A stretch of 64,000 nt of DNA from Acidobacteriota bacterium (GTDB taxonomy: Bacteria; Acidobacteriota; Terriglobia; Terriglobales; Acidobacteriaceae): positions 372,001 through 436,000 of the forward strand of contig JACPYL010000025.1 in assembly GCA_016196065.1 (NCBI GenBank), in the 5' to 3' direction. The notes beneath the pieces are model-generated. The model saw only the letters and a program-made list of their open reading frames with translations, ran no database searches and was not told the origin of the DNA. Positions 1 through 64,000 of this stretch are shown here, in pieces (positions within the stretch are counted from its first letter, which is position 1; each line of letters starts with the position of its first letter). The translations under genes and the position numbers were made by a program.

Positions 1-2
1 TG

Positions 3-737
3 CAACAACGAACCGGATTTCAGCCCGGCAAGCCGCGTCGACCGGGCCGCGAAGGGGTTCCGGTTGTGTACTACGCGTTCGATCTGCTCTACCTCGACGG
101 TTACGACTTGCGCCGCGTCGGTCTGGAAAAACGCAAGGAACTACTACAGTCCGTTCTCACCGCAGGCGACATCGTCCGCTTCTCGGATCACTACCCCGAG
201 AAGGGCCGTGACTTATTTGAGGTTGCCGGCAAGAGTGGCCTGGAAGGGATTCTCGCGAAGAAGCGCGCCAGCATCTATCACGAAGAACGTTCACGCGATT
301 GGCTCAAGATCAAGATCACGAAGCGCCAGGAATGCGTCATCGGCGGCTACACCGATCCCGAAGGCAGCCGCGAACACTTCGGAGCGCTCGTTCTCGGACT
401 CTACGATAAGCGCGACAGACTGATTCATGTGGGCCAGGCCGGCACCGGATTCGACCAAAATGCACTCAAAGAGATTTATGGACAGCTGCATCCGCTGGAG
501 ACGAAAACCAATCCCTTCTATGGCGAAATTGGCGGATTGAAGAAGGTCCACTTCGTTCGTCCAAAACTGGTTGCCGAGATCAAATTTTCCGAGTGGACCC
601 ACGAAACTGTCGAAGGTGGAATGAAACTGCGCGCCCCGGTGTTCATGGGATTGAGGTTCGACAAGGATCCCAAAGAGTGCAACCTGGAGGATGCGGTGCC
701 TATGCGAGGGCAGGAGGTTGTGAGTTCCACCAAGTGA
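3..737 (+). CDS. ligD: ATP-dependent DNA ligase, LigD type (C-terminal part, cut by window edge)
   Basis: Seals DNA nicks using ATP; LigD-type ligases act with Ku in bacterial non-homologous end joining. The frame is open from base 3, so only about 244 C-terminal residues are visible. Seen: the adenylation-domain core YYAFDLLYLDG, motif IV EGILAKK, motif V WLKIK, then an OB-fold with KLVAEIKFSEWT. The adenylation lysine and any polymerase or phosphoesterase domain would lie upstream. No Ku gene is in view. An orphan ATP ligase of the same domain family is possible because the N-terminus is missing. Confidence 0.9.
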   Translation, partial: QQRTGFQPGKPRRPGREGVPVVYYAFDLLYLDGYDLRRVGLEKRKELLQSVLTAGDIVRFSDHYPEKGRDLFEVAGKSGLEGILAKKRASIYHEERSRDWLKIKITKRQECVIGGYTDPEGSREHFGALVLGLYDKRDRLIHVGQAGTGFDQNALKEIYGQLHPLETKTNPFYGEIGGLKKVHFVRPKLVAEIKFSEWTHETVEGGMKLRAPVFMGLRFDKDPKECNLEDAVPMRGQEVVSSTK

Positions 738-772
738 CCCCGGATCGCCCGGAACCTGTGATTATTCTTGAC

Positions 773-878
773 ACTGTCATCCTGAGCCGTTCGGAGGCGA
801 AGCCGAGGACGAGCGAAGGATCTGCCTTCATTTGGTCCGCCAGGAAAGCAGGTCCTTCGCTTCGCTCAGGATGACAGT
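773..878. repeat. Hairpin repeat, CATCCTGAGC family, copy 1
   Basis: The ends form a perfect 15-bp inverted repeat: ACTGTCATCCTGAGC at 773-787 and its complement at 864-878. The right arm continues into GGTCCTTCGCTTC (about 851-863); the left arm diverges after its first 15 bases. It lies between the ligase end and the lgt end. The same core recurs at 4761, 8726 and 42420. Confidence 0.8.
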
Positions 879-910
879 TCCGAGGTTGGGCTAAGCACAC
901 ATGCGAGCGG

Positions 911-1720
911 CTACGAATTGCTTGGCTGCGGCACCACTGCTTTCGGTACTCCGCTCTTGAACCACCAGATCAGTCCCCCGCCAATCACCAGGCAAACTGA
1001 AATGAGCTGTGTCCCGGACATAAATCCGCCGAACACTTCCCCTCGGCCAGGATCTCCCCGCAGGAACTCAATGAAGTAGCGCTCGATCCCATACAGGATC
1101 ATGAAGGCAGCGAACATTTGTCCATCGAACTTTTTGCGTTTCAACATCCACATCAGCAGCACAAAATTGAAAAACTCAGCCGCCGCTTCAATCAGTTGTG
1201 TCGGCTCGAGTCGTTCGTTCAACGGAGTTCCTGCCCAGCTATTCGCCAACGGGTTCGTAAAAATGACGCCCCAGAAATGTTCGGTGGGCTTGCCATAACA
1301 GCAGCCCGCGGCAAAGCAGCCAAAGCGTCCGAGCACATGTCCGAAGGCAAGGCCGGGGGCAAAACCGTCCATCGTGCGAAGTGCCGGCATGCGATGGCGG
1401 CGCATATACCACGCGCCCATCAGGAGCGCCGCGATCAGTCCGCCAGAAAACACTCCTCCGGATTGCAACGTGTTGAGACTGAAAATCTGCCGCCAGTTCC
1501 CCGAGTAATTGTCCCACTCGTTCACGATGAGCAAGACTTTGGCGCCGAGAATGCCGGCCAGGACAACCAGGATGCCGAGGTTCCAGGCGTCGTCGCCGTT
1601 AAGGCCCTGCTTCTCGGAATTGCGGACGCTGATCCAAAGCCCAATCAGGACGCCGCAAGCGACCAGCAGGCCATAAGTCGGCAAGCTGAAGTTGCCAATG
1701 TGGAAGAGTCTAGGTAGCAC
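911..1720 (-). CDS. lgt: Prolipoprotein diacylglyceryl transferase
   Basis: Inner-membrane enzyme that moves diacylglyceryl from phosphatidylglycerol to the lipobox cysteine of prolipoproteins, the first step of lipoprotein maturation. The 269-aa product has the expected family length. It carries the Lgt signature GHVLGRFGCFAAGCCYG at about residues 127-143 and several hydrophobic helices, including residues 13-31 and 48-66. The start codon is GTG at 1720 with no clear Shine-Dalgarno. Predicted lipoproteins elsewhere in the window (10410-12107, 20573-21169) would be substrates. The gene is monocistronic as seen. Confidence 0.95.
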   Translation of the reverse strand: MLPRLFHIGNFSLPTYGLLVACGVLIGLWISVRNSEKQGLNGDDAWNLGILVVLAGILGAKVLLIVNEWDNYSGNWRQIFSLNTLQSGGVFSGGLIAALLMGAWYMRRHRMPALRTMDGFAPGLAFGHVLGRFGCFAAGCCYGKPTEHFWGVIFTNPLANSWAGTPLNERLEPTQLIEAAAEFFNFVLLMWMLKRKKFDGQMFAAFMILYGIERYFIEFLRGDPGRGEVFGGFMSGTQLISVCLVIGGGLIWWFKSGVPKAVVPQPSNS

Positions 1721-1773
1721 GTTAGCTTGGATGCTCCATTTTCGGGATTGAGAGAAGTTTAGCAGGAAGCGAG

Positions 1774-2292
1774 GGGTCAGGTCTTAGGTGGCAGGTATCA
1801 GGTGTCAGGAAAACCGACCCAACGTGTGGTGACTGGTATCACTGCAGCGATCGTGCTGCCACTTCACGATGATGCCAGAGGGAAGTCTGATGCCAGAGAA
1901 CTATCGGGACCTGATCGCATGGCAGAAAGCGAAGGCTCTGGCTTTGGAGATTTATTGCTGTACCAGGAAATTTCCTAAGGATGAGATGTACGGACTGACT
2001 TCTCAAATGAGGCGCGCGGCAGTTTCAATCCCGAGCAATATTGCTGAAGGCAAGGGACGCCACTCACCCAAAGAACTAGTGCAGTTTCTCTTTCATGCCC
2101 GTGGCTCACTCCTTGAATTGGACACGCAGTTGTCAATCGCGCATGAACTGGACTATGTAGATGAGCCGACCTTTATTCATCTAGACGGGATGATAGATGA
2201 AGTAGGCCGCATTTTGAACGGCCTGATCAACCGCTTTCAGGGGCAAATCAAAAGGTTTTCCTAACCCCTGACACCTAAGACCTAACACCTGA
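1774..2292. mobile_element. Candidate cassette: four-helix-bundle gene inside imperfect 39-bp inverted repeats
   Basis: The left arm (1777-1815) and the complement of the right arm (2254-2292) match at 32 of 39 positions. Both end inward with GGAAAACC and are built from repeated GGTGTCAG/GGTCTTAG-like 7-8-mers. The only gene inside is the four-helix-bundle protein, whose last codons lie within the right arm. The same repeat words form a gene-less hairpin at 31417-31526. No transposase and no target-site duplication was identified, so mobility is inference. Confidence 0.45.
1890..2264 (+). CDS. Four-helix-bundle protein (23S rRNA intervening-sequence / Avd-like family)
   Basis: The 124-aa all-helical protein has the hallmarks of the S23/IVS-protein family: N-terminal YRDLIAWQKA, then LTSQMRRAAVSIPSNIAEG, then a long C-terminal helix. 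Relatives are encoded inside 23S rRNA intervening sequences or serve as accessory Avd proteins of diversity-generating retroelements; here no rRNA or reverse transcriptase is nearby. ATG at 1890 is preferred over the upstream in-frame ATG at 1869 because AGAGGGAAG lies just before it. The final codons AGG TTT TCC TAA are part of the right inverted repeat. The molecular function of stand-alone members is not known. Confidence 0.85.
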   Translation: MPENYRDLIAWQKAKALALEIYCCTRKFPKDEMYGLTSQMRRAAVSIPSNIAEGKGRHSPKELVQFLFHARGSLLELDTQLSIAHELDYVDEPTFIHLDGMIDEVGRILNGLINRFQGQIKRFS

Positions 2293-2296
2293 ACTG

Positions 2297-2495
2297 AAAA
2301 AGCCGACCCGCACCGCCGTCCTGATGGGCCGAGAATGAACCCGCTGGTAAGCGTTGGGAACCCGCCGAGACCCTTTAGGCTTTTCCGCATGGCGGAACGT
2401 AGCACACCGGATCCTAGTTCGAGTCGAGTCCCCGTTCATTCTGCATTGGTTCAAAAATCGGTGACCACCAGCACCAACCTAGCAGGCCGGCTTTT
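2297..2495 (-). ncRNA. ssrS: 6S RNA candidate
   Basis: 6S RNA binds sigma70 RNA polymerase and mimics an open promoter. This roughly 200-nt minus-strand segment lies directly downstream of zapA, a known position of ssrS in other bacteria. Its ends close in a 10-bp stem (AAAGCCGGCC near 2485-2494 with GGGUCGGCUUU near 2298-2308). An inner stem pairs AGAAUGAAC with GUUCAUUCU. The interior contains 6S-like stretches such as GCGGAAAAGCCU and GGUGUGCUACG. It ends in a U-run, and a sigma70-like promoter sits just upstream. Identification rests on size, fold and synteny, not on a covariance model. Confidence 0.7.
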
Positions 2496-2503
2496 CGTCT
2501 TTG

Positions 2504-2532
2504 ATGCTAGGAAAGACCGCGACGATGCGCAA
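2504..2532 (-). promoter_or_regulatory. Sigma70-like promoter of the 6S RNA candidate
   Basis: Minus strand: -35 TTGCGC (2527-2532), 17-bp spacer, -10 TAGCAT (2504-2509). The RNA would begin near 2496-2498, matching the 5' side of the closing stem. Confidence 0.6.
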
Positions 2533-2609
2533 GTGGAAAAGCAGAAATAGTTGGCAGGAAGTTTGCAACGTGTTCGCATTCGTCCATGAACCAGAGGTTA
2601 CGAACGCGT

Positions 2610-2945
2610 TCATCCAATGCGGCGGGTATCTTGCAAAATTTCGTCAAGCGCGCTTTCGAGCTTGCTGGTGCGCTGCTTCACTTCCGGAGCCGGAGTGTCC
2701 AGTTGCCGCTTCAGCAAATGATATTCGTCAGCAATATTTAGGGCAGCCAGCACCGCCAGACGCACCGAATCCACGGTGGCCGTCTGTTCCGAGACGGCGC
2801 GCATCTTCGTGTCCACGTATTCCGCGAGTTTCAAAATGTAATCTGCGTCAGACCCGCGCAGGTTGTACACCTGGTCGAAGATTTCGACCCGCACACTGCC
2901 GTTCGATGCATTGCTGGTCGGTGGTTGCTTGGTGGCCGTTGCCAT
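2610..2945 (-). CDS. zapA: Cell division protein ZapA
   Basis: Small Z-ring-associated protein that bundles FtsZ filaments at mid-cell. The 111-aa product has the ZapA N-terminal sheet (VRVEIFDQVYNLRG), YILKLAEYVDTKMR, the LAALNIADEY helix and a C-terminal coiled coil. ATG at 2945 is preceded by AGGAG four bases upstream. The previous minus-strand gene is a short coiled-coil protein 35 bp away, suggesting a two-gene division operon, and the 6S RNA candidate follows. Confidence 0.9.
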   Translation of the reverse strand: MATATKQPPTSNASNGSVRVEIFDQVYNLRGSDADYILKLAEYVDTKMRAVSEQTATVDSVRLAVLAALNIADEYHLLKRQLDTPAPEVKQRTSKLESALDEILQDTRRIG

Positions 2946-2980
2946 GTCACTCCTGATTCGGGGATCGTCCCCCGCCTGCT

Positions 2981-3280
2981 TCAGCTCGCCGCCGCTTGTT
3001 CCTGCGCCAGGTCTTCCATCTGGGTCAGCATCTTTTCCACGCGTCCCCGGATTTCTTCCCGCTCCTTGCGGAGCTTCACCAACTCGCGGCGCATGGATTC
3101 GTTTTCTTCCTCGCGCTCTTCGAGTTGCTCGCGAATTCGCTTTACGTCGCGTTCTGCGGCACTCCTGGCTTCCTTGGCAGCCTTGTACAACTCAATGGTG
3201 CGATAAACTTTCTCTTCCAGCGCCTGAAAATCTTCAGCAGGAACCTGCGCAGATACCTCTTCCACAACCTTCAGGGTCAT
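2981..3280 (-). CDS. Short coiled-coil protein upstream of zapA, ZapB-like in form
   Basis: The 99-aa product is almost entirely charged coiled coil: roughly residues 20-95 are heptad-rich with E, K and R, including RIREQLEEREEENESMRREL. No signal peptide or membrane segment is present. ATG at 3280 is chosen over a TTG at 3301 because GGAAAG lies upstream of the ATG. Its position just before zapA suggests a divisome-associated role comparable to ZapB, but this is inference from context and shape. Coiled-coil similarity alone is not evidence of homology. Confidence 0.75.
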   Translation of the reverse strand: MTLKVVEEVSAQVPAEDFQALEEKVYRTIELYKAAKEARSAAERDVKRIREQLEEREEENESMRRELVKLRKEREEIRGRVEKMLTQMEDLAQEQAAAS

Positions 3281-3413
3281 GAGCCGCTCACTTTCCAACA
3301 ACGGTATTCAGCTTTGAGGCGCAGTATAACCCAGTTTGCTGTGGAAGACTTTGCGACTTTTGCACTGGTTGTGCTGGACGTCGACGACTCGCCAACACAA
3401 CTATCGGAGCCGC

Positions 3414-3474
3414 GGGCTTCGAGTCACGAGCTTCCAGCGAGCAGCCAAACCTGGTAGCTCGCAGCCCGAAGCTC
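3414..3474. repeat. Hairpin of GAGCTTC-type short repeats
   Basis: The left arm 3414-3437 and the complement of the right arm 3451-3474 match at 18 of 24 positions, with a 13-nt loop. The arms are built from GAGCTTCG/CGAGCTTC words. It lies between the aminotransferase stop and the coiled-coil gene. It has the same architecture as the hairpins at 7484, 31417 and 57266 but a different repeat word. Confidence 0.6.
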
Positions 3475-3492
3475 ACAGCTATTCTTGGCGAT

Positions 3493-4692
3493 CTATCTCG
3501 AACGCAGCTTCTCCAACCGTTGCGCCGCCGCGTCCAGTGTCTCAGGCTTCTTGCAGAATGCGAAACGTACCTGTTGGGAGCCGTCCTTCGGATGCTTGTA
3601 GAAACTCGACCCCGGCACGCATGCGACCCCAATCTCTTTGACCAGGTAGGTCGCGAATTCGACGTCGTTGGGAAAGTTGAATCCGCTGATATCGGTCATC
3701 ACATAGTAGGCGCCCTGCGGCCGGTAACAGCGGAATCCCGCCTTTTCAAGTGCCGGGATCAGGTGATCTCGGCGCGATCGATACTTCTCCGCCAGTTCCG
3801 TGTAGTACGTTTGCGGCAAACCCAACGCCACCGCTCCGGCTTCCTGCAGAGGCGCCGGCGCGCCCACGGTCAGAAAATCGTGTACCTTGCGAATCGCATT
3901 CGTGATGTTCGGCGGCGCTACCGCCCAACCGACGCGCCATCCCGTGACCGCGTAGCTCTTCGACAGCCCGTTAATCGTGATCGTTCGGTCGCGCATTCCA
4001 TCGAGAGAAGCGATCGAAATGTGTTGGGCGCCATCGTAGAGGATGTGTTCGTAAATCTCGTCCGTGATCGCCAGCACGTTGAACTCGACGCACAAATCGC
4101 GGATCAGTTCCATTTCCTTCCGGCTGAATACCTTGCCAGTCGGGTTGTTGGGCGTGTTCAGGACGATCGCCTTGGTGTGATGCTGAAACGCCTCCCGCAA
4201 TTCCTGTTCGTCGAACGTCCATTCCCTGCCCCCATCCTTGGGCGGCCGGAGGCTGACAAAGCGCGGCTTGGCTCCGCTGATGATCGAATCCGGCCCGTAG
4301 TTTTCATAAAACGGCTCGAAGACAATGACCTCGTCGCCCTTATTGCAGATCGCCAGCATGGTTGCCACGATCGTTTCGGTCGACCCGCAACAGACAGTGA
4401 CCTCGCGCTCGGGGTCGACTTCCAGTCCGTGCCGCTCCAGCATCTGCCGGGCAATCGCGTTCCTCAGATTCTTTGCTCCCCATGTAATTGCGTACTGATT
4501 GACATCCGCGGCGATCGCGTCCTGCGCGGCCTTCTTCACTTCGGCAGGCGCAGAGAAATCCGGGAACCCCTGCGACAAGTTGATCGCGCCGTACTGGTTT
4601 GCCTGGCGCGTCATTTCGCGAATCACGGACTCAGTAAAATGCTCGACCTTTTCCGAGAGAAAGTGCTTGGGATGCGGCGAAACGTGGGTCAT
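3493..4692 (-). CDS. PLP-dependent aminotransferase, class I/II
   Basis: Fold-type I transaminase of the kynurenine/methionine/aspartate aminotransferase group, cytosolic. The 399-aa product shows INLSQGFPDF near the N-terminus, NTPNNPTGK in the middle, the aspartate that contacts the pyridine nitrogen in ITDEIYEH, and the Schiff-base lysine in LSKSYAVTGWRVGW (about residue 245). A late arginine in QVRFAFCK would bind the substrate carboxylate. ATG at 4692 is used; a GTG at 4710 is possible and neither has a good Shine-Dalgarno. The exact substrate cannot be set from sequence. Confidence 0.88.
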   Translation of the reverse strand: MTHVSPHPKHFLSEKVEHFTESVIREMTRQANQYGAINLSQGFPDFSAPAEVKKAAQDAIAADVNQYAITWGAKNLRNAIARQMLERHGLEVDPEREVTVCCGSTETIVATMLAICNKGDEVIVFEPFYENYGPDSIISGAKPRFVSLRPPKDGGREWTFDEQELREAFQHHTKAIVLNTPNNPTGKVFSRKEMELIRDLCVEFNVLAITDEIYEHILYDGAQHISIASLDGMRDRTITINGLSKSYAVTGWRVGWAVAPPNITNAIRKVHDFLTVGAPAPLQEAGAVALGLPQTYYTELAEKYRSRRDHLIPALEKAGFRCYRPQGAYYVMTDISGFNFPNDVEFATYLVKEIGVACVPGSSFYKHPKDGSQQVRFAFCKKPETLDAAAQRLEKLRSR

Positions 4693-4760
4693 GGGAAGTA
4701 AGGCTAGCACAGGGACTGCTCAAGTATCCTCACTTGCAGCCGATACCGACACCGACAAGG

Positions 4761-4795
4761 ACTGTCATCCTGAGCGAAGCGAAGGACCTGCTGTC
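4761..4795. repeat. CATCCTGAGC-family repeat, degenerate copy 2
   Basis: The left arm is well preserved (TGTCATCCTGAGCGAAGCGA and on to 4795). The expected right arm, after a spacer like that of the other copies, is only recognisable as TTATCCTTCGCGTCGCTG near 4816-4833. It appears to be a decayed copy of the family seen at 773, 8726 and 42420. Confidence 0.65.
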
Positions 4796-4902
4796 TTCTC
4801 CTCCGCCATGAACGGTTATCCTTCGCGTCGCTGTGGAAAGCTATTCTCACTCATAGTGGCGTGCGTTGCACAAGGAAGGCGACTCGGCATAGACTTTTGC
4901 GC

Positions 4903-5439
4903 ATGAAGCCGCGCCTGGTCGTGCTGTTTTTCTTGGCGGCTGCCGTCGTACATCTTGCGGCCCAGCCCTCCGAAACTCTGGATAGGACCGCTGGTGTAGC
5001 AGAACTAACGAACCTGGCCGCTCCGATCTATCCACCCCTGGCGCGACAAGCCCGCATCACCGGAGATGTGGACGTAACGGTGGTTGTCCGGTCGGACGGA
5101 ACGGTGGAGTCGGCGCGTCTTCTGAACGGTCACCCGATGCTGGCGGTGGCTGCGCTTGATAGCGCGAAACGGTCCAAGTTTGAGTGCCGAGGGTGCACCG
5201 AGGCGGTTACGTCGTATGCGCTGAAATACAAGTTCCAAATAATATCTCGCGGAAGTCCCCGTGATTGCGATAGTTTCAAAGACCAGTCACCAGCGCCTGA
5301 ATTAGATCCATCGCGACATGAAGTTGTCGTTTCAGGGTTTGCGCAAGAGATTTGCGACCCCGCAGGCACACTATTTAGGGTACGTTCCGGAAAATGCTGG
5401 TATTTGTGGCGATGCGGTATTCGCTATGGCGATCCCTAG
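4903..5439 (+). CDS. Secreted TonB C-terminal-domain protein
   Basis: The 178-aa product starts with a clear signal peptide (MKPRLVVLFFLAAAVVHLAA). It then has a TonB C-terminal fold: YPPLARQARITGDVDVTVVV, followed by DGTVESARLLNGHPMLAVAA. No N-terminal transmembrane anchor or Pro-rich linker typical of energy-transducing TonB is present, so a role in powering outer-membrane transport is doubtful. ATG at 4903 is chosen because the signal peptide begins there. Its 3' end overlaps the convergent pheT end by 4 bp. Stand-alone secreted TonB-domain proteins are of unknown function. Confidence 0.8.
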   Translation: MKPRLVVLFFLAAAVVHLAAQPSETLDRTAGVAELTNLAAPIYPPLARQARITGDVDVTVVVRSDGTVESARLLNGHPMLAVAALDSAKRSKFECRGCTEAVTSYALKYKFQIISRGSPRDCDSFKDQSPAPELDPSRHEVVVSGFAQEICDPAGTLFRVRSGKCWYLWRCGIRYGDP

Positions 5440-7466
5440 GCTCTTTGCACCCCGCCCAGCGATTCCAGTGCCTTCGTCACCTGCGCGGCCCACTTCGCAA
5501 CTTCATCCTCGCGCAGGGTCCGCTCGCCAGACTGGAACTTCGCGCGCAACAGGATGGAGTACTTCCCGGCCCCGACTTTATCTCCACGGAATATTTCCGC
5601 CGGAATGAAACTCTGCAACTCGGCAAGGCCCAATCCCGCGATGCTCTGGTGAACCGTCTCGAAGGTCACGCTGTCGTCGAAGACGAACGAAAAATCCCGC
5701 TCGACTCCCGGAAAACGCGGCAGGGCTTCGTAACGCACCTGTCGCAGGTCGTGCTGGTAAAGCCGGTCAAGAAAGATTTCTCCAACAAAAACGTCTTGAC
5801 GGAGTTTGCGCGCCACCGCGACATCCGGATGGAGCTGGCCAAATTCCGCGACTGGCGTGCCATCCATCACCACACGTGCTGAACGGCCAGGATGGTAATA
5901 GTCAGCTGTAGTCGTGTCGTAGACCGTGGTCGAGGAGGCGAAGGGCGCGAGTAGATCTTCGATATCACCTTTCAGGTCAAAAAATGTAAGCGGGCGCGCC
6001 GCCTGGTGTACGCCACTCTCCAGCGTGCTTCCCGTGGCTCCGATGCAAAGGCGCTTCAACTCGGCAGCCTTCTCGCCTGAGGCTTCGAACGCGTTACCCG
6101 CCTCGAACAGCCTGACGTTCTCCGCGCCGCGATTCAGGTTGTAGGCCAGCATGTTGAGCATGCCGGGAAGCATCGAAGTACGCATGACCGAGGCTTCGTC
6201 GCTGATCGGGTTGGCCAGCTCCACCGCCACCGCGGGGGAGAACTTGGCGGCATCACCTTTGGAAATGAACGTCAGAGAGATTGTTTCGTTGTATCCCAGC
6301 GCCAGCAAGGAAGTGCGCAACCGGGCGTCCTTCGCGGCATCCGGGCGATCGACTACGCCGCCCGTGTAAGCCGGCAGCGTATTGGCAAACTTGTCGTAGC
6401 CGTGCAGGCGCGCAACTTCTTCGATCAGATCGATTTCACGCTCCACGTCAAGACGCCAACTCGGGATGTTCACCAGATACGCGTCTTCATGACCGGCGAT
6501 CAGGACGAATCCGAGACGGGTCAGGATGCGGCTGATTTCGTTGTCGCCAATGTCCTCACCGAGAATTCGCTTCACTTCGCGGCGATCCAGTTCAACCGGC
6601 GCCAGATCCAGTTTGCGGGCGATGACGTCGATGATCCCGCCAACCAACTCGCCACCACCCGAGTTGAGGATCAACTCCGCCACGCGGTTGGTCGAAGGAA
6701 CAGTCGACTCGAAATCCGCTCCGCGTTCGAAACGGTGTGATGCATCGGTGTGAATCCCGTGCCGCTTCGACATGCGGCGCACCGTAACCGGATCCCACCA
6801 CGCGGACTCAATCAGGATGTTCCGCGTCTTCTCGGTGATCATGGTGTCGTATCCGCCCATGACGCCCGCAAGCGCAACCGGCTTCACTGCATCGGCGACG
6901 ACCAGGTCTTCAACCGTGAGCTTACGATCAATGCCGTCGAGCGTCTTCAGCACCTCCCCGGCACGAGCTTTGCGGATCACTAGCTTGCGTCCCTCGAGCA
7001 GGTCGAGATCGAACACGTGCGTCGGCTTACCACTTTCCCAAAGAACGTAATTCGTGGCGTCGACCGCGTTACTGATGGGACGTTGATCGATCAGCGCAAG
7101 ACGATCCGCGATCTTTGCCGACGAAGGCTTGACCGTCGCACCACGAATTTCCTGCGCCGTGAAGCGCGGACAAAGTTCTGCTTCCTGGATCTCAATGACG
7201 ACGTCGGACTTCCCTTTGCTAGCAGGCAGTTTCGGATCGATCGGGCGAAGCGGCAAATCGTACAGCGCCGAAATCTCCCGCGCCACTCCGTAGTGGTTCA
7301 TCGCGTCGGGACGGTTGGTCGTGATCTCCATCTCGAAGACGGTACTGTCACCTTCGCCGGAAACGCCTTCCACCGCAATTCCCGCGAGAGTGAGTTCGTC
7401 TGCAAGTCGACGGTAGTCGATCTTGAAGTCGACGAAGTCGCGGAGCCAATGAGGACTAATTTTCAT
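5436..7466 (-). CDS. pheT: Phenylalanyl-tRNA synthetase beta subunit, short form
   Basis: With PheS it charges tRNA-Phe. The 676-aa product begins MKISPHWLRDFVD and has B3/B4 and B5 domains (FERGADFESTVPSTNRVAEL, then the EEVARLHGYD region). It ends in an anticodon-binding FDX-ACB domain (RYEALPRFPGVERDFSFVF). The sequence passes directly from LAGIAVEGV to FEMEITTNRPDAMNHYG, so the roughly 110-residue EMAPII-like tRNA-binding insert of E. coli-type PheT is absent; that accounts for the length compared with about 795 aa. ATG at 7466 is chosen as the family start. A 111-bp spacer with a hairpin separates it from pheS. Confidence 0.95.
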   Translation of the reverse strand: MKISPHWLRDFVDFKIDYRRLADELTLAGIAVEGVSGEGDSTVFEMEITTNRPDAMNHYGVAREISALYDLPLRPIDPKLPASKGKSDVVIEIQEAELCPRFTAQEIRGATVKPSSAKIADRLALIDQRPISNAVDATNYVLWESGKPTHVFDLDLLEGRKLVIRKARAGEVLKTLDGIDRKLTVEDLVVADAVKPVALAGVMGGYDTMITEKTRNILIESAWWDPVTVRRMSKRHGIHTDASHRFERGADFESTVPSTNRVAELILNSGGGELVGGIIDVIARKLDLAPVELDRREVKRILGEDIGDNEISRILTRLGFVLIAGHEDAYLVNIPSWRLDVEREIDLIEEVARLHGYDKFANTLPAYTGGVVDRPDAAKDARLRTSLLALGYNETISLTFISKGDAAKFSPAVAVELANPISDEASVMRTSMLPGMLNMLAYNLNRGAENVRLFEAGNAFEASGEKAAELKRLCIGATGSTLESGVHQAARPLTFFDLKGDIEDLLAPFASSTTVYDTTTADYYHPGRSARVVMDGTPVAEFGQLHPDVAVARKLRQDVFVGEIFLDRLYQHDLRQVRYEALPRFPGVERDFSFVFDDSVTFETVHQSIAGLGLAELQSFIPAEIFRGDKVGAGKYSILLRAKFQSGERTLREDEVAKWAAQVTKALESLGGVQRA

Positions 7467-7483
7467 GATCGAAAAAGATACTG

Positions 7484-7578
7484 GATCGGCTACTAGCCTC
7501 TGGCTCCTAGCTTCTAGCAAGCCGACCGCTTCGGCTTCAGTTCGCTAGTAGCCAGTAGCTAGCAGCTAGTAGCTGATC
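7484..7578. repeat. Hairpin of CTAGC/CTAGTAG short repeats in the pheS-pheT spacer
   Basis: The left arm 7484-7520 and the complement of the right arm 7542-7578 match at about 29 of 37 positions. Both start with GATC[GA]GCTACTAGC, and the arms consist of repeated CTAGC words. The loop contains a smaller AAGCCGA/TCGGCTT hairpin. The element fills most of the spacer between the pheS stop and the pheT start. Confidence 0.65.
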
Positions 7579-8693
7579 TATCCAAACTGCTCTAGAAACC
7601 TCACGTCACCATTAAAGAACAACTGAATATCGTCAACGCCGTACTTCAAAATCGCAATTCGTTCCACGCCCATGCCAAACGCGAAGCCAGAAATTTTTCC
7701 CGGATCGTAATCGACAAACCCGTAGACATTGGGATCCACCATGCCGCAGCCGAGTAGCTCAATCCATCCACTGGCTTTGCAATTGCGGCACGGACCGCCA
7801 TCACGAACACCTTTGCCGCCGCAGAAAATACAGCTAATCTGCACGTCGGCACTGGGCTCCGTGAACGGGAAGAACGAGGGATAGAATCGCGTCTTCACGC
7901 TCGAACCGAACAACGCTTTCATCGCATGATCGAGCGTGCCCTTGAGATCGCAGAACGTAATGTTGGTGTCAACGGCCAGTCCTTCGACCTGATGAAAAAT
8001 TGGCGAATGTGTCGCGTCGGGCGCATCGTTGCGGTGCACTTTGCCGGGACAAACGACTCGTACCGGCGGCTTCATCTTCTGCATGCTACGGATCTGCACC
8101 GGCGAGGTATGCGTCCGCAGCAACAAGCGGTCGCGCTGCGGCTTCGATTCTTGTCCAGCAATAAAGAGCGTGTCCTGCGTGTCACGCGCGGGGTGATTCG
8201 GCGGAAAATTCAGCGCTTCGAAATTGTAGTAGTCGGTTTCAATCTCCGGACCTTCTTCGACGGAGTATCCGAGGTTGCGGAAGACGCCGACAATTTCGTT
8301 CATCGTCTTGATGACCGGATGCTCCGCACCGAGCGTGCGGCGAATGCCGGGCAGGGTGACATCGACCCGGTCGGCAGCGAGTTTCGCGGAAGAAGCGCCG
8401 CCCTGAATACGACTGAGTACCGCTTCAACTGTCGATTCGACCCTGGCTTTAATTTCGTTGACGCGCTGGCCGACATCACGCTTGGCATCTTTCGGCGCAG
8501 CTTTCAGCCACAGATCATTCAGTTGGGTGAGCACGCCGTTCTTGCGTGCCATCCAACCATCACGAAAAGTTTTCCAATCGCTTTCAGACCCAACGGCAGC
8601 CGACTCCTGTCCCAAAGCAGACAGCAACTCGCGCACTGCAACATCGAGCGCAGTGGCCGAGAAATCAGTCAGTTTGGGGACGGTATAGGGCAT
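7578..8693 (-). CDS. pheS: Phenylalanyl-tRNA synthetase alpha subunit
   Basis: Catalytic subunit that activates phenylalanine and loads tRNA-Phe in an alpha2-beta2 enzyme. The 371-aa product has an N-terminal coiled-coil tRNA-binding arm (about residues 1-110). The class II synthetase core includes HPVIKTMNEIV, GPEIETDYYNFEALNFPPNHPARD (motif 2 region) and FGMGVERIAILKYGVDDIQ (motif 3). A CxxC pair followed by another CxxC occurs at about residues 290-310 (ISCIFCGGKG, GPCRNCKASG), a zinc-ribbon-like insertion. The order rpmI-rplT-pheS-pheT on one strand is the classic bacterial arrangement. Confidence 0.96.
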   Translation of the reverse strand: MPYTVPKLTDFSATALDVAVRELLSALGQESAAVGSESDWKTFRDGWMARKNGVLTQLNDLWLKAAPKDAKRDVGQRVNEIKARVESTVEAVLSRIQGGASSAKLAADRVDVTLPGIRRTLGAEHPVIKTMNEIVGVFRNLGYSVEEGPEIETDYYNFEALNFPPNHPARDTQDTLFIAGQESKPQRDRLLLRTHTSPVQIRSMQKMKPPVRVVCPGKVHRNDAPDATHSPIFHQVEGLAVDTNITFCDLKGTLDHAMKALFGSSVKTRFYPSFFPFTEPSADVQISCIFCGGKGVRDGGPCRNCKASGWIELLGCGMVDPNVYGFVDYDPGKISGFAFGMGVERIAILKYGVDDIQLFFNGDVRFLEQFG

Positions 8694-8725
8694 GGCTCGT
8701 TCGAATGCTTCCCTCTAACTGAAGT

Positions 8726-8805
8726 TGTCATCCTGAGCGAAGCGAAGGACCCGCTTCCTTCTCGGTAGCCAAGACAGCAGGTCCTTCGCTTCGCTCAGGA
8801 TGACA
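8726..8805. repeat. CATCCTGAGC-family hairpin, copy 3 (perfect 26-bp arms)
   Basis: Arms 8726-8751 and 8780-8805 are perfect reverse complements over 26 bp, around a 28-nt loop. It lies between rplT and pheS, so it would be transcribed as a very stable hairpin inside the translation operon. No U-run follows, so it is not a standard intrinsic terminator. Confidence 0.9.
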
Positions 8806-8854
8806 GTTTCAAAATAGGGACTAGAGTCTGACGACCAACGACCAGCGACGAGGT

Positions 8855-9214
8855 CTACGCTGCGTGCGCCTTCTTCGCCTGGTCCGCCAGATGCGCAAAG
8901 CCTGCCGCATCATTCACGGCCAACTCCGCAAGGATCTTGCGATCCAGTTCCACGCCGGCTTTCTTGAGTCCGCTGATGAACTGGTTGTAGTTCAGTCCAT
9001 TCAAACGGGCGGCAGCGCCGATGCGGACGATCCAGATAGAGCGGTACTGCCGCTTTTTCTGTTTGCGTCCGGAGTAGGCAAACTTGAGGGCACGATCAAC
9101 CGCTTCTTTTGCAGAGCGGTAGAGTTTTGATTTTGTTAGGAAATATCCACTAGCGCGATCAAGAATCTTTTTGCGCTTGGCGCGGCGTTTGGTTCCGCGT
9201 TTTACACGAGGCAT
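8855..9214 (-). CDS. rplT: 50S ribosomal protein L20
   Basis: Early-assembly 23S rRNA-binding protein that, in studied bacteria, also represses its own operon. The 119-aa product begins [19 protein letters not shown] and contains [23 protein letters not shown] and the family C-terminus [15 protein letters not shown] at 9214 follows AGGAGA six bases upstream. A 150-bp spacer separates it from rpmI. Confidence 0.97.
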
Positions 9215-9364
9215 GAGTGTTCTCCTTTTTTTTACTACGTTAAGGCGGCTGGAGGTAAGGCGACTTCTACCCTAAGGGATTTCTGAAGTCTGACCTCTTC
9301 ACGCGCCAGGCTGGCTTTTGAATTGCACATGCGCCAGCCACGAACTACCAGTCACGATCGACGA

Positions 9365-9562
9365 TTAAGCGTACGGGATCATCCGCTTTACTTTGAGAAG
9401 ATCGCCATCGCTTACCAGTACAGCTTTACCAAGGTGACGCTTACGCTTCTTGGATTTCGAACTGAGAATGTGGCGCAAATACGCCTGATGGCGTTTTACC
9501 TTTCCAGTCCCAGTCTTCTTGAAGCGCTTGGCAGCGCCCTTGTGTGTTTTTAGTTTCGGCAT
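9365..9562 (-). CDS. rpmI: 50S ribosomal protein L35
   Basis: Small basic large-subunit protein. The 65-aa product [20 protein letters not shown] with [20 protein letters not shown] matches the L35 family over its full length. It lies between infC and rplT on the same strand as expected, with a 128-bp spacer from infC that contains a short-repeat hairpin. Confidence 0.97.
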
Positions 9563-9568
9563 TGAAAT

Positions 9569-9617
9569 CAGTTCCCAGTTCTCGATTGCCAGTTCTCAGT
9601 GCTACCACTTCTGAGAA
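9569..9617. repeat. CAGTTCTC short-repeat cluster with small hairpin in the infC-rpmI spacer
   Basis: Three CAGTTCTC/CAGTTCCC words occur between 9569 and 9600. The last forms a 7-bp hairpin TTCTCAG (9593-9599) / CTGAGAA (9611-9617) with an 11-nt loop. The same word builds the large hairpin at 57266-57369. Confidence 0.55.
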
Positions 9618-9690
9618 GACAACCGTTTTTTTTCGCTATCGCACACAATCAGTTTTTGATGGCTGAGTGCTGACGGCTGAAATGCTGTCG

Positions 9691-10284
9691 TTACGCTGTC
9701 TGCGCGCCGCCTTGCGGTGGCGGAGGCGCAATCTTCGGAGGCGCCGGCTTACTTTCTTTTGCTCCTCCGGCGTCCTTCTTCGGCGCCAGGATCAGGTGCA
9801 GCGTGTTGCCTTCCTGACGGGGCCGGAATTCCACCAGTCCCTTGTGTTCGACGTCTTTGATCAACCGTTCCAGAATCTGGCGGCCCAGGCTTTGCCGGGT
9901 CATTTCGCGTCCGCGGAAGAAGATGGTCGCTTTGACCTTGTCGCCTTCATCCAGGAATCGCAACACATGATTTTTTTTCGTATCGTAGTCGTGATCATCG
10001 ACGTTGATACGGAACTTCACTTCCTTGACCGTAATCGTCTTTTGTTTCTTCTTGGCTTCGCGTTCGCGTTTTTCGTTCTGATAGAGGAACTTCCCGTAAT
10101 CCATGATGCGGCAAACCGGAGGTTGCGCAGTGGGGGAAATCTCTACCAGATCCAGGTTCTTCTCGCGAGCCATCTTGAGCGCTTCGAAGGGAGGCATAAT
10201 GCCAATTTGTTCACCTTCGTCACCAATCACACGCACTTCGCGTGCGCGGATGCGCTCATTCATGCGGATAAAGCGTTTGTCGAT
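9691..10284 (-). CDS. infC: Translation initiation factor IF-3, apparent ATC start
   Basis: Binds the 30S subunit and enforces start-codon fidelity. The product is 197 aa if translation begins at ATC 10284: IDKRFIRMNERIRAREVRVI, where the next ATG would give 190 aa. GGAGG at 10290-10294 lies exactly 5 nt before the ATC, and no comparable site precedes the ATG at 10263. The conserved IF-3 N-terminus normally starts a few residues before NERIR, as here. IF-3 genes characteristically use AUU/AUC-type starts for autoregulation. The C-domain (VKEVKFRINVDDHDYDTKKNHV) is intact and a Pro/Ala-rich tail follows. Confidence 0.95.
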   Translation of the reverse strand: MDKRFIRMNERIRAREVRVIGDEGEQIGIMPPFEALKMAREKNLDLVEISPTAQPPVCRIMDYGKFLYQNEKREREAKKKQKTITVKEVKFRINVDDHDYDTKKNHVLRFLDEGDKVKATIFFRGREMTRQSLGRQILERLIKDVEHKGLVEFRPRQEGNTLHLILAPKKDAGGAKESKPAPPKIAPPPPQGGAQTA

Positions 10285-10409
10285 ACCGTCCTCCGTCGTC
10301 CGTTCTGAGCGGAAAGATGCTTAAAAAGTATAACATGCAACGGCGGGGCGGTTTGAGGGAGCATATTCCTCGCCCCAGTCCCCAGCTATTTCTTCTCTTT
10401 CGCGGATTT
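10285..10409 (-). promoter_or_regulatory. infC leader with Shine-Dalgarno and -10-like box
   Basis: The 125-bp region upstream of infC holds GGAGG at 10290-10294, which sets the ATC start. A TATACT box (10327-10332, minus strand) is a reasonable -10; the matching -35 is poor. No T-box or known riboswitch pattern was recognised. Confidence 0.4.
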
Positions 10410-12107
10410 TCAATGCGAGCCGCGTTTAATACCGCTCGCGATCAGAAACACGCGGCCCGAGTGGTAGCCATGTACTCCACTCCATCCCGAAGTAATCAGG
10501 AAGGCGCTCATGCCATCACCCTTCACGTCGCCCATGGTGACGGAATCGAAGCCGAAAGTGTCGCCCGGAGTCCGGCAGGTGTAAGTGCGAATCAGATGTC
10601 CATCGAGACCCGAGTATAGATAAGCACGCCCCGCGCCGATCGCGGCGCCCGAATACTGCCACGCCCCGACGACGACATCCGCATGACCGTCTCCATCCAC
10701 ATCGCCCGCAACGGATGGGCTTGTGCCGAATCCCTCTCCCGCTGTCTCGCCTGTCAAAGCGAACAGGAGGTGACCATCTTTTCCCGAATGGATATACACG
10801 CGGCCAGTCGACGGCCCCTTCGCACTGTTCGCCCAGTCGGACGCGTACACGTCCGGCACACCGTCGCCATCCACATCGCCGAGGATGGACAAGAACATGT
10901 GTCCCAAACCGGCCCCCGTCTCATCCGCGTCGATCGTGAATTTGGGAACGGCGGTCAGACCGTCGTACACATAGACGCGCCCCGTCTGCTTCGGCCCGGC
11001 AGCCGGCGCTCCTGTCATCAGGAGAATATGTTTCTTGTCGGAATAACCCGCTACGGCGCTGCCAAAATTGTCGTTTGCCCTCTCGCCGCTCAGCGTCAGG
11101 AGAATGCTTCCATCCTTGCCCGAGTAAACATATGCCCGGCCAGCCTTATCCCCGGCCGCGCTGTTGTTCGGCGCACCGACGATGATGTCAGCGTATCCAT
11201 CTCGATTGACGTCCCCGACGCCTTCCACATGCCGTCCGAAATCGTCATTCACGTTTTCCGCTTTGAGCGTTCGGAGCACGCGACCATCGCGTCCCGAATA
11301 AATGTTGGCATAACCGCCCCCGGGTCCGCTGGCAACCACATCGGGAATTCCATCTCCATTCGTATCTCCCGCCGCTTCCAGACCGGTTCCAAGCTGGTCG
11401 TTTGCGTGGCCGTTTGCTTTCCACAAAAGTTTGCCGGACTTGGTTGAGTACACATAGATACGGCCCGCGCTTGCTCCGCCTGCGCTGTTGGTCGGCGCCG
11501 AAGTTACGAAGTCAGGAACGCCGTCACCGTCCACATCGCCTATATTGCGCGCAATCCAACCAAACTGGTCTTGGGCGGCCTCGCCATCCCACTCGTGGAG
11601 GATCGTCACTGGCTCCACAAACGGGTCATCGAAATCCTTGTGAGCAGGCAACAGGGCGGCATAACGTGGATCGGTCTTCAGCGCGGCCAATTCCGGAGTG
11701 GCGTCCATCTGCGTCATATCCAACTTGCGACTTGCTTTCGCTTTGGACAACCAGTAGAACGCCTGTTCCTTGTCGCCTTTCGATGCGTAAAGTGCAGCGA
11801 GTTGAAACATGGGCGTGGGAACCGCAGGCTCAACTTCCATCGCCTTGGTGAGGGCTTCTATGGCACGATCAACATTCTTGAGCCGCTGGTCAGCCAAACC
11901 AAGATTTCGCCATGCCCGCCCGTTGCCTGGCTCTTTCTTCGTGACCTCCTCCAAAATCTTCGCGGCCCCGGCAAAGTCGCTTGACTGGATCCGGCCCATG
12001 GCAGCGTGCAAAGTCGCTTCGGGCGCAACTGCTTTTTGTTTGGGAGCACAAGAGGCACTGAAAACCAGCAGTGCTAGGGCGAGGCATTGTTTGTTCTTGA
12101 ATGGCAT
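10410..12107 (-). CDS. FG-GAP repeat lipoprotein with TPR segment
   Basis: The 565-aa predicted lipoprotein has a signal with LLVFSASC as lipobox. About residues 30-140 form TPR-like helices (EEVTKKEPGNGRAWRNLG). Six integrin-alpha-like FG-GAP blades follow, with calcium-loop motifs DVDGDGVPDF, DTNGDGIPDV, DVNRDGYADI, DVDGDGVPDV, DVDGDGHADV and a weaker DVKGDG. It probably folds as a surface or periplasmic beta-propeller; the ligand is unknown. ATG at 12107 is chosen because the lipoprotein signal begins there and GGGAGG lies upstream. The AraC-type gene ends 9 bp before this start on the same strand, so the two may be cotranscribed. Confidence 0.8.
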   Translation of the reverse strand: MPFKNKQCLALALLVFSASCAPKQKAVAPEATLHAAMGRIQSSDFAGAAKILEEVTKKEPGNGRAWRNLGLADQRLKNVDRAIEALTKAMEVEPAVPTPMFQLAALYASKGDKEQAFYWLSKAKASRKLDMTQMDATPELAALKTDPRYAALLPAHKDFDDPFVEPVTILHEWDGEAAQDQFGWIARNIGDVDGDGVPDFVTSAPTNSAGGASAGRIYVYSTKSGKLLWKANGHANDQLGTGLEAAGDTNGDGIPDVVASGPGGGYANIYSGRDGRVLRTLKAENVNDDFGRHVEGVGDVNRDGYADIIVGAPNNSAAGDKAGRAYVYSGKDGSILLTLSGERANDNFGSAVAGYSDKKHILLMTGAPAAGPKQTGRVYVYDGLTAVPKFTIDADETGAGLGHMFLSILGDVDGDGVPDVYASDWANSAKGPSTGRVYIHSGKDGHLLFALTGETAGEGFGTSPSVAGDVDGDGHADVVVGAWQYSGAAIGAGRAYLYSGLDGHLIRTYTCRTPGDTFGFDSVTMGDVKGDGMSAFLITSGWSGVHGYHSGRVFLIASGIKRGSH

Positions 12108-12115
12108 CGAGATCA

Positions 12116-13060
12116 TCACCTCCCTAGGCTTATCCCAGCGGGAGTCGAAGGCGCTATCAGAAAATTGCGAATCCAGGATTTGCTCGGGCGAGCAGTTCGC
12201 ACCATGGAAGGCGTCATGCCGAACTCGTGACGGAAGGAATTCGTAAAATGGCTGTGGCTTGCGAAACCTGTGTCGAGGGCTATATCGATCAGTGGCTGCG
12301 TGGATTCAAGAACCGCCGCCAACGCCACGCGAAGCCGGAGCCGCAAACGATACTGATGCAGTTTCGTTCCTGTCACCTGCCGGAACAGCCGGCAAACATG
12401 ATACGGAGACAGGCCTAGTCGGCAGGCGATGCTGGTCAGTGTTACAGGCTCATCCGTATGTTGGCTGAGAATCGTTTCGATATCGTGAACCGTCGCCCGC
12501 TGCCGCGCGCTGACCTGCGGTGAAACGAGACTTGCAAGCGGTGCGTAGGTGGAGAGCATTACTTGATCGAGCAGTTCAATCACGGTTTCCTCTACCGCGA
12601 GCGGCTCTACGCCTTCTCCCCGCACAACTCTCGTAAACAGATTTCGTTGGAGAAGATACGTGGAAGACTCCGCGCACCCACGCGGAAGCAGAAACGGTCG
12701 CTCAGGGCGGTCATCGACTCGACGGTCAAACGTCCGCACTGCGTCTCGCACCACCTTCGCATCAACGCCGAACCAGTCGCAGAGGTCGCCCTCGGGACTG
12801 ATGGCATTGCGTCCATACTGCTGCCCGGAATTGTAAAAAGTTACGACATTCGGGTTGGCCACGAACGCTGGTTCGTGCTCATGTTGAATTTCCACCGCAG
12901 TCCGCGGAAACACGAAACAGAAGTTTCTCGCAGGTCCAGTATCACGGAACGATGGATGCTCCGGATGGCATCGAAAGGCCCCGATCCGGACCAGGCCCGT
13001 CTCAAAGACAACTCGATTGAATTGAGGTTGCAACGCAGCCATCGGCCGTCTTTCCGCCAC
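12116..13060 (-). CDS. AraC-family transcriptional regulator
   Basis: The 314-aa product ends in two helix-turn-helix motifs (VTLTSIACRLGLSPYHVCRLF and PLIDIALDTGFASHSHFTNSF, followed by FGMTPSMVR). The first two thirds are a cupin-like N-terminal domain that may sense a ligand but carries no recognisable specificity motif. The start is GTG at 13060 or ATG at 13042. It lies directly upstream of the FG-GAP lipoprotein on the same strand. Its targets cannot be inferred. Confidence 0.85.
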   Translation of the reverse strand: MAERRPMAALQPQFNRVVFETGLVRIGAFRCHPEHPSFRDTGPARNFCFVFPRTAVEIQHEHEPAFVANPNVVTFYNSGQQYGRNAISPEGDLCDWFGVDAKVVRDAVRTFDRRVDDRPERPFLLPRGCAESSTYLLQRNLFTRVVRGEGVEPLAVEETVIELLDQVMLSTYAPLASLVSPQVSARQRATVHDIETILSQHTDEPVTLTSIACRLGLSPYHVCRLFRQVTGTKLHQYRLRLRLRVALAAVLESTQPLIDIALDTGFASHSHFTNSFRHEFGMTPSMVRTARPSKSWIRNFLIAPSTPAGISLGR

Positions 13061-13171
13061 CCGGATTGGGTATCAAAAGCCGCTCGACCTGAATCGCCAG
13101 CCTCTGTCAATGCCATAGACGGATGAACTGCGACAACAGGAGCACCGGAGCGTTCGTCGGGACCCAAATTC

Positions 13172-14203
13172 TTATGCTGCGGAGCGCCGCCGGATTTGTA
13201 TCGCGAGCAGAATCATGCTCCCGAACGCGATCCCATTCAGGACGATCTTTGCAATCAGATCGATGCGTGGCCATAAACTGCTCCCTAGGAATCCTGCAAT
13301 CATACAAACCAGCAGCGCACCGAATGAAAGGGCCCACTCATGCATCTCCCCCCAGCCGTCGGCCGATACCCAGCGCCGGAGCAAAAAGAAGGTGAATGCG
13401 GCCCAGGCGATGGTGCCGGTGACGGGTATCCATAGAGCCAGGGGCTGCGGAACAAAAATCAACGCCATCAGGATGTACCAGGGGAATGCAAGAAGCATGG
13501 TGACCGGCAACACGAGTGCGGGACTGACCGCTTTATGCGAAGCCCCTCCTGCGGGGCGTGGCCCACGCAACGCGTAGCTAGCCAGCGCCATGGCGACGAT
13601 TGCGAGCAGTCCAATCAGGATCGTCACCATCGGCGGACGGTAATCAGGCATGTGGAATACTTGAATGCGCGCGATCTTGACCCACAGAAACCATGCTATG
13701 ACGGCTCCGAGAAGAAAGATAACGCTGGCAATGACGATGCCGCGTGTGCGCAGCCACGGCTCATGGCGGCGCTTCGGGAAGATGAGTTCGACAATCTGTA
13801 CCGGAACCAGCGTAATGAAAACGCTCTCGAATCCAAGCATGAATAGGAAGTAGATCCAGTTCACACCCCAGACGCGTCCATACATCGGAGTTGTGCCCAA
13901 GAATGGCAAGGGCGCGAGGGACGTTTGCTGAACGATGAACTCTTCCGCTACCGACAGCGCGAAACCCAGCGGCAGCATAGTGGTCCAATCGCCGTGCCAG
14001 CGGCGCACCGCCTCGCGAATGAGCAGCGTGCCGCATCCCCACATCATCACTTCTGGAAGGTAGGCAAACATGTAGCTCAGTCGCGTCGCCCCACTCAGGA
14101 CTTCGCCTACCAAAGGCGACAGCAGGATCAGGACCACGATGGGAGCGATTCGATTCTTCGGCAGTTCTTCAGTCGAATGCGTAGTGAGGGTCTGGGTGTT
14201 CAT
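13172..14203 (-). CDS. Polytopic membrane protein of unknown function
   Basis: The 343-aa product has about nine hydrophobic segments, starting near residue 20 (IAPIVVLILLSPLVGEVLSG) and ending near residue 337. An acidic/aromatic VGEVLSGATRLSYMF stretch and SVAEEFIVQQTS in membrane helices could be functional. The gene starts with ATG at 14203 inside the PadR stop (4-bp overlap), with AAAGGAG upstream, so it is translationally coupled to the regulator. A transporter or drug-response membrane protein controlled by PadR is plausible but unproven; no family was recognised. Confidence 0.75.
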   Translation of the reverse strand: MNTQTLTTHSTEELPKNRIAPIVVLILLSPLVGEVLSGATRLSYMFAYLPEVMMWGCGTLLIREAVRRWHGDWTTMLPLGFALSVAEEFIVQQTSLAPLPFLGTTPMYGRVWGVNWIYFLFMLGFESVFITLVPVQIVELIFPKRRHEPWLRTRGIVIASVIFLLGAVIAWFLWVKIARIQVFHMPDYRPPMVTILIGLLAIVAMALASYALRGPRPAGGASHKAVSPALVLPVTMLLAFPWYILMALIFVPQPLALWIPVTGTIAWAAFTFFLLRRWVSADGWGEMHEWALSFGALLVCMIAGFLGSSLWPRIDLIAKIVLNGIAFGSMILLAIQIRRRSAA

Positions 14204-14838
14204 GGCTGTTCTCCTTTTGCCTGCGTGGACGCTCCTCTTCTTGCGGCTTCGAGGTCGTCAAAAATCTTCTTCAGGTCCCATGTCAATCGCCCGGAACTTA
14301 GCTCATCCAGCAGACTACGAACCCATTGCTGTTCGGCTTTGCGCATCGAGAGCAGGTAGTCGCCTTCGAGCAGGTGGAAACGTGGCAGAAAGGTAGCCAC
14401 CTGTTTCAAAACAGCCTCGCTGGTGGCGATTTCCTGGTCGAGTTGCTGCGCGCGCTTTTCCAGCTGTGCGACCGCATCGCTCGGCGTCAAGTGAATCAGG
14501 AAATTGATCGAAGCCATAAACGTCGAAGGCTCCCGCAAAGGAACCGCAACCATTTCTCGAAGCCAGTGAACGAGTTCCTGCTCGCCTTCGGGCGTGATGC
14601 GATAGGTCGTGCGTTCGGGCCGCCGCCCATCCCGGCTGATTCCGGCAGCGGTGATCAGGCGGGACTTCAACAAGCGCTTGATCGCGTGGTAAAGGGATCC
14701 CTTCTTCAGAACCAGAACTTCGTCCCAGTGCCGTTCCAGGAGTAAACGCTGCATCTCGTAGGGGTGCATCGGACATTCGCGCAGAAAACAGAGCACCGCC
14801 AAATCCCAAAGGCCGCGATGTGAGTCGATTTCTTTCAT
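14200..14838 (-). CDS. PadR-family transcriptional regulator
   Basis: The 212-aa product has a winged helix at about residues 5-90: LAVLCFLRECPMHPYEMQRLL, KKGSLYHAIKRLLKSRLI and the wing GRRPERTTYRITPEGEQELV. A C-terminal coiled-coil dimerisation region follows (about 120-175). PadR proteins usually repress a membrane or efflux gene until a small ligand binds. ATG at 14838 is preferred over a GTG at 14847. A palindrome overlaps the start, arguing for autorepression, and the coupled membrane protein is the likely regulated target. Confidence 0.88.
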   Translation of the reverse strand: MKEIDSHRGLWDLAVLCFLRECPMHPYEMQRLLLERHWDEVLVLKKGSLYHAIKRLLKSRLITAAGISRDGRRPERTTYRITPEGEQELVHWLREMVAVPLREPSTFMASINFLIHLTPSDAVAQLEKRAQQLDQEIATSEAVLKQVATFLPRFHLLEGDYLLSMRKAEQQWVRSLLDELSSGRLTWDLKKIFDDLEAARRGASTQAKGEQP

Positions 14839-14872
14839 ATAGTTCACATGAACTATATCATGAGAACTATAT
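14837..14872. promoter_or_regulatory. Palindromic operator at the PadR start
   Basis: Perfect 9-bp arms ATATAGTTC (14837-14845) and GAACTATAT (14850-14858) are separated by ACAT. A third copy of GAACTATAT lies at 14864-14872, 14 bp further. The site covers the PadR start codon, as expected for an autoregulated PadR gene. Confidence 0.7.
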
Positions 14873-14943
14873 TAAGGAACAAGAATCTTGCACGAGCGTA
14901 CGAATTCTATGTTCTCTATTTTTTTTAATGAGTTGGAGTGAGC

Positions 14944-15720
14944 CTAGCGTCCGCCGGTGACGTCCAGAATGGCGCCGGTTGTATAGGAAGCTTCGTCCGA
15001 TAACAGCCACAGAATGGCGTTGGCCACTTCTTCTGGCTGTCCACCGCGCTTCATCGCCACCATTTTTTTGAGGCGGTCCACGCGTCCGGGTTCTCCGCTG
15101 CTGGCATGCAGATCGGTGTAGATGAGCCCAGGGCGGACGGCGTTGACGCGAATCCCTTCTTGGGCCACTTCTTTCGCCAGCCCGATCGTGAGCGTATCAA
15201 CGGCTCCTTTGCTGGCCGCGTAATCGATGTATTCGCCAGCGGACCCCAGTCTTGCTGCAGCGGACGAAACGTTGACGATGGCCCCGCCCGATCCTCCATG
15301 TTGGGTCGACATGCGGCGGACGGCTTCTCGCGAGCACAAGAATGTTCCGATCACATTGGTCGCGAAGATGCGCTGGAGGCGCGCTGCGTCCATCATGTCC
15401 AGACGCATCTGCGGCGCGATGGTGGCGGCGTTGTTTACGAGCGCCGAGAGACGGCCTAGCTCGCGGTCAACGGTGTTGAAGAGTCGGATCACGTCTGGTT
15501 CTGCACTGATGTCGGCTTGGACGGCGATGGCCCGCCCGTGCTCCTTCTGAATCGCATGCACCACCTCGTCGGCAGTCGATCGTCCCTGCAAATAGTTGAC
15601 GCAAACAGCGTAACCACGGCGCGCCGCAAGAAGGCACGTGGACGCACCTATCCCTCGACCGCCTCCGGTGACAATCAGAACTTTGGAATGGTTTGCCGTT
15701 GGGTCAGGTGCCGCGTCCAT
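14944..15720 (-). CDS. SDR-family oxidoreductase
   Basis: Classical short-chain dehydrogenase/reductase, 258 aa. Cofactor loop TGGGRGIG near residue 17, NNAAT motif, and active-site Ser (NVSSAAARLG) and YAASK are all present. The C-terminus SYTTGAILDVTGGR is typical. Start ATG at 15720 shares one base with the stop of the upstream glycosyltransferase (TAATG), indicating translational coupling; the reading frame continues upstream but without SDR similarity. The substrate cannot be assigned. Coupling to a glycosyltransferase hints at a sugar or lipid modification path. Confidence 0.9.
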   Translation of the reverse strand: MDAAPDPTANHSKVLIVTGGGRGIGASTCLLAARRGYAVCVNYLQGRSTADEVVHAIQKEHGRAIAVQADISAEPDVIRLFNTVDRELGRLSALVNNAATIAPQMRLDMMDAARLQRIFATNVIGTFLCSREAVRRMSTQHGGSGGAIVNVSSAAARLGSAGEYIDYAASKGAVDTLTIGLAKEVAQEGIRVNAVRPGLIYTDLHASSGEPGRVDRLKKMVAMKRGGQPEEVANAILWLLSDEASYTTGAILDVTGGR

Positions 15721-16838
15721 TACGCCACAGCGACTTTCGGCGTGCGCAGTTGCCGGTAGAGTCGGAGATAATCGTCCACCATGCGGCGGGCGGTGAAGTG
15801 CTCGCGGGCGCGATTGTAGGCTCGGGTGCCGTAAAGCCGCGCCATTTCCGGATCGTGATGTAACTGTGCCAGGGTCTCGGTCAGGCTGTCGGCGTCGTTG
15901 CGTTCGAAATACAACGCCGCGTCGCCCCACATTTCGCGATAGACCGGTGTGTCATTCGCGACGATAGCGCAGCGGGAAAAAGCCGCTTCAATTGCGGCCA
16001 GGCCCACGGGTTCGTAGCGCGAAGTGGCGGCAAAAATTGTGGCTTTGCTGTAGAGGGTCCGCAACTGCGATTCGGTCTGCGCACCTTTGACCGAAATGTC
16101 GTGCTTGCTGGTGGAGACGCGCACATCGGCACGGATCGGCACAGGCGGTGGAGGGACCGTATGGTCCGCGCCCACGATGCAAACCGGCATTCCATGGGAA
16201 TGGTGAGTGAGGAGCGCAACTTGTTTCCCGGTATCCCAGAGGCGGCCGATCGCCAGGACCGATTCTTCCTTGGTGACAAACGGATTGAAATAGATCGGAT
16301 TGCGCCCGGGCGCGACAACGTACGACTCGAATTCGTCGCCATAGGCCAGGCGCAGCATTTCTTCCATCCATCGCGAAGTGGTGACAACGGCTTCGGCACG
16401 CGCCAGCCCTTGCACAATGGTTTCGCGATACCAGTCAAGCCAACTCGAAGCGGCGGGCTCGCGTCCGTGGACGCTGAGCCACCAGGTGAGGATGTCGCCG
16501 TGCGCAATCACCAGACGCGGGGTATCCACTGGCAGGGATCCAAAACTTAGCTGGTTAAGGTGGAGTAAGGTCGGACGCGTGTCTTGAATGATGGAGCAGA
16601 GATAGTCTTGTGCGGCGTGGAAATCCTGCTCGCCTTCCTGCATCCAGTCGAGGCGAAATGCGGTGGGATGGTATTCCAGTCCGTGCAGGCCTTGCATCCA
16701 ACTCGTCTGGTGAGGCAGGGGAATTTCGCCGAAGCTGACCAGCACAACCTGGGCGCCTTGCGTCACCAAGCCCGACACTAATTCGCGAGTGTAGGTCCAC
16801 ACTCCACTGAACGTGTCAGTTGTGACAAGAACGCGCAC
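15720..16838 (-). CDS. Glycosyltransferase, GT4-like (GT-B fold)
   Basis: The 372-aa cytosolic enzyme probably uses a nucleotide-activated sugar. The N-terminal domain starts VRVLVTTDTFSGVWTYTREL. The C-domain has VLAIGRLWDTGKQ and the GT4 donor-binding acidic pair in SRYEPVGLAAIEAAFSRCA. GTG at 16838 is chosen because GGGAGG precedes it by 4-5 nt and it gives the family N-terminus. The stop overlaps the start of the SDR gene by one base. The acceptor is unknown. Confidence 0.88.
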   Translation of the reverse strand: MRVLVTTDTFSGVWTYTRELVSGLVTQGAQVVLVSFGEIPLPHQTSWMQGLHGLEYHPTAFRLDWMQEGEQDFHAAQDYLCSIIQDTRPTLLHLNQLSFGSLPVDTPRLVIAHGDILTWWLSVHGREPAASSWLDWYRETIVQGLARAEAVVTTSRWMEEMLRLAYGDEFESYVVAPGRNPIYFNPFVTKEESVLAIGRLWDTGKQVALLTHHSHGMPVCIVGADHTVPPPPVPIRADVRVSTSKHDISVKGAQTESQLRTLYSKATIFAATSRYEPVGLAAIEAAFSRCAIVANDTPVYREMWGDAALYFERNDADSLTETLAQLHHDPEMARLYGTRAYNRAREHFTARRMVDDYLRLYRQLRTPKVAVA

Positions 16839-17047
16839 AGAACCTCCCAAGGAGGTGCGAGGCTGGAAGGTCCTCGCAGTGGGGATAGTTTATTGGCGAG
16901 GAGGCCCGGGAGCCAAGCTTTTCTTGCACGAGTTTGTGGTTTTTTGGCCGAAAGCCCCACACAGAAGGCCATTTGGGTCCAAAAGAGTGCCAGGGGCGAG
17001 TTATTCCTGCGTGAGACTCCCTTGATCCACCAATAAGCTGTTGGAAA

Positions 17048-17545
17048 TCAGGCTTCGGTCAGAGAGGACTCCAGTTGATCCCGCAGTTTCTTGACCAGTT
17101 CGTGAGCGGACTCGATATTCTTGAAGGCAGTCGAGGAGATGCCAGGAGCTCCCATGGCAAGTTCACAACAGAGTAAGAGCGCCGTCACGGTCCCATTGGT
17201 TTCTGACTGGAGTGTGTTGACTGCAGCCCGCCGCGCAGACTCTTCCTCACGCTGACGGCGATCTACAGTAGCTCGAACTTCGCGCACCAATCTGGCAACG
17301 CCGCTGATCGCAAAATTGAATTGCAGTGGGATCGCCGTTCCCAGGTGGCGCATCACCACTTCCGTGTTATGCGGTTCGGTCTCCAACAAATACTGATCCA
17401 GCACAACGGCCAGGTATGACTCGGCACGAAGTAGAGTTGCTGCCTCAACCAGGCTCTTGGCGAGGACGATCTTCTCCTTGGTAGCCTGCTGGAGCGTTGC
17501 AAAGGATTCGTCTACTGCAAGATTCGGTGTGACAACGAGGATCAT
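17048..17545 (-). CDS. Receiver-like protein with remnant histidine-kinase-like helix
   Basis: The 165-aa protein begins MILVVTPNLAV and continues with an alternating strand/helix pattern like a receiver domain (AVVLDQYLLE where the phospho-Asp loop would be). A helical C-terminal half contains LQSETNGTVTALLLCCELAM, which resembles a DHp helix without the phospho-accepting histidine. It lies downstream of the NtrC-type regulator and its kinase on the same strand. A TTG at 17575 is an alternative start. Interpretation as a degenerate two-component adaptor is inference. Confidence 0.6.
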   Translation of the reverse strand: MILVVTPNLAVDESFATLQQATKEKIVLAKSLVEAATLLRAESYLAVVLDQYLLETEPHNTEVVMRHLGTAIPLQFNFAISGVARLVREVRATVDRRQREEESARRAAVNTLQSETNGTVTALLLCCELAMGAPGISSTAFKNIESAHELVKKLRDQLESSLTEA

Positions 17546-17763
17546 GCCTCTGCTGACAAGCAAGTCGCGGACCAATCATGGACTGTTGAGAATGCGAGGT
17601 TTATCGGACCATGTCTGGAGATCTTTCCCAGTTCGGCACGTTTCTGTGGGCTCCGGCTCAGATTGGGGAAAGGCGCGGCGTATCGCGTTGCGGGGCAGCA
17701 CGTTACGATTCTTGCGATCTACCACGGCGCACAGCAGTGTGCAGACGCGTTCTAGCACGCGGT

Positions 17764-19170
17764 TCACGCCTGCGCGTACTCCTTGAGCTTTCGATACAGA
17801 GTGGTTTTGCCAATCCCGAGCAGTCTGGCGGCCACTATCTTGTCTCCATTCACCTGCGCGAGTGCGTTCAGTATTGTCAACTTCTCCAATTCGGCCATGG
17901 GCAGGATTCCTCCATTTCCGGGTGAGGGAACGGCGAGCATTTCGGCGGGGGCGCTGCAGACGCGAGTGGGTAAGTCCCGCAACTGGATCTCGTCGGCACT
18001 CGAGAGCGCACAGGCCCGCTCCAGGCAGTTTTCCAGTTCACGGACATTGCCGGGCCAGTCATAGCTCAAGAGGATTTTGAGCGCTTCGTCGGAAATTGTT
18101 TTTACGGTGCCCGTGTCGCGACCCACGCGATCGAGCACATGCGCCACCAGCAGCGGGATATCCTGCCGTCGTTCGCGCAACGGTGGAATGCGTAAGGTCA
18201 GTACGTTCAGTCGGAAGAAAAGGTCGCGCCGGAAAGTACCCTGCGTGACCGAGATTTCAAGATCGTGATTGGTGGCGGCGAGAATCCGTACGTTGATGGG
18301 AATGCGCCGCACGCTGCCGACAGGGCGGATCTCTTTCTCCTGAATTGCCCGCAGCAGTTTTGCTTGCAGATCGACCGTAAGCTCGCCAATCTCGTCGAGG
18401 AAGATCGTGCCACCTTCGGCGACCGCCAGCAGTCCGTCTTTGGGATGGGTCGCACCGGTAAAGGCTCCTCGCACGTGGCCAAAAAGTTCGCTTTCAATCA
18501 GGGTTGGCACCAGAGATCCGCAGTCAACGGGAATAAATGGCTTGGTTCGATTGGGCCCCGTGAAGTGCAACGACTTGGCAACGAGTTCCTTGCCCGTTCC
18601 ACTTTCTCCTAAAATCAGCACCGGATGCGTGCTCTGACTGGCCTTGGCAATAATGCGGTACAGCTTTTCCATCTCCGGTGCGCGGCCAATGATGTTGCCA
18701 AATCCCTGGCGCGACTTGATGCTTTCGCGCAGCAGGCGATTTTCCGTCTTTAACTTCAGGTGTCCGGCAACACGCTCGAGAAGCAGTCGCAGTTCTTCGA
18801 GGCTGAACGGTTTGGTGACGTAGTCATACGCGCCATCTTTCATGGCCTGCACAGCGGACTGGATCGTTCCATGGCCCGTGACCACGATCACCAGCGCTCC
18901 AGGACTGTTCTTCCGGATGCTGTGCAGCGCCTCCAGTCCGCTCGATCCAGGCAGTTTCAAGTCGAGCAACACGACGTCGGCTCCACGGGACTCGAGCGCG
19001 CGATAAGCCTGCTCGGCAGACTCGGCAGTTTGTGGATCAAAGCCCAACGTCAACGCTACGTCGCGACACGCCTCGCGGACTGCCCGGTCGTCATCCACGA
19101 TCAGCAGTTGAAGGAAATTTGCGCCCTCGATTTGCGGAGGACGGCTGAGTGCAGGGTTGATGGCTACCAT
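17764..19170 (-). CDS. Sigma54-dependent response regulator, NtrC family (pair 1)
   Basis: The 468-aa product is receiver, AAA+ and Fis-type HTH in order. The phospho-acceptor Asp lies in VVLLDLKLPG. The AAA+ part has Walker A GESGTGKE, an intact sigma54 loop RGAFTGAT, and FLDEIGEL. The C-terminal HTH ends AARLLGIGKTTLYRKLKEY. Its start overlaps the kinase stop by 7 bp, making a tight kinase-regulator operon. It should activate sigma54 promoters when phosphorylated by the PAS kinase; targets are not evident nearby. Confidence 0.95.
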   Translation of the reverse strand: MVAINPALSRPPQIEGANFLQLLIVDDDRAVREACRDVALTLGFDPQTAESAEQAYRALESRGADVVLLDLKLPGSSGLEALHSIRKNSPGALVIVVTGHGTIQSAVQAMKDGAYDYVTKPFSLEELRLLLERVAGHLKLKTENRLLRESIKSRQGFGNIIGRAPEMEKLYRIIAKASQSTHPVLILGESGTGKELVAKSLHFTGPNRTKPFIPVDCGSLVPTLIESELFGHVRGAFTGATHPKDGLLAVAEGGTIFLDEIGELTVDLQAKLLRAIQEKEIRPVGSVRRIPINVRILAATNHDLEISVTQGTFRRDLFFRLNVLTLRIPPLRERRQDIPLLVAHVLDRVGRDTGTVKTISDEALKILLSYDWPGNVRELENCLERACALSSADEIQLRDLPTRVCSAPAEMLAVPSPGNGGILPMAELEKLTILNALAQVNGDKIVAARLLGIGKTTLYRKLKEYAQA

Positions 19171-20384
19171 GGCGAGTCTCCCTTGGGGTCAAGAACTTCG
19201 CGAATGCGCTTCGGGGGCACACAGCCGGCGATCTGTAAGGAGGTGTCCGGGATGACATCCAATGCCCGGAATGAAACCTGGATGCACGTGCCGTTTCCGA
19301 GTTCACTCTCTACATCGATCGTGCCACCTGATTCCGAGACGATGCGCTGCACTGTCGCCAGCCCCAGGCCGGTTCCCTGCCCCGGCGGCTTTGTGGTAAA
19401 CAAGGGCTCAAAGAGTCGGGCGCGGGTCTGCTCATCCATGCCACATCCGGTGTCTTCCACGAGAAGTGTGACCATGGCTGGGCCGACGTTGACGCCGGGG
19501 TTGACCCGAGTCCGAATGGTGATCCGTCCACCGCGTGGCATCGCGTCGCGCGCGTTCAAAACCAGGTTCAACAACACCTGACGCAACTGCCCGGGATCCG
19601 CGAGTACCGTCGGCAATTTCGGCGCGAGCACGGTTACAATTTCAATTTGTTCACCGATCAGCCGTCCAAGCAGGTCCTGTGTCGAGGTGACGAGGGCATT
19701 GATCGAAATCGGACGGGGCTGGATCACTTGTTTGCGAGCGATCGCCAATAGTTGATGGGTGATTGCAGCACCCTGCTCACCTGCCATGCGAATCTCTTCC
19801 ACATGTTGCAGGAGAGGAGTGTCGGCCCCGATTCCATCCGACAGCAGATCGCAATAGAGCAGGACTCCGGTCAGAAGATTGTTGAAGTCGTGCGCGATAC
19901 CCGCGGCCAGCCGGCCCATGACTTCCATCTTTTCCGCTTCCTGCGATTTTTCGGCGGCGCGCCGCTGCTCGCTGGAGTCCTCCAGCAAGGCGACTAGAAA
20001 TGCAGGATCGCCCGCACCGTCGTGCACGACCGACATCGTCAATCGAGCCCAGAAGTGAGTGCCATCCTTTCGGCGATAGCAACTTTCCTGTTTCAGCGAA
20101 TCATGCTTACCGGCATGTAATTCCGCGAGAGAGACTTCAGTCTCGTTAGAATCATCGAGTCGGAGTTCGCGAATTGGTAAGCCAGCCAACTCCTCGCGGT
20201 TGTAGCCCAGCATTGTCGCAAGAGCGGTATTGCCTTCCATCAGCCGGCCATCGAGCGTACAGGTTGCGATTCCGATCGCAGCCCCTTCGACTAGAGACGT
20301 CAATCGCAACTTCGGGTCGTGCGACAACGCATTACTTTGCTTGGCTCCGTTCGATCCGACCGTTGCCTTACCCGCAGCGCTCAT
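19164..20384 (-). CDS. PAS-domain sensor histidine kinase (pair 1)
   Basis: The 406-aa soluble kinase has no membrane segment. A PAS domain occupies about residues 25-155 (GAAIGIATCTLDGRLMEGN, YRRKDGTHFWARL). The DHp phospho-acceptor is in RLAAGIAHDFNNLL. The ATPase domain has LLNLVLNARDAM, VEDTGCGM and GQGTGLGLA. It should phosphorylate the overlapping NtrC-type regulator. ATG at 20384 is used with GGGG upstream; a TTG directly before it is less likely. The PAS signal is unknown but cytosolic. Confidence 0.93.
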   Translation of the reverse strand: MSAAGKATVGSNGAKQSNALSHDPKLRLTSLVEGAAIGIATCTLDGRLMEGNTALATMLGYNREELAGLPIRELRLDDSNETEVSLAELHAGKHDSLKQESCYRRKDGTHFWARLTMSVVHDGAGDPAFLVALLEDSSEQRRAAEKSQEAEKMEVMGRLAAGIAHDFNNLLTGVLLYCDLLSDGIGADTPLLQHVEEIRMAGEQGAAITHQLLAIARKQVIQPRPISINALVTSTQDLLGRLIGEQIEIVTVLAPKLPTVLADPGQLRQVLLNLVLNARDAMPRGGRITIRTRVNPGVNVGPAMVTLLVEDTGCGMDEQTRARLFEPLFTTKPPGQGTGLGLATVQRIVSESGGTIDVESELGNGTCIQVSFRALDVIPDTSLQIAGCVPPKRIREVLDPKGDSPW

Positions 20385-20572
20385 CAATGACCCCGATGCC
20401 TTTGAGTCTTATTTTGGGAATTCTACGGACTTAGTGGCTCACACTAAGTGCGGGCTATCACGTCAATTTGTGATGATTCCGAGAAGGGGCGCAAGCATCC
20501 GCTTGGACGTACTTACTGAAGGGTAATCCTGATGGACCGGAGTAAGTGCGAATCGATCTCCGGGATGGCGGT

Positions 20573-21169
20573 CTATTGCAATTCCAAGGCTTGCGCGAGC
20601 CTGAATGTGAGGCGGCGCTCTGCCGCAAACGATACCTCTTGGCTTTCGGATACGAAGGCGTTCCCGCCCGACGCAATGGAACTGGTCCGATCACGCGCTC
20701 CGCCCTTGACGAACAGGCTTGAGGTCTCAATCGGCATCGCCTTTCCATCTACGCTGAGACTGGCTAGTGCGATGCGGAGATACCCTGGATCATGCCTGCT
20801 TCCGGAGGCCTTGGCAGCGAGGATGCGCCCGGTCACGGCGGCACCTCGTTCCAACGTGTTCCGTCCAGCGATCGTAATGGGATCCTCTAAGGTGCCCTCG
20901 AAGTGGTCGCCGGCATGAACCTGAGCGCTGGAGATAGTCCTGAGCAAGCGGATGGTGATGGCGGTTCCTTCCGGCAAACTGCCGGCGGACTGCGGCAAAC
21001 CAGTAGTCAATCGCGCAGCGGGCTGTGATTCCAGTTCAAAAGGGACCTTTTGAACGTCATCGGCGCTCTGCCGCCCGTCATCCGGAACGCCGGTTGCCTT
21101 GCCGCAGGCCAAAGCGAGACCAATCATGACAACGACCCCTGCGAGTTGGCACGCCTGAAGCGGTTTCAT
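20573..21169 (-). CDS. Predicted lipoprotein of unknown function
   Basis: The 198-aa product has a signal ending at the lipobox LALAC. A beta-rich domain from about residue 65 contains GTAITIRLLRTISSAQVHAG, DHFEGTLEDPI and GAAVTGRILAAKASG, a pattern seen in secreted acidobacterial proteins of unknown role. No catalytic motif is visible. It stands alone on the minus strand, with about 190 bp before the kinase gene. Confidence 0.7.
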   Translation of the reverse strand: MKPLQACQLAGVVVMIGLALACGKATGVPDDGRQSADDVQKVPFELESQPAARLTTGLPQSAGSLPEGTAITIRLLRTISSAQVHAGDHFEGTLEDPITIAGRNTLERGAAVTGRILAAKASGSRHDPGYLRIALASLSVDGKAMPIETSSLFVKGGARDRTSSIASGGNAFVSESQEVSFAAERRLTFRLAQALELQ

Positions 21170-21327
21170 AAAACTCTGTTGCCTACACTTCTGAACGCAA
21201 GAGGGTCACCATCAGAGTTATTGAAAACAAGATACTTGAAGATGATGACCCACGTTGAATCGTGTATTTTTTGCCAATCTTCGCAAACTTCTCCGCTCCG
21301 GGTGACAACTGAACTCCAACAGAATAA

Positions 21328-21349
21328 GGGGGAGCGTCTCCGCTCCCCC
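21328..21349 (-). terminator. Candidate terminator after the BNR-repeat gene
   Basis: Stem GGGGGAGCG (21328-21336) / CGCTCCCCC (21341-21349) with a 4-nt loop lies 20 bp beyond the stop of the minus-strand gene at 21369. The following U-run is short on the minus strand. Confidence 0.6.
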
Positions 21350-21368
21350 CTCTTTGCTGAGTGCTGAT

Positions 21369-23363
21369 CTAGTTCGTGCTACCGGCATCCGCGGCCGCGC
21401 TGATGTTGCCATCCTCAGGTTGGAGAACGACACCATCAAACGGAGTTGCAGCCACAAAGCGCCCGCCGACTACACTGACTCGGCGCAACGGGAACCCGGT
21501 GTCCGGCCCGCGTTTCCAGGAGTGACCGTTGTCATTGCTGACAAAAATCACGCCCGTTGAATCGCTGGTCGCCAGAAGCCGCTTGTGAGCGGCGTCGAAG
21601 CTTACCGAGGTGATGTCCTTGCCGGGCAATCCATCAACAACGTGCTCCCAGCTGGCGCCACCATCCGTGCTGCGGTAGATCCCTTCGCGAGCGGCGATCA
21701 CTACGGCATTGTCGGCGGCAATTGCGCTACCGCGAATGCCAACCATGAACGAAGGCAGCCCAGCCTGTTTCCAGGTCGCGCCGGAATCATTCGAAACCAG
21801 AGCCGTGGATCGCGTCGAAGCCACCATGAAAGATCCTTGCGCCCGGATCGAGACGAAGTCTTTTTGTCCCATCACTGGTCCGCCCTTCCAGGTTTTGCCC
21901 TGATCGACGCTGGTGTAAATGCCTTCCGAGGTCGCCGCCAGCCAGCGCTGCGAACCCAGTTCCAGATCATTCACACGTGCCTCGAGAACGCCCGACTTCT
22001 TCACGATGGTTGTCGTGGCAGCCTTTTTCGACCCCTTCTTGGCGGTCTTAACAGTCTGCTCGGTCACAACGACGTTCATGGGATGCCACTCGCTGCCATT
22101 GCGGTCGAGAGAGAACATACCCCGGTTGGTTCCGGTCACGAGCGCGCCGTTCGAAGCCTGCTTCAGGGAAAACACATCGCGTCCGCCGAGGCCCGCGCTG
22201 CGCTGCAGCCAGGTGTGTCCGGCATCGCGCGTGTAGAAGACGCCACCGTACTCGCGGTCATTGACCACGCCTACGTAGAACGTGTCCGCTTCTTTCGCAT
22301 CGGCCAGAAGAGCCGAAACGTAGCGATGAGCGTATCCATGGTTCGAAGAAGACCAGCTCTGCGTGCCGTCGGTGCTGGCCATAACGCCGCTGCGGTCGGT
22401 GGCGAGGAGAACGTGATTGGAATCGCGGGGATCAATCGAAACGTCGTTGACGACGACTTCAGGATTGCTCACGCGCTTCCATGTCTTGCCCAGGTCGGTT
22501 GTCTTCCACAGACCTTCGGTGGTGCCGGCGTACACAATGTTTTCGTTCGTTGGATCCTGTTTCAGAACGCGCGTGCGGCGCGCCGAAAACGGGATGCCCT
22601 GAATCTTCGCAAATAGACCACCCGCGCTCTCGCTCTTGTAGATTCCAGAGCAAGCGCTGGCGAACACGATTGAAGGATTGGAGTGATCGACGATGACCGA
22701 GAACACATCGGAATCGTCAATCATGCCTTTCTTGATCTGCTGCCAGTTGGCGCCGCCATCGGCGGTCTTCCAAGCCAGATGCCACGTACCGGCATAGACC
22801 GTGTTGGGGTCCTTGGGATCGATCGCAATCGACTCAATGTTTTTGATATCGGCATGGTTCGCGGGAGACATCCGGTCCCAGCTGTCGCCGCCATCTTTGC
22901 TGCGGAACACGCCGTCCAGTGCGCCGACAACCATGATCTTGGAATCGCCGTGGAACATTGCCATCGCGCGAATCGACTTGCCGTGCATCGCGGGCAGAGT
23001 TTCCCATTTCTTGCCGCCGTCACGAGTGCGGAAGACGTCGCCAATCTGCTGGCTGGAAACACTCCAGGCGGAAACAAATATGTGCTTGGAATTTTGCGGA
23101 TCGACGGTGATGTGATCGAGAACGTAGTCATCGCCGCCGAGACGGGCTAACCGCGCCCAGTTCTTACCGGCATCCTCGGAAACGAACAGTTGTCCGGTAC
23201 TGGTGCCGAGCAGAAGGTGGTCCGGATTGTGAGAATCATAAGCCAGGCTACGAGCGTCGCCGCCGTCCGGTCCCATTGCCTGCCAGGATCCAGCGAACAG
23301 CGCGGTAGCTACCAGGCTGAAAGCCAAAACAACCAAACTTTTGCGGTAAAGGCCCCAGTTCAT
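21369..23363 (-). CDS. Secreted BNR/sortilin-like beta-propeller protein
   Basis: The 664-aa product is exported by a signal peptide (SLVVLAFSLVATALFAGSW). It then contains many BNR/Asp-box repeats such as SEDAGKNW, TRDGGKKW, SKDGGDSW, TTDLGKTW and STDGGASWEHV, typical of VPS10/sortilin-type propellers in bacterial glycosidase-like or photosystem-assembly-like proteins. No glycosidase catalytic residues are apparent. A Lys/Thr-rich insert (KTAKKGSKKAATTT) interrupts two blades. ATG at 23363 is chosen to give the signal peptide. It is bounded by hairpin terminators on both sides. Confidence 0.8.
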   Translation of the reverse strand: MNWGLYRKSLVVLAFSLVATALFAGSWQAMGPDGGDARSLAYDSHNPDHLLLGTSTGQLFVSEDAGKNWARLARLGGDDYVLDHITVDPQNSKHIFVSAWSVSSQQIGDVFRTRDGGKKWETLPAMHGKSIRAMAMFHGDSKIMVVGALDGVFRSKDGGDSWDRMSPANHADIKNIESIAIDPKDPNTVYAGTWHLAWKTADGGANWQQIKKGMIDDSDVFSVIVDHSNPSIVFASACSGIYKSESAGGLFAKIQGIPFSARRTRVLKQDPTNENIVYAGTTEGLWKTTDLGKTWKRVSNPEVVVNDVSIDPRDSNHVLLATDRSGVMASTDGTQSWSSSNHGYAHRYVSALLADAKEADTFYVGVVNDREYGGVFYTRDAGHTWLQRSAGLGGRDVFSLKQASNGALVTGTNRGMFSLDRNGSEWHPMNVVVTEQTVKTAKKGSKKAATTTIVKKSGVLEARVNDLELGSQRWLAATSEGIYTSVDQGKTWKGGPVMGQKDFVSIRAQGSFMVASTRSTALVSNDSGATWKQAGLPSFMVGIRGSAIAADNAVVIAAREGIYRSTDGGASWEHVVDGLPGKDITSVSFDAAHKRLLATSDSTGVIFVSNDNGHSWKRGPDTGFPLRRVSVVGGRFVAATPFDGVVLQPEDGNISAAADAGSTN

Positions 23364-23455
23364 AAACGTATGTTTACCCCTGCGAACAGTATTCGCCCGT
23401 CCCAGAGACTGACAGGCTACCACGCACACTACAAGGTTACCGAAGAACAGAGACG

Positions 23456-23487
23456 AAAAAGGGCCGGTGGTTTGTACCCACCGGCCC
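23456..23487 (-). terminator. Intrinsic terminator after the OmpA-like gene
   Basis: Minus strand: a 10-bp perfect stem GGGCCGGTGG/CCACCGGCCC (arms 23478-23487 and 23461-23470) with a 7-nt loop, followed by TTTTT (23456-23460). It lies 28 bp downstream of the stop at 23515. Confidence 0.85.
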
Positions 23488-23514
23488 CGTATGCCCTTCA
23501 TATTGCTAGAGAAG

Positions 23515-25125
23515 CTATTCCGCCTTCTTGCCGGCTGCCTTCTTGGCGGCTGGCTTCGGATGGTCGGGAATGGCTTTGATTTTGGATTCGTCCACCGGAG
23601 CCGTGCTGCTGGCCTCGGGGAAGGTGGCGCCGGACGGGACGATCCACTGCTCGGAGGTCGTCGTACCCTCGTTGCCAGTGCGAACCTCGATCCGGCTGGG
23701 ATCGATGTTCTGCTTCGCTTCGCCGCCCGAGATGTAGAACTTCACGTCGGCTGCGCGCTCGCCGGCCAGGTTCTTACGCTTCTCTTTCGGATCGGCGTTG
23801 CCGACGACGACCAGCTTGGCTTCCGGATCCTGCTGCAACTTCAGCGCAACATCGTCCAGCATGGCCTTGCAGGTGTTGTCCACGCGCCAGGGCTTCATCT
23901 TGTTGGGATACTGGCACTCGTTCAACTTGCTGGCCTGCGGCGGCGGCGGTGGGGGATTCTCCACCGTGACCGAACTCGAGGTCGAAGCCGTCAAACCGCG
24001 CGAATCGGTACAGGTCGCATTTACTGTGACCGTGCCCGATGGCGCGCCCGTGGTGTTGAGGGTCGCGGTGTTGCCGCTGCCCGAAATACTGCCGCCACTG
24101 GACGTCCATCCACCGACCGTGACAGGAACGCTGTCGGGGCTGGTGCAGGTGCAAGTGATGGTAGAGGGCGAACCGGTCTGGACGCTGGTCGGACTCGCCG
24201 AGCAGGAAATTTGCGGCGGGTTCTTTGGCGGTTCCTTTACCGTGAAGTTCGAAGTGCAGCTCGCTTCATTGTTCTTCTTGGCCTTCGGATCGGTCACATG
24301 CGCAGTCACTGCGTAGCTGCCGCCCGGGACACCATTCGTGTCGATGTTCGCGCCCGTGTCCTTGCCATCGAGTTTGCCACCGGTGCTAGACCAGGCATAG
24401 GTCAGCGGGTGCTTCGGATTGAAGTTGTTGGCGGCCACGGTCGCATGGACCGGTTCTCCGACCATGACTTCGCTGTGGTCAACCGAGCAGGTCGCGGCCA
24501 CCGGCAATTCCGGAGCGCCACCACCCAGATTGAATACGACGCCCGTGCGCAGGCGCGTTCCGCTAAGGACCGGATGACGAAGGTTCGAATCGGTGATCGG
24601 GGCTGCAAAGTTGTGCCGACCGAGAACATAGTCCACTTCTATGAGACGCAGACTCATTAACTTGAAGAGCTTTAAATCAATACCGCCACCCAAAACCGCT
24701 CCGAGGTTATTGTCTGCTCCGAGTCCTTTTACGTTGAGACGATTCACACCAAGAAGGGTGTGAGCGAAGATGTTCAGGTTCTCTCCGCGCCAAGTTAACC
24801 TCGGCCCGCCGCTGAATGTCGACTCAGTGACATCCCCTCTACGATTCATGCCAGAATCAGCTTCCAAGGCCCAATACTTCGTGAAGTTGTAGGCGACACT
24901 ACCGCCCCCACCCTTCGGGAGTGACGGGAGAGTGAACGAAACCGGATTAGCAGTTGACTGCGGCACCTCGCCGCCGGGGTTCAACCATTGATAGCCGACA
25001 AATATGTCAACTTTTGGCGGCGCCTCGTCTTGCGCGCTCATGAATGATGGGAACATCGCAACCACTACCGCCAGCACAAATGCTACGCAAGCACTTCTGC
25101 GGTGAGCCTGGGAACAAAGTGACAT
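23515..25125 (-). CDS. OmpA-like outer-membrane protein: beta-barrel, Ig-like domains, OmpA-type C-terminus
   Basis: The 536-aa product has a signal peptide ending near FMSAQDE. An 8-strand OprF/OmpA-like barrel follows (about 35-210: VDIFVGYQWLNPGG, GGSVAYNFTKYW, RTGVVFNLGGG). Two Ig/PKD-like domains come next (ATCSVDHSEVMVGEPV; SCSASPTSVQTGSPSTITC), then a Pro-rich linker and a C-terminal OmpA-like domain (VVVGNADPKEKRKNLAGERA). It probably links the outer membrane to peptidoglycan and forms a structural porin. ATG at 25125 has GGAGG 6 nt upstream. The tail is a Lys/Ala-rich stretch. Confidence 0.85.
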   Translation of the reverse strand: MSLCSQAHRRSACVAFVLAVVVAMFPSFMSAQDEAPPKVDIFVGYQWLNPGGEVPQSTANPVSFTLPSLPKGGGGSVAYNFTKYWALEADSGMNRRGDVTESTFSGGPRLTWRGENLNIFAHTLLGVNRLNVKGLGADNNLGAVLGGGIDLKLFKLMSLRLIEVDYVLGRHNFAAPITDSNLRHPVLSGTRLRTGVVFNLGGGAPELPVAATCSVDHSEVMVGEPVHATVAANNFNPKHPLTYAWSSTGGKLDGKDTGANIDTNGVPGGSYAVTAHVTDPKAKKNNEASCTSNFTVKEPPKNPPQISCSASPTSVQTGSPSTITCTCTSPDSVPVTVGGWTSSGGSISGSGNTATLNTTGAPSGTVTVNATCTDSRGLTASTSSSVTVENPPPPPPQASKLNECQYPNKMKPWRVDNTCKAMLDDVALKLQQDPEAKLVVVGNADPKEKRKNLAGERAADVKFYISGGEAKQNIDPSRIEVRTGNEGTTTSEQWIVPSGATFPEASSTAPVDESKIKAIPDHPKPAAKKAAGKKAE

Positions 25126-25491
25126 AGATTCCTCCGAATCAAATCCACAACGATCATGTGTTAATGAGAGCAGAATGAACAGACCAACGAAACCCGACTG
25201 CACAAATGATGTGCCTGCCCTTGGGAACCATGAATTCTACAGCACGATGCCACTTCTCGAAAAGGAAAAGAATTGCATTTGGCGGCGCTTCGGCCACCTT
25301 TGCGACGAAAAGCAGGGTTGCATCAGGCTCGGACAAGGCATCTCAAATTGATATTGCCGGGCTTGGAGTCTTCCTTGAACAGCCATGCAGGGGCCGCCCG
25401 AATCGACTACATTCTTGAGCTGCGCAGACGATTTCAGGGTGTGCAGGGTTGCGAGGCAACGCTGCAGGGCCAATAATAAGGGTTTGCGCCT
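25126..25491. other. 366-bp divergent intergenic region
   Basis: It lies between the OmpA-like gene and the second NtrC-type regulator, and must hold both promoters. No convincing sigma70 or sigma54 promoter, repeat or RNA was recognised, apart from the Shine-Dalgarno next to the OmpA-like start. Confidence 0.5.
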
Positions 25492-26883
25492 ATGACACAA
25501 GAACGCATACTCATCGTCGAGGACGAAGCCAACGAACGTACCGGCTTGGCCGAACTAGTTTCCAGCTGGGGCTATCGCACCGACACCGCCTGCGACGGCG
25601 TCGAAGCGATGGAAAAAGTTGCTGCTTTCTCGCCTTCCATCGTCATCACCGACATCAAGATGCCGCGCATGGACGGTATGGAATTGGTGGAAGAACTCTC
25701 CGACCTTTCCCAGTCGATCGCCGTGGTCATGGTGACGGCGCAGAAGACCACCGAGACTGCGTTTCACGCCGGGCGCCTCGGTGTTCAGGACTACATTGAA
25801 AAGCCGATCGATTTCCGACGCCTGCGCTCGATCCTCGGAAATATCGGAGAGATTCTCCAAACGCGCACGGAGAACGAAACCCTGCGGCGTTCACTACGCG
25901 ACAAGGGAGCCTTGGGCCGACTCGTGGGATCTTCTCCGAAGATGCTGGAGATTTTTCATCTCATCGAGATGGTTGCTCCCAGCACCGCGTCCGTACTCAT
26001 AACCGGAGCCAGCGGCACTGGGAAGGAGTTGGTCGCGCGCACGATTCACGATCTGAGTCCGCGCCGCAACAAGCCGTTCGTCCCGATCAATTGTGCGGCC
26101 ATCCCGGAAACTCTGATCGAAAGTGAAATCTTTGGCCACGAAAAAGGAGCGTTCACGGGCGCACTCGAACGCCGAACAGGCTGCTTCGAACTTGCCGAAG
26201 GTGGAACGTTGTTGCTGGATGAGATCGGCGAGATGCCGGTTGGTACGCAGGCGAAATTGCTGCGCGTGCTCGAAGACCACAAGGTGCGGCGCCTCGGCAG
26301 TAAAGCGGAAACCGCGGTGGATGTGCGCGTCCTGGCAGCGACCAACAAAATTCCTGATGATGCCGTTGCAACCGGAGAACTACGCCAGGATCTGTATTAC
26401 CGGCTGAATGTCTTCAATATCAACATGCCGTCTCTGCGGGAACATAAGGAAGACATCCGCGACCTGGTCAAGTCTTTACTCGCCGAGATGAGCAAGAAAC
26501 ACGAACGCAAAGTGGCCGACGTCAGCGAGGCGGTGCTCAACTTGTTTCAAAGTTACTCGTGGCCGGGGAATGTCCGTGAGTTACGCAACACTCTGGAGCG
26601 CGCGGTAATTGTCTGCGAAGGTGGCCTGGTCGAAACCAAGCACTTGCCTCCCGGCTTCGGACAGAGCGTTCGTCCGGCAGTTCACGATCCTGATGCCGTT
26701 CACCTGGGTGTGGGGACAACCGTAGAAGAGGCTGAAAAGCAGCTCATCCTCAAAACCCTGCAGGCGACGACAAACAACAAGACGCGGGCCGCTGAAATTC
26801 TTGGGATCAGCCTGAAAACTTTGCACAACAAGCTCAAGGAATACGGTCGGGCAACAGATTCGGTGTTGACGGCGGAGGAATAG
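25492..26883 (+). CDS. Sigma54-dependent response regulator, NtrC family (pair 2)
   Basis: The 463-aa product is receiver (phospho-Asp in IVITDIKMPRMDG), AAA+ (Walker A GASGTGKE, sigma54 loop KGAFTGAL, LLDEIGEM) and Fis-type HTH (AAEILGISLKTLHNKLKEYG). All key motifs are intact. The cognate kinase follows 93 bp downstream on the same strand, then a small secreted protein, forming a probable three-gene operon. Confidence 0.95.
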   Translation: MTQERILIVEDEANERTGLAELVSSWGYRTDTACDGVEAMEKVAAFSPSIVITDIKMPRMDGMELVEELSDLSQSIAVVMVTAQKTTETAFHAGRLGVQDYIEKPIDFRRLRSILGNIGEILQTRTENETLRRSLRDKGALGRLVGSSPKMLEIFHLIEMVAPSTASVLITGASGTGKELVARTIHDLSPRRNKPFVPINCAAIPETLIESEIFGHEKGAFTGALERRTGCFELAEGGTLLLDEIGEMPVGTQAKLLRVLEDHKVRRLGSKAETAVDVRVLAATNKIPDDAVATGELRQDLYYRLNVFNINMPSLREHKEDIRDLVKSLLAEMSKKHERKVADVSEAVLNLFQSYSWPGNVRELRNTLERAVIVCEGGLVETKHLPPGFGQSVRPAVHDPDAVHLGVGTTVEEAEKQLILKTLQATTNNKTRAAEILGISLKTLHNKLKEYGRATDSVLTAEE

Positions 26884-26976
26884 CGAGAACTGAGTCGTTA
26901 GCTCCTTATTGAGATGGCATTCTGAGGATCACTATTCCTTAGCGAACTCACAGTCAGCAACGGCCGAAGAACTCCC

Positions 26977-28860
26977 ATGAGCCGAAAAGCCATTATCGTG
27001 TTCGCGATCACGACGCTTATCACGGCGCTGGTGTTCGGATTTTCCTGGGTGTACCTCTCGCAACTGCTTCGGCAACGCCTGTTGTGGGCGGACGAGACGG
27101 CCTCGATGCTCACGCGGCAGTTGGAGTACACCGCTTCCAAAGCCGTCCCCGATCTCACCAGCACGCGTGTCGACACCTCGAATCCGAAAGCCGTACGCTC
27201 CGCCGTCTCGGACTACCTTCAGAACGACGCGAATCTCAACGATATGCTGGAATCGGTGGTCGGGAATTCTCAGATCATCTACGACGCCGCCATCGTCGAT
27301 CCCGCAGGCATCGCGATTCTTGACACGAACCCCGCATTGAACGGTAAGCCGATTCCACCCCGCTCGGACCTGATCGTTTTGCGAGATGCCGGCTTTCGCC
27401 GCCAGTTGCGTCTGCTCTACAACCTGGGCTCGGTGTACGACGTCAGCATCCCGTTGCAATTGGGCGGACAGCCCTTCGGCAGCGTGCGCGTAGGAGTTGC
27501 AACCGTTTTCCTGCGCAACGAACTGACGCCGAGGCTGCAGCAGGCGGCTTTTTTTTGCGTGGTCGCGATTTTTTGTTCGCTAGTGCTCTCCGCGGTTATC
27601 TCCAACCTCGCGCTCGGCCCTCTTAAACGAATTGCCGCGAATCTGGATAGCGCCAGCGCGGGCGGTACCGAGATGCTTCCCGCCGACGACTCGCCCGCCG
27701 ATGAAGTCGGCCTCGTATCCCTGAAGATCGCGCACCTGGGGCGCCAGATCCGTGACACCAACCAGATTTTCTCAGCGCTGAAAGACAACGTTGAACAGGT
27801 CATGGCTAATCTTCAAGACGGGCTCATGCTCTTTACACCTGACTCGCGGGTGGTGCTGGTGAGCGCATCTGCCGAGCAGTTCCTGGGCCGTCCCCGGCAC
27901 GAAATTCTGGGTCGAAGCGCACAAGAAATTTTTTCCGACGGTTCACCTCTCGGCGCGGTTGTGCTGCCAGCCTTCACGGCACGAAGGAACCTTGTGCAAT
28001 ACGAGTTCGATGCCGCCGACAAGCGACGGGTGCAAGTTTCACTCGATTTCATCCAACAGAAAGAAGCTTCGATCGGCGCGCTGCTCATCATGCGGGATCT
28101 CGAGTCGGTGCATCGAATCGAAGACGAAATCGAAATTTCGCGCCGCCTTTCCGCCAGTGGGCACAAGACGAAAGAAGTGGCCCACGAAGTCAAGAATCCG
28201 ATGAATGCGATCGTGCTTCATCTTCAACTTTTGCAGGACAAAATGCAGAGTTCTGATCCTGAGACACGCCGCCACATGGCAGTAATCGGGGACGAGATCC
28301 ACCGCCTCGATCGGGTTGTACAAACGCTGGTGGATTTCACGCGCCCGCGCGACCTTCGCGAACAGGACGTCGATATGCGGAAGATCCTGGAGGACGTTTC
28401 AATTCTCGCTGCTCCCGATGCCGAACGGCAGCGTGCGCTCCTGGTCCGGGAGTTTTCGCACGAACAACTCATCGTGCGGGTGGATTCCGACCTCATGAAG
28501 CAAGCAGTACTGAATCTTGTACTAAACGGACTTCAGGCTATGGACCAAGGTGGAACCTTGACGCTCGCGGCCCGGCGCGAAGGCGACATGGTGGTCGCCG
28601 AAGTGCGCGACCAGGGCCGCGGAATTCCGCCGGAGTTGCAGGAAAAAGTCTTCCAGCTCTACTTCACGACGAAAAAAGATAAGGGCGGAACTGGGATTGG
28701 ATTGGCGCAAGCGTCCCAGTATGTGGAATGGCATCACGGGAAGGTAGATTTCGAATCGAAAGTGGGGGTGGGCACGACTTTCCGGCTGCGATTGCCGGCG
28801 GTCAACGGAAATCGTATGACCTCGAAGGATGTTACTGCCGCGTCGGAACGAGTGGGATAG
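26977..28860 (+). CDS. Membrane sensor histidine kinase (pair 2)
   Basis: The 627-aa product has TM1 at about residues 5-28, a periplasmic sensor region of about 150 residues with cache-like character, and TM2 at about 190-213. HAMP-like and PAS regions follow (VMANLQDGLMLFTPDSRVVLV). The DHp has EVAHEVKNPMNAI and the ATPase domain LNLVLNGLQAM, RDQGRGIP and GGTGIGLA. It should sense an extracytoplasmic signal and phosphorylate the adjacent NtrC-type regulator. Confidence 0.93.
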   Translation: MSRKAIIVFAITTLITALVFGFSWVYLSQLLRQRLLWADETASMLTRQLEYTASKAVPDLTSTRVDTSNPKAVRSAVSDYLQNDANLNDMLESVVGNSQIIYDAAIVDPAGIAILDTNPALNGKPIPPRSDLIVLRDAGFRRQLRLLYNLGSVYDVSIPLQLGGQPFGSVRVGVATVFLRNELTPRLQQAAFFCVVAIFCSLVLSAVISNLALGPLKRIAANLDSASAGGTEMLPADDSPADEVGLVSLKIAHLGRQIRDTNQIFSALKDNVEQVMANLQDGLMLFTPDSRVVLVSASAEQFLGRPRHEILGRSAQEIFSDGSPLGAVVLPAFTARRNLVQYEFDAADKRRVQVSLDFIQQKEASIGALLIMRDLESVHRIEDEIEISRRLSASGHKTKEVAHEVKNPMNAIVLHLQLLQDKMQSSDPETRRHMAVIGDEIHRLDRVVQTLVDFTRPRDLREQDVDMRKILEDVSILAAPDAERQRALLVREFSHEQLIVRVDSDLMKQAVLNLVLNGLQAMDQGGTLTLAARREGDMVVAEVRDQGRGIPPELQEKVFQLYFTTKKDKGGTGIGLAQASQYVEWHHGKVDFESKVGVGTTFRLRLPAVNGNRMTSKDVTAASERVG

Positions 28861-28903
28861 GCGTTGCGTCCGGCAGTAGCCAGAATCGCATCTGAACTTC
28901 TAT

Positions 28904-29506
28904 ATGCCTTGGACCGCCATCCTCGTTATTCTGTTGTTGTCCTCGCCTCCCGGCGCAGGAGTGAGGGGAGACGACTCCTCGCAAGCGGTACCGGCGCAAA
29001 GTCAGCAGGCACCTGCAGCCGAACCGACTCCAGCGAGCAGCAGTGATCCGATACCTTCTGAAAAAAAATCTGAGGAAGGTCCACCGGCAGCGAAGAAAAA
29101 TGAATCAGTTCCGCAAAAAGCGATGCCCACTCCGGCTGCCAGTGGCGTGCGGAAACGTCGTGGACGAATCAAGAAATCGCCCCCGCCCAGCACGGAAAGC
29201 GAGCCCCGAAAGATCGTCGTCCACCAGGGTGGAACCACAGAACCCGGCGCGCAGATTCTGCCAGGGATGACTCCCGAGGAAGCGGCCAGGCAGCGGGAGA
29301 GCACCGAGCAGTTTCTTGCTGCCGCTGAAACTTCTCTGCAACAACTAGCCTACCGGCCGATCGACAAGAATAAGCAGGACACGGTCGTCCAGATTCGCCA
29401 ATACATGGACGCCTCCCGTGCAGCGCTCAAAGACAGCGACCCTCAACGAGCCCACACCCTGGCGCAGAAAGCCTATTTGTTGTCGGATGACCTCGTGAAG
29501 CGCTAA
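28904..29506 (+). CDS. Small secreted Pro/Ala-rich protein following the kinase
   Basis: The 200-aa product has a signal peptide (AILVILLLSSPPGAGV). A low-complexity P/A/S/K linker covers about residues 25-105 and includes a basic KRRGRIKK patch. A helical C-terminal domain of about 90 residues follows (TPEEAARQRESTEQFLAAAE, then DPQRAHTLAQKAYLLSDDL). It starts 43 bp after the kinase and is probably cotranscribed. Function unknown; a periplasmic partner of the sensor is possible. Confidence 0.7.
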   Translation: MPWTAILVILLLSSPPGAGVRGDDSSQAVPAQSQQAPAAEPTPASSSDPIPSEKKSEEGPPAAKKNESVPQKAMPTPAASGVRKRRGRIKKSPPPSTESEPRKIVVHQGGTTEPGAQILPGMTPEEAARQRESTEQFLAAAETSLQQLAYRPIDKNKQDTVVQIRQYMDASRAALKDSDPQRAHTLAQKAYLLSDDLVKR

Positions 29507-29525
29507 ACGTAGCGCCGCCACTTCC

Positions 29526-30650
29526 CTATTTCGGCTTGGTGGTGCGCAAGCCGTTCACTTTTTCCAGCAGATCGCGAGATGGACCCTGCAGTGGGCCCGG
29601 AATCTTCACTGCTTCTTCGAGAACCGCTCGCGCCTCGGCCGCTTTGTTGGTTTTTCCGTAGGCATATCCCAGGCGATAGAGGGCGGTCGCATACGAGCCC
29701 TCCTCCTGACCTTTCAGTAGCGCAGCGGCTGCCTTGAGTTCCACGATTGCGGCCGGCACCTTCTCCTGCCGGACATAAGCCCAACCCAGGCTGGAATGGG
29801 CGGACCCTGCTGAAATCTTGCGCGTTTTGTCGGCGTCGGAAGCATCGGCTTTCGACAGTTCAATCACTTTTTGCGAATATGTAATCGCTTTTGCCCAGCC
29901 CGCTGGACGAGTGTCTTCCACATAGGCATTCGCCAGCAAGAGCATGGTGGGCACGCTGTTCGGATTCGCCGCCAACGCTTTTTCTCCGTAGGCGAACATG
30001 CGCGACGAATCGTTCAGTTGTCCGAACGTGAACATCGCATACTGAGTCACAGGCTCGTCGAAGCGTCCCGCCGGGAACGACGGCGAGAACCGCTCGATGT
30101 AGCTCATGCGAGTCTTCGCGTCCTTCTCGTCGGCAATGGTGTTGAAGGCAATTGTCTCGAGGTATTCGTAAGAAGTCTTGTTACTCTGCTTCGCGTCGGC
30201 GATACGAGACGCGAACACTTCGTCCGTAAGCCCTTCCGGTTTGGGAGTCTGCTCAACCGAGTTGTATGCTTTTCCGCCCCGCACCGCGTAATCGAACATC
30301 TTCGCGCTGGACTTCATTTGCTGCGCGATGTTCACCTGCGAAACCAGAATGTCGAGATTGTTGGGAGCGCTGGCTAACGCTTTGTCTCCATAGCCGAGAG
30401 CTTTTTCCAGATTGCCATCGGTCTGGTAGGCCTGGGCCAGTTGCCAGTTGCCATACGCAACCGCAGCGGGATTGCCGGAAAAATTCGCGACAAACTCTTC
30501 ATACATGGCGAGTTTTTTCGCCGCATCCTGCTCGTTCGAGATCGCGGTGAGTGCCTGATCTTCCGGAGTGCCAGCCGCAATGACAATTTTGTCGAGTTGG
30601 GCAAATGCAGAGAGAGATAGGAGCACGACAACGACGGCGGCACGACGCAT
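29526..30650 (-). CDS. Secreted TPR-repeat protein
   Basis: The 374-aa product has signal peptide VVVVLLSLSAFAQ followed by TPR-like helical repeats over most of its length (NLEKALGYGDKALASAPNNL; SRMFAYGEKALAANPNSV; LGWAYVRQEKVPAAIVELKA; ALYRLGYAYGKTNKAAEAR). ATG at 30650 has GGAGG 5 nt upstream. It is convergent with the preceding secreted protein. It probably scaffolds protein interactions in the periplasm; no enzyme motif is visible. Confidence 0.8.
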   Translation of the reverse strand: MRRAAVVVVLLSLSAFAQLDKIVIAAGTPEDQALTAISNEQDAAKKLAMYEEFVANFSGNPAAVAYGNWQLAQAYQTDGNLEKALGYGDKALASAPNNLDILVSQVNIAQQMKSSAKMFDYAVRGGKAYNSVEQTPKPEGLTDEVFASRIADAKQSNKTSYEYLETIAFNTIADEKDAKTRMSYIERFSPSFPAGRFDEPVTQYAMFTFGQLNDSSRMFAYGEKALAANPNSVPTMLLLANAYVEDTRPAGWAKAITYSQKVIELSKADASDADKTRKISAGSAHSSLGWAYVRQEKVPAAIVELKAAAALLKGQEEGSYATALYRLGYAYGKTNKAAEARAVLEEAVKIPGPLQGPSRDLLEKVNGLRTTKPK

Positions 30651-30766
30651 GGCAGCCTCCGGGAGACTAGAGATTTTGCAGCGCGAATCGTAACGCCGAA
30701 TGGGTCGCGGCGCAAGGAACGGGATCACGGCTCTTCACGGATTTAAGAGAAAGGTATTCTGCAGGA

Positions 30767-31417
30767 CTACTTCCGCCCCTCGCGCTTCTGCGCAACGACC
30801 AGGCCTCGCGGCGTCCGGAGAAGCACTACGGAAATAAGCCCTTCGCGCTCCAGGTTCAAGGCAGCGTCGCGAACGATCTTCAAATGGGAACTGGCATCGT
30901 GCATCAGGATCAACCCGTAAGGATTGATCTGGGGCAAAAACCGGCGGATTTCCTGCTCGCGTATCGGCATGTCACTGTCGCTGAAGAACAGATCGATCGT
31001 GCCTTGGACTTTCATTTCGAGGCTGGACTCATTGCGGAGTTCAATCCACTCGGCGAGTCCGGAAGTGGCGATTCGCGATTTGGCGCTCTCGTAAACTTTC
31101 GAATCGTATTCGCAGGTGATGATTCGTCCGCGACCGTTGGCTTTCAGTCCTTCCGCGATCCACAACGTGCTGATGCCGCTGAAGGTTCCGGTCTCGACAA
31201 CCAGTTCCGGCTTGATCGTAGTCACGATGGTCCGAAGGAATTCCAGGACCTCAACTTCCGCGGTCATGGAGTCGTACATGCTCCACCATTCCGGGTGCGG
31301 GTTCTCCGGGGTGGCACGGTGATATTCGGGCTGGAGATGATCTCCACGCTCGATTTGCCGCAGGATGCGATGCTCCTGCTTTTCTTTTTTGAAGAGGCGC
31401 CTCAGGGAGAGTGTCAA
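30767..31417 (-). CDS. Class I SAM-dependent methyltransferase (CmcI-like)
   Basis: The 216-aa product has a Rossmann methyltransferase fold: motif I LVVETGTFSGISTLWIA, acidic ITCEYDSKVYE, and DLFFSDSD / LILMHDASSH typical of the Methyltransf_24/CmcI group. The acceptor is unknown. The only early start is TTG at 31417, with an in-frame stop further upstream inside the adjoining repeat. This TTG touches the left arm of the hairpin repeat at 31417-31439 and has no visible Shine-Dalgarno, so the true start or even expression is uncertain. Confidence 0.8.
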   Translation of the reverse strand: MTLSLRRLFKKEKQEHRILRQIERGDHLQPEYHRATPENPHPEWWSMYDSMTAEVEVLEFLRTIVTTIKPELVVETGTFSGISTLWIAEGLKANGRGRIITCEYDSKVYESAKSRIATSGLAEWIELRNESSLEMKVQGTIDLFFSDSDMPIREQEIRRFLPQINPYGLILMHDASSHLKIVRDAALNLEREGLISVVLLRTPRGLVVAQKREGRK

Positions 31418-31526
31418 GGTGTCAGGTCTCAGGTGTCAGCAAAACCATCGGCATTGGCGATTATCACACGATCACCGGGTACCCGGAAAGAAACCGCCTT
31501 ACCCTGACACCTGAGCCCTGACACCT
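31417..31526. repeat. Gene-less hairpin of GGTGTCAG repeats
   Basis: The left arm 31417-31439 and the complement of the right arm 31504-31526 match at 22 of 23 positions, around a 64-nt loop with no gene. The arms consist of AGGTGTCAGG and CTCAGGTGTCAG words, and the left arm is followed by CAAAACC. These are the same words as in the inverted repeats around the four-helix-bundle gene at 1774-2292. Confidence 0.8.
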
Positions 31527-31538
31527 GAATCCTGCTTC

Positions 31539-33602
31539 CTACCAAACCCGGCAGGCGTTTTCGCGGACCATCGCTTGCCCGGTTTTGCATCCCCACGCCT
31601 GTTGAAATTCGGGCATGTTCTGGACCACGCCATTCACACGATATTTTCCAGGAGAGTGTGAATCCGTGTTCACAAGCGTACGCGCCAGTTCCGGACGCCG
31701 CTTCTCGCACCATACCCGGCCGAATCCCAGGAAGAATCGCTGTTCCGGAGTGTAGCCATCGATTTTTTCGGCAGCCTTGCCGGACTTGTCGGCCGCAACC
31801 ATTTCGCGCAGCGCCATCAACGCGATGCGCGCGCCGCCGTTATCAGCTGTATTTTCGCCGAGTGTGAGGCGTCCGTTCAGATGCAGGTCGTCTACCGCGA
31901 CGAAACTGCTGTATTCGTCGGCCACGCAACTGGCACGCTTTTCAAATTCCTTGCCGTCCTGCTCCGTCCACCAGTCGCGCAGATTTCCCTGCGGATCAAA
32001 TTTGCGGCCCTGGTCGTCGAAACCGTGAGTAAGTTCATGGCCAATCACGACTCCGATGCCGCCCATGTTCACGGCATCGTCGATGTTGTTGTCAAAAAAT
32101 GGCGGCTGAAGGATGCCGGCCGGAAAAACAATCTCGTTATACGAACCGCTGTAATACGCATTCACGGTGGGTGGAGTCATCCCCCATTCCTTGCGATCGA
32201 GAGGCTTGCCGATCTTCGCGATACGTCGGCGAGCCTCGAATTCGTTGGCGCGCAGAATGTTGCCCATTAGATCGCCGGGTTCGACCTTGAGCGAACTGTA
32301 GTCGCGCCAGACGTCGGGATAGCCAATCTTGTTACGGATCGCGTCGAGTTTGACCTTGGCTTGCTTCTTGGTCTCGCCGGTCATCCAAGGCAAGCCCGCA
32401 ATGTCCTGATCGAGGGATCTTTCAAGCGCATCTACCATTTTCAGCATGCGCTGCTTGCTCTCGGCTCCAAAGGCGACCTCGACATATTTTTGTCCCAGCG
32501 CTTCTCCGAGATCGCTGTCGGTTTCGTCGACGCACCGCTTCCAGCGATCCTGAATCTGTTTCTGGCCGCTGAGATACTGCCGCATTTTGAAATTGTTGTC
32601 GACCCATTCCTTCGACAACCAGGGTGCCGCACCATTCAACACATGCCAGGTCACGTACGTCTTCAAAGCATCGAGCGATTCCGTCTCCAGCAGGCCGTTC
32701 ACTTCCTTGAAAAAGTCGGGGTTAACAACATTCAGCTCTGTAAACACGGGCGTCCCGACGGCCGTAAAGTAGCGGGCCAAATAGAAATTCGGAGCCAGGG
32801 CCACCGCCTGGTCGCGCGCCATTTTGTGATCGCGATTCTTCGGATCGCGGCGGAGGGTGCGATCCATGGAGGCCTTGGCCAGGCCGGTCTCGATGCGCAG
32901 TACCGTCTTCGCCGAATCGCCCGCCTGTGCCGGAGTCTGTCCCGTCAAGGTAAACAGTTGCGTAGCGTACTCGATCATGTGCTGGCGCATCTCCGCCATC
33001 TTCTGCTGCTGGTCAGGGGTATCTTTCTCCCCATCCACGTAATATCTGCGATCCGGCAGTGTGAGTCCGCCCTGATCGATGTTGCCCACCACCATGTCCG
33101 CGTTGTGCAGGTCGGGGGAAGAGTAGAAGGCAAACAATCCGCGCGCTCCCTGGAGATGAACATGGGCGAGTTCGTCGATGAGCGCGGACTTATCCTTCAC
33201 GGCCGCAATGCGGTCCAGCGCTGGCTTCAGAGGCGCGCTGGCTCGGGATTCGACGGCCTTCTCGTCCATGCAGGAGCCGTAGAAATCGCCGATCTTCTGA
33301 GTCAGAGCATCGCGTCCACTGGGCGCGCCCGCGGCTTTGTCCAGGATGTCTCTCATCGTGTACTGATTGCGCTCATCGAGTTCTGCGAAGCTGAGCCAGG
33401 ACGATTGGTCGGCGGGAATCTCCGTGTTCTTCAGCCAGGTGCCGCAGGCGTACTGATAGAAGTCTGTGCAGGGATCGGCCGACTTGTCGAGGTTGTCGAT
33501 GCTGAAACGCTGCGAAGGTTTAACCGCAGCCGCAACCGGGGCGGCTTGGCCAAAGCTTAATGATGAGACCATCAAGAGGAGAGCCACAGACAGAAAACGC
33601 AT
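31539..33602 (-). CDS. M13-family zinc endopeptidase (neprilysin/PepO type)
   Basis: The 687-aa exported metallopeptidase has a signal peptide (SVALLLMVSSLSFGQ). The M13 N-terminal domain contains DFYQYACGTWLKN. The catalytic zinc site is GHELTHGFDDQG, with the third ligand in GENTADNGG. NAYYSGSYNEIVFPAGI and the C-terminal CRVW motif are also canonical. The family cleaves oligopeptides on the amino side of hydrophobic residues. Full length and all catalytic residues are present. Confidence 0.95.
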   Translation of the reverse strand: MRFLSVALLLMVSSLSFGQAAPVAAAVKPSQRFSIDNLDKSADPCTDFYQYACGTWLKNTEIPADQSSWLSFAELDERNQYTMRDILDKAAGAPSGRDALTQKIGDFYGSCMDEKAVESRASAPLKPALDRIAAVKDKSALIDELAHVHLQGARGLFAFYSSPDLHNADMVVGNIDQGGLTLPDRRYYVDGEKDTPDQQQKMAEMRQHMIEYATQLFTLTGQTPAQAGDSAKTVLRIETGLAKASMDRTLRRDPKNRDHKMARDQAVALAPNFYLARYFTAVGTPVFTELNVVNPDFFKEVNGLLETESLDALKTYVTWHVLNGAAPWLSKEWVDNNFKMRQYLSGQKQIQDRWKRCVDETDSDLGEALGQKYVEVAFGAESKQRMLKMVDALERSLDQDIAGLPWMTGETKKQAKVKLDAIRNKIGYPDVWRDYSSLKVEPGDLMGNILRANEFEARRRIAKIGKPLDRKEWGMTPPTVNAYYSGSYNEIVFPAGILQPPFFDNNIDDAVNMGGIGVVIGHELTHGFDDQGRKFDPQGNLRDWWTEQDGKEFEKRASCVADEYSSFVAVDDLHLNGRLTLGENTADNGGARIALMALREMVAADKSGKAAEKIDGYTPEQRFFLGFGRVWCEKRRPELARTLVNTDSHSPGKYRVNGVVQNMPEFQQAWGCKTGQAMVRENACRVW

Positions 33603-33705
33603 AACGACCTCGCAATTTGAAGAAACCGGGAAACAGACGTCCTTTGTAGAGACGCGGCACTCCGTGTCTGGTTAGCCGAGGATCAAACCTGCCGTGAGAC
33701 TTGGG

Positions 33706-34956
33706 CTACTCGCTCGTGAAGTAGTCCACCGCGACGGGATTCTCGAACAACGAGTAATCGCGTGTCACCACCGTGATACCGCTCTCCGTCACAAAATAGC
33801 GTTCGCGGTCGGCTTCGGCGTCGTAGCCGATGTTGGTCCCCTCGGGAATGTGAACATCGCGGTCGAGAATGGCCCGCCGGATCTTGCAGCGGCGTCCTAC
33901 GTTAGCGTGCGAAAAGAGAATGCTGGACTCCACTTCGCTATAGGAATTCACGCGCACGTCTGGCGAGAGAACGCAGTTCTGTACCGATCCACCAGACACG
34001 ATGCAGCCTGACGACACCAGAGAGTCAAGGGCGTGGCCCGTCCGGCCGGTTTCCGCAAACACAAATTTCGCCGGTGGATACTGCCGCTGATAGGTACGGA
34101 TCGGCCAGTGCTCGTCGTAGAGGTTAAACACCGGCGACACGGAAACCAGGTCCATATTGGCTTCGTAGAAAGCTTCTAATGTGCCCACGTCGCGCCAGTA
34201 CTGCGCTTCTTTCTTGTTCTCATCAATGAAGTTGAACGAGTAAACGCGGTAGTCCGCAAGCATCTTTGGCAGAATGTTCTTGCCGAAATCGTGGCTTGAC
34301 GTCGGGTCTTCCGCGTCCTTCAACAGCACTGGAATGAGGACATCGGTGTTGAAGATATAGACGCCCATCGACGCCGAAATCATGTTGGCGTCGTAGGGCG
34401 ACCGCAGGTCGGTCTTCTGCGGCTTTTCCTGGAAGCCGACGATGCGGCTGTCGCGATCGATATCGACCACGCCGAAGTGCCGACACTCCTCGGGGTCCAT
34501 AAGGATCGTCGCGACCGTCACGTCCGCGCCGGCGTCGTTGTGCTGCTTCAGCATGATGCTGTAATCCATCTTGTAGATGTGGTCGCCGGAAAGGATCAGC
34601 ACATGCTTGGGTTGCTCGGAGCCGATCGAATAAATGTTCTGATACACGGCGTCGGCTGTGCCCATATACCAGTTATCGCTCACCCGCTTCATGGGCGGCA
34701 GGATCTCGACAAATTCTCCAATCTCGCGCCCGAAAATATTCCATCCTTCGCGGATGTGCCGGTTCAAGGAGAGTGCCTTGTACTGGGTAAGGATGTAGAC
34801 GCGGTGCAACCCGGAATTCAGGCAATTGGAGAGAGTGATATCGATAATGCGGTAGATCCCGCCAAATGTAACCGCCGGCTTGGCACGATCGCGGGTGAGG
34901 GGATAAAGACGTTCGCCCGCGCCTCCCGCGAGCAGGACTCCGAGTGTATCTTTCAT
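33706..34956 (-). CDS. glgC: Glucose-1-phosphate adenylyltransferase
   Basis: Makes ADP-glucose from ATP and glucose-1-phosphate, the committed step of glycogen synthesis. The 416-aa product has the nucleotide-binding start VLLAGGAGERLYPLTRDRAKPAV, the GlgC motif WNIF/WYMGTADAVYQN, catalytic SGDHIYKMDY, and a C-terminal left-handed beta-helix (IRRAILDRDVHIPEG). No other glycogen genes are adjacent. Confidence 0.95.
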   Translation of the reverse strand: MKDTLGVLLAGGAGERLYPLTRDRAKPAVTFGGIYRIIDITLSNCLNSGLHRVYILTQYKALSLNRHIREGWNIFGREIGEFVEILPPMKRVSDNWYMGTADAVYQNIYSIGSEQPKHVLILSGDHIYKMDYSIMLKQHNDAGADVTVATILMDPEECRHFGVVDIDRDSRIVGFQEKPQKTDLRSPYDANMISASMGVYIFNTDVLIPVLLKDAEDPTSSHDFGKNILPKMLADYRVYSFNFIDENKKEAQYWRDVGTLEAFYEANMDLVSVSPVFNLYDEHWPIRTYQRQYPPAKFVFAETGRTGHALDSLVSSGCIVSGGSVQNCVLSPDVRVNSYSEVESSILFSHANVGRRCKIRRAILDRDVHIPEGTNIGYDAEADRERYFVTESGITVVTRDYSLFENPVAVDYFTSE

Positions 34957-35178
34957 CGGTGCACCGTGAGATCGTAACGGTTACGTGCCGCGGTTCCGAA
35001 AATGACGCCTAGGGTCCGGAAACCACAGTCAACCGCCGAATACTAGCACAGCACGAGGTTGGCGCGGGAACCGTCCCGGAAGTAACAGGAAAAGGCGCGG
35101 GAAAAAATTTGACGGCAAGGCGAGTTGGGCCGGCTCGCCGCTCGCCTCCTCGGTAGGACGCCACGTTGTCGGCGCAAG

Positions 35179-35206
35179 AAAAAGAGACGGGGGCAAGCCC
35201 CGTCTC
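35179..35206 (-). terminator. Intrinsic terminator after the nucleotide-sugar dehydrogenase gene
   Basis: Minus strand: a perfect 9-bp stem GAGACGGGG/CCCCGTCTC (35184-35192 with 35198-35206), 5-nt loop, then TTTTT at 35179-35183. It lies 29 bp past the stop at 35235. Confidence 0.9.
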
Positions 35207-35234
35207 TACTTGATTCTTTCTTGCTGAAACTGCC

Positions 35235-36593
35235 CTAGCAGTGGACGATCTTCTTGCTGTCGATGCCACGCGTTGCGTAGCGGGAATCTACAACCAACTG
35301 GGCTTCTTTCACGATCTTCTTGTAGTCGTAGTCGGTGTGGTCGGTCACGATCAGCACACAGTCGTACTGGCCGAGATTGTCGAGAGAAGTACGCTTCATC
35401 TGCAGGTCGTACTTGCGGCCACGACCCACGAACGGGAAATAAGGATCGTTGTAGCTGACTTCGGCGCCTTCTTTTTGCAGCAGTTCGATAATGGTCAGCG
35501 CTGGAGATTCGCGCAGATCGTCGATGTCCTTTTTGTAGGCCACGCCGAGCACCAGGATCTTCGACCCATTGATCGCCTTCTTGTGCTGATTGAGGGCGCC
35601 GATCGTGGCGGAGATTACGTTGTACGGCATCGCCGAGTTCACTTCGCCGGCGAGTTCGATGAAACGCGTGTGGAAATCAAACTCTTTCGCCTTCCAGGAA
35701 AGGTAAAACGGGTCGACGGGAATGCAGTGTCCGCCGAGGCCGGGTCCCGGATAGAACGGATGGAAGCCGAACGGCTTGGTGGCAGCGGCTTCGATGATTT
35801 CCCAAATGTTCAGGTCCATGCGGAGACAGAGCATCTTGAGTTCGTTGACCAATGCGATATTCACGCAGCGGTAAATGTTCTCGAGCAACTTGGTCATTTC
35901 CGCGGCAGCAGGCGACGACACCGGAACGGTGCGCCGGAAAATTGAACCGTACAATGCGGCCGCGATTTCCGTGGCTTGCTTGTCGAGACCGCCGATCACT
36001 TTCGGGATATCGTGGCGGGCCACCTGCGTATTACCGGGATCCTCACGTTCCGGCGAAAACGCAACCCAGAATTCCTGATCGCTGGCTGCACCCGAACGCG
36101 ACGCTTTCAATCCCGCACGATTCTCTTTTTCGAGAATCGGAATCATCACTTCTTCGGTGGTGCCGGGATAGGTAGTGCTCTCGAGGATCACGATCTGTCC
36201 GGCGCGCAGGTAAGGCGCGACCGCGTGCGTGGTATTGGTGATATAGCTGAGGTCGGGTTCGTGATACTCGTTCAGCGGAGTGGGCACGCAGATGATGATG
36301 GCGTCCATCTCGGTGATGCGCGCGTAGTCCGAGGTAGCGTTGAAACCGCTGCTCTTGGCTGCCTTGATCTCTTCCGGCGAAATACGGAAGATGTAGGAGC
36401 CGTCCTGGGCTAGGGTATCGACTTTTTTCTGGTCGATATCGAACCCGGTCACGGGAAATTTCTGCTCACTGTAGAGCAATGCCAGCGGAAGTCCAACGTA
36501 GCCTAAACCAATGATTCCCACTTTCGCCTTGCGGGCTTCAATGCGGGCTTTCAGGTCAGTCAGGAGGGAAGAAGAGGTCAGTTGAGTGGTCAT
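35235..36593 (-). CDS. UDP-sugar 6-dehydrogenase (UDP-ManNAc/GlcNAc dehydrogenase type)
   Basis: NAD-dependent four-electron oxidation of a UDP-hexose(-amine) to its uronic acid, feeding capsule or O-antigen synthesis. The 452-aa product has the NAD site VGIIGLGYVGLPLALLYS, the hinge lysine region AEMTKLLENIYRCVNIAL, and the catalytic cysteine in GPGLGGHCIPVDPFYLSW. The C-domain carries LGVAYKKDIDDLRESPAL. GLGYVGLP and the length fit the WecC/TviB branch better than UDP-glucose dehydrogenase, but the substrate is not certain. No glycan cluster surrounds it. Confidence 0.9.
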   Translation of the reverse strand: MTTQLTSSSLLTDLKARIEARKAKVGIIGLGYVGLPLALLYSEQKFPVTGFDIDQKKVDTLAQDGSYIFRISPEEIKAAKSSGFNATSDYARITEMDAIIICVPTPLNEYHEPDLSYITNTTHAVAPYLRAGQIVILESTTYPGTTEEVMIPILEKENRAGLKASRSGAASDQEFWVAFSPEREDPGNTQVARHDIPKVIGGLDKQATEIAAALYGSIFRRTVPVSSPAAAEMTKLLENIYRCVNIALVNELKMLCLRMDLNIWEIIEAAATKPFGFHPFYPGPGLGGHCIPVDPFYLSWKAKEFDFHTRFIELAGEVNSAMPYNVISATIGALNQHKKAINGSKILVLGVAYKKDIDDLRESPALTIIELLQKEGAEVSYNDPYFPFVGRGRKYDLQMKRTSLDNLGQYDCVLIVTDHTDYDYKKIVKEAQLVVDSRYATRGIDSKKIVHC

Positions 36594-36747
36594 AAGTCCA
36601 AGAGAATTCTAGCATCGAACACGTTGCTTCCAGCCGCAGAAATAGGCCTTTTCGCTGTATTTTCATGAGCATGGCACAAATGGGTGATTACTCGCGTAAT
36701 CGAATTCCCCAGGATCGCGCATTCCTTAGTAACATTTCGAGATTCGC

Positions 36748-37317
36748 ATGCGCATTCGGCTGATCCTTCTCTTTCTTGTCGGCGTCCTGGTGCTTGCCAG
36801 TCAGGCCGGGCGCTTGCTGGTTGTCGACGCTCCGCAACCCTCGGACGCCATCATCGTGCTGGCGGGCGAAACGTCTGTGCGTCCGGAGCGTGCGGTCGAG
36901 TTGTTGCGTCAGGGAATGGCCCCGCGCGCGTTTCTGGATGTGGAATCGCACGATGTTCTCTACCAACAACCGCTCATTGATTTGGCGCAGCGTTACATTC
37001 AATCCCTGCCTGAGAAGGACCGCATCGTGGTGTGTCCAATTACGGGCTTCTCCACGTTTGCCGAAAGTGACGACATCAATCGCTGCCTTCAGCCACTCGG
37101 CGTGCATCGCGTGCTGATCGTAACCTCCGCTTCCCACACGGGACGCGCACTGCGGATACTGCGCCTGCGCTTGCCGCAATATCAGTTCTCCGTTGCCGCC
37201 GCGCAGGACGAGGGTCATTTCGGATATCAATGGTGGACGAATCGCGAGTGGGCGAAGACGACGTTCGATGAATGTGCGAAGCGAGTGTGGTTTGAGGCGG
37301 TGGATCGCTGGAAGTGA
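36748..37317 (+). CDS. DUF218 / SanA-YdcF-like protein
   Basis: The 189-aa product has an N-terminal hydrophobic anchor (residues 4-22). A DUF218 core follows: SDAIIVLAGETSVRPERAVELL, then VLIVTSASHTGRALRILR and VWFEAVDRWK at the end. Members (ElyC, SanA, YdcF) are linked to envelope integrity and peptidoglycan or lipid-carrier metabolism in E. coli, with the exact reaction unresolved. It lies divergent from the nucleotide-sugar dehydrogenase, 154 bp away. Confidence 0.82.
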   Translation: MRIRLILLFLVGVLVLASQAGRLLVVDAPQPSDAIIVLAGETSVRPERAVELLRQGMAPRAFLDVESHDVLYQQPLIDLAQRYIQSLPEKDRIVVCPITGFSTFAESDDINRCLQPLGVHRVLIVTSASHTGRALRILRLRLPQYQFSVAAAQDEGHFGYQWWTNREWAKTTFDECAKRVWFEAVDRWK

Positions 37318-37366
37318 GCACGACAAAGCTGTGTTAGTTTTGATCATTCATCCCACTGGAGGCTGC

Positions 37367-37594
37367 ATGTCACAAGTCAAAATCACGGTCCGCCCCAACG
37401 GCCCATTTCGCGTCGAGGATCCCAATGGCCTGGTTGAACTGGTCGACCCTAGCGGCAACAAGTACGACCTTACTGGGAAGCCCGCGTTTTCCCTCTGCCG
37501 GTGCGGTGCGTCCGTGAACAAGCCATTTTGTGATGGCACACACAGCAAGATTGGATTCCTCGCTGCCGAAGCGGCTGTCAAAGCCGAGGGATAG
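37367..37594 (+). CDS. CDGSH-type iron-sulfur protein
   Basis: The 75-aa protein holds the CDGSH 2Fe-2S motif CRCGASVNKPFCDGTH, with three Cys and one His as ligands. Such proteins carry redox-labile clusters; the specific role here is unknown. ATG at 37367 has GGAGG 4 nt upstream. It follows the DUF218 gene by about 50 bp and could be cotranscribed. Confidence 0.9.
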   Translation: MSQVKITVRPNGPFRVEDPNGLVELVDPSGNKYDLTGKPAFSLCRCGASVNKPFCDGTHSKIGFLAAEAAVKAEG

Positions 37595-37683
37595 TTCCAG
37601 TCCTGTCGGTGCCGCGATCCTCCCCCTCCTCACCGACATGCATGCCGCCCCTCGTGCAGGCATGTACCTAACTGCAAACCGGG

Positions 37684-37712
37684 ACCGCCGAAATGCTTTA
37701 CACGGCGGTTTT
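37684..37712 (+). terminator. Intrinsic terminator after the CDGSH gene
   Basis: Stem ACCGCCG (37684-37690) / CGGCGGT (37703-37709), 12-nt loop, then TTTT. It separates the CDGSH gene from the PilZ gene. Confidence 0.7.
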
Positions 37713-37763
37713 CCAATGATCTAGCATGGATTCTCAGGGGCTGGCACGCCGGCTCGCGTGATC

Positions 37764-38951
37764 ATGAACGCCTCGCCAAAACAACACGCCATTCGTCGTA
37801 GTACGAGGCTGCCGCTTGAAATCCCCATTCTCATCACTAGTCTTGATCCGGCGCGGGATTTTTCCGAGGAGTGCAAGACCACGCTCGTCAACGCGCATGG
37901 ATGCGGCCTGATTACGCAACACGCGCTCCCGCGCGACCTCCCCGTTCGACTTGAAATTGTCTCCGCCAAACGCCACGTTACAGCGCGCGTCGCCGACGTT
38001 GTTTCGTTGGGTGGAGAGCCGGAAACATGGCTCCTTGGATTGGAACTCGATACCCCTGGGAACTTTTGGGGAATTGAATACGCCCCATCCGACTGGAAAA
38101 TCGAAGAGGCTCCGCAGCCGGCCGCAAGCAGCCCTCACGTACCGGAACCCGCGGCGGCCACGCAACCTGCTCCTGCCGGCCGCCGTTGGCGCTTAACGGA
38201 CATCAGTGCTGGCGCTTGTTACCTGGAGGCTGTGGACCTGCTGCCCGTGGATACTCCGGTCCTCATCAGCGTTCGAGTGGCAAGTTCAGAATGTCTTCTG
38301 GACGGGGTAGTCCGCGCCTCTCATCCGAATCTAGGAATGGGAATTGAGTTTACTTCTATAAAACAGGATCATCGCGCCCGCGCCGAGGAACTTATCGCGC
38401 AGCTGACGACTCACCGCGAAGTGCCCCGTGTATTCGTTGGACGGAAGGAAGGCCCGCGTGCCGTCCAGCCGATCCGTGCCGCAGCGCCGTCAGGAGCAAC
38501 GGACGATCCCTTCGATGCGCTCCTTACCTTGATCCGGCAAGGTGATTCGATGCCGATCGAGAAATTCCTGGAGGATCTGCGAGCCCAGAGATTGGGCGAT
38601 CGGGCCGAACCGCGCATCGACGTTACGTTGCCGGTCGAGATCAGCGGTACCGACATCCATGGCAAATCGTTCGTGGAAACCGTCCGAACGAGCAACGTGA
38701 GCCGGCGTGGAGCACAACTGGAAGGTGTTCAGGCAAAATTGCGGGTCAACGACATCGTCTCCATCGCGTCCGGCGACCGCCGGGAAGATTTCCGAGTGTC
38801 ATGGGTGGGCGCGTCCCTGACCTCGTTGGCAGGCCAAATCGGCGTAATTGTGATCGAACAGAACACTACGCTTTGGGACCCTGCGATTCAGGTCGCCGCC
38901 CGGCAGCAGCAACAAGAGCCTGCCGTTCCAGGGGCAGGAAAAAGGAAATAG
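37764..38951 (+). CDS. Triple PilZ-domain protein
   Basis: The 395-aa product contains three PilZ-like domains. The first (about 10-105) has RRSTR as the RxxxR loop but a weak second motif (NAHGCG). The second (about 140-215) has DISAGACYL but no RxxxR. The third (about 285-370) has NVSRRGAQL. PilZ domains bind cyclic di-GMP and control motility or polysaccharide export; only partial motifs remain in each domain, so binding may be restricted to one or two. ATG at 37764 is used; a GTG at 37758 is possible. Confidence 0.82.
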   Translation: MNASPKQHAIRRSTRLPLEIPILITSLDPARDFSEECKTTLVNAHGCGLITQHALPRDLPVRLEIVSAKRHVTARVADVVSLGGEPETWLLGLELDTPGNFWGIEYAPSDWKIEEAPQPAASSPHVPEPAAATQPAPAGRRWRLTDISAGACYLEAVDLLPVDTPVLISVRVASSECLLDGVVRASHPNLGMGIEFTSIKQDHRARAEELIAQLTTHREVPRVFVGRKEGPRAVQPIRAAAPSGATDDPFDALLTLIRQGDSMPIEKFLEDLRAQRLGDRAEPRIDVTLPVEISGTDIHGKSFVETVRTSNVSRRGAQLEGVQAKLRVNDIVSIASGDRREDFRVSWVGASLTSLAGQIGVIVIEQNTTLWDPAIQVAARQQQQEPAVPGAGKRK

Positions 38952-39039
38952 AGCAGCGCGCATGCCACTCGCGGCCTGAAGCGTGCATCGCACAGCCAGG
39001 AACCTCACACAGTGGTAAACTCCCTCGCCGGAGGCACTT

Positions 39040-41001
39040 TTGTCAGACAAACGGGACCGAGCACTAGGGATGGGCGCCAGCATCACGCGCCGCGACTTTT
39101 TGAACGGAGTGGCATTGACGGCGGGGGCAGCCTTGATTCCGCCGGAAATGTGGGCGGCAGCCGCCACTGATCTCGAGCCTCAGAACGCCGCTGGCTACTA
39201 TCCTCCGACTAAGACCGGGCTGCGTGGATCGCACGTCGGCTCCTTCGAGAACATGCACAAGCTTCGCGACCGGGCATTCTGGGACGATGCGTCCAAACCT
39301 GTCGAGACGGGCGAATCCTACGACCTGGTAGTTGTGGGCGGAGGCATCAGCGGACTCTCTGCCGCCCACTATTTCCGCCAATCCGCGGGCGAGAAAGCCC
39401 GAGTCCTCATCCTCGATAACCACGACGACTTCGGAGGTCATGCAAAGCGCAACGAATTTCACGCCGGGGACCGTACCATCCTCGGATTTGGCGGTACATT
39501 TTCGATCGAGAGTCCCTCTCCTTACAGCAAAGAAGCAAAGGCGCTGATCGAGGAACTCGGCATTGATGTTCCCTCCTATCGAAAATATGTAGACAAGGAT
39601 CTCTATCGCTCGTTCGGATTGAAGCCGCATATTTTTTTCGACAAGGAAACCTTCGGAGCGGACAAACTGGTTGTGAACCCGGCTCGCGCGGGCGGCGACG
39701 AAAGCGGTATCAATGCGGCGACGGGCCAGGCTGAGTTACAGGCGTTCCTGAAAGACGCTCCGCTGTCGGAACAGGCGAAACAGGACTTTGTCCGCCTGCT
39801 CACCGAGAAAAAGGACTATTTGCCGGGACTGACATCGGACGAGAAGAAAGCCAAGCTCGCCCGGATGAGTTACGCCGCATACCTGACCGAGACCATCGGT
39901 GTGAGCGGCGAACTCGTCAAGCTTTTCCAGTCCATGCCGCATCCACTATTTGGTTTTGGAATCGACGGCGTTTCAGCGCAGGATGCATGGGGACTCGAAC
40001 TCCCCGGATTCGCCGGCCTCGCGCTCGACCCTGCTCCTGGCAAAGGGCAGAACCGCGACACGATCCGCAGTGAAGAAGCCGACAAATATTTCTTCCACTT
40101 TCCGGACGGCAACGCTAGCATCGCACGCCTGCTGGTGCGCAAACTGAACCCTTCGGCCATCCCCGGCACAACGGCAACGGACGTCGTTCTTGCCAAGGCT
40201 GACTACTCCAAGCTCGACACCACTTCGTCCGCAGTGCGGATTCGTCTCAACAGCACTGTCGTGAAGGTGAAGCATGTCGGTGATCCGGCGACCGCCAAAG
40301 AAGTCGAGATCACCTACGCGACGGGCAAGAATCTCAAGAGTGTCCGGGCAAAGAACTGCATTCTGGCCTGCTGGCATGTCGTCATCCCCTACATTGCGCA
40401 GGAATTGCCCGATCCGCAGAAAGAAGCGCTTGCCTCGGCACAAAAAGTTCCGCTCCTTTACAACAACATCGTGCTCCGCAACTGGAAATCATTCGAAAAA
40501 CTCGGTGTCAATTCGATTTATTGCCCAAATATGTATCACTCATTCGTGAATTTGGATCTGCCCGTTTCCATCGGGGGATACGAATGCACGAAGAAGCCCG
40601 ATCAGCCGATCGTGGTTCACATGATGAAAGCCGCATGCAAACCGGGCCGCACCGGCCGCGAGCAGCACAAGATTGGGCGCATCCAGCTTTACACCACGAC
40701 ATGGGAAACGTACGAACGCAATATCCGGGAGCAGTTAGCGCGCATGCTCGGTCCGGGCGGATTCGATCCCGCACGTGATATCCAGGAAATCACAGTGAAC
40801 CGCTGGCCGCACGGTTACGCCTACCAGTACAACTCCCTGTTCGACGATTTCTGGCTGAATGGAGGCGAGACTCCGTGCCAGGTAGCCCGTAAGCCCTTCG
40901 GCCGGATAGCAATTGCGAACGCCGATGCCGATGCCTACGCCTACACGGACTGCGCGATTGACCAGGCCTATCGCGCGGTACAGGAACTGGCGAAGAAATA
41001 A
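39040..41001 (+). CDS. Tat-exported FAD-dependent oxidoreductase
   Basis: The 653-aa flavoprotein has a twin-arginine signal SITRRDFLNGVALTAGAAL. The FAD/NAD-binding site is YDLVVVGGGISGLSAAHYFR at about residue 95, followed by LILDNHDDFGGHAKRNEF. It resembles NAD(P)-binding Rossmann/amine-oxidase-like proteins found next to respiratory enzymes; substrate unknown. The start is TTG at 39040, supported by GGAGG 5 nt upstream. It faces the Tat-signal FMN enzyme at 41016-42293, with only 14 bp between their ends. Confidence 0.85.
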   Translation: MSDKRDRALGMGASITRRDFLNGVALTAGAALIPPEMWAAAATDLEPQNAAGYYPPTKTGLRGSHVGSFENMHKLRDRAFWDDASKPVETGESYDLVVVGGGISGLSAAHYFRQSAGEKARVLILDNHDDFGGHAKRNEFHAGDRTILGFGGTFSIESPSPYSKEAKALIEELGIDVPSYRKYVDKDLYRSFGLKPHIFFDKETFGADKLVVNPARAGGDESGINAATGQAELQAFLKDAPLSEQAKQDFVRLLTEKKDYLPGLTSDEKKAKLARMSYAAYLTETIGVSGELVKLFQSMPHPLFGFGIDGVSAQDAWGLELPGFAGLALDPAPGKGQNRDTIRSEEADKYFFHFPDGNASIARLLVRKLNPSAIPGTTATDVVLAKADYSKLDTTSSAVRIRLNSTVVKVKHVGDPATAKEVEITYATGKNLKSVRAKNCILACWHVVIPYIAQELPDPQKEALASAQKVPLLYNNIVLRNWKSFEKLGVNSIYCPNMYHSFVNLDLPVSIGGYECTKKPDQPIVVHMMKAACKPGRTGREQHKIGRIQLYTTTWETYERNIREQLARMLGPGGFDPARDIQEITVNRWPHGYAYQYNSLFDDFWLNGGETPCQVARKPFGRIAIANADADAYAYTDCAIDQAYRAVQELAKK

Positions 41002-41015
41002 GTTCAATTCGCTTG

Positions 41016-42293
41016 TCAGGCTGGCCGAGGTACCACGTGCGTGCGCGTGATGTCCGCAACCGATGGCGTTCCCGCCTGCCGCATAATTGTTTCCAACTCG
41101 CGCCGCAGGATTGTAAGCACCGCTTCCACGCCGGGCTGCCCGAAAGCCGCAAGTCCCCAGTTATAAGGACGTCCGATACCCACTGACGCCGCACCCAGCG
41201 CAAGCGCCTTGAAGATGTCAGTGCCGCGCCGAATTCCCCCATCGAGGAGCGCAGGGATCTTCCCGCCACAGCCTTGCACAACTTCCGGCAGGCACTCGAT
41301 GGTCGAGCGCAACGTCTCTTCACCGCGTCCACCATGGTTAGACACAACCAGGCCATCGACGCCATGCTTGACAGCCAGTTCCGCGTCCTCGCGGGTCACG
41401 ATACCCTTGATGACCAGTTTCATCTTCGTCGAATCTTTTAGCCGCGCCACAAAATCCCAGTTCATCGAGGGCGGATGCAGATCACGGACCTTTGAAACGT
41501 CAAGACCGTCGAACATCGGAAACTGGTGCAGGTAGTTGCCGAATCCTGGCTGATGACAGTCCGCACAATCACGCGTATCGACCTTCTTCGCACGCCAGAG
41601 CGTCTCCCGGTTACTGTTCGACTGCAAATCCACGGTAAGAACGAGTACCGGACAGCCCGCCGCCTCCGCGCGTTTCACAATCGCGCGCGTCAGATCCCAT
41701 ACATCGGTTGCGTAGAGCTGCTGCCAGATCGGTGCGCCGCGTGCGGCAGTTACTTCCTCAACGGAAGCGCTTCCAACCGTGGACAGCATGTACAGATGAT
41801 CCTTGGCCCGGGCTCCCTTTGCGGATGCAACTTCTCCATCTGGATGAAACGCTTTCTGGGAACTGACGGGGCACATCACGATTGGCGAAGTCCAGGGCGT
41901 CCCGAAGAGTTTCACCGACATATCGATCTTGCTGACATCAACCAGACGGCGCGAACGGATCTCCAGATGGGAATAGCCTTCGCGATTGGCGCGGATCGTG
42001 GCGTCGTCATCCACGCCGGTGGCGAGATATCCAAAATGCGCGGGAGGAAGAACCTTGCGCGCAACTGGTTCGAAGTCCAGCACATCGAATGCCTGGTCGG
42101 CGCTGGTGATGAGGTTCTCGCCCGCTGCGATCCCTTCTAAGGCAGTCTGCGCGCCCTTGTCGTCCAATGGATGCAGCGCCAGCATCTTCGCAAGCGGACC
42201 GTGAATCAGACCGCCACTCATCAGCAGCGGACTGGCCGCCAAGAAGCCGAGAAACCGGCGACGCGCTTTAACATTCTCTTCTGGTCTTTGCAT
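41016..42293 (-). CDS. Tat-exported FMN-dependent alpha-hydroxy-acid oxidase/dehydrogenase (lactate-type)
   Basis: Oxidises an L-2-hydroxy acid such as lactate. The 425-aa product has a twin-arginine leader ARRRFLGFLAASPLLMSGG. It has the FMN-enzyme motifs FGYLATGVDDDATIRANRE, MCPVSSQKAFHPDGE, the YATDVWDL region, and catalytic VVSNHGGRGEETLRS, then LLDGGIRRGTDIFKAL. A CxxC (DCADCHQPGF) at about residue 245 is an unusual insertion in the variable loop. ATG at 42293 is used. The twin-arginine leader is notable because lactate dehydrogenases of this family are usually cytosolic-facing. Confidence 0.88.
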   Translation of the reverse strand: MQRPEENVKARRRFLGFLAASPLLMSGGLIHGPLAKMLALHPLDDKGAQTALEGIAAGENLITSADQAFDVLDFEPVARKVLPPAHFGYLATGVDDDATIRANREGYSHLEIRSRRLVDVSKIDMSVKLFGTPWTSPIVMCPVSSQKAFHPDGEVASAKGARAKDHLYMLSTVGSASVEEVTAARGAPIWQQLYATDVWDLTRAIVKRAEAAGCPVLVLTVDLQSNSNRETLWRAKKVDTRDCADCHQPGFGNYLHQFPMFDGLDVSKVRDLHPPSMNWDFVARLKDSTKMKLVIKGIVTREDAELAVKHGVDGLVVSNHGGRGEETLRSTIECLPEVVQGCGGKIPALLDGGIRRGTDIFKALALGAASVGIGRPYNWGLAAFGQPGVEAVLTILRRELETIMRQAGTPSVADITRTHVVPRPA

Positions 42294-42419
42294 CACTGTG
42301 TCTCTTCCCGGGAGAGGATTGGATCGCGCTCCACGCTATCAGTGAAGACGGAAGGTTAGCAAGGTTGGAAAAGACTGCCGGGGTGAATAGGAATAGACGT
42401 CTCTTGCGGTGATGAAGAA

Positions 42420-42479
42420 TTGTCATCCTGAGCCGTGCACAAACAGAAAGCAGGTCCTTCGCTTCGCTCAGGATGACAA
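42420..42479. repeat. CATCCTGAGC-family hairpin, copy 4 (short)
   Basis: Arms TTGTCATCCTGAGC (42420-42433) and its complement (42466-42479) are perfect over 14 bp. The right arm keeps the GGTCCTTCGCTTC extension while the left arm has lost it, exactly as in copy 1. Confidence 0.8.
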
Positions 42480-42492
42480 GTCCGAAGTTCGA

Positions 42493-43332
42493 CTAGGCTG
42501 CGATGCGTTGCGCCTTTTCCAGGAATTCAAGCAGATCGCCGTTGATCTGGTCTTTTTCGGTCTGGCACATGCCATGCGGGAACCCCGGATAGACCTTCAA
42601 CGTTGCTCCCTTCACGAGCTTCGACGACAACATCGCGGCCGCGCCAATGGGGACGATTTGATCGTCGTCGCCATGAAGGATGAGCGTTGGCACGTCAAAC
42701 TTCTTGAGGTCTTCGGTGAAGTCGGTTTCGGAAAATGCCTTGACGCAATCGTAGGCGGCCTTGAGGCCGCAAAGGGTGCCCTGAAACCCGAAAGATTCAC
42801 GCAGTCCCTCGGAAACTTTAGCGCCGGGGCGGTTGAATCCGTAAAACGGCATGCTCAGGTCCTTCCAATATTGCGAGCGGTCCGCTAGAACAGCTGCACG
42901 GATCTCGTCGAACACCGCCATGGGCAAGCCCGCAGGATTGGCCGCAGTCTTTAACATCAGCGGTGGCACCGCACTGATCAGCACCGCGGCGCTGACTCGC
43001 TTGGTGCCATGGCGTCCGATGTACCGCGCCACTTCTCCGCCGCCCGTCGAGTGCCCGATGTGGACGGCATCCTTCAAGTCGAGTTTTTCGGTCAGCGTTG
43101 CGAGGTCGTCGGCATAGGTATTCATCTCGTTGCCGTTCCAGGGCTGGCTGGACCGGCCGTGGCCGCGGCGGTCATGAGCAATGCAACGGTATCCGCGTTC
43201 CGCCAGAAAGATCATCTGGTCTTCGAAGGCGTCGCCGCTGAGTGGCCAACCATGACTGAACACGACGGGCTGTCCCGTACCCCAGTCCTTGTAGTAAATC
43301 TCGGTGCCATCTTTTATTGTGATCGTAGGCAT
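42493..43332 (-). CDS. Alpha/beta hydrolase (non-heme haloperoxidase-like)
   Basis: The 279-aa product matches the chloroperoxidase/esterase-like branch. Oxyanion region is [18 protein letters not shown], the nucleophile is in [14 protein letters not shown] (Ser about 97), the acid in [10 protein letters not shown] and the histidine in YPGFPHGM. These enzymes are serine hydrolases that can also perhydrolyse acids in vitro; the physiological substrate is unknown. ATG at 43332 follows GGAGG. Confidence 0.92.
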
Positions 43333-43388
43333 AGGCTGCCTCCTTTGAGTTGTGATTCCCCACTTCTGACCGTGTCAGCAGGACTGGA

Positions 43389-45146
43389 TCAGCTCGCTGC
43401 AATTGCTTCGCGTTCGCCCACCTGCTGCCGCCACATTGCGTAGTACAGGCCCTTCTGATCGAGCAACTCGGAATGACCGCCAAATTCAACGATGCGTCCA
43501 CGTTCGAGCACAAAGATGCGATCCGCATGCATGATGGTCGACAGGCGATGAGCGATGAGAATGGTGATCGCTTCCTGATTCGTCGCCACCTCGCGGATCG
43601 TCCGGCTGATTTCTTCTTCCGTCAGTGAGTCGAGCGAAGAAGTCGCTTCGTCGAAGACCAGCAACTGCGGCCGGCGCAACAACGCGCGCGCAATCGAGAG
43701 CCGTTGCTTCTCGCCGCCGGAAACTTTTACGCCGCCCTCGCCGATCAGCGTGTCCAGTCCACGATCGGCACGTGATAGAAGGCTATCCGCCGCTGCCTGC
43801 TGCAGGACTTCCATGCATTCCTCGTCGGTGGCCGTGGGATTCACAAACAGCAGGTTCTCGCGGATCGAACCTGAAAACAGCTGAGTGTCCTGGGTGACGA
43901 AACCAATCTTCTCTCGAAGTAGATCAAGGTCCACGCGATTGGAAGGAATACCGTTGTAGAGAATCGTACCTTCTTTGGTCGAATACAGTCCGACGAGAAG
44001 TTTCACGAGGGTCGACTTGCCTGCTCCCGACGGTCCGACAAAAGCAATCGTGTCGCCGCGAGCCGCGCTGAAGCTGATTTCATTCAACGCCGGCAGGCTC
44101 GAACTCTGGTGCTGAAAACTGACGCGCTCAAATTGCAAAGTCATCAACTCATCTACCGGTGCGGGATTGGCAGGCTTGGGATCCCGTGGGGTATCGAGTA
44201 TCTGCTGGAAGTTTGCCAGCGAAACTTCCGTCTCGCGGTAGATATTGATCACGTTCCCCAGTTCCTGCAGGGGCGTGAAAATGTAGAACGAATAAATCAT
44301 CAGCGAGAAAAACTGCCCGATCGTGATCTGCTGCCGGAAAATCAGGTACAGCATCAGGAACAGGATGCTGGTGCGCAGCGCATTGACGCATGTCCCCTGG
44401 ATGAAGCTCAAGCTCCGCAGGTACTTCACCTTCTTGAGTTCGAGTTTGAGAATTTTCCCGGTGACTCCGTTCAGGCGGACCACTTCCTGATGCGCGAGTC
44501 CAAGGCTCTTTACCAGTTCGATGTTGCGGAGTGATTCCGTCGTGGATCCCGCCAGCGCAGTCGTCTCGGCGACAATCGTCTTCTGAATCTTCTTGATCTT
44601 CTTGCTGAGCACTGAACTGATAATGCCGAGCATGGGGACGGTGATCAGAAATGCCGGGGCGATCGACCAGTGCACGCGGAAGGCATAGATCATCACAAAC
44701 ACGATGCCGATCAGCGAAATGAAAAGAACGTTGATCGCCGCCGTGATGAACCGTTCCACGTCGCTGCGGACTTTTTGCAGTTTTCCGAGCGTCTCGCCAC
44801 TACGCTGATCTTCAAACACCTGGTAGGGCAATTCCAGCGAATGGCGGATGCCGTCCGAATACATCTTCGCGCCGAGCCGCTGCACGATCACGTTCGTGAA
44901 ATAGTCCTGAAAATTCTTGGCCACTCGCGACACAAATGCCACGCCCACCGCTGCTAACAGCAGCAGCCCGGCGCCACGGATAAATTGCGCCTGCGTGAAA
45001 TCGTGGTACTTGGTGGCGTAGTTGTCGATCACATGGCGGAAGATCACCGGATCGAGGAGCGAAAAGATCTGATTGGTCGCGGCCAGCAACAAAGCTACGA
45101 CAAAGAGTTTCCAGTACTGCTTCGCATAGCGATAAAGAAGATTCAT
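43389..45146 (-). CDS. ABC exporter, fused membrane and ATPase domains
   Basis: The 585-aa half-transporter probably works as a homodimer. Six transmembrane helices lie in residues 1-310. The ATPase domain has Walker A GPSGAGKST, Q-loop VTQDTQLF, signature VSGGEKQR, Walker B LLVFDEATSSLDS and the H-loop in LIAHRLST. It belongs to the MsbA/LmrA-like multidrug or lipid exporter group; the substrate cannot be deduced. It lies between the hydrolase and murQ on the same strand. Confidence 0.93.
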   Translation of the reverse strand: MNLLYRYAKQYWKLFVVALLLAATNQIFSLLDPVIFRHVIDNYATKYHDFTQAQFIRGAGLLLLAAVGVAFVSRVAKNFQDYFTNVIVQRLGAKMYSDGIRHSLELPYQVFEDQRSGETLGKLQKVRSDVERFITAAINVLFISLIGIVFVMIYAFRVHWSIAPAFLITVPMLGIISSVLSKKIKKIQKTIVAETTALAGSTTESLRNIELVKSLGLAHQEVVRLNGVTGKILKLELKKVKYLRSLSFIQGTCVNALRTSILFLMLYLIFRQQITIGQFFSLMIYSFYIFTPLQELGNVINIYRETEVSLANFQQILDTPRDPKPANPAPVDELMTLQFERVSFQHQSSSLPALNEISFSAARGDTIAFVGPSGAGKSTLVKLLVGLYSTKEGTILYNGIPSNRVDLDLLREKIGFVTQDTQLFSGSIRENLLFVNPTATDEECMEVLQQAAADSLLSRADRGLDTLIGEGGVKVSGGEKQRLSIARALLRRPQLLVFDEATSSLDSLTEEEISRTIREVATNQEAITILIAHRLSTIMHADRIFVLERGRIVEFGGHSELLDQKGLYYAMWRQQVGEREAIAAS

Positions 45147-45265
45147 GGTTTCCAGGGCAGCTACAACGGCAATGTTCTTTTAGATGGTAGAGGAAGCGCC
45201 GCGATTCAGGAATGCAAGGTTGTTTTGCAAATGCGGGAGGCCGCTTTTAAGAGGCCAATTGGCCA

Positions 45266-46198
45266 CTACAGTCGCTGACCGCGCCGGGCGATTGTAATGG
45301 CAAGTCCAACGTCTCCGGACGCTAGCTTCAGAGCTTTGGCCGCGGCCACACGATTGGCCTTCGCTTCCAACATCACCAGCGCTACCGGCACGTTTTTGCC
45401 TGAGTTCTTCAAAGCTTGCCTGGCGACGGACCGTCCAACCCCGGCGGTCAACTCAAGGATCGCCAACGCCCGCCCAGCCAACTTCTCATTTTTCACGTGC
45501 ACGTTCACCATCAGGTTGCCGTACACGTAGCCCAGCCGCGTCATGGCGCCGGTGGTAAGCATGTTGAGGATCATCTTCTGCGCCGTGCCCGCCTTCATTC
45601 GCGTCGAACCTGCGACAACCTCGGGACCAACCTCGGCGACGATCGAGACGTCCGCCAACCGTCCAAGCGGCGAATTTCGATTGCAGGAGACCGCGATGGT
45701 TTTCGATCCATGGGCACGCGCGTAGCGGAGTGCTGCGATCGTAAACGGAGTACGACCGCTAGCTGCAATGCCGACCACAATATCTTTCTTGCCCGGCTTC
45801 TTTCGAGCAAGTTCGCTGCGGCCGAGAGTCAGGGAATCTTCACTTGCTTCCACTGCGGCCGCGAGCGCCCGCTTTCCCCCGGCAATCACGTACTGCACCG
45901 TCCGAGGATTCGTATTGAACGTGGGTGTGCATTCGGAGGCGTCGAGCGCACCCAGCCGGCCACTCGTGCCTGCACCGACATAAATCAGGCGCCCGCCCTG
46001 GCGCAACGCGCCGGAGATAAGATCGATGGCATGTCCAATCTGCGGCAGTGCGCGCTTGACCGCACCCGCCACCTTGGCATCTTCCGAGTTGATGATGCGC
46101 GCAATCTCGATGGAACTCTTCCGGCTGAGATTGATCGATGCCGCATTGATTTTTTCTGTGCCTAACTTTCTCAGGTCCGGCACTCTTGCGTGTTTCAC
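45266..46198 (-). CDS. murQ: N-acetylmuramic acid 6-phosphate etherase
   Basis: Cleaves the lactyl ether of MurNAc-6-phosphate to GlcNAc-6-phosphate and lactate in cell-wall recycling. The 310-aa product has an SIS fold with GRLIYVGAGTSGRLGALDASECTPTF (in two pieces) and the catalytic glutamate region in AAVEASEDSL. EVGPEVVAGSTRMKAGTAQK is also canonical. GTG at 46198 has GGAG 6 nt upstream. It is divergent from a sodium/solute symporter, consistent with coupled MurNAc uptake and breakdown. No anhydro-MurNAc kinase is nearby. Confidence 0.93.
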   Translation of the reverse strand: MKHARVPDLRKLGTEKINAASINLSRKSSIEIARIINSEDAKVAGAVKRALPQIGHAIDLISGALRQGGRLIYVGAGTSGRLGALDASECTPTFNTNPRTVQYVIAGGKRALAAAVEASEDSLTLGRSELARKKPGKKDIVVGIAASGRTPFTIAALRYARAHGSKTIAVSCNRNSPLGRLADVSIVAEVGPEVVAGSTRMKAGTAQKMILNMLTTGAMTRLGYVYGNLMVNVHVKNEKLAGRALAILELTAGVGRSVARQALKNSGKNVPVALVMLEAKANRVAAAKALKLASGDVGLAITIARRGQRL

Positions 46199-46283
46199 TC
46201 GCTTCTCCAGGGTGGTTCGAGATGGCTCGTTTCAACTTTCGAATGAACCAATTTCTAATGATATCCTCGTGCTTCGTGAACCG

Positions 46284-46303
46284 TTGGCGCCTATGCGCGC
46301 CAA
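46284..46303. promoter_or_regulatory. Palindrome between murQ and the symporter
   Basis: Inverted repeat TTGGCGC (46284-46290) / GCGCCAA (46297-46303) with a 6-bp spacer, 15 bp upstream of the symporter start. Size and position fit a repressor operator controlling the divergent pair. Confidence 0.5.
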
Positions 46304-46317
46304 AATGGAAAAGCTCG

Positions 46318-47823
46318 ATGGGTTTAAATGCCTGGGATCTGGCTGTCATCGCTCTCTACCTGACGGGTATCACGGTCTTTGGCCTGCGCTTTCGCAAAAA
46401 GCAGCGCTCCTTAAAGGATTACTTCCTCGCCGACAACAGTATTCCATGGTGGGCGATATCGCTGTCCATTGTTGCAGCGGAAACCAGCACGCTGACGATC
46501 ATCAGCGTCCCTGGACTGGCGTATGAAAAGGACTTCGGCTTTCTTCAACTGGTGGTCGGCTACCTGGTCGGGCGTGTCATTATCAGTTTTCTGCTGATTC
46601 CCCATTATTTTCGCGGCGAGCTTTTCACCGCGTACCAGTTGATCGAGCGCCGTTTTGGCCAGAAGCTTCGCGCACTCACGGCCGGCCTGTTCCTGATTAC
46701 TCGCGCAGCTGCCGAAGGCGTCCGGGTATTCGCGGTGGCAATCGTGATCGGGATCGCGCTCTCGAGTTTCCTCGTCGGCCTGGGCGATTTCGGACGCGAC
46801 TTGGCCGCCATCGCGATCGTCACCTTTCTGACACTGCTCTACACTTTCGAAGGCGGCATGGCGGCGGTCATCTGGACCGATGTCGTGCAGATGGGGATTT
46901 ATGTAACTGGCACTCTGGTCGCGTTCGTGACCTTGCTCCACCTGGTGCCCGGTGGATGGAGCACGATTCACCAGGTCGCAGGCGACGCTGGCAAGTTCCG
47001 CGTATTCGATTTCTCCTGGAATTTCTTCAAGACATACACGTTCTGGTCCGGCCTGATCGGCGGCGCGTTTCTGACCACCGCTAGTCACGGCACGGACCAA
47101 CTCATCGTGCAACGTTTGCTTGCGGCACGCAATGAACGCCACTCCAAGCTTGCATTGCTCTTCAGTGGAGTCGCGATCTTCTTCCAGTTTGGACTCTTCC
47201 TGTTCATCGGCGCGATGCTGTTCGTCTTTTACCGCTTCTTTCCGCCAGAAGCCGCATTTCGGAGAACCGATGTCATCTTCCCCACTTTCGTCGTCACTCA
47301 CTTGCCCCACGGCATAAGCGGATTGCTGATCTCTGCGATCCTGGCGGCCGCGATGTCGAATCTCAGCGCGGCATTGAACTCGCTCTCGTCAATTTCGATC
47401 GTAGATTTCTACGCTCACCTGCGCCCGAATGCCAGTGACAGCCGCAAGTTCTTCCTCTCGCGCGTTGCCACCGTGGTTTGGGGAGTGATCCTTTTTGGAC
47501 TCGCGATTCTGGCGCGACAGGGAGGCAAGGTCGTCGAGATGGGGCTGTCGATCGCCTCGGTCGCTTACGGTTCCCTGCTCGGTGTCTTTCTGCTCGGAGT
47601 GCTTACACGGAAAGCCACCGAACATGGCGCCATGGCGGGCATGCTCTGCGGCTTCATCCTTAATGTCTACTTGTGGCAGTTCACCAAGGTCCCATTCACT
47701 TGGTACGTGGCGCTAGGGAGCATCGTGACGTTTGCGGTTGGCTACCTTGCGAGCCTGCTCTTGCCTGAAGGGGCTGAATCCAAGAAGATCCGCGAGGACT
47801 TCCACTCGCGAGTCACCCGCTGA
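46318..47823 (+). CDS. Sodium/solute symporter family (SSF) transporter
   Basis: The 501-aa protein has about 13 membrane helices. The SSF sodium-binding and core motifs are present: DYFLADNSIPWWAISLS, ETSTLTIISVPGLAYEKDFG and the LSAALNSLSSISIVDFY region. ATG at 46318 follows GGAAAAG. SSF carriers import sugars, sialic acids or amino-sugars with sodium. The divergent murQ suggests MurNAc or anhydro-MurNAc as cargo, which is inference from context. Confidence 0.88.
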   Translation: MGLNAWDLAVIALYLTGITVFGLRFRKKQRSLKDYFLADNSIPWWAISLSIVAAETSTLTIISVPGLAYEKDFGFLQLVVGYLVGRVIISFLLIPHYFRGELFTAYQLIERRFGQKLRALTAGLFLITRAAAEGVRVFAVAIVIGIALSSFLVGLGDFGRDLAAIAIVTFLTLLYTFEGGMAAVIWTDVVQMGIYVTGTLVAFVTLLHLVPGGWSTIHQVAGDAGKFRVFDFSWNFFKTYTFWSGLIGGAFLTTASHGTDQLIVQRLLAARNERHSKLALLFSGVAIFFQFGLFLFIGAMLFVFYRFFPPEAAFRRTDVIFPTFVVTHLPHGISGLLISAILAAAMSNLSAALNSLSSISIVDFYAHLRPNASDSRKFFLSRVATVVWGVILFGLAILARQGGKVVEMGLSIASVAYGSLLGVFLLGVLTRKATEHGAMAGMLCGFILNVYLWQFTKVPFTWYVALGSIVTFAVGYLASLLLPEGAESKKIREDFHSRVTR

Positions 47824-47910
47824 ATCGCCGCATCCAAGTTCCCTGGCCATCTTGCAAGGTTTTGAAACTAGGTCTGTTAGTGCTCGGCTCTGCCCGTCGC
47901 ATACAACTCA

Positions 47911-47944
47911 TGCAAAATGCGGTAACCAGCTGCAAAGTGCGGTA
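47911..47944. promoter_or_regulatory. Direct repeat with 20-bp period upstream of the GcvH-like/NrfD operon
   Basis: TGCAAAATGCGGTA (47911-47924) and TGCAAAGTGCGGTA (47931-47944) match at 13 of 14 positions and are spaced two helical turns apart, with a partial third TGCAA at 47947. The site lies about 170 bp before the operon start, at a distance suited to an activator. Confidence 0.5.
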
Positions 47945-48109
47945 GCTGCAATCCGCTTCGTAGGTCCTCCGTCGCGCTAACTCCAAGCCCTGTAACAAAT
48001 CGCACACCCTCTCGATTTTGTCACTGACGTGCACTTGATGAGGATGAAACCAGCGCAGAGCATGCGTCGGATTCGCAGAGCAGCGGCATTGAGCGTGCGA
48101 GGAGGATCT

Positions 48110-48769
48110 ATGTCCATTCTGGTGGTACTGCTGATGTTCCTTCTGATTATCAGCGTCCGATATTTTATTGACCCAAAAGTTCGGCCCTCACTGGAAACGG
48201 AAATCGTTGCCCGACCGCAGCAGCCTTTGGTTAAGCGCGAGTACGGGTTCGATGTCCCGCAGGGCTATTGCTTTCATCCCGGACACATGTGGGCCATGAA
48301 GCAAGGCGCAGATGATGCGCGAGTGGGAATCGACAAGTTCGTCACCAACCTCATGGGAACGATCGACCACATTGATGTGCGCGGAGCCGATCACTGGGTC
48401 CGTCAAGGACAGAAGCTCATCACCATCAGCGGTGGCGGCACCAGCATCGATCTTCTCTCGCCGGTCGAAGGTGTAATCACGGCGATCAACAACGATGTCC
48501 TGCAAGATCCAAGTCTGCTGATGAAGGACCCTTACGACAACGCCTGGATCGCGGTCGTGAAGTCTCCCGATCTCCAGTTAAATCAGCGCAATCTCGTACA
48601 GGGCGGGATGGTGCCGCTCTGGATGCAGCACAACCTGATCCGGCTGAATGCGATGCTATCGCCCACTCCTGCACTGGCGCAGGATGGCGGCGGCCCGATC
48701 TGCGGATTGCTGCCGAAGCTTTCTCCAGAATTGCGACAGAAAGTAGCCGAAGAGTTCTTCCTGTCCTAA
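48110..48769 (+). CDS. Membrane-anchored GcvH-like protein lacking the lipoyl lysine
   Basis: The 219-aa product has one N-terminal membrane helix (residues 1-20: MSILVVLLMFLLIISVRYFI). A GcvH-type lipoyl-carrier fold follows: GHMWAMKQGADDARVGIDKF (59-78), then GQKLITISGG and SIDLLSPVEGVITAINNDVL, then DPYDNAWIAVVKSP. In glycine-cleavage H-proteins the lipoyl lysine sits four residues before the Asp of ESVKAASD; here that position is Gly110, so lipoylation as in GcvH looks impossible. A 40-residue tail with PALAQDGGG follows. GGAGG 4 nt upstream sets ATG 48110. It is first of three genes with a ferredoxin and an NrfD/HybB protein, not with gcvT/gcvP. Confidence 0.82.
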   Translation: MSILVVLLMFLLIISVRYFIDPKVRPSLETEIVARPQQPLVKREYGFDVPQGYCFHPGHMWAMKQGADDARVGIDKFVTNLMGTIDHIDVRGADHWVRQGQKLITISGGGTSIDLLSPVEGVITAINNDVLQDPSLLMKDPYDNAWIAVVKSPDLQLNQRNLVQGGMVPLWMQHNLIRLNAMLSPTPALAQDGGGPICGLLPKLSPELRQKVAEEFFLS

Positions 48770-48800
48770 ATAGAACCCGGCTACGGAAAGGATACGAGTT

Positions 48801-49553
48801 ATGGCAACCACAGAAGCAATCCTGGTCGATATCACGAAGTGCATCGGATGCCGGAGCTGCGAGCAGGCGTGCAAGCAGATCCACGGCTTCCCGATGGATA
48901 CCGAGGCCAAGCTTTCTCCCACCGCACTCACGGTGATTGAAGAGCGTGGTGACCGATTCACGCGCAGGATGTGCATGCACTGTCAGGATCCGGCATGCGC
49001 ATCAGCATGCCTAGTCGGCGCGCTGAAGAAGACCTCGGCTGGTCCGGTCACTTATGACGGCGCCAAATGTATCGGCTGCCGCTACTGCCTGGTGGCGTGC
49101 CCGTTCAGCGTGCCTCGTTACGAATGGACGAAGCTCGCTCCCTATGTGAAGAAATGCGATATGTGCGCCGGGCGTTTGGCGAACGGCCAGCAGCCAGCCT
49201 GTGTCGAGGCATGCCCCGTGCAGGCTTCCATCGCAGGCAATCGCGAAGATATTTTGCAGGAAGCGCAACGTCGCATCGTCAACAATTCGAAATACGTCAA
49301 CCATATCTACGGCAGCGACGAAGCGGGCGGAACTTCGATCTTCTTCATTTCTGACGTGCCGTTCGAAAAACTTGGATTCGCTGCCGCTCCGAAGCAACCG
49401 CTGCCGATGTTGACAGCGAGTGCGCTGGGCGAAGGGCCCACGGTGATCCTGCTGGGTGGCGCCGTGCTCGGCGGCCTGAACTGGATCACACGACGCCGCG
49501 CGGAAGTCGCGCTCGCCGAAGCCCGCGAAAATTCTACACAGGAAAGAGGTTGA
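48801..49553 (+). CDS. Four-cluster ferredoxin-like protein with C-terminal membrane helix (HybA/DmsB-like)
   Basis: The 250-aa protein carries 16 cysteines in four 4Fe-4S motifs: CIGCRSCEQAC (14-24), CMHCQDPACASAC, CIGCRYCLVACP and CDMCAGRLANGQQPACVEACP, the pattern of HybA/NrfC/DmsB electron-transfer subunits. A C-terminal hydrophobic helix (about 212-228, TVILLGGAVLGGLNWI) should anchor it. There is no Tat leader, unlike periplasmic HybA, so the clusters probably face the cytosol. It is 31 bp after the GcvH-like gene and 3 bp before the NrfD gene, a tight operon that points to one complex. Confidence 0.9.
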   Translation: MATTEAILVDITKCIGCRSCEQACKQIHGFPMDTEAKLSPTALTVIEERGDRFTRRMCMHCQDPACASACLVGALKKTSAGPVTYDGAKCIGCRYCLVACPFSVPRYEWTKLAPYVKKCDMCAGRLANGQQPACVEACPVQASIAGNREDILQEAQRRIVNNSKYVNHIYGSDEAGGTSIFFISDVPFEKLGFAAAPKQPLPMLTASALGEGPTVILLGGAVLGGLNWITRRRAEVALAEARENSTQERG

Positions 49554-49556
49554 GCC

Positions 49557-50729
49557 ATGACCACCACTCGATTTCCAAAGATCAGTCTCTGGCGCACAAT
49601 CGTTGCGTTGATTTTCGCTGCTGGTATCTATTCGATGTATGCGCGATTCGCGCTCGGCTTTCAAGCTTCCACCAACCTTACTGATCCTCAGCCCTGGGGC
49701 CTCTGGGTTGGATTAGGAACGCTGTGCGGCGTTGGCTTATCGGCCGGCGGGTTCGCGATTGCCGCAGCCGTGTACCTTCTGGGCTTTGAGCGCTACCGCC
49801 CGATCTTGCGGACGGCCGTACTCATCTCGTTCCTGGGATATTCCACCGTCATGATCGGCATGCTGTACGAACTCGGGCTGCCCTGGAGAATCTGGCACCC
49901 GATTTTCATGTGGAACCGGCATTCCGTACTGTTTGAGGTTTCCTGGTGCGTGATGCTTTACAGCTCGGTGCTGGCACTGGAGTTCTCTCCTGCGCTGGTA
50001 GAGAAAATTCCCTGGAAGAAAGCGCGCGAGTTATACCTGCGCTGGCATCACAGCATTCTGATCGCACTGGTGGTAGTCGGCACACTGCTTTCTTCCATGC
50101 ATCAATCATTCCTCGGCGGACTGTACCTGATCACCAAAGGCAGACTCGATCCGCTCTGGTACACACCGCACCTGACCACGATGTTTTATCTGTCCGCGAT
50201 CCCGGCTGGATTGGCAGTCACCATCATGGCGATCTACCTGTGCGTGCGCTCGCTGAACGTTCGTGTGGACATGAATATCCTGAGCGACGTAAGCTGGGTA
50301 ATTGCACCACTGCTCGGAGTCTATGGCTTGTTCCGGGCGATTGATCTGATTAACCGCGATGCCCTGCCCTACCTCTGGATGTGGCGCGAAGAAACACTCT
50401 CCTTCTGGCTGGAGATCGCACTGCTGGTGATTGCACCTGTGATCCTGCTCAACATGGACAAAGTGCGTAATGTTCCGCAGAACTTGTACTGGGTCTGCGC
50501 GCTGGTCGTGATGGGCTTCATGACCAACCGGCTGAATGTCTCCATCACTGGCTTGCAGGCAACCTCGGGGACGTACTACATTCCGAAGTGGACAGAGTTC
50601 GCAGCCACTTTCGCAACCATCACTGCTGCCGTCGTGGCCTTCCGTTACGCCGTGATCTACCTGGATATCTTGCCGAGGAAGACACCACCGCAACAGCTGA
50701 TGGTTATGGGGCAACCCGGTAACGCATAA
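49557..50729 (+). CDS. NrfD/HybB-family quinone-interacting membrane protein
   Basis: The 390-aa protein has ten predicted membrane helices, beginning WRTIVALIFAAGIYSMYARF and ending FAATFATITAAVVAFRYAVI. Hallmarks of HybB/NrfD-type quinol oxidase/reductase subunits include GLWVGLGTLCGVGLSAGGFA and the conserved helix with VLFEVSWCVMLYSS. Such subunits exchange electrons between quinones and an adjacent iron-sulfur protein without heme. ATG at 49557 lies 3 bp after the ferredoxin stop. No hydrogenase, molybdopterin enzyme or cytochrome c is in the operon, leaving the electron donor or acceptor unknown. Confidence 0.9.
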   Translation: MTTTRFPKISLWRTIVALIFAAGIYSMYARFALGFQASTNLTDPQPWGLWVGLGTLCGVGLSAGGFAIAAAVYLLGFERYRPILRTAVLISFLGYSTVMIGMLYELGLPWRIWHPIFMWNRHSVLFEVSWCVMLYSSVLALEFSPALVEKIPWKKARELYLRWHHSILIALVVVGTLLSSMHQSFLGGLYLITKGRLDPLWYTPHLTTMFYLSAIPAGLAVTIMAIYLCVRSLNVRVDMNILSDVSWVIAPLLGVYGLFRAIDLINRDALPYLWMWREETLSFWLEIALLVIAPVILLNMDKVRNVPQNLYWVCALVVMGFMTNRLNVSITGLQATSGTYYIPKWTEFAATFATITAAVVAFRYAVIYLDILPRKTPPQQLMVMGQPGNA

Positions 50730-50746
50730 ACTCGCATGCACTGCTC

Positions 50747-50774
50747 AGCCCCGGGCGAAGAGTCCGGGGCTTTT
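50747..50774 (+). terminator. Intrinsic terminator of the GcvH-like/NrfD operon
   Basis: Stem AGCCCCGG (50747-50754) / CCGGGGCT (50764-50771), 9-nt loop, then TTTT. It lies 17 bp after the NrfD stop and separates it from the convergent regulator gene. Confidence 0.85.
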
Positions 50775-50829
50775 CAGTTGATACAGAATGATTAACGGAC
50801 GCCCAGTCCGCCTCAATGCAGCAGCACTG

Positions 50830-52212
50830 CTATTCCGACGACTTCCCTTTAAGCCTTCGCTGCAGTGAGGTGGGATGAATCCCGAGAATGCGCGATGCCT
50901 GCGTCTTGTTATTTCGAGTCGCAGCGAGAACCTGATCGATGTAGTGGTCCTCCATCTCCCGCAGGCTCAGGAACTGTTCGCCAGTCGGAGAAATGTCGAC
51001 CACCGAAAAGGGTTCTCCCGCTCTTTTCTCCTCATGCTGGTCACGAATTTCTTCCGGAAGGTGGTCCGCTTCTACTTCTCCTTCGGGCGTCAGGATCATG
51101 GTGCGCTCAATCACATTTCGCAGTTCGCGGATGTTGCCGGGCCAGTGATATTGCTCCAGCAAGTCTGCGGCTCCATGACTGAATCCAGTGAAGTTTTTCT
51201 TTAGCTCGTGGTTCAAGTGCTGGAGAATCTCCAGTGCCAACGGCACAATATCTTCGCGACGCTCGCGCAACGGAGGAATGTAAAGCTGTACCACATTCAG
51301 GCGGTAATAGAGGTCTTCACGAAACCGGCCTTGCGTGATGGCATTGCGCAGTTGGTCGTTGGTGGCAGCGACCAGACGGATATCCACTTTGATCGTGGCC
51401 GTTCCTCCCAGCCGCATGAACGTTCCTTCCTCAAGGACACGCAGCATCTTCGCCTGCACGCTCGCGGACATGTTTGCAATTTCGTCGAGGAACAAGGTGC
51501 CGCCACTGGCCCGCTCCAGCAGCCCTTCCTTCCGGCGCCGCGCATCGGTGAAGGCTCCCGGTTCGTAGCCGAACAACTCGCTCTCCAACAGCGCATCGGG
51601 AAGAGCGGCACAGTTGAGTTCCAGCAAGGGCATCGCGCTGCGCGGACTCGCATAGTGAATGGCACGAGCAAGCACTCCTTTGCCGGTGCCGCTCTCGCCC
51701 TGGATCAGAATCGTAGTGTGATCGCTTTCCGCGGCCTTGCGCGCGACCTCCAGCATCTTGATCGTGACCTGATTGTGCGTGATCACGCGTCCGAAGTTGT
51801 AGCGCCCCTTTTCGGATTCTACGGAATCCCGCACGCGCACTCGTAACGTCAGCACTTCTTCTGCCCGCTGCAGGACCGCCATCATGTCATCGCGCGGGAA
51901 GGGCTTGACGAGGTAGTCGAACGCACCAAGTTTCATGGCTTCTACGGCTCGCTCGACCATGTGATAAGCGCTCATCATGACGACGATTGCAGTCGGATTC
52001 GCCTGTTTTATCTGGCGCAACACTTCGACGCCATCGATACCAGGAAGGACGATGTCCAGCAAGATAAGGTCCGGCTTTTCTTCGTGAAAAAGCTTCAGGC
52101 CATCTTCACCCGACAAGGCCGTGAACACTTCGAATCCATCCTGGCGCAAACCGCGCGAGATGGTTCGCAGCGTCAGCTCTTCGTCGTCGATGATGAGTGC
52201 GGAATAGGGCAT
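50830..52212 (-). CDS. Sigma54-type response regulator with GAFTDA variant (pair 3)
   Basis: The 460-aa product is receiver (phospho-Asp53 in LILLDIVLPGID), AAA+ with Walker A GESGTGKG, TLFLDEIANM, and a Fis-type HTH (ASRILGIHPTSLQRRL). The sigma54-contacting loop reads GAFTDA (219-224) rather than GAFTGA, so coupling to sigma54 may be altered; GAFTDA occurs in some natural activators. It sits 15 bp after its kinase and converges on the GcvH-like/NrfD operon, which it may control. Confidence 0.93.
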   Translation of the reverse strand: MPYSALIIDDEELTLRTISRGLRQDGFEVFTALSGEDGLKLFHEEKPDLILLDIVLPGIDGVEVLRQIKQANPTAIVVMMSAYHMVERAVEAMKLGAFDYLVKPFPRDDMMAVLQRAEEVLTLRVRVRDSVESEKGRYNFGRVITHNQVTIKMLEVARKAAESDHTTILIQGESGTGKGVLARAIHYASPRSAMPLLELNCAALPDALLESELFGYEPGAFTDARRRKEGLLERASGGTLFLDEIANMSASVQAKMLRVLEEGTFMRLGGTATIKVDIRLVAATNDQLRNAITQGRFREDLYYRLNVVQLYIPPLRERREDIVPLALEILQHLNHELKKNFTGFSHGAADLLEQYHWPGNIRELRNVIERTMILTPEGEVEADHLPEEIRDQHEEKRAGEPFSVVDISPTGEQFLSLREMEDHYIDQVLAATRNNKTQASRILGIHPTSLQRRLKGKSSE

Positions 52213-52227
52213 GGTGATTGGGAATCG

Positions 52228-53235
52228 TTACACTACGATTTCCGACTGTTCTTTCGACTTGTGTGACTCCTCCTGCCGGATGGGCAATGTAACGGTCACA
52301 GTGGTTCCACGATTCAACACGCTGTCGATTCGAATGTCGCCATTATTTCTGCGGATGTACGTACGGCTGATACTCAACCCCAGGCCCGTGCCCTTGCCTA
52401 ATTTGGTCGTAAAAAATGGTTCGAAGATGTGGGGCAGAATCTCCGGAGAAATACCGCAGCCGGTGTCATGCACGCGGATTTCAATATTTTCTTCGAAGGG
52501 CAGCTTGCTCGCTGACACGACAATACGGCCACCGTTGTCCGTGGCTTCTGCCGCGTTGATGAGCAGGTTCATCAGGACCTGCGAAAGCTGGTTGGAGTCC
52601 ACAAGAATATTAGGCAGGTCTTCGGGGACTCGATTCTCGGCGTGTTTGCCGCGGAGTGCTGGTTGCCCTTCGAGAAAGCCGAGCGTATCGGCAATCAGAC
52701 GATGCAGGTTGAGGTTACTCAATACCAGTGGGCCGGGACGAGCATAGTTGACGAGCCCGCGTAGAGTAGCCGCAATACGCTTCGTGCCCGCGATGCATTG
52801 CTCGACCTCCCACCGCTGCTCGGGATCGGTGGCGCCTTTTAGCTCCAGCTCCAGATGCGAGAGGATGCCAAGCAGTGGATTGTTGATCCCGTGAGCCGCT
52901 CCCAAAGCCAACTGAGCGAGCGTGGAATATTTTTCGTATTCCGCCAATTGAGCCTGGAACTGAAACTTCTCTTTGTTCAATTCCCGATCTTCAAACAGGC
53001 GGCGAAAGAGTTCGTTCTGAGCCGTGTTGCGCTCACGCTCCAACTGCTGGGTCGCTTCCTTCGCTTGTTTCAGGGATGCGCAGGCTCGTTCCCACTCCCG
53101 GCGCTGAAGGCGCCACATGACGAACATCACTACTAGCCCTGCGACTACAATCGAAAACAAGTAGCGTGCCGCCGGCAACTCGAAGTTTCCGGATGTTTCC
53201 AGGACGGGCAACACGCTCCCAGTCAAGTTCAGCAC
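52228..53235 (-). CDS. Sensor histidine kinase (pair 3)
   Basis: The 335-aa kinase has one membrane helix near the N-terminus (YLFSIVVAGLVVMFVMW). A coiled coil follows (about 50-105), then the DHp site ALGAAHGINNPLLGI and ATPase motifs LMNLLINAAEA, HDTGCGISP and GKGTGLGLS. It has almost no periplasmic sensor domain, so the signal is probably internal or within the membrane. GTG at 53235, with GAGG 7 nt upstream, is chosen; the frame stays open up to a TTG at 53352 but that extension has no recognisable features. Confidence 0.88.
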   Translation of the reverse strand: MLNLTGSVLPVLETSGNFELPAARYLFSIVVAGLVVMFVMWRLQRREWERACASLKQAKEATQQLERERNTAQNELFRRLFEDRELNKEKFQFQAQLAEYEKYSTLAQLALGAAHGINNPLLGILSHLELELKGATDPEQRWEVEQCIAGTKRIAATLRGLVNYARPGPLVLSNLNLHRLIADTLGFLEGQPALRGKHAENRVPEDLPNILVDSNQLSQVLMNLLINAAEATDNGGRIVVSASKLPFEENIEIRVHDTGCGISPEILPHIFEPFFTTKLGKGTGLGLSISRTYIRRNNGDIRIDSVLNRGTTVTVTLPIRQEESHKSKEQSEIVV

Positions 53236-53467
53236 ACTCGTGCCTCTGTCCAGTGCGGATGCATCCTTCTTACAACATGGAACGGATCGTCCGGAATCGC
53301 AGTGATCGGTATCACAGCGCAGGGTGCCCGGAGGGTTGGAATACCCCTCCAAGTCTTTGACAACAGGCGTCTAATTCAGGAGATGGACACCACGAGTGCA
53401 ATCACGTACGGGTCAAGATTGATGCAACAACGATCACCGGTGGGAGATCACAGGCAGGAAGAGTGTT

Positions 53468-53544
53468 TGGTAGGCCCGAATGGACTCGAACCATCGACCT
53501 CCTCCGTGTCAGGGAGGCGCTCTAACCAACTGAGCTACGGGCCT
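53468..53544 (-). tRNA. tRNA-Val (GAC)
   Basis: 77 nt including encoded CCA. Acceptor AGGCCCG pairs with CGGGCCU; U8-A9, D-arm GCTC...GAGC, anticodon stem CCTCC/GGAGG around CTGACAC (anticodon GAC), and T-arm GATGG TTCGAGT CCATT are all present. Confidence 0.97.
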
Positions 53545-53586
53545 ATACGTGCTTTGCGGCTTCTGCTACCAAACAGCGGCCGCTTC

Positions 53587-53616
53587 ATTGTACCGACTTT
53601 ATTCGAGACTAGGCAA
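53587..53616 (-). promoter_or_regulatory. Sigma70-like promoter for tRNA-Val
   Basis: Minus strand TTGCCT (53611-53616), 18-bp spacer, TACAAT (53587-53592). It would start a transcript about 35 nt before the tRNA. Confidence 0.5.
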
Positions 53617-53696
53617 TTCTGGGCGGGGACGGGAGGAGTTGTGGAACTCCGTCCTCCCTAGCGACCGCCTTGCTCTTCTTCCCAGAAAGCGACTTC

Positions 53697-54776
53697 TCAG
53701 TGAGCAAATGAGAAGTTGAGACCAGTGGAGAACAAGATGTCGTTCTTCTTTGTCCCAGCCGGGACCTGGCTGACGTAGATGTCTCCGAATGTATTCTGCC
53801 AGCCGAGCCACTTGTTGATCTTCGTCACGGTCCCGAATGTAAAGGTCCCGCGATACTCTCCCGTATTGGTCAGGTCGGGATAGAAATACAGGTTCTGCGT
53901 GATCACCGTACTCTTCGACAATTTGTGTGTGAACTCGTCGCCCAACGTGAGACCGGCGAGGCTGCGCGAAACTGCGCCCACCGGCGTACCGTCGCCAAGC
54001 AGGAACGCACCGTAGCTCTCGTGGGTGTAGTTGACGCCGGCCAGCAAGTCGAGGCTGGTCTTCTCGCTCTTGATCGCATGCCAGCCGATTCCACCACCAA
54101 AGACCGAGCGCAGGTCGAGGTGCTGAAGTTCGTCATGATAAAAATCACCGTTGACGAACCCAAACACTCGCGGCGCGAAATCGCGGTCGTAACGAGCCCC
54201 GCCGCCGATCGCATTCGCAGTGGTCGATGGCGACGCGCCCTCTTTGTCGTTGGTGGCATACACCGAGGTCGAGTACAGAGACAGCTTGTCTTTGAATCCC
54301 TTCCGCGTGGCTGCGAAAGCAATATTGAGATTCTTGCTGGCGCTATTGCCGCGCGTGAGCGCGAAACCGAGATTCAGACCACCGTTCCAGCCTTCTCCGA
54401 AGCCGGGATGCAGGCTCTTTTCGTAGGCAGCCTGTTCGCCGGGACTACGCAGCGTCGTGATCGAAGCCTTCGGCGCCTCCACCGCACCGGCGGACCGGGT
54501 GGCCACCACGATGTTGTCTCCATTAGTCGTTACCGGACCGACCGCTGTTTTGTCGCCCATGAAAACGTTCAGATCACCTGCCGAGGTAATGGACTGGATC
54601 GCATCGAACTTCACGGTCACATCTCCGGCATAGTCGGTCTTGATGACCAGTTCCTTGCCGTCGGACTTGCTGATCGACCCGGTCAAACGGTCGCCATTCT
54701 TGAGCGTGACCTGATCCGCGAATGCAGATACCGCAAATAGAAAACAAAGAAAACTCACCACTATCCAGCTACGCAC
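53697..54776 (-). CDS. DUF481 outer-membrane beta-barrel protein
   Basis: The 359-aa product has a signal peptide (VVSFLCFLFAVSAFA). An N-terminal small-barrel-like domain comes next (QVTLKNGDRLTGSISKSDG). A DUF481-type salt-induced outer-membrane barrel from about residue 125 follows (GWNGGLNLGFALTRGNSASK ... ending FSTGLNFSFAH with the terminal aromatic pattern of outer-membrane proteins). GTG at 54776 is supported by GGAGGAG upstream. The function of DUF481 proteins is unknown. Confidence 0.85.
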   Translation of the reverse strand: MRSWIVVSFLCFLFAVSAFADQVTLKNGDRLTGSISKSDGKELVIKTDYAGDVTVKFDAIQSITSAGDLNVFMGDKTAVGPVTTNGDNIVVATRSAGAVEAPKASITTLRSPGEQAAYEKSLHPGFGEGWNGGLNLGFALTRGNSASKNLNIAFAATRKGFKDKLSLYSTSVYATNDKEGASPSTTANAIGGGARYDRDFAPRVFGFVNGDFYHDELQHLDLRSVFGGGIGWHAIKSEKTSLDLLAGVNYTHESYGAFLLGDGTPVGAVSRSLAGLTLGDEFTHKLSKSTVITQNLYFYPDLTNTGEYRGTFTFGTVTKINKWLGWQNTFGDIYVSQVPAGTKKNDILFSTGLNFSFAH

Positions 54777-55049
54777 AGACTCCTCCTAAGTATTGTTTCG
54801 ATATTTTGTTTCACGAAGTGGGAAAAATGAATTTACTGGAACAGCGAAACATACGAGTCATTGTTGGCAAGATCGGTTATGACTCCGGATGGCCAACTTC
54901 TAAATCTCATAAATTGTATCGCAATCCGAACACGGCGGTCGCGGCGCCAGACAGAATCTGCCTGACTGATTACTTCCGTGACCTATCGTCCGACCGCGCA
55001 GCGGACTATTTTTGCCACAGGCCGTTGTGGCGCAATGGTGGAGGTTCTC

Positions 55050-56492
55050 GTGAATCGCTGTCTCCTGGGTTGGATCGTAATCGCGCTGGCGGGTATTTCG
55101 TTCGCCGACCAGACTCCTTCAACCACGTCGACAGACGCTCTTTTTTGGTGGCAAGCAGGGGGCATTTCGGCACCCCGCATCGAGCGCCTCACGCAGCAGC
55201 ACAGCTTGTCGTGCCACGCAGCGAGTGCCTGCAGGAGCGCGGCCGACAAGACCGCGACCAGTTCCCTCGCGAATCGCGCTTCAACAAGAAAATCGACTGC
55301 CAATCCAGCCTGTAACTGTTCCAGTCCGGCCGCCGGAATTGCTGATTTAGTCCGTGCGCGGAAATACGACGTTGCGGAAAGTAAGGTCCGCTCCTTTATT
55401 CAGAACAATCCCGAGAACCCGTGGGCACAGTTTGTTCTGGGAACGATTTTGCGTCAGGAAAACCGTTTCGAGGAAGCGTTCGACGTCTTCAGCGACTCCG
55501 CCAAGCTGATGCCCGGCTTCCCGGAAACACATAACCAGCTTGCCTATCTGTTCTACCGCGACGACGATTCCGCAAACGCAATTTCTGAAGCGCGCACAGC
55601 CCTGAGCATGGATCCCGGAAACGCTGAAGCATATCGCTATCTCGGCTTGGCCCTTTATGCTGGCGGACGGTACGACGCAGCCCTGAACGCCTTTCAGCAT
55701 TCACTCGATCGCGAACCCGCCAACGCAGACGTGTATTACGACATGGGAATCACGTTGCGCGACCAGGGCGATCTGCGGCGCGCCGCGATTGCGTATCGTC
55801 ACGCGCTCAGCTTGCGTCCTGATTTCTGGGAAGCGCATAGCAACCTGGGCGTGGTCCTGCACGATATGGGAAAACTCGAGGATGCCGTCACCGAGTACCG
55901 CGCGGCCAAGCGACTGAATCCGCAGGAAGCCAGCGTCCGCAACAATCTCGGGAACACGTATTGCGATCAGAACAACTTTGACAGCGCGGTCGCAGAATTT
56001 CAGGAGCTTTCACGACAGAATCCGGAATGGGACGGCGGTCACAATTGCCTGGCCCGTGCCTACATGTCGAAACGCGATTACGCTTCTGCGATTCATGAGT
56101 TGCAGGCCGCCATCCGTGCCAATCCGACTGGAGCGGCCGAACATCGCGTTCTCGGTCAGGCCTTGCTGTTGTCTGGCAGAGACGAAGAAGCAGTCGTGAT
56201 TCTGCGCAAGGCGGTGACCCTTAACCCGGACTCCGCGCTCGCCCATCACTATCTTGGCACCGCGTTCGTGAATGTCCAGCAACTGGACGAGGCAGAAACG
56301 GAATTTCGTCAGGCCTTGCGCCTCGACCATAGCGCGCAAAACCACTATTCCCTGGCCGCCTGCCTGGTGGCCCTGAACCGCTACGAAGAAGCTCTCTCGG
56401 AGCTTGAAATCGCCTCCCACATGGACCCCGCGCAGGACCTTTACCGGGCCCGTATGCAGGAGGTCGTGAAGCTGATTACCGCCTCTAAGTAG
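55050..56492 (+). CDS. Secreted TPR protein, about nine repeats
   Basis: The 480-aa product has signal peptide CLLGWIVIALAGISFADQ and a low-complexity N-terminal part. At least nine TPR units run from about residue 105 to the end (NPWAQFVLGTILRQENRFEE; YRYLGLALYAGGRYDAALNA; VYYDMGITLRDQGDLRRAAI; HSNLGVVLHDMGKLEDAV; HHYLGTAFVNVQQLDEAE). GTG at 55050 has GGAGG 5 nt upstream and yields the signal peptide; an ATG at 55035 is less well placed. It probably acts as a periplasmic scaffold. Confidence 0.82.
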   Translation: MNRCLLGWIVIALAGISFADQTPSTTSTDALFWWQAGGISAPRIERLTQQHSLSCHAASACRSAADKTATSSLANRASTRKSTANPACNCSSPAAGIADLVRARKYDVAESKVRSFIQNNPENPWAQFVLGTILRQENRFEEAFDVFSDSAKLMPGFPETHNQLAYLFYRDDDSANAISEARTALSMDPGNAEAYRYLGLALYAGGRYDAALNAFQHSLDREPANADVYYDMGITLRDQGDLRRAAIAYRHALSLRPDFWEAHSNLGVVLHDMGKLEDAVTEYRAAKRLNPQEASVRNNLGNTYCDQNNFDSAVAEFQELSRQNPEWDGGHNCLARAYMSKRDYASAIHELQAAIRANPTGAAEHRVLGQALLLSGRDEEAVVILRKAVTLNPDSALAHHYLGTAFVNVQQLDEAETEFRQALRLDHSAQNHYSLAACLVALNRYEEALSELEIASHMDPAQDLYRARMQEVVKLITASK

Positions 56493-56622
56493 CGACCGGC
56501 CATTGTCCCAGTGGGCAGGCTCCAAATATGCACTGACGTGCGTCGCCCCCCAGCCCTAACCGCCCTAAAATGGCTGATAGCAAGGCGTTTCAGAAGCTCG
56601 GCTGTACCGCAGGGGTGCAACG

Positions 56623-57264
56623 ATGGAAACTACTGCCGCAAAACAAGCCAAGGCAAAAACCGCCACTCCAGCCGGAATCACCGCGGAACGAACTGGCAGG
56701 GAGCATCCACCGCGTGTACTCGGGGCTTCGCCAGATCCCAAGGCGGTTGGCTATGGACTACCCTGCTCCAATTGCCGGGCCTACTATCCCGCGGACATCG
56801 ACGCCTGCCCGATCTGCAAGACGGCCGAGCGAGTATCGCCGCGCGCCGTCCCACCGTTGCCGGTGGCTCCGGTCGCGGCCAGTGCGGAATCCAGCGCCCC
56901 GTTAGAAGATGAGCGCGAGAAGTTTCTGCGGGAACTGAAGTCGCAAGCTTTCGCGTCGCACACCCAGATCAACGCAGCCGCGACATTCCGTTGCGTGCTT
57001 GAACAGAATCACTCCACCGACTTTGAGCCGGCGGCCGTGTGCCACACCTGCTACGGCGAGTTGCGCCAGCAGGCGGATCGCCTGGAAGCCACGCTTCACA
57101 TGGACGTGAAAGAAGCCGCTCAGATCGTCTACGCGGCAGTGTGGGCAGACACTTCCGATCCCAGCAAGACCTACATCAACGCCGCCGCCGCATTGCTCTC
57201 GGAGCTGCGCAGGCGCGCAGGAATCGGCCTGTTGCTAGGCTCGAATCAGCCACTGTCGCATTGA
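56623..57264 (+). CDS. Zinc-ribbon protein of unknown function
   Basis: The 213-aa protein has a zinc-ribbon (PCSNCRAYYPADIDACPICK, CxxC-x11-CxxC) at about residues 47-66 and a further CxxC in AVCHTCYGEL at about 140. A disordered Pro/Ala segment lies between them, and the C-terminal part is helical. No membrane or signal segment is present. The start at 56623 is preceded by GGGGTG. The function is not recognised. Confidence 0.65.
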   Translation: METTAAKQAKAKTATPAGITAERTGREHPPRVLGASPDPKAVGYGLPCSNCRAYYPADIDACPICKTAERVSPRAVPPLPVAPVAASAESSAPLEDEREKFLRELKSQAFASHTQINAAATFRCVLEQNHSTDFEPAAVCHTCYGELRQQADRLEATLHMDVKEAAQIVYAAVWADTSDPSKTYINAAAALLSELRRRAGIGLLLGSNQPLSH

Positions 57265-57265
57265 G

Positions 57266-57369
57266 ACAGTTCTCAGTTCCCGGTTCTCAGTTCTCAGTAG
57301 AGTCAAAAGCCTCCACCGGAGATGAGGAACGGGCTTACTGAGAACTGACAACTGAGAACCGAGAACTGT
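57266..57369. repeat. Hairpin of AGTTCTC short repeats
   Basis: The left arm 57266-57299 and the complement of the right arm 57336-57369 match at 30 of 34 positions, with a 36-nt loop. The arms are built from CAGTTCTC words. It lies between convergent genes and has no trailing U-run. Confidence 0.8.
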
Positions 57370-57376
57370 TTTCTAG

Positions 57377-57871
57377 CTATTCTGCTTTGAACGCCACGTA
57401 GTTCTTGCCGGCATACAGGCGGTATCCGTCGCCGTCTTTTTCCAACTTCATCGGGACGGGGTGTTTCTGCTGATCATCGGCCTTGGTCGCGACAGAGAAC
57501 AAATCCGTAGCCGCGATATTCATGACCAGGAACTTTCCGTCTTTAAATCCAAAACCATAGGCACCCGGCTCCAGCGAACCTCCGTCAAACGTCACCTTGG
57601 TTTCGGTGATGAAGAAGCCCTGATATTTTTCCTGGATCGAGGTCGAGTATCCCGAGGTATCCACCATGCCGGCGGCGACGATATGTCCGGCGGCAGTCTT
57701 GGCGGCCACCGAGTTGCGCACTTGCACCTGTGCGCTCTGGCTGGCAAAGAAATATCCGCTCGGAACGACTTTCTTCAACGCATCGCCGGCAAGAATCTGC
57801 GCGCCAGCCTGGCTCAAGGCCAACGCCACAAAAACCATCAACCACATCCCAGTACGACGGTAGTTCAACAT
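57377..57871 (-). CDS. Small secreted protein of unknown function
   Basis: The 164-aa product has signal peptide MWLMVFVALALSQAGAQ and a beta-rich body with VPSGYFFASQSAQVQ, GSLEPGAYGFGFKDGKFLVM and YRLYAGKNYVAFKAE. No enzyme motif or family was recognised. ATG at 57871 follows GAGGAG. Confidence 0.65.
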   Translation of the reverse strand: MLNYRRTGMWLMVFVALALSQAGAQILAGDALKKVVPSGYFFASQSAQVQVRNSVAAKTAAGHIVAAGMVDTSGYSTSIQEKYQGFFITETKVTFDGGSLEPGAYGFGFKDGKFLVMNIAATDLFSVATKADDQQKHPVPMKLEKDGDGYRLYAGKNYVAFKAE

Positions 57872-58021
57872 ATAGTGCTCCTCGCTAAATTTGAATTGCT
57901 TGCCATTGAACGTGAAATAGTAAACGAAGGCGCCACGTTTTGCTGTGACGGGTTACCCGGTTTTTCCTTGCGTCCTCTGCGGACTCTCCGCGACTTCGCG
58001 GATAAGCACTTCTAGTTTTCC

Positions 58022-58732
58022 TCAATACGAAAACCGCAACTTTCCAAACGCCGACGGCACGTGAAAATTCGGCTCCGGCGTTCCGGTCGCTCGCCATGCA
58101 GCATAAAATCTTGGCTCCCGCGGTCCTTCGACGCGAAAGAAATTGACGCGCCATTCTGCCGTGGGATCGAAATGATCGGTCAGCGCCTTGATCGGAATCG
58201 CCAACTCCGCCGCCCAGGTGTGATGTTCCCAATCCAGCCACACCGATTTCTGCAGGCCGCTTTTGAGATCGCGACGCCCCTCGGGAAAAATATCCAGATC
58301 CACCCACATCCCGTTCGGACTCACTTCCAATTCGCGGTAATAGCGAGGCCGCGAGGGATCCGGCTGCAGGAATGTCTCCGCCACATCGCGATCCCAGAGC
58401 TGATCGCGACGGCCGCTCGCATCCGAGTCGTCAAACAAAAACAATTCCCGATAACGGCATTCAAAACGCAGGTAGAGCGTTTGCGACGTCCACAGCAAAC
58501 GGACTTCCGTCTGCCGTTCTGCATCCGGATTCTTTCCCTGCCAATCCGAGCAGAACGAAACGCCTTGCGCCGTTTGCCATTCTGGAGCGGGATGCCTCGC
58601 ATCGAGTGGGATGTCGCGGGTTACCCGTGTGGCCGTGATGTTATCCGCTCCCGGGGAACAATCGTTTGTATTTACTTGGCTCATAGCTAGAGAGGGCAAG
58701 AAGCAGAATAACGCGGCCATCCATATTCGCAT
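58022..58732 (-). CDS. Secreted carbohydrate-binding-family-9-like protein
   Basis: The 236-aa product has signal peptide (MAALFCFLPSLAMSQ). A CBM9/DOMON-like beta-sandwich follows (RLLWTSQTLYLRFECRYREL; WDRDVAETFLQPDPSRP; YYRELEVSPNGMWVDLDIF; WAAELAIPIKAL). Such domains bind sugars or cofactors in exported redox proteins. The frame continues upstream to 59665 but only as antisense of ada, so the start is set at ATG 58732 where the signal peptide begins. Confidence 0.8.
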   Translation of the reverse strand: MRIWMAALFCFLPSLAMSQVNTNDCSPGADNITATRVTRDIPLDARHPAPEWQTAQGVSFCSDWQGKNPDAERQTEVRLLWTSQTLYLRFECRYRELFLFDDSDASGRRDQLWDRDVAETFLQPDPSRPRYYRELEVSPNGMWVDLDIFPEGRRDLKSGLQKSVWLDWEHHTWAAELAIPIKALTDHFDPTAEWRVNFFRVEGPREPRFYAAWRATGTPEPNFHVPSAFGKLRFSY

Positions 58733-58849
58733 AAAGATCTCGTCGATCCCATGGTGATCCCAGTCCGAAGCTATCGCTGCATTCCCGATTTCGTTTTGAC
58801 CGCAACAATCGGATAGTCCGTTCCGGCCGTCCTGCCCTATGTTATCTGC

Positions 58850-59950
58850 ATGGCAACCAATGCGATACTCTCCGAGGCAGCAGTCATGAAAACGAATCCC
58901 ATCGACACCCGCCGCTGGCAAGCTGTTACCGACCGCGACTCCGCACTGGACGGCGCTTTTGTATTCGCTGTCGCGAGCACCGGAATCTTCTGCCGTCCAT
59001 CGTGCCCCTCTCGGCGACCGCGCCGCGAAAACGTAAGCTTCTTCGAGCGCCCGATGGAGGCCGAAAAGGCAGGATACCGCGCCTGCCTGCGTTGCCGTCC
59101 GAAGGCAATTGACGGGAATCCGCAGGCCGCACTGGTACGCTCCGTTTGCCGCTACATTGAGCAGAATATCGAAGACCGCCTGACCCTCGCTGGACTGGCT
59201 AAGGAATTTCGACGCAGCCCGTTCCACTTGCAGCGCACCTTCAAGTCCGTGCTCGGCGTTTCGCCCAAGGCCTACATGGACGCGGTCCGCCTGCGCCAGG
59301 TGAAGCACAACCTCCAGGCCGGGCACTCCGTCACCACGTCTCTCTATGCCGCTGGATACGGCTCCAGCAGCCGCCTTTACGAGCGCACCGCAACGCAACT
59401 CGGCATGACGCCGGAAAAATATCGCCGGGGAGCGGTTGCGGCCGTAGTGCGTTTCACGATCGCGAAATCTCCGTTGGGACCGATGCTGATCGCCGCCACT
59501 GACAAAGGTATTTGCGCGATCCAGTTCGCCGACAGCGAAGCCGAACTCCAGCAAGGCCTGATGCGCGAGTTCCCTTTCGCGACTCGCCGCCGCGATGACG
59601 AAGCCATGGCCGAGTGGCACGAAAAACTCGAGCGCCTGATTGAAGGGACGAATCAGGATGCACATCCCTCGATTCCCCTCGACATACGCGCGACGGCTTT
59701 CCAGCGCCGCGTCTGGGAAGCGCTACAACGTATCCCGCGTGGAGAAACTCGTTCCTACAGCGCCGTAGCCAAGAAGATCGGCATGCCGAAAGCCACTCGC
59801 GCCGTAGCCCGCGCCTGCGCAACCAACCCGGTTGCCGTGGCGATCCCCTGCCACCGCGTGGTCCGCGAAGACGGCGAACTCGGCGGCTATCGCTGGGGGC
59901 TTGAGCGCAAGGAGCAGTTGCTTGCGATGGAGCAAGGTGCAGGAGTCTAG
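58850..59950 (+). CDS. ada: Bifunctional Ada: methylphosphotriester and O6-methylguanine repair, transcriptional activator
   Basis: The 366-aa full-length Ada has an N-terminal zinc domain (TGIFCRPSCPSRRPRRENV and CLRCRP supplying four Cys), an AraC-type HTH (LTLAGLAKEFRRSPFHLQRTF), and a C-terminal O6-methyltransferase with active-site AVAIPCHRVVREDG. It directly demethylates DNA and switches on its regulon when its N-terminal Cys is methylated. The start is 58850, with an alternative ATG at 58886. No alkA or alkB gene is adjacent. Confidence 0.95.
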   Translation: MATNAILSEAAVMKTNPIDTRRWQAVTDRDSALDGAFVFAVASTGIFCRPSCPSRRPRRENVSFFERPMEAEKAGYRACLRCRPKAIDGNPQAALVRSVCRYIEQNIEDRLTLAGLAKEFRRSPFHLQRTFKSVLGVSPKAYMDAVRLRQVKHNLQAGHSVTTSLYAAGYGSSSRLYERTATQLGMTPEKYRRGAVAAVVRFTIAKSPLGPMLIAATDKGICAIQFADSEAELQQGLMREFPFATRRRDDEAMAEWHEKLERLIEGTNQDAHPSIPLDIRATAFQRRVWEALQRIPRGETRSYSAVAKKIGMPKATRAVARACATNPVAVAIPCHRVVREDGELGGYRWGLERKEQLLAMEQGAGV

Positions 59951-60161
59951 TCTTCAATCGCAAATCGCTTCGGGCGTCTTGCAAGGTTTCTGCGGACGCC
60001 CGCAGTTCCAACCTCTACAAATTGACTACCCGTAGTCCGCGGCGTAGCATCGGCTGGCTTGGCGTCCGCGGGCACAACTTGGACAGCCCCCGTCCGAGAA
60101 TGCTGTGTTTCCCCCCGACTGGCGTTGTCGGGCGTCATGGTCCGAAAGCCAAGGTGGAGTT

Positions 60162-61352
60162 ATGAAATCGGAGTGTTCCCAGCGTCCAGCGTGCCTGATT
60201 CTGCTTGTGGCAGCGTTCATGTTGTTGACCACAAGCGCCGGCGCGCAGACTTTCAGCGTGCTCTTCACCTTCTCCGATCTCTCCCAGGGATTTCAGCCCA
60301 TAGGGCCGGTGGCACTCGACCCGGCCGGCAACGTCTACGGGATGGCGATGCACGGCGGCGTGCCCGACAACTTCGGAACTGTATTCAAAGTGGACACCCA
60401 CGGCAATTTCACGCTGCTCCATACTTTTGCGGGCACGCCCGACGGCTGGTGGCCCGTCTGGGGACCGGTCGTCGACAAAACCGGCGCCCATATCTATGGC
60501 ACCACTCCACGCGGCGGCAGGACGAATCCAGCCTGCGGCGGGCAATGCGGAATTATTTTCAAATTGACCCAGGCGGGCAAGGAAACCATTATTTTCCGCT
60601 TCGGAAGAAAGAGCGCCCTGTTTGGATCCTTCCCTCAATTTGGCGTGATTCGAGACGCCACAGGCGCGCTCTACGGAACCGCGACACTCGGTGGGCCGGC
60701 TGACCACGGAACAGCATTTCGCCTTGCCAAAGGGGTTTACACCGTGCTGCACACGTTTCCAACCGGGCAAGGGGATGGCGAGTATCCTCAGGGACCTCTT
60801 CTTCGGGACGCGGCCGGCAACCTGTATGGCACGACCGGCTTTGGCGGGGCATTGGGCCACGGAACCGTGTTCAAGATCGATCCGGCAGCGAACGAAACCG
60901 TCCTCTACAACTTCACCGGTGGCACCGATGGCGATCAACCCTGGAACAATTTAATCCGGGACGCCGCCGGCAATCTGTACGGAACCACGTTCTCCAGTCT
61001 GTTTCCCGGCAACCCTGGAGTCATCTTCAAGCTGGACACGAATGGCAAAGAGACTGTGCTTTACACTTTCGCTGGCGGCGCAGACGGCGCCCGTGCAGGC
61101 GGCATGGTGATGGACGCGGCCGGGAGTCTCTATGGAACCACTGGTTTTCTCGACACCGGAGGCACGCTCTTCAAGCTCGATCCGTCGGGGCACAAAACGG
61201 TGCTCCACACCTTCACTGGTGGCGCAGACGGTGCTGGTCCCGGACCACTCATCCAGGATGCCGCCGGCAACATCTATGGTGCTGCATCCGGCGGCGGGGA
61301 CTTGAACTGCAATCCTGCAGGCTGCGGAGTCATTTTCAAATTCACGCCTTGA
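60162..61352 (+). CDS. Secreted GloVer-repeat (choice-of-anchor tandem repeat) protein
   Basis: The 396-aa product has signal peptide (LILLVAAFMLLTTSAGAQ). About eight tandem repeats of roughly 40 residues with the core DAAGNLYGTT...GTVFKLDPxGxETVLYxF follow. Such Gloeobacter/Verrucomicrobia-type repeats are typical of Acidobacteria and form beta-propeller-like surface proteins of unknown role. ATG at 60162 is preceded by GGTGGAG. Confidence 0.85.
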   Translation: MKSECSQRPACLILLVAAFMLLTTSAGAQTFSVLFTFSDLSQGFQPIGPVALDPAGNVYGMAMHGGVPDNFGTVFKVDTHGNFTLLHTFAGTPDGWWPVWGPVVDKTGAHIYGTTPRGGRTNPACGGQCGIIFKLTQAGKETIIFRFGRKSALFGSFPQFGVIRDATGALYGTATLGGPADHGTAFRLAKGVYTVLHTFPTGQGDGEYPQGPLLRDAAGNLYGTTGFGGALGHGTVFKIDPAANETVLYNFTGGTDGDQPWNNLIRDAAGNLYGTTFSSLFPGNPGVIFKLDTNGKETVLYTFAGGADGARAGGMVMDAAGSLYGTTGFLDTGGTLFKLDPSGHKTVLHTFTGGADGAGPGPLIQDAAGNIYGAASGGGDLNCNPAGCGVIFKFTP

Positions 61353-61379
61353 TCGTCAGACACCGCGGTGCGCCGTGGC

Positions 61380-62132
61380 CTAGCGGGCTATTTGTTGCAC
61401 CCAACCCGCAAACGAGTGCCAGGCGGCGGTCTGCCCAATCAGGAATCTCGCCTGCGACATAAATACCAGGAACGCGCCCGCCCATAGCGTCGCGCGATGG
61501 ACTCTGCGGGTCGACCACAAATCATAGGCCACCAAGGCCAACAGGAAGAGATAGGAAAACCGTGTCGCCACGGCCGCATGCTTGTAGACCATGGAGAAGG
61601 GCCAGCGAGCGATGGCGGCCACCAATAGCTCAATCGTTGCAATCAAGATGAGCCGCTTGTGCGCCGGGGGATTCGATCGATTGCGATACGCGAACACCAT
61701 CAGCGTGCCGAACATCAGAATCGCTGACATCGGAATGACATAGAAGAATTTCACGTCTCTGCCCGGCGGCCCAGCTTCCCGGACAAGCGAATCAGTAGCC
61801 GCCATCACTCCCAGGATCACCATCGCGCACGCAAGGATGAACCCCGCGATCCCGAGACGGCGATGAATGTCCACTCTGCCCGCTGCAACAAGCGACGTCT
61901 GGGTGATGAGCAAGAGTATCCAACTGGAAAATGCGATCGCATGGAAGTGAATAATCAGGCTAGGTAGAGGCGCACGAACCAATCCCGCAAGATAGTAGGT
62001 GTGCGCAAAACCAACAAACACCGTAACCAGAATGAGCGCGGCCATTGTCGAAAAAAAGACGTGATCGAAACGCCGTCCGGGCAGGCTGGACGAGGTCTTT
62101 ACCGGATTTCCAGGTACCGTGGCTGTCGCCAT
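61380..62132 (-). CDS. Seven-helix membrane protein of unknown function
   Basis: The 250-aa protein has about seven hydrophobic helices; paired histidines in IIHFHAIAFSSWI and RVDIHRRLGIAGFI could bind heme or metal. ATG at 62132 has GGAGG 4 nt upstream; another ATG directly before it is too close to that site. No family was recognised. It is 35 bp upstream of the SDR stop but read on the same strand, a possible operon. Confidence 0.7.
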   Translation of the reverse strand: MATATVPGNPVKTSSSLPGRRFDHVFFSTMAALILVTVFVGFAHTYYLAGLVRAPLPSLIIHFHAIAFSSWILLLITQTSLVAAGRVDIHRRLGIAGFILACAMVILGVMAATDSLVREAGPPGRDVKFFYVIPMSAILMFGTLMVFAYRNRSNPPAHKRLILIATIELLVAAIARWPFSMVYKHAAVATRFSYLFLLALVAYDLWSTRRVHRATLWAGAFLVFMSQARFLIGQTAAWHSFAGWVQQIAR

Positions 62133-62167
62133 CATTCCTCCGGAGATCTAACCGATTAAAGCTGATT

Positions 62168-62944
62168 CTACGCAGGCGAGTTCGGTCCCGCCAGAAATCC
62201 ACCGTCGAGAATCAGGGATTGCCCAGTCATGAACGAAGCCTTGTCTGAGCACATCCAGACGACCGCTTCCGCGATTTCCATCGGAGTTCCAAAGCGGCCG
62301 ATGGGATGAAGTCCGAGGGCATACTTCTTCATTTCTGGCGCGCCGAAGATGCGTTCTCCCATCGGCGTTTCAATCACTGCCGGGCACACTGCGTTGATTC
62401 GTATTCCGCTGCGAGCGGTTTCCAGCGCGGCGGACTTGGTCAGGCCGATCACGCCGTGCTTGCTCGCGCAATACGTGGCCGCTCCCGCGGAACCGATCCA
62501 TCCCGCGACTGACGCCATGTTGCATATCGCTCCGCCGCTTCCCTGTTTGAGCATCTGGCGGATCTGGTACTTCAGGCATAGCCACACGCCCTTGAGGTTA
62601 ATGTTGATGGTGCTGTCCCAGGCTTCTTCGCTCTGATCGACGATCGGAGTCCATGCGCCCTCGACCCCGGCGTTGTTGAACGCGATATCCAGGCGGCCAA
62701 ACTTCTCCACCGTTTTCTGGACGAGCACCTGCACGTCGGCAGTCTTTGACACGTCCGTCTTTACGAACAGGCCGTCGCCGCCCTCGGCACCGACCAGGTC
62801 CATGGTTTCCTTGCCCTCCACTTCCCGGCGGCCGGCAACCACCACCTTGGCGCCCTCCTTAGCGAAAAGAATGGCGGCGTCGCGGCCAATCCCTGAAGTC
62901 CCGCCAGTAACAATTGCAACTTTGCCGTTTAGATCCTTTGCCAT
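62168..62944 (-). CDS. SDR-family oxidoreductase (glucose/3-oxoacyl-type)
   Basis: The 258-aa classical SDR has cofactor loop TGGTSGIG near residue 14, NNAGVEG, catalytic NMASVAGW and YCASK, and C-terminal MTGQSLILDGGF. All catalytic residues are present. ATG at 62944 has AGGAGA upstream. It lies next to an HxlR regulator on the same strand, which may control it. Confidence 0.92.
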   Translation of the reverse strand: MAKDLNGKVAIVTGGTSGIGRDAAILFAKEGAKVVVAGRREVEGKETMDLVGAEGGDGLFVKTDVSKTADVQVLVQKTVEKFGRLDIAFNNAGVEGAWTPIVDQSEEAWDSTININLKGVWLCLKYQIRQMLKQGSGGAICNMASVAGWIGSAGAATYCASKHGVIGLTKSAALETARSGIRINAVCPAVIETPMGERIFGAPEMKKYALGLHPIGRFGTPMEIAEAVVWMCSDKASFMTGQSLILDGGFLAGPNSPA

Positions 62945-63039
62945 GAACTCTCCTTGAAGTGAGACCACCGTCGAAGCGGACAAATGAAAGTGTGAGGGGG
63001 GATTGTAAACCACACGGCAGAACGTACGAAACGGGCCCT

Positions 63040-63390
63040 CTACGGACAGAGCTGCCGCCCTTGCAGCCGCTGGGCGACGCCAACAACATTCGTGAGCGCG
63101 GCGCACAGTTCCAGTCCGACGGGAGTCAGCGAATACCAGACGGTCGGCGGGGATGTTCGCCGTGTGATCCGCTCGATCACTCCATTCTGTTCGAGCTTGC
63201 GAAGCCGGGTCGTGAGCATCTTCGCCGAGACTCGGCCGATGTCGGTCTGCAATTCCGTGAAGCAGCGTTCCCCTTCCCGCAGATACCAGATCACATGGGC
63301 GGTCCATGTCCCCGCGAGCAGACGCATACATTGACTCAAGGGGCACTCCGCGGGCGGTGGCAGCACTTTGCTTTTCCGTCTCTTCACCAT
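63040..63390 (-). CDS. HxlR-family winged-helix regulator
   Basis: The 116-aa product has the HxlR signature: CPLSQCMRLLAGTWTAHVIWYL with the conserved N-terminal cysteine, then CFTELQTDIGRVSAKMLTTRLR and the wing RRTSPPTVWYSLTPVG. HxlR proteins respond to electrophiles or formaldehyde through that cysteine. ATG at 63390 is used. It is divergent from the SDR at 63470 and upstream of the SDR at 62944. Confidence 0.9.
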   Translation of the reverse strand: MVKRRKSKVLPPPAECPLSQCMRLLAGTWTAHVIWYLREGERCFTELQTDIGRVSAKMLTTRLRKLEQNGVIERITRRTSPPTVWYSLTPVGLELCAALTNVVGVAQRLQGRQLCP

Positions 63391-63469
63391 TGGCAACGCC
63401 TTTCCAAATGGTAACCCGATTCTGCACAGCAGGCGAATCCTGGCTCCGGCCCGTTCCATCTATGTAGGC

Positions 63470-64000
63470 ATGAACAGAAATCGCAAACATACGGCACTCA
63501 TTACCGGAGCCTCAAGCGGCATCGGTCTCGGACTCACGCGCGGATTCCTCGCGGAAGACTTCAACGTAGTCGCAAACTCGCGCCACATCACAACCGCTGG
63601 CACGCTGGTGCCATCCGACGACCTGCTCCTTGTCGATGGCGACGTCGGCGAAGCGTCCACCGCACAGAATGTGATCCGACAAGCGGAGCAACGATTCGGC
63701 ACGGTCGATGTGCTCATCAACAACGCGGGTATCTTCGTGCCCAAGCCATTTGTCGACTACACGCCTGAAGACTTCGAGCGCGTACTCTCAACCAATCTGG
63801 CTGGCTTCTTCTACATGTCGCAGGCGGCCGCCCGCCATATGCAGAAGCACGGCGGGGGTCAGATCATCACGATCAGTACGACACTGGCCCAGCAACCGGT
63901 TGCTGGAGTAACCGCAGCGCTGACGAGCTTGACCAAGGGCGGCCTCAACGCGGTGACGCGCGGCCTGGCGATTGAATATGCAGCCGAGGGAATCCGGGTC
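63470..64000 (+). CDS. SDR-family protein with Tyr-to-Thr catalytic change (cut by window edge)
   Basis: 177 residues are visible. A cofactor loop TGASSGIG near residue 13 and NNAGIF are normal. In the active site, the position four residues before the catalytic lysine of LTSLTKGG is Thr instead of Tyr. The serine region IITISTTLAQQP is also unusual. It is divergent from the HxlR regulator. It may be a pseudoenzyme or a subfamily with a different proton donor. Confidence 0.85.
   Translation, partial: MNRNRKHTALITGASSGIGLGLTRGFLAEDFNVVANSRHITTAGTLVPSDDLLLVDGDVGEASTAQNVIRQAEQRFGTVDVLINNAGIFVPKPFVDYTPEDFERVLSTNLAGFFYMSQAAARHMQKHGGGQIITISTTLAQQPVAGVTAALTSLTKGGLNAVTRGLAIEYAAEGIRV

What the first reader, a model, noticed from the sequence alone, without database searches (positions are those of the whole stretch)
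48110..50774. GcvH-like / four-cluster ferredoxin / NrfD operon without a catalytic oxidoreductase subunit
Three tightly spaced genes encode a membrane-anchored H-protein-like fold, a 16-Cys ferredoxin with a C-terminal anchor and no Tat leader, and a ten-helix HybB/NrfD quinone protein, ending at an intrinsic terminator. HybA/HybB-type pairs normally serve a hydrogenase or molybdopterin enzyme, none of which is nearby. The H-protein fold in place of the usual partner suggests a self-contained quinone-linked electron-transfer module with an unknown soluble partner. It is the strongest candidate here for an undescribed system.
Basis: partly seen in the sequence, partly recalled or inferred. Interest (0 to 1): 0.78.

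Follow-up and report, generated by a model that had tools for sequence, protein, structure and literature searches.

The report
Acidobacterial H-protein/ferredoxin/NrfD redox-signalling module
Three neighbouring genes encode a membrane-anchored look-alike of a glycine-metabolism protein plus an iron-sulphur/quinone pair, and across the soil phylum Acidobacteriota this trio keeps travelling with a two-component signalling system instead of an enzyme, which suggests a widespread, apparently undescribed electron-transfer module under direct signalling control.

Summary
The trio (GcvH-like 48110-48769, four-cluster ferredoxin 48801-49553, HybB/HmcC-type NrfD 49557-50729, terminator 50747-50771) is real. 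No catalytic subunit is nearby, and this genome, rated 100% complete, has no [NiFe] hydrogenase hit other than complex I.

Standalone ferredoxin-NrfD pairs are already described (Hmc; PMC10924467). What is new is the partner set. A TM-anchored H-protein-fold protein that has lost the lipoyl lysine (Gly110 here) co-occurs with this NrfD type in 70 of 75 genomes of a 297-genome Acidobacteriota sample. It is repeatedly clustered with a histidine kinase (usually with a CxxCH heme motif) and a sigma-54 response regulator, often with an M54 peptidase. In 19 loci the order is ferredoxin-NrfD-kinase-[TM-receiver-GcvH], the last three domains fused, which places the GcvH domain in the cytoplasm beside a phospho-receiver. 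Consensus-like sigma-54 promoters precede one GcvH-like clade in 51 of 81 loci (3 expected). The window trio has its own conserved promoter element and an adjacent kinase/regulator pair.

Best reading: a quinone-linked electron-transfer module with a dedicated two-component system, the degenerate H-protein being its cytoplasmic regulatory adaptor. Whether it conducts or senses is unresolved.

The parts
48018..48034 (+). conserved promoter/operator element TTGTCACTGACGTGCAC upstream of the trio
   Evidence: TTTTGYCMNNNNCGTGCACT-type element aligned upstream of the GcvH-like start in most of 17 window-type loci (absent in L055/L056); the only exact match in the 5.5 Mb genome
48110..48769 (+). 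GcvH-like protein (GcvHL): N-terminal TM helix, H-protein domain without the lipoyl Lys, conserved C-terminal DGG...EFFL tail
   Evidence: PF01597 E 2.6e-16; AlphaFold/Foldseek; Lys replaced by Gly110; tail conservation
48801..49553 (+). HmcB/HybA-like ferredoxin for four [4Fe-4S] clusters, no Tat leader, C-terminal TM helix followed by RRR
49557..50729 (+). HmcC/HybB-like NrfD quinone-interacting membrane protein, 10 hydrophobic segments
50747..50771 (+). intrinsic terminator hairpin
   Evidence: 10 bp stem followed by a T-rich tail; z -3.97
50830..52212 (-). sigma-54-type response regulator (receiver, AAA+, Fis HTH); phospho-acceptor Asp present, GAFTDA instead of GAFTGA
   Evidence: linked to the trio in about 8 of 18 window-type loci although gene order differs
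52228..53352 (-). histidine kinase with one TM helix and no recognisable sensor domain (start codon uncertain); H-box AAHGINNPL
   Evidence: found next to the regulator in L043-L046, L051, L053

Best explanation
The trio is the membrane part of a two-component-controlled, quinone-linked electron-transfer module. NrfD exchanges electrons with the (mena)quinone pool and passes them to or from the four-cluster ferredoxin, as in Hmc/HybAB/QrcCD. The GcvH-like protein is a degenerate H-protein that can no longer carry lipoate; it is anchored by its N-terminal helix, lies on the cytoplasmic face, and serves as the regulatory adaptor between the redox pair and the adjacent histidine kinase/response regulator. 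Module redox state or abundance is thereby tied to phospho-signalling. SHOWN by computation: gene content, fold, loss of the lipoyl Lys, repeated clustering, REC-GcvH fusion, sigma-54 promoters on the paralogous clade. INFERRED: physical contact between GcvHL and NrfD/ferredoxin, direction of electron flow, effect of phosphorylation.
For: Co-occurrence of GcvHL with HmcC-type NrfD: 70 of 75 against 23 of 222 genomes (Fisher p 3e-41, not corrected for phylogeny). Ferredoxin + NrfD in the GcvHL locus: 15/18 (window-type), 27/35 (phylum sample), 38/73 (named C27-type loci, many on truncated contigs); Fd + NrfD + HK + RR all present in 34 of those 73, the regulator there 64-81% identical to the C8 copy. 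TM-REC-GcvH fusion: Pfam PF00072 + PF01597 in three loci, 16 more with the same four-gene order and the receiver Asp. Sigma-54 sites at about -65 to -82 of C27-type GcvHL in 51/81 loci, 3.0 expected, including loci where GcvHL stands alone. HK/RR stay with the window-type trio although the order is rearranged (upstream in L051/L053, downstream in the window and L043-L046). The window HK has no sensor domain of its own.
Against: Clustering does not prove contact. HK and sigma-54 regulators are common: two further C8RR-like genes of similar score lie in this window. About half of the window-type loci have no HK/RR nearby (8 of 18 do). The window trio lacks a canonical sigma-54 site, and its regulator has GAFTDA. 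In one branch GcvHL accompanies a hydrogenase rather than a two-component system.
Confidence: 0.5

Rival explanations
1. Pure sensor: the ferredoxin/NrfD pair is not a respiratory branch but the redox antenna of the two-component system, reporting the quinone pool to a kinase that lacks (window) or carries (paralogue) a heme sensor domain; GcvHL relays the state to the cytoplasm.
For: Catalytic subunit missing in almost all loci; sensorless single-TM kinase in the window clade; heme-motif kinases in the paralogous module; REC-GcvH fusion with no sigma-54 regulator found in the locus.
Against: Sigma-54 promoters in front of GcvHL, and of the ferredoxin in some loci, suggest the module is an output of the system. 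Cytochrome c partners in some loci (c7 fused to NrfD in L138, Qrc-like set in L114/L072) look respiratory.
Confidence: 0.2
2. Conventional respiratory module with an unlinked periplasmic or cytoplasmic catalytic partner; GcvHL is an accessory subunit and the kinase/regulator only an ordinary neighbouring regulator.
For: Ferredoxin and NrfD resemble subunits of enzymes (FdnH, HybAB, Hmc). Leaderless C-tail ferredoxins are thought to be exported with a Tat-bearing partner (PMC10924467). The genome encodes several molybdoproteins elsewhere.
Against: No catalytic gene is linked in the surveyed loci except one derived hydrogenase branch; no [NiFe] hydrogenase in this genome; the REC-GcvH fusion is not explained.
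Confidence: 0.17
3. Cytoplasmic electron entry: GcvHL is a docking dummy for enzymes that recognise H-protein or lipoyl domains (e.g. dihydrolipoyl dehydrogenase) or HdrA-type proteins, and the trio is a soluble-donor:quinone oxidoreductase.
For: GcvHL domain is cytoplasmic (REC fusion); leaderless ferredoxin; Vhu/HdrA2 hydrogenase linked in L056; in four relatives the trio sits convergent with gcvPA-gcvPB (gcvH seen in three).
Against: NrfD and the ferredoxin C-tail keep the charge pattern of the Tat-exported relatives, pointing to a periplasmic ferredoxin; the gcv neighbourhood occurs in one sub-branch only; lipoyl Lys lost.
Confidence: 0.1

Closest known systems
Hmc complex HmcB/HmcC (Desulfovibrio)
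   Same: best NCBIfam models for ferredoxin and NrfD; tail-anchored ferredoxin with HybB-like quinone protein
   Different: scores below the curated cut-offs; no HmcA, D, E or F; GcvHL and a two-component system instead; ferredoxin without leader
HybA/HybB of hydrogenase 2
   Same: ferredoxin with C-terminal TM and 10-segment NrfD-family protein
   Different: below cut-off; no hydrogenase in the genome; no Tat leader
Standalone tail-anchored ferredoxin/HybB-like modules (PMC10924467)
   Same: Fd-NrfD pair without an enzyme, and a leaderless C-tail variant of the ferredoxin
   Different: those come with octaheme cytochromes or a Tat-bearing [FeFe] hydrogenase; the passages read mention no GcvH-like protein and report no conserved flanking genes
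QrcABCD menaquinone reductase
   Same: a Qrc-like set (cytochrome, Tat-signal molybdopterin-like subunit, Fd, NrfD) flanked by two GcvHL genes in L114/L072
   Different: window trio has no QrcA or QrcB
Glycine-cleavage H-protein GcvH
   Same: fold (1onl) and DPY..GW signature
   Different: no lipoyl Lys, TM anchor, conserved DGG...EFF tail, separate clade in the tree; below GcvH cut-offs
Streptococcal GcvH-L (5a35)
   Same: H-protein-like paralogue of the same fold
   Different: weaker structural hit (E 4e-7); no shared gene context tested

Membership tests
Glycine-cleavage GcvH | lipoylatable Lys in the ES.KA loop | tested here: not met
   Gly110; column is G in 77 and K in 3 of 108 GcvHL sequences
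Glycine-cleavage GcvH | H-protein fold | tested here: met
Glycine-cleavage GcvH | curated GcvH model score | tested here: not met
   62 of 117 and 58 of 116 bits required
HybA/HybB hydrogenase-2 electron transfer pair | partner [NiFe] hydrogenase | tested here: not met
   only the complex I locus hits PF00374
HybA/HybB hydrogenase-2 electron transfer pair | Tat leader on the ferredoxin | tested here: not met
   absent in the window and its clade, present in another clade
Hmc complex | HmcA multiheme cytochrome and HmcD-F | tested here: not met
   flanking genes by Pfam: none
NrfD family | NrfD domain and multi-helix topology | tested here: met
   PF03916 over cut-off; 10 hydrophobic segments
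NrfD family | quinone reduction/oxidation | not testable with these tools
   needs biochemistry
Two-component-linked GcvHL/Fd/NrfD module (proposed here) | HK and sigma-54 RR in the locus | tested here: met
   50830-53352
Two-component-linked GcvHL/Fd/NrfD module (proposed here) | canonical sigma-54 promoter in front | tested here: not met
   none near the trio; a different conserved element instead

The most novel reading that the evidence does not exclude
A new class of phospho-regulated redox complex: a degenerate H-protein, in one bacterial family fused directly to a receiver domain, acts as the phosphorylation-responsive gate or relay of a quinone-linked ferredoxin/NrfD complex, so that a histidine kinase controls (or is controlled by) electron flow directly rather than only through transcription.
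Probability: 0.3. Interest if true: 0.82.

Novelty: new variant of a known kind. Interest (0 to 1): 0.62.

Why it matters
HybA/HybB-type pairs are usually treated as wiring for enzymes. Here the pair is kept across a phylum of abundant soil bacteria with no enzyme attached, but with a kinase, a regulator and a repurposed H-protein. If true, it gives a concrete system for testing how quinone redox state is coupled to two-component signalling, and it assigns a role to a family of H-protein-fold proteins that cannot carry lipoate and would be annotated as glycine-cleavage H-proteins. The REC-GcvH fusion makes phosphotransfer directly testable in vitro.

Tried and rejected
(1) Linked hydrogenase or molybdopterin enzyme: none beside the trio; PF00374 only at the complex I locus; molybdoproteins elsewhere are a DMSO-reductase type II enzyme, an FdhF/NasC-like protein, a YdeP-like protein, NuoG and an ACIII ActB-like protein. 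(2) Functional lipoyl H-protein: rejected by loss of Lys. (3) Canonical sigma-54 promoter before the trio: none; matches in the window are at chance level. (4) Regulon of the trio's own element: one exact genomic match, so no further targets. (6) Literature: no paper in the held library with GcvH + NrfD + ferredoxin, or archaemetzincin + NrfD. (7) Topology of the leaderless ferredoxin: not resolved; C-tail and NrfD charges say periplasmic, lack of a leader says cytoplasmic.

Full report
OBSERVATION. The three ORFs exist at the stated coordinates: GcvH-like (GcvHL) 48110-48769, ferredoxin 48801-49553, NrfD 49557-50729, 31 and 3 bp apart, followed by a strong terminator hairpin. The window is G000:C25:372001-436000 of a 5.5 Mb genome rated 100% complete. 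Named relatives of the second GcvHL copy are mostly Terriglobia/Acidobacteriaceae/Sulfotelmatobacter MAGs.

ANATOMY. GcvHL has an N-terminal TM helix, a linker, an H-protein domain and a C-terminal DGG...EFFL tail conserved in the family. The fold is confirmed: 1onl, target TM-score 0.92. The lipoyl lysine is Gly110 (pairwise alignment to 1onl); at this column the family has G in 77 and K in 3 of 108 sequences, and no Cys is conserved. The ferredoxin carries the Cys set for four [4Fe-4S] clusters and no leader; its model is nearest to FdnH. NrfD is of the HmcC/HybB type.

GENOME CONTEXT. The same genome has a second ferredoxin-NrfD pair (C8) with a small cytochrome c (one CxxCH), a histidine kinase with one CxxCH, a sigma-54 response regulator and an M54-type peptidase, and a second GcvHL standing apart from it (C27). 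No [NiFe] hydrogenase was found.

SURVEY. In window-type loci the ferredoxin and NrfD lie with GcvHL in 15 of 18. HK + sigma-54 RR neighbour the trio in about eight of them, upstream in the L051/L053 arrangement and downstream (convergent) in the window and L043-L046. In a 35-locus phylum sample, 27 have Fd + NrfD with GcvHL, 28 an HK and 22 the M54 gene; in 73 named C27-type loci the counts are 38, 39 and 40, many contigs being truncated. In L058, L059, L069, L070 and, with other spacing, L072, GcvHL lies with Fd-NrfD-HK-RR-M54, so the split seen in this genome is likely derived (inference). Over 297 genomes GcvHL and this NrfD type co-occur in 70, GcvHL alone in 5, NrfD alone in 23 (thresholds E 1e-26 and 1e-100 chosen by me; no correction for phylogeny).

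FUSION. In L108, L111 and L112 GcvHL is preceded, in one polypeptide, by a TM helix and a receiver domain (PF00072 E about 1e-27 to 1e-29, PF01597 E about 1e-18 to 1e-20). Sixteen further genomes, all of the family of L111 and L112, have the order Fd-NrfD-HK-[TM-REC-GcvHL] with the receiver motif FTDLKM. A receiver must meet its kinase in the cytoplasm (established knowledge), so the GcvHL domain is cytoplasmic; this agrees with the positive residues after the TM helix of most members.

REGULATION. A -24/-12-like sequence lies about 65-82 bp upstream of C27-type GcvHL starts in most of 51 hits among 81 distinct upstreams; 3.0 were expected from a 3.65% background. It is present even where GcvHL stands alone, so the GcvHL gene looks like a sigma-54 target. 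A subset of C8 ferredoxin genes has one at about -48 to -65. The window clade lacks it but has another element, TTTTGYCMNNNNCGTGCACT, with one exact match in the genome. Its regulator has GAFTDA instead of GAFTGA and its kinase AAHG instead of AAHE, while the C8 pair has the canonical forms.

EXCEPTIONS THAT INFORM. In L056 (and fragment L055), nested inside the window-type clade (tree), GcvHL follows NrfD in a run with a Vhu/Mvh-like [NiFe] hydrogenase, a VhuG-like subunit, an HdrA2-like protein and HycI. GcvHL therefore stays with NrfD when the rest changes, and no HmcB-type ferredoxin gene was recognised there, so NrfD is its most likely physical partner (inference). L138 fuses NrfD to an extra TM helix and a c7-type cytochrome. 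L114/L072 hold a Qrc-like set flanked by two GcvHL genes. In L047-L050 the trio is convergent with gcvPA/gcvPB.

TOPOLOGY. Ferredoxins fall into a Tat-leader type and a leaderless type. Both mostly keep a C-tail with positive residues after it, and their NrfDs share one charge pattern, which favours a periplasmic ferredoxin in both. Leaderless C-tail ferredoxins next to HybB-like proteins are described as probable hitchhikers on a Tat-bearing partner (PMC10924467), but no such partner is visible here. This is an open point.

MECHANISM AND VERDICT. See Best explanation. The Fd-NrfD electron-transfer core is known. The degenerate GcvH, its receiver fusion and the two-component system as usual company were not found in the held literature. 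Hence new variant of a known kind, interest 0.62.

Noticed in passing
L108:7925-9049(-), L111:7751-8875(-), L112:7937-9031(-), L251-L266: TM-receiver-GcvH fusion proteins, always after ferredoxin-NrfD-histidine kinase.
   Followed up: yes
L006:14999-15547 and module loci: M54 (archaemetzincin-like) peptidase gene conserved behind the kinase/regulator pair of the paralogous module, absent from the window-type loci; role unknown.
   Followed up: partly
L056:8459-16038(-): Vhu/Mvh-like [NiFe] hydrogenase, HdrA2-like protein, NrfD and GcvH-like in one run: an unusual cytoplasmic hydrogenase-HdrA-NrfD combination.
   Followed up: partly
window 50830-52212 (-): Sigma-54 regulator with GAFTDA for GAFTGA, beside an operon whose promoter element TTGYCM-N4-CGTGCAC resembles a divergent -24/-12 site.
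   Followed up: no
window 52228-53352 (-): Histidine kinase with one TM, no sensor domain and H-box AAHG instead of AAHE, conserved in L043-L046.
   Followed up: partly
L116:8001-8855(-): A different H-protein with an intact lipoyl motif (ESSKA) fused to an N-terminal Cys-containing domain.
   Followed up: no
L114:1765-2811, L139:11285-12088, L140:7583-8734: GcvH-like proteins with Cys-rich N-terminal regions (C...C..C motifs), possible metal sites.
   Followed up: no
window 17767-20039 (-) and 25492-28854 (+): Two further sigma-54 regulator/histidine kinase pairs in the same window.
   Followed up: no
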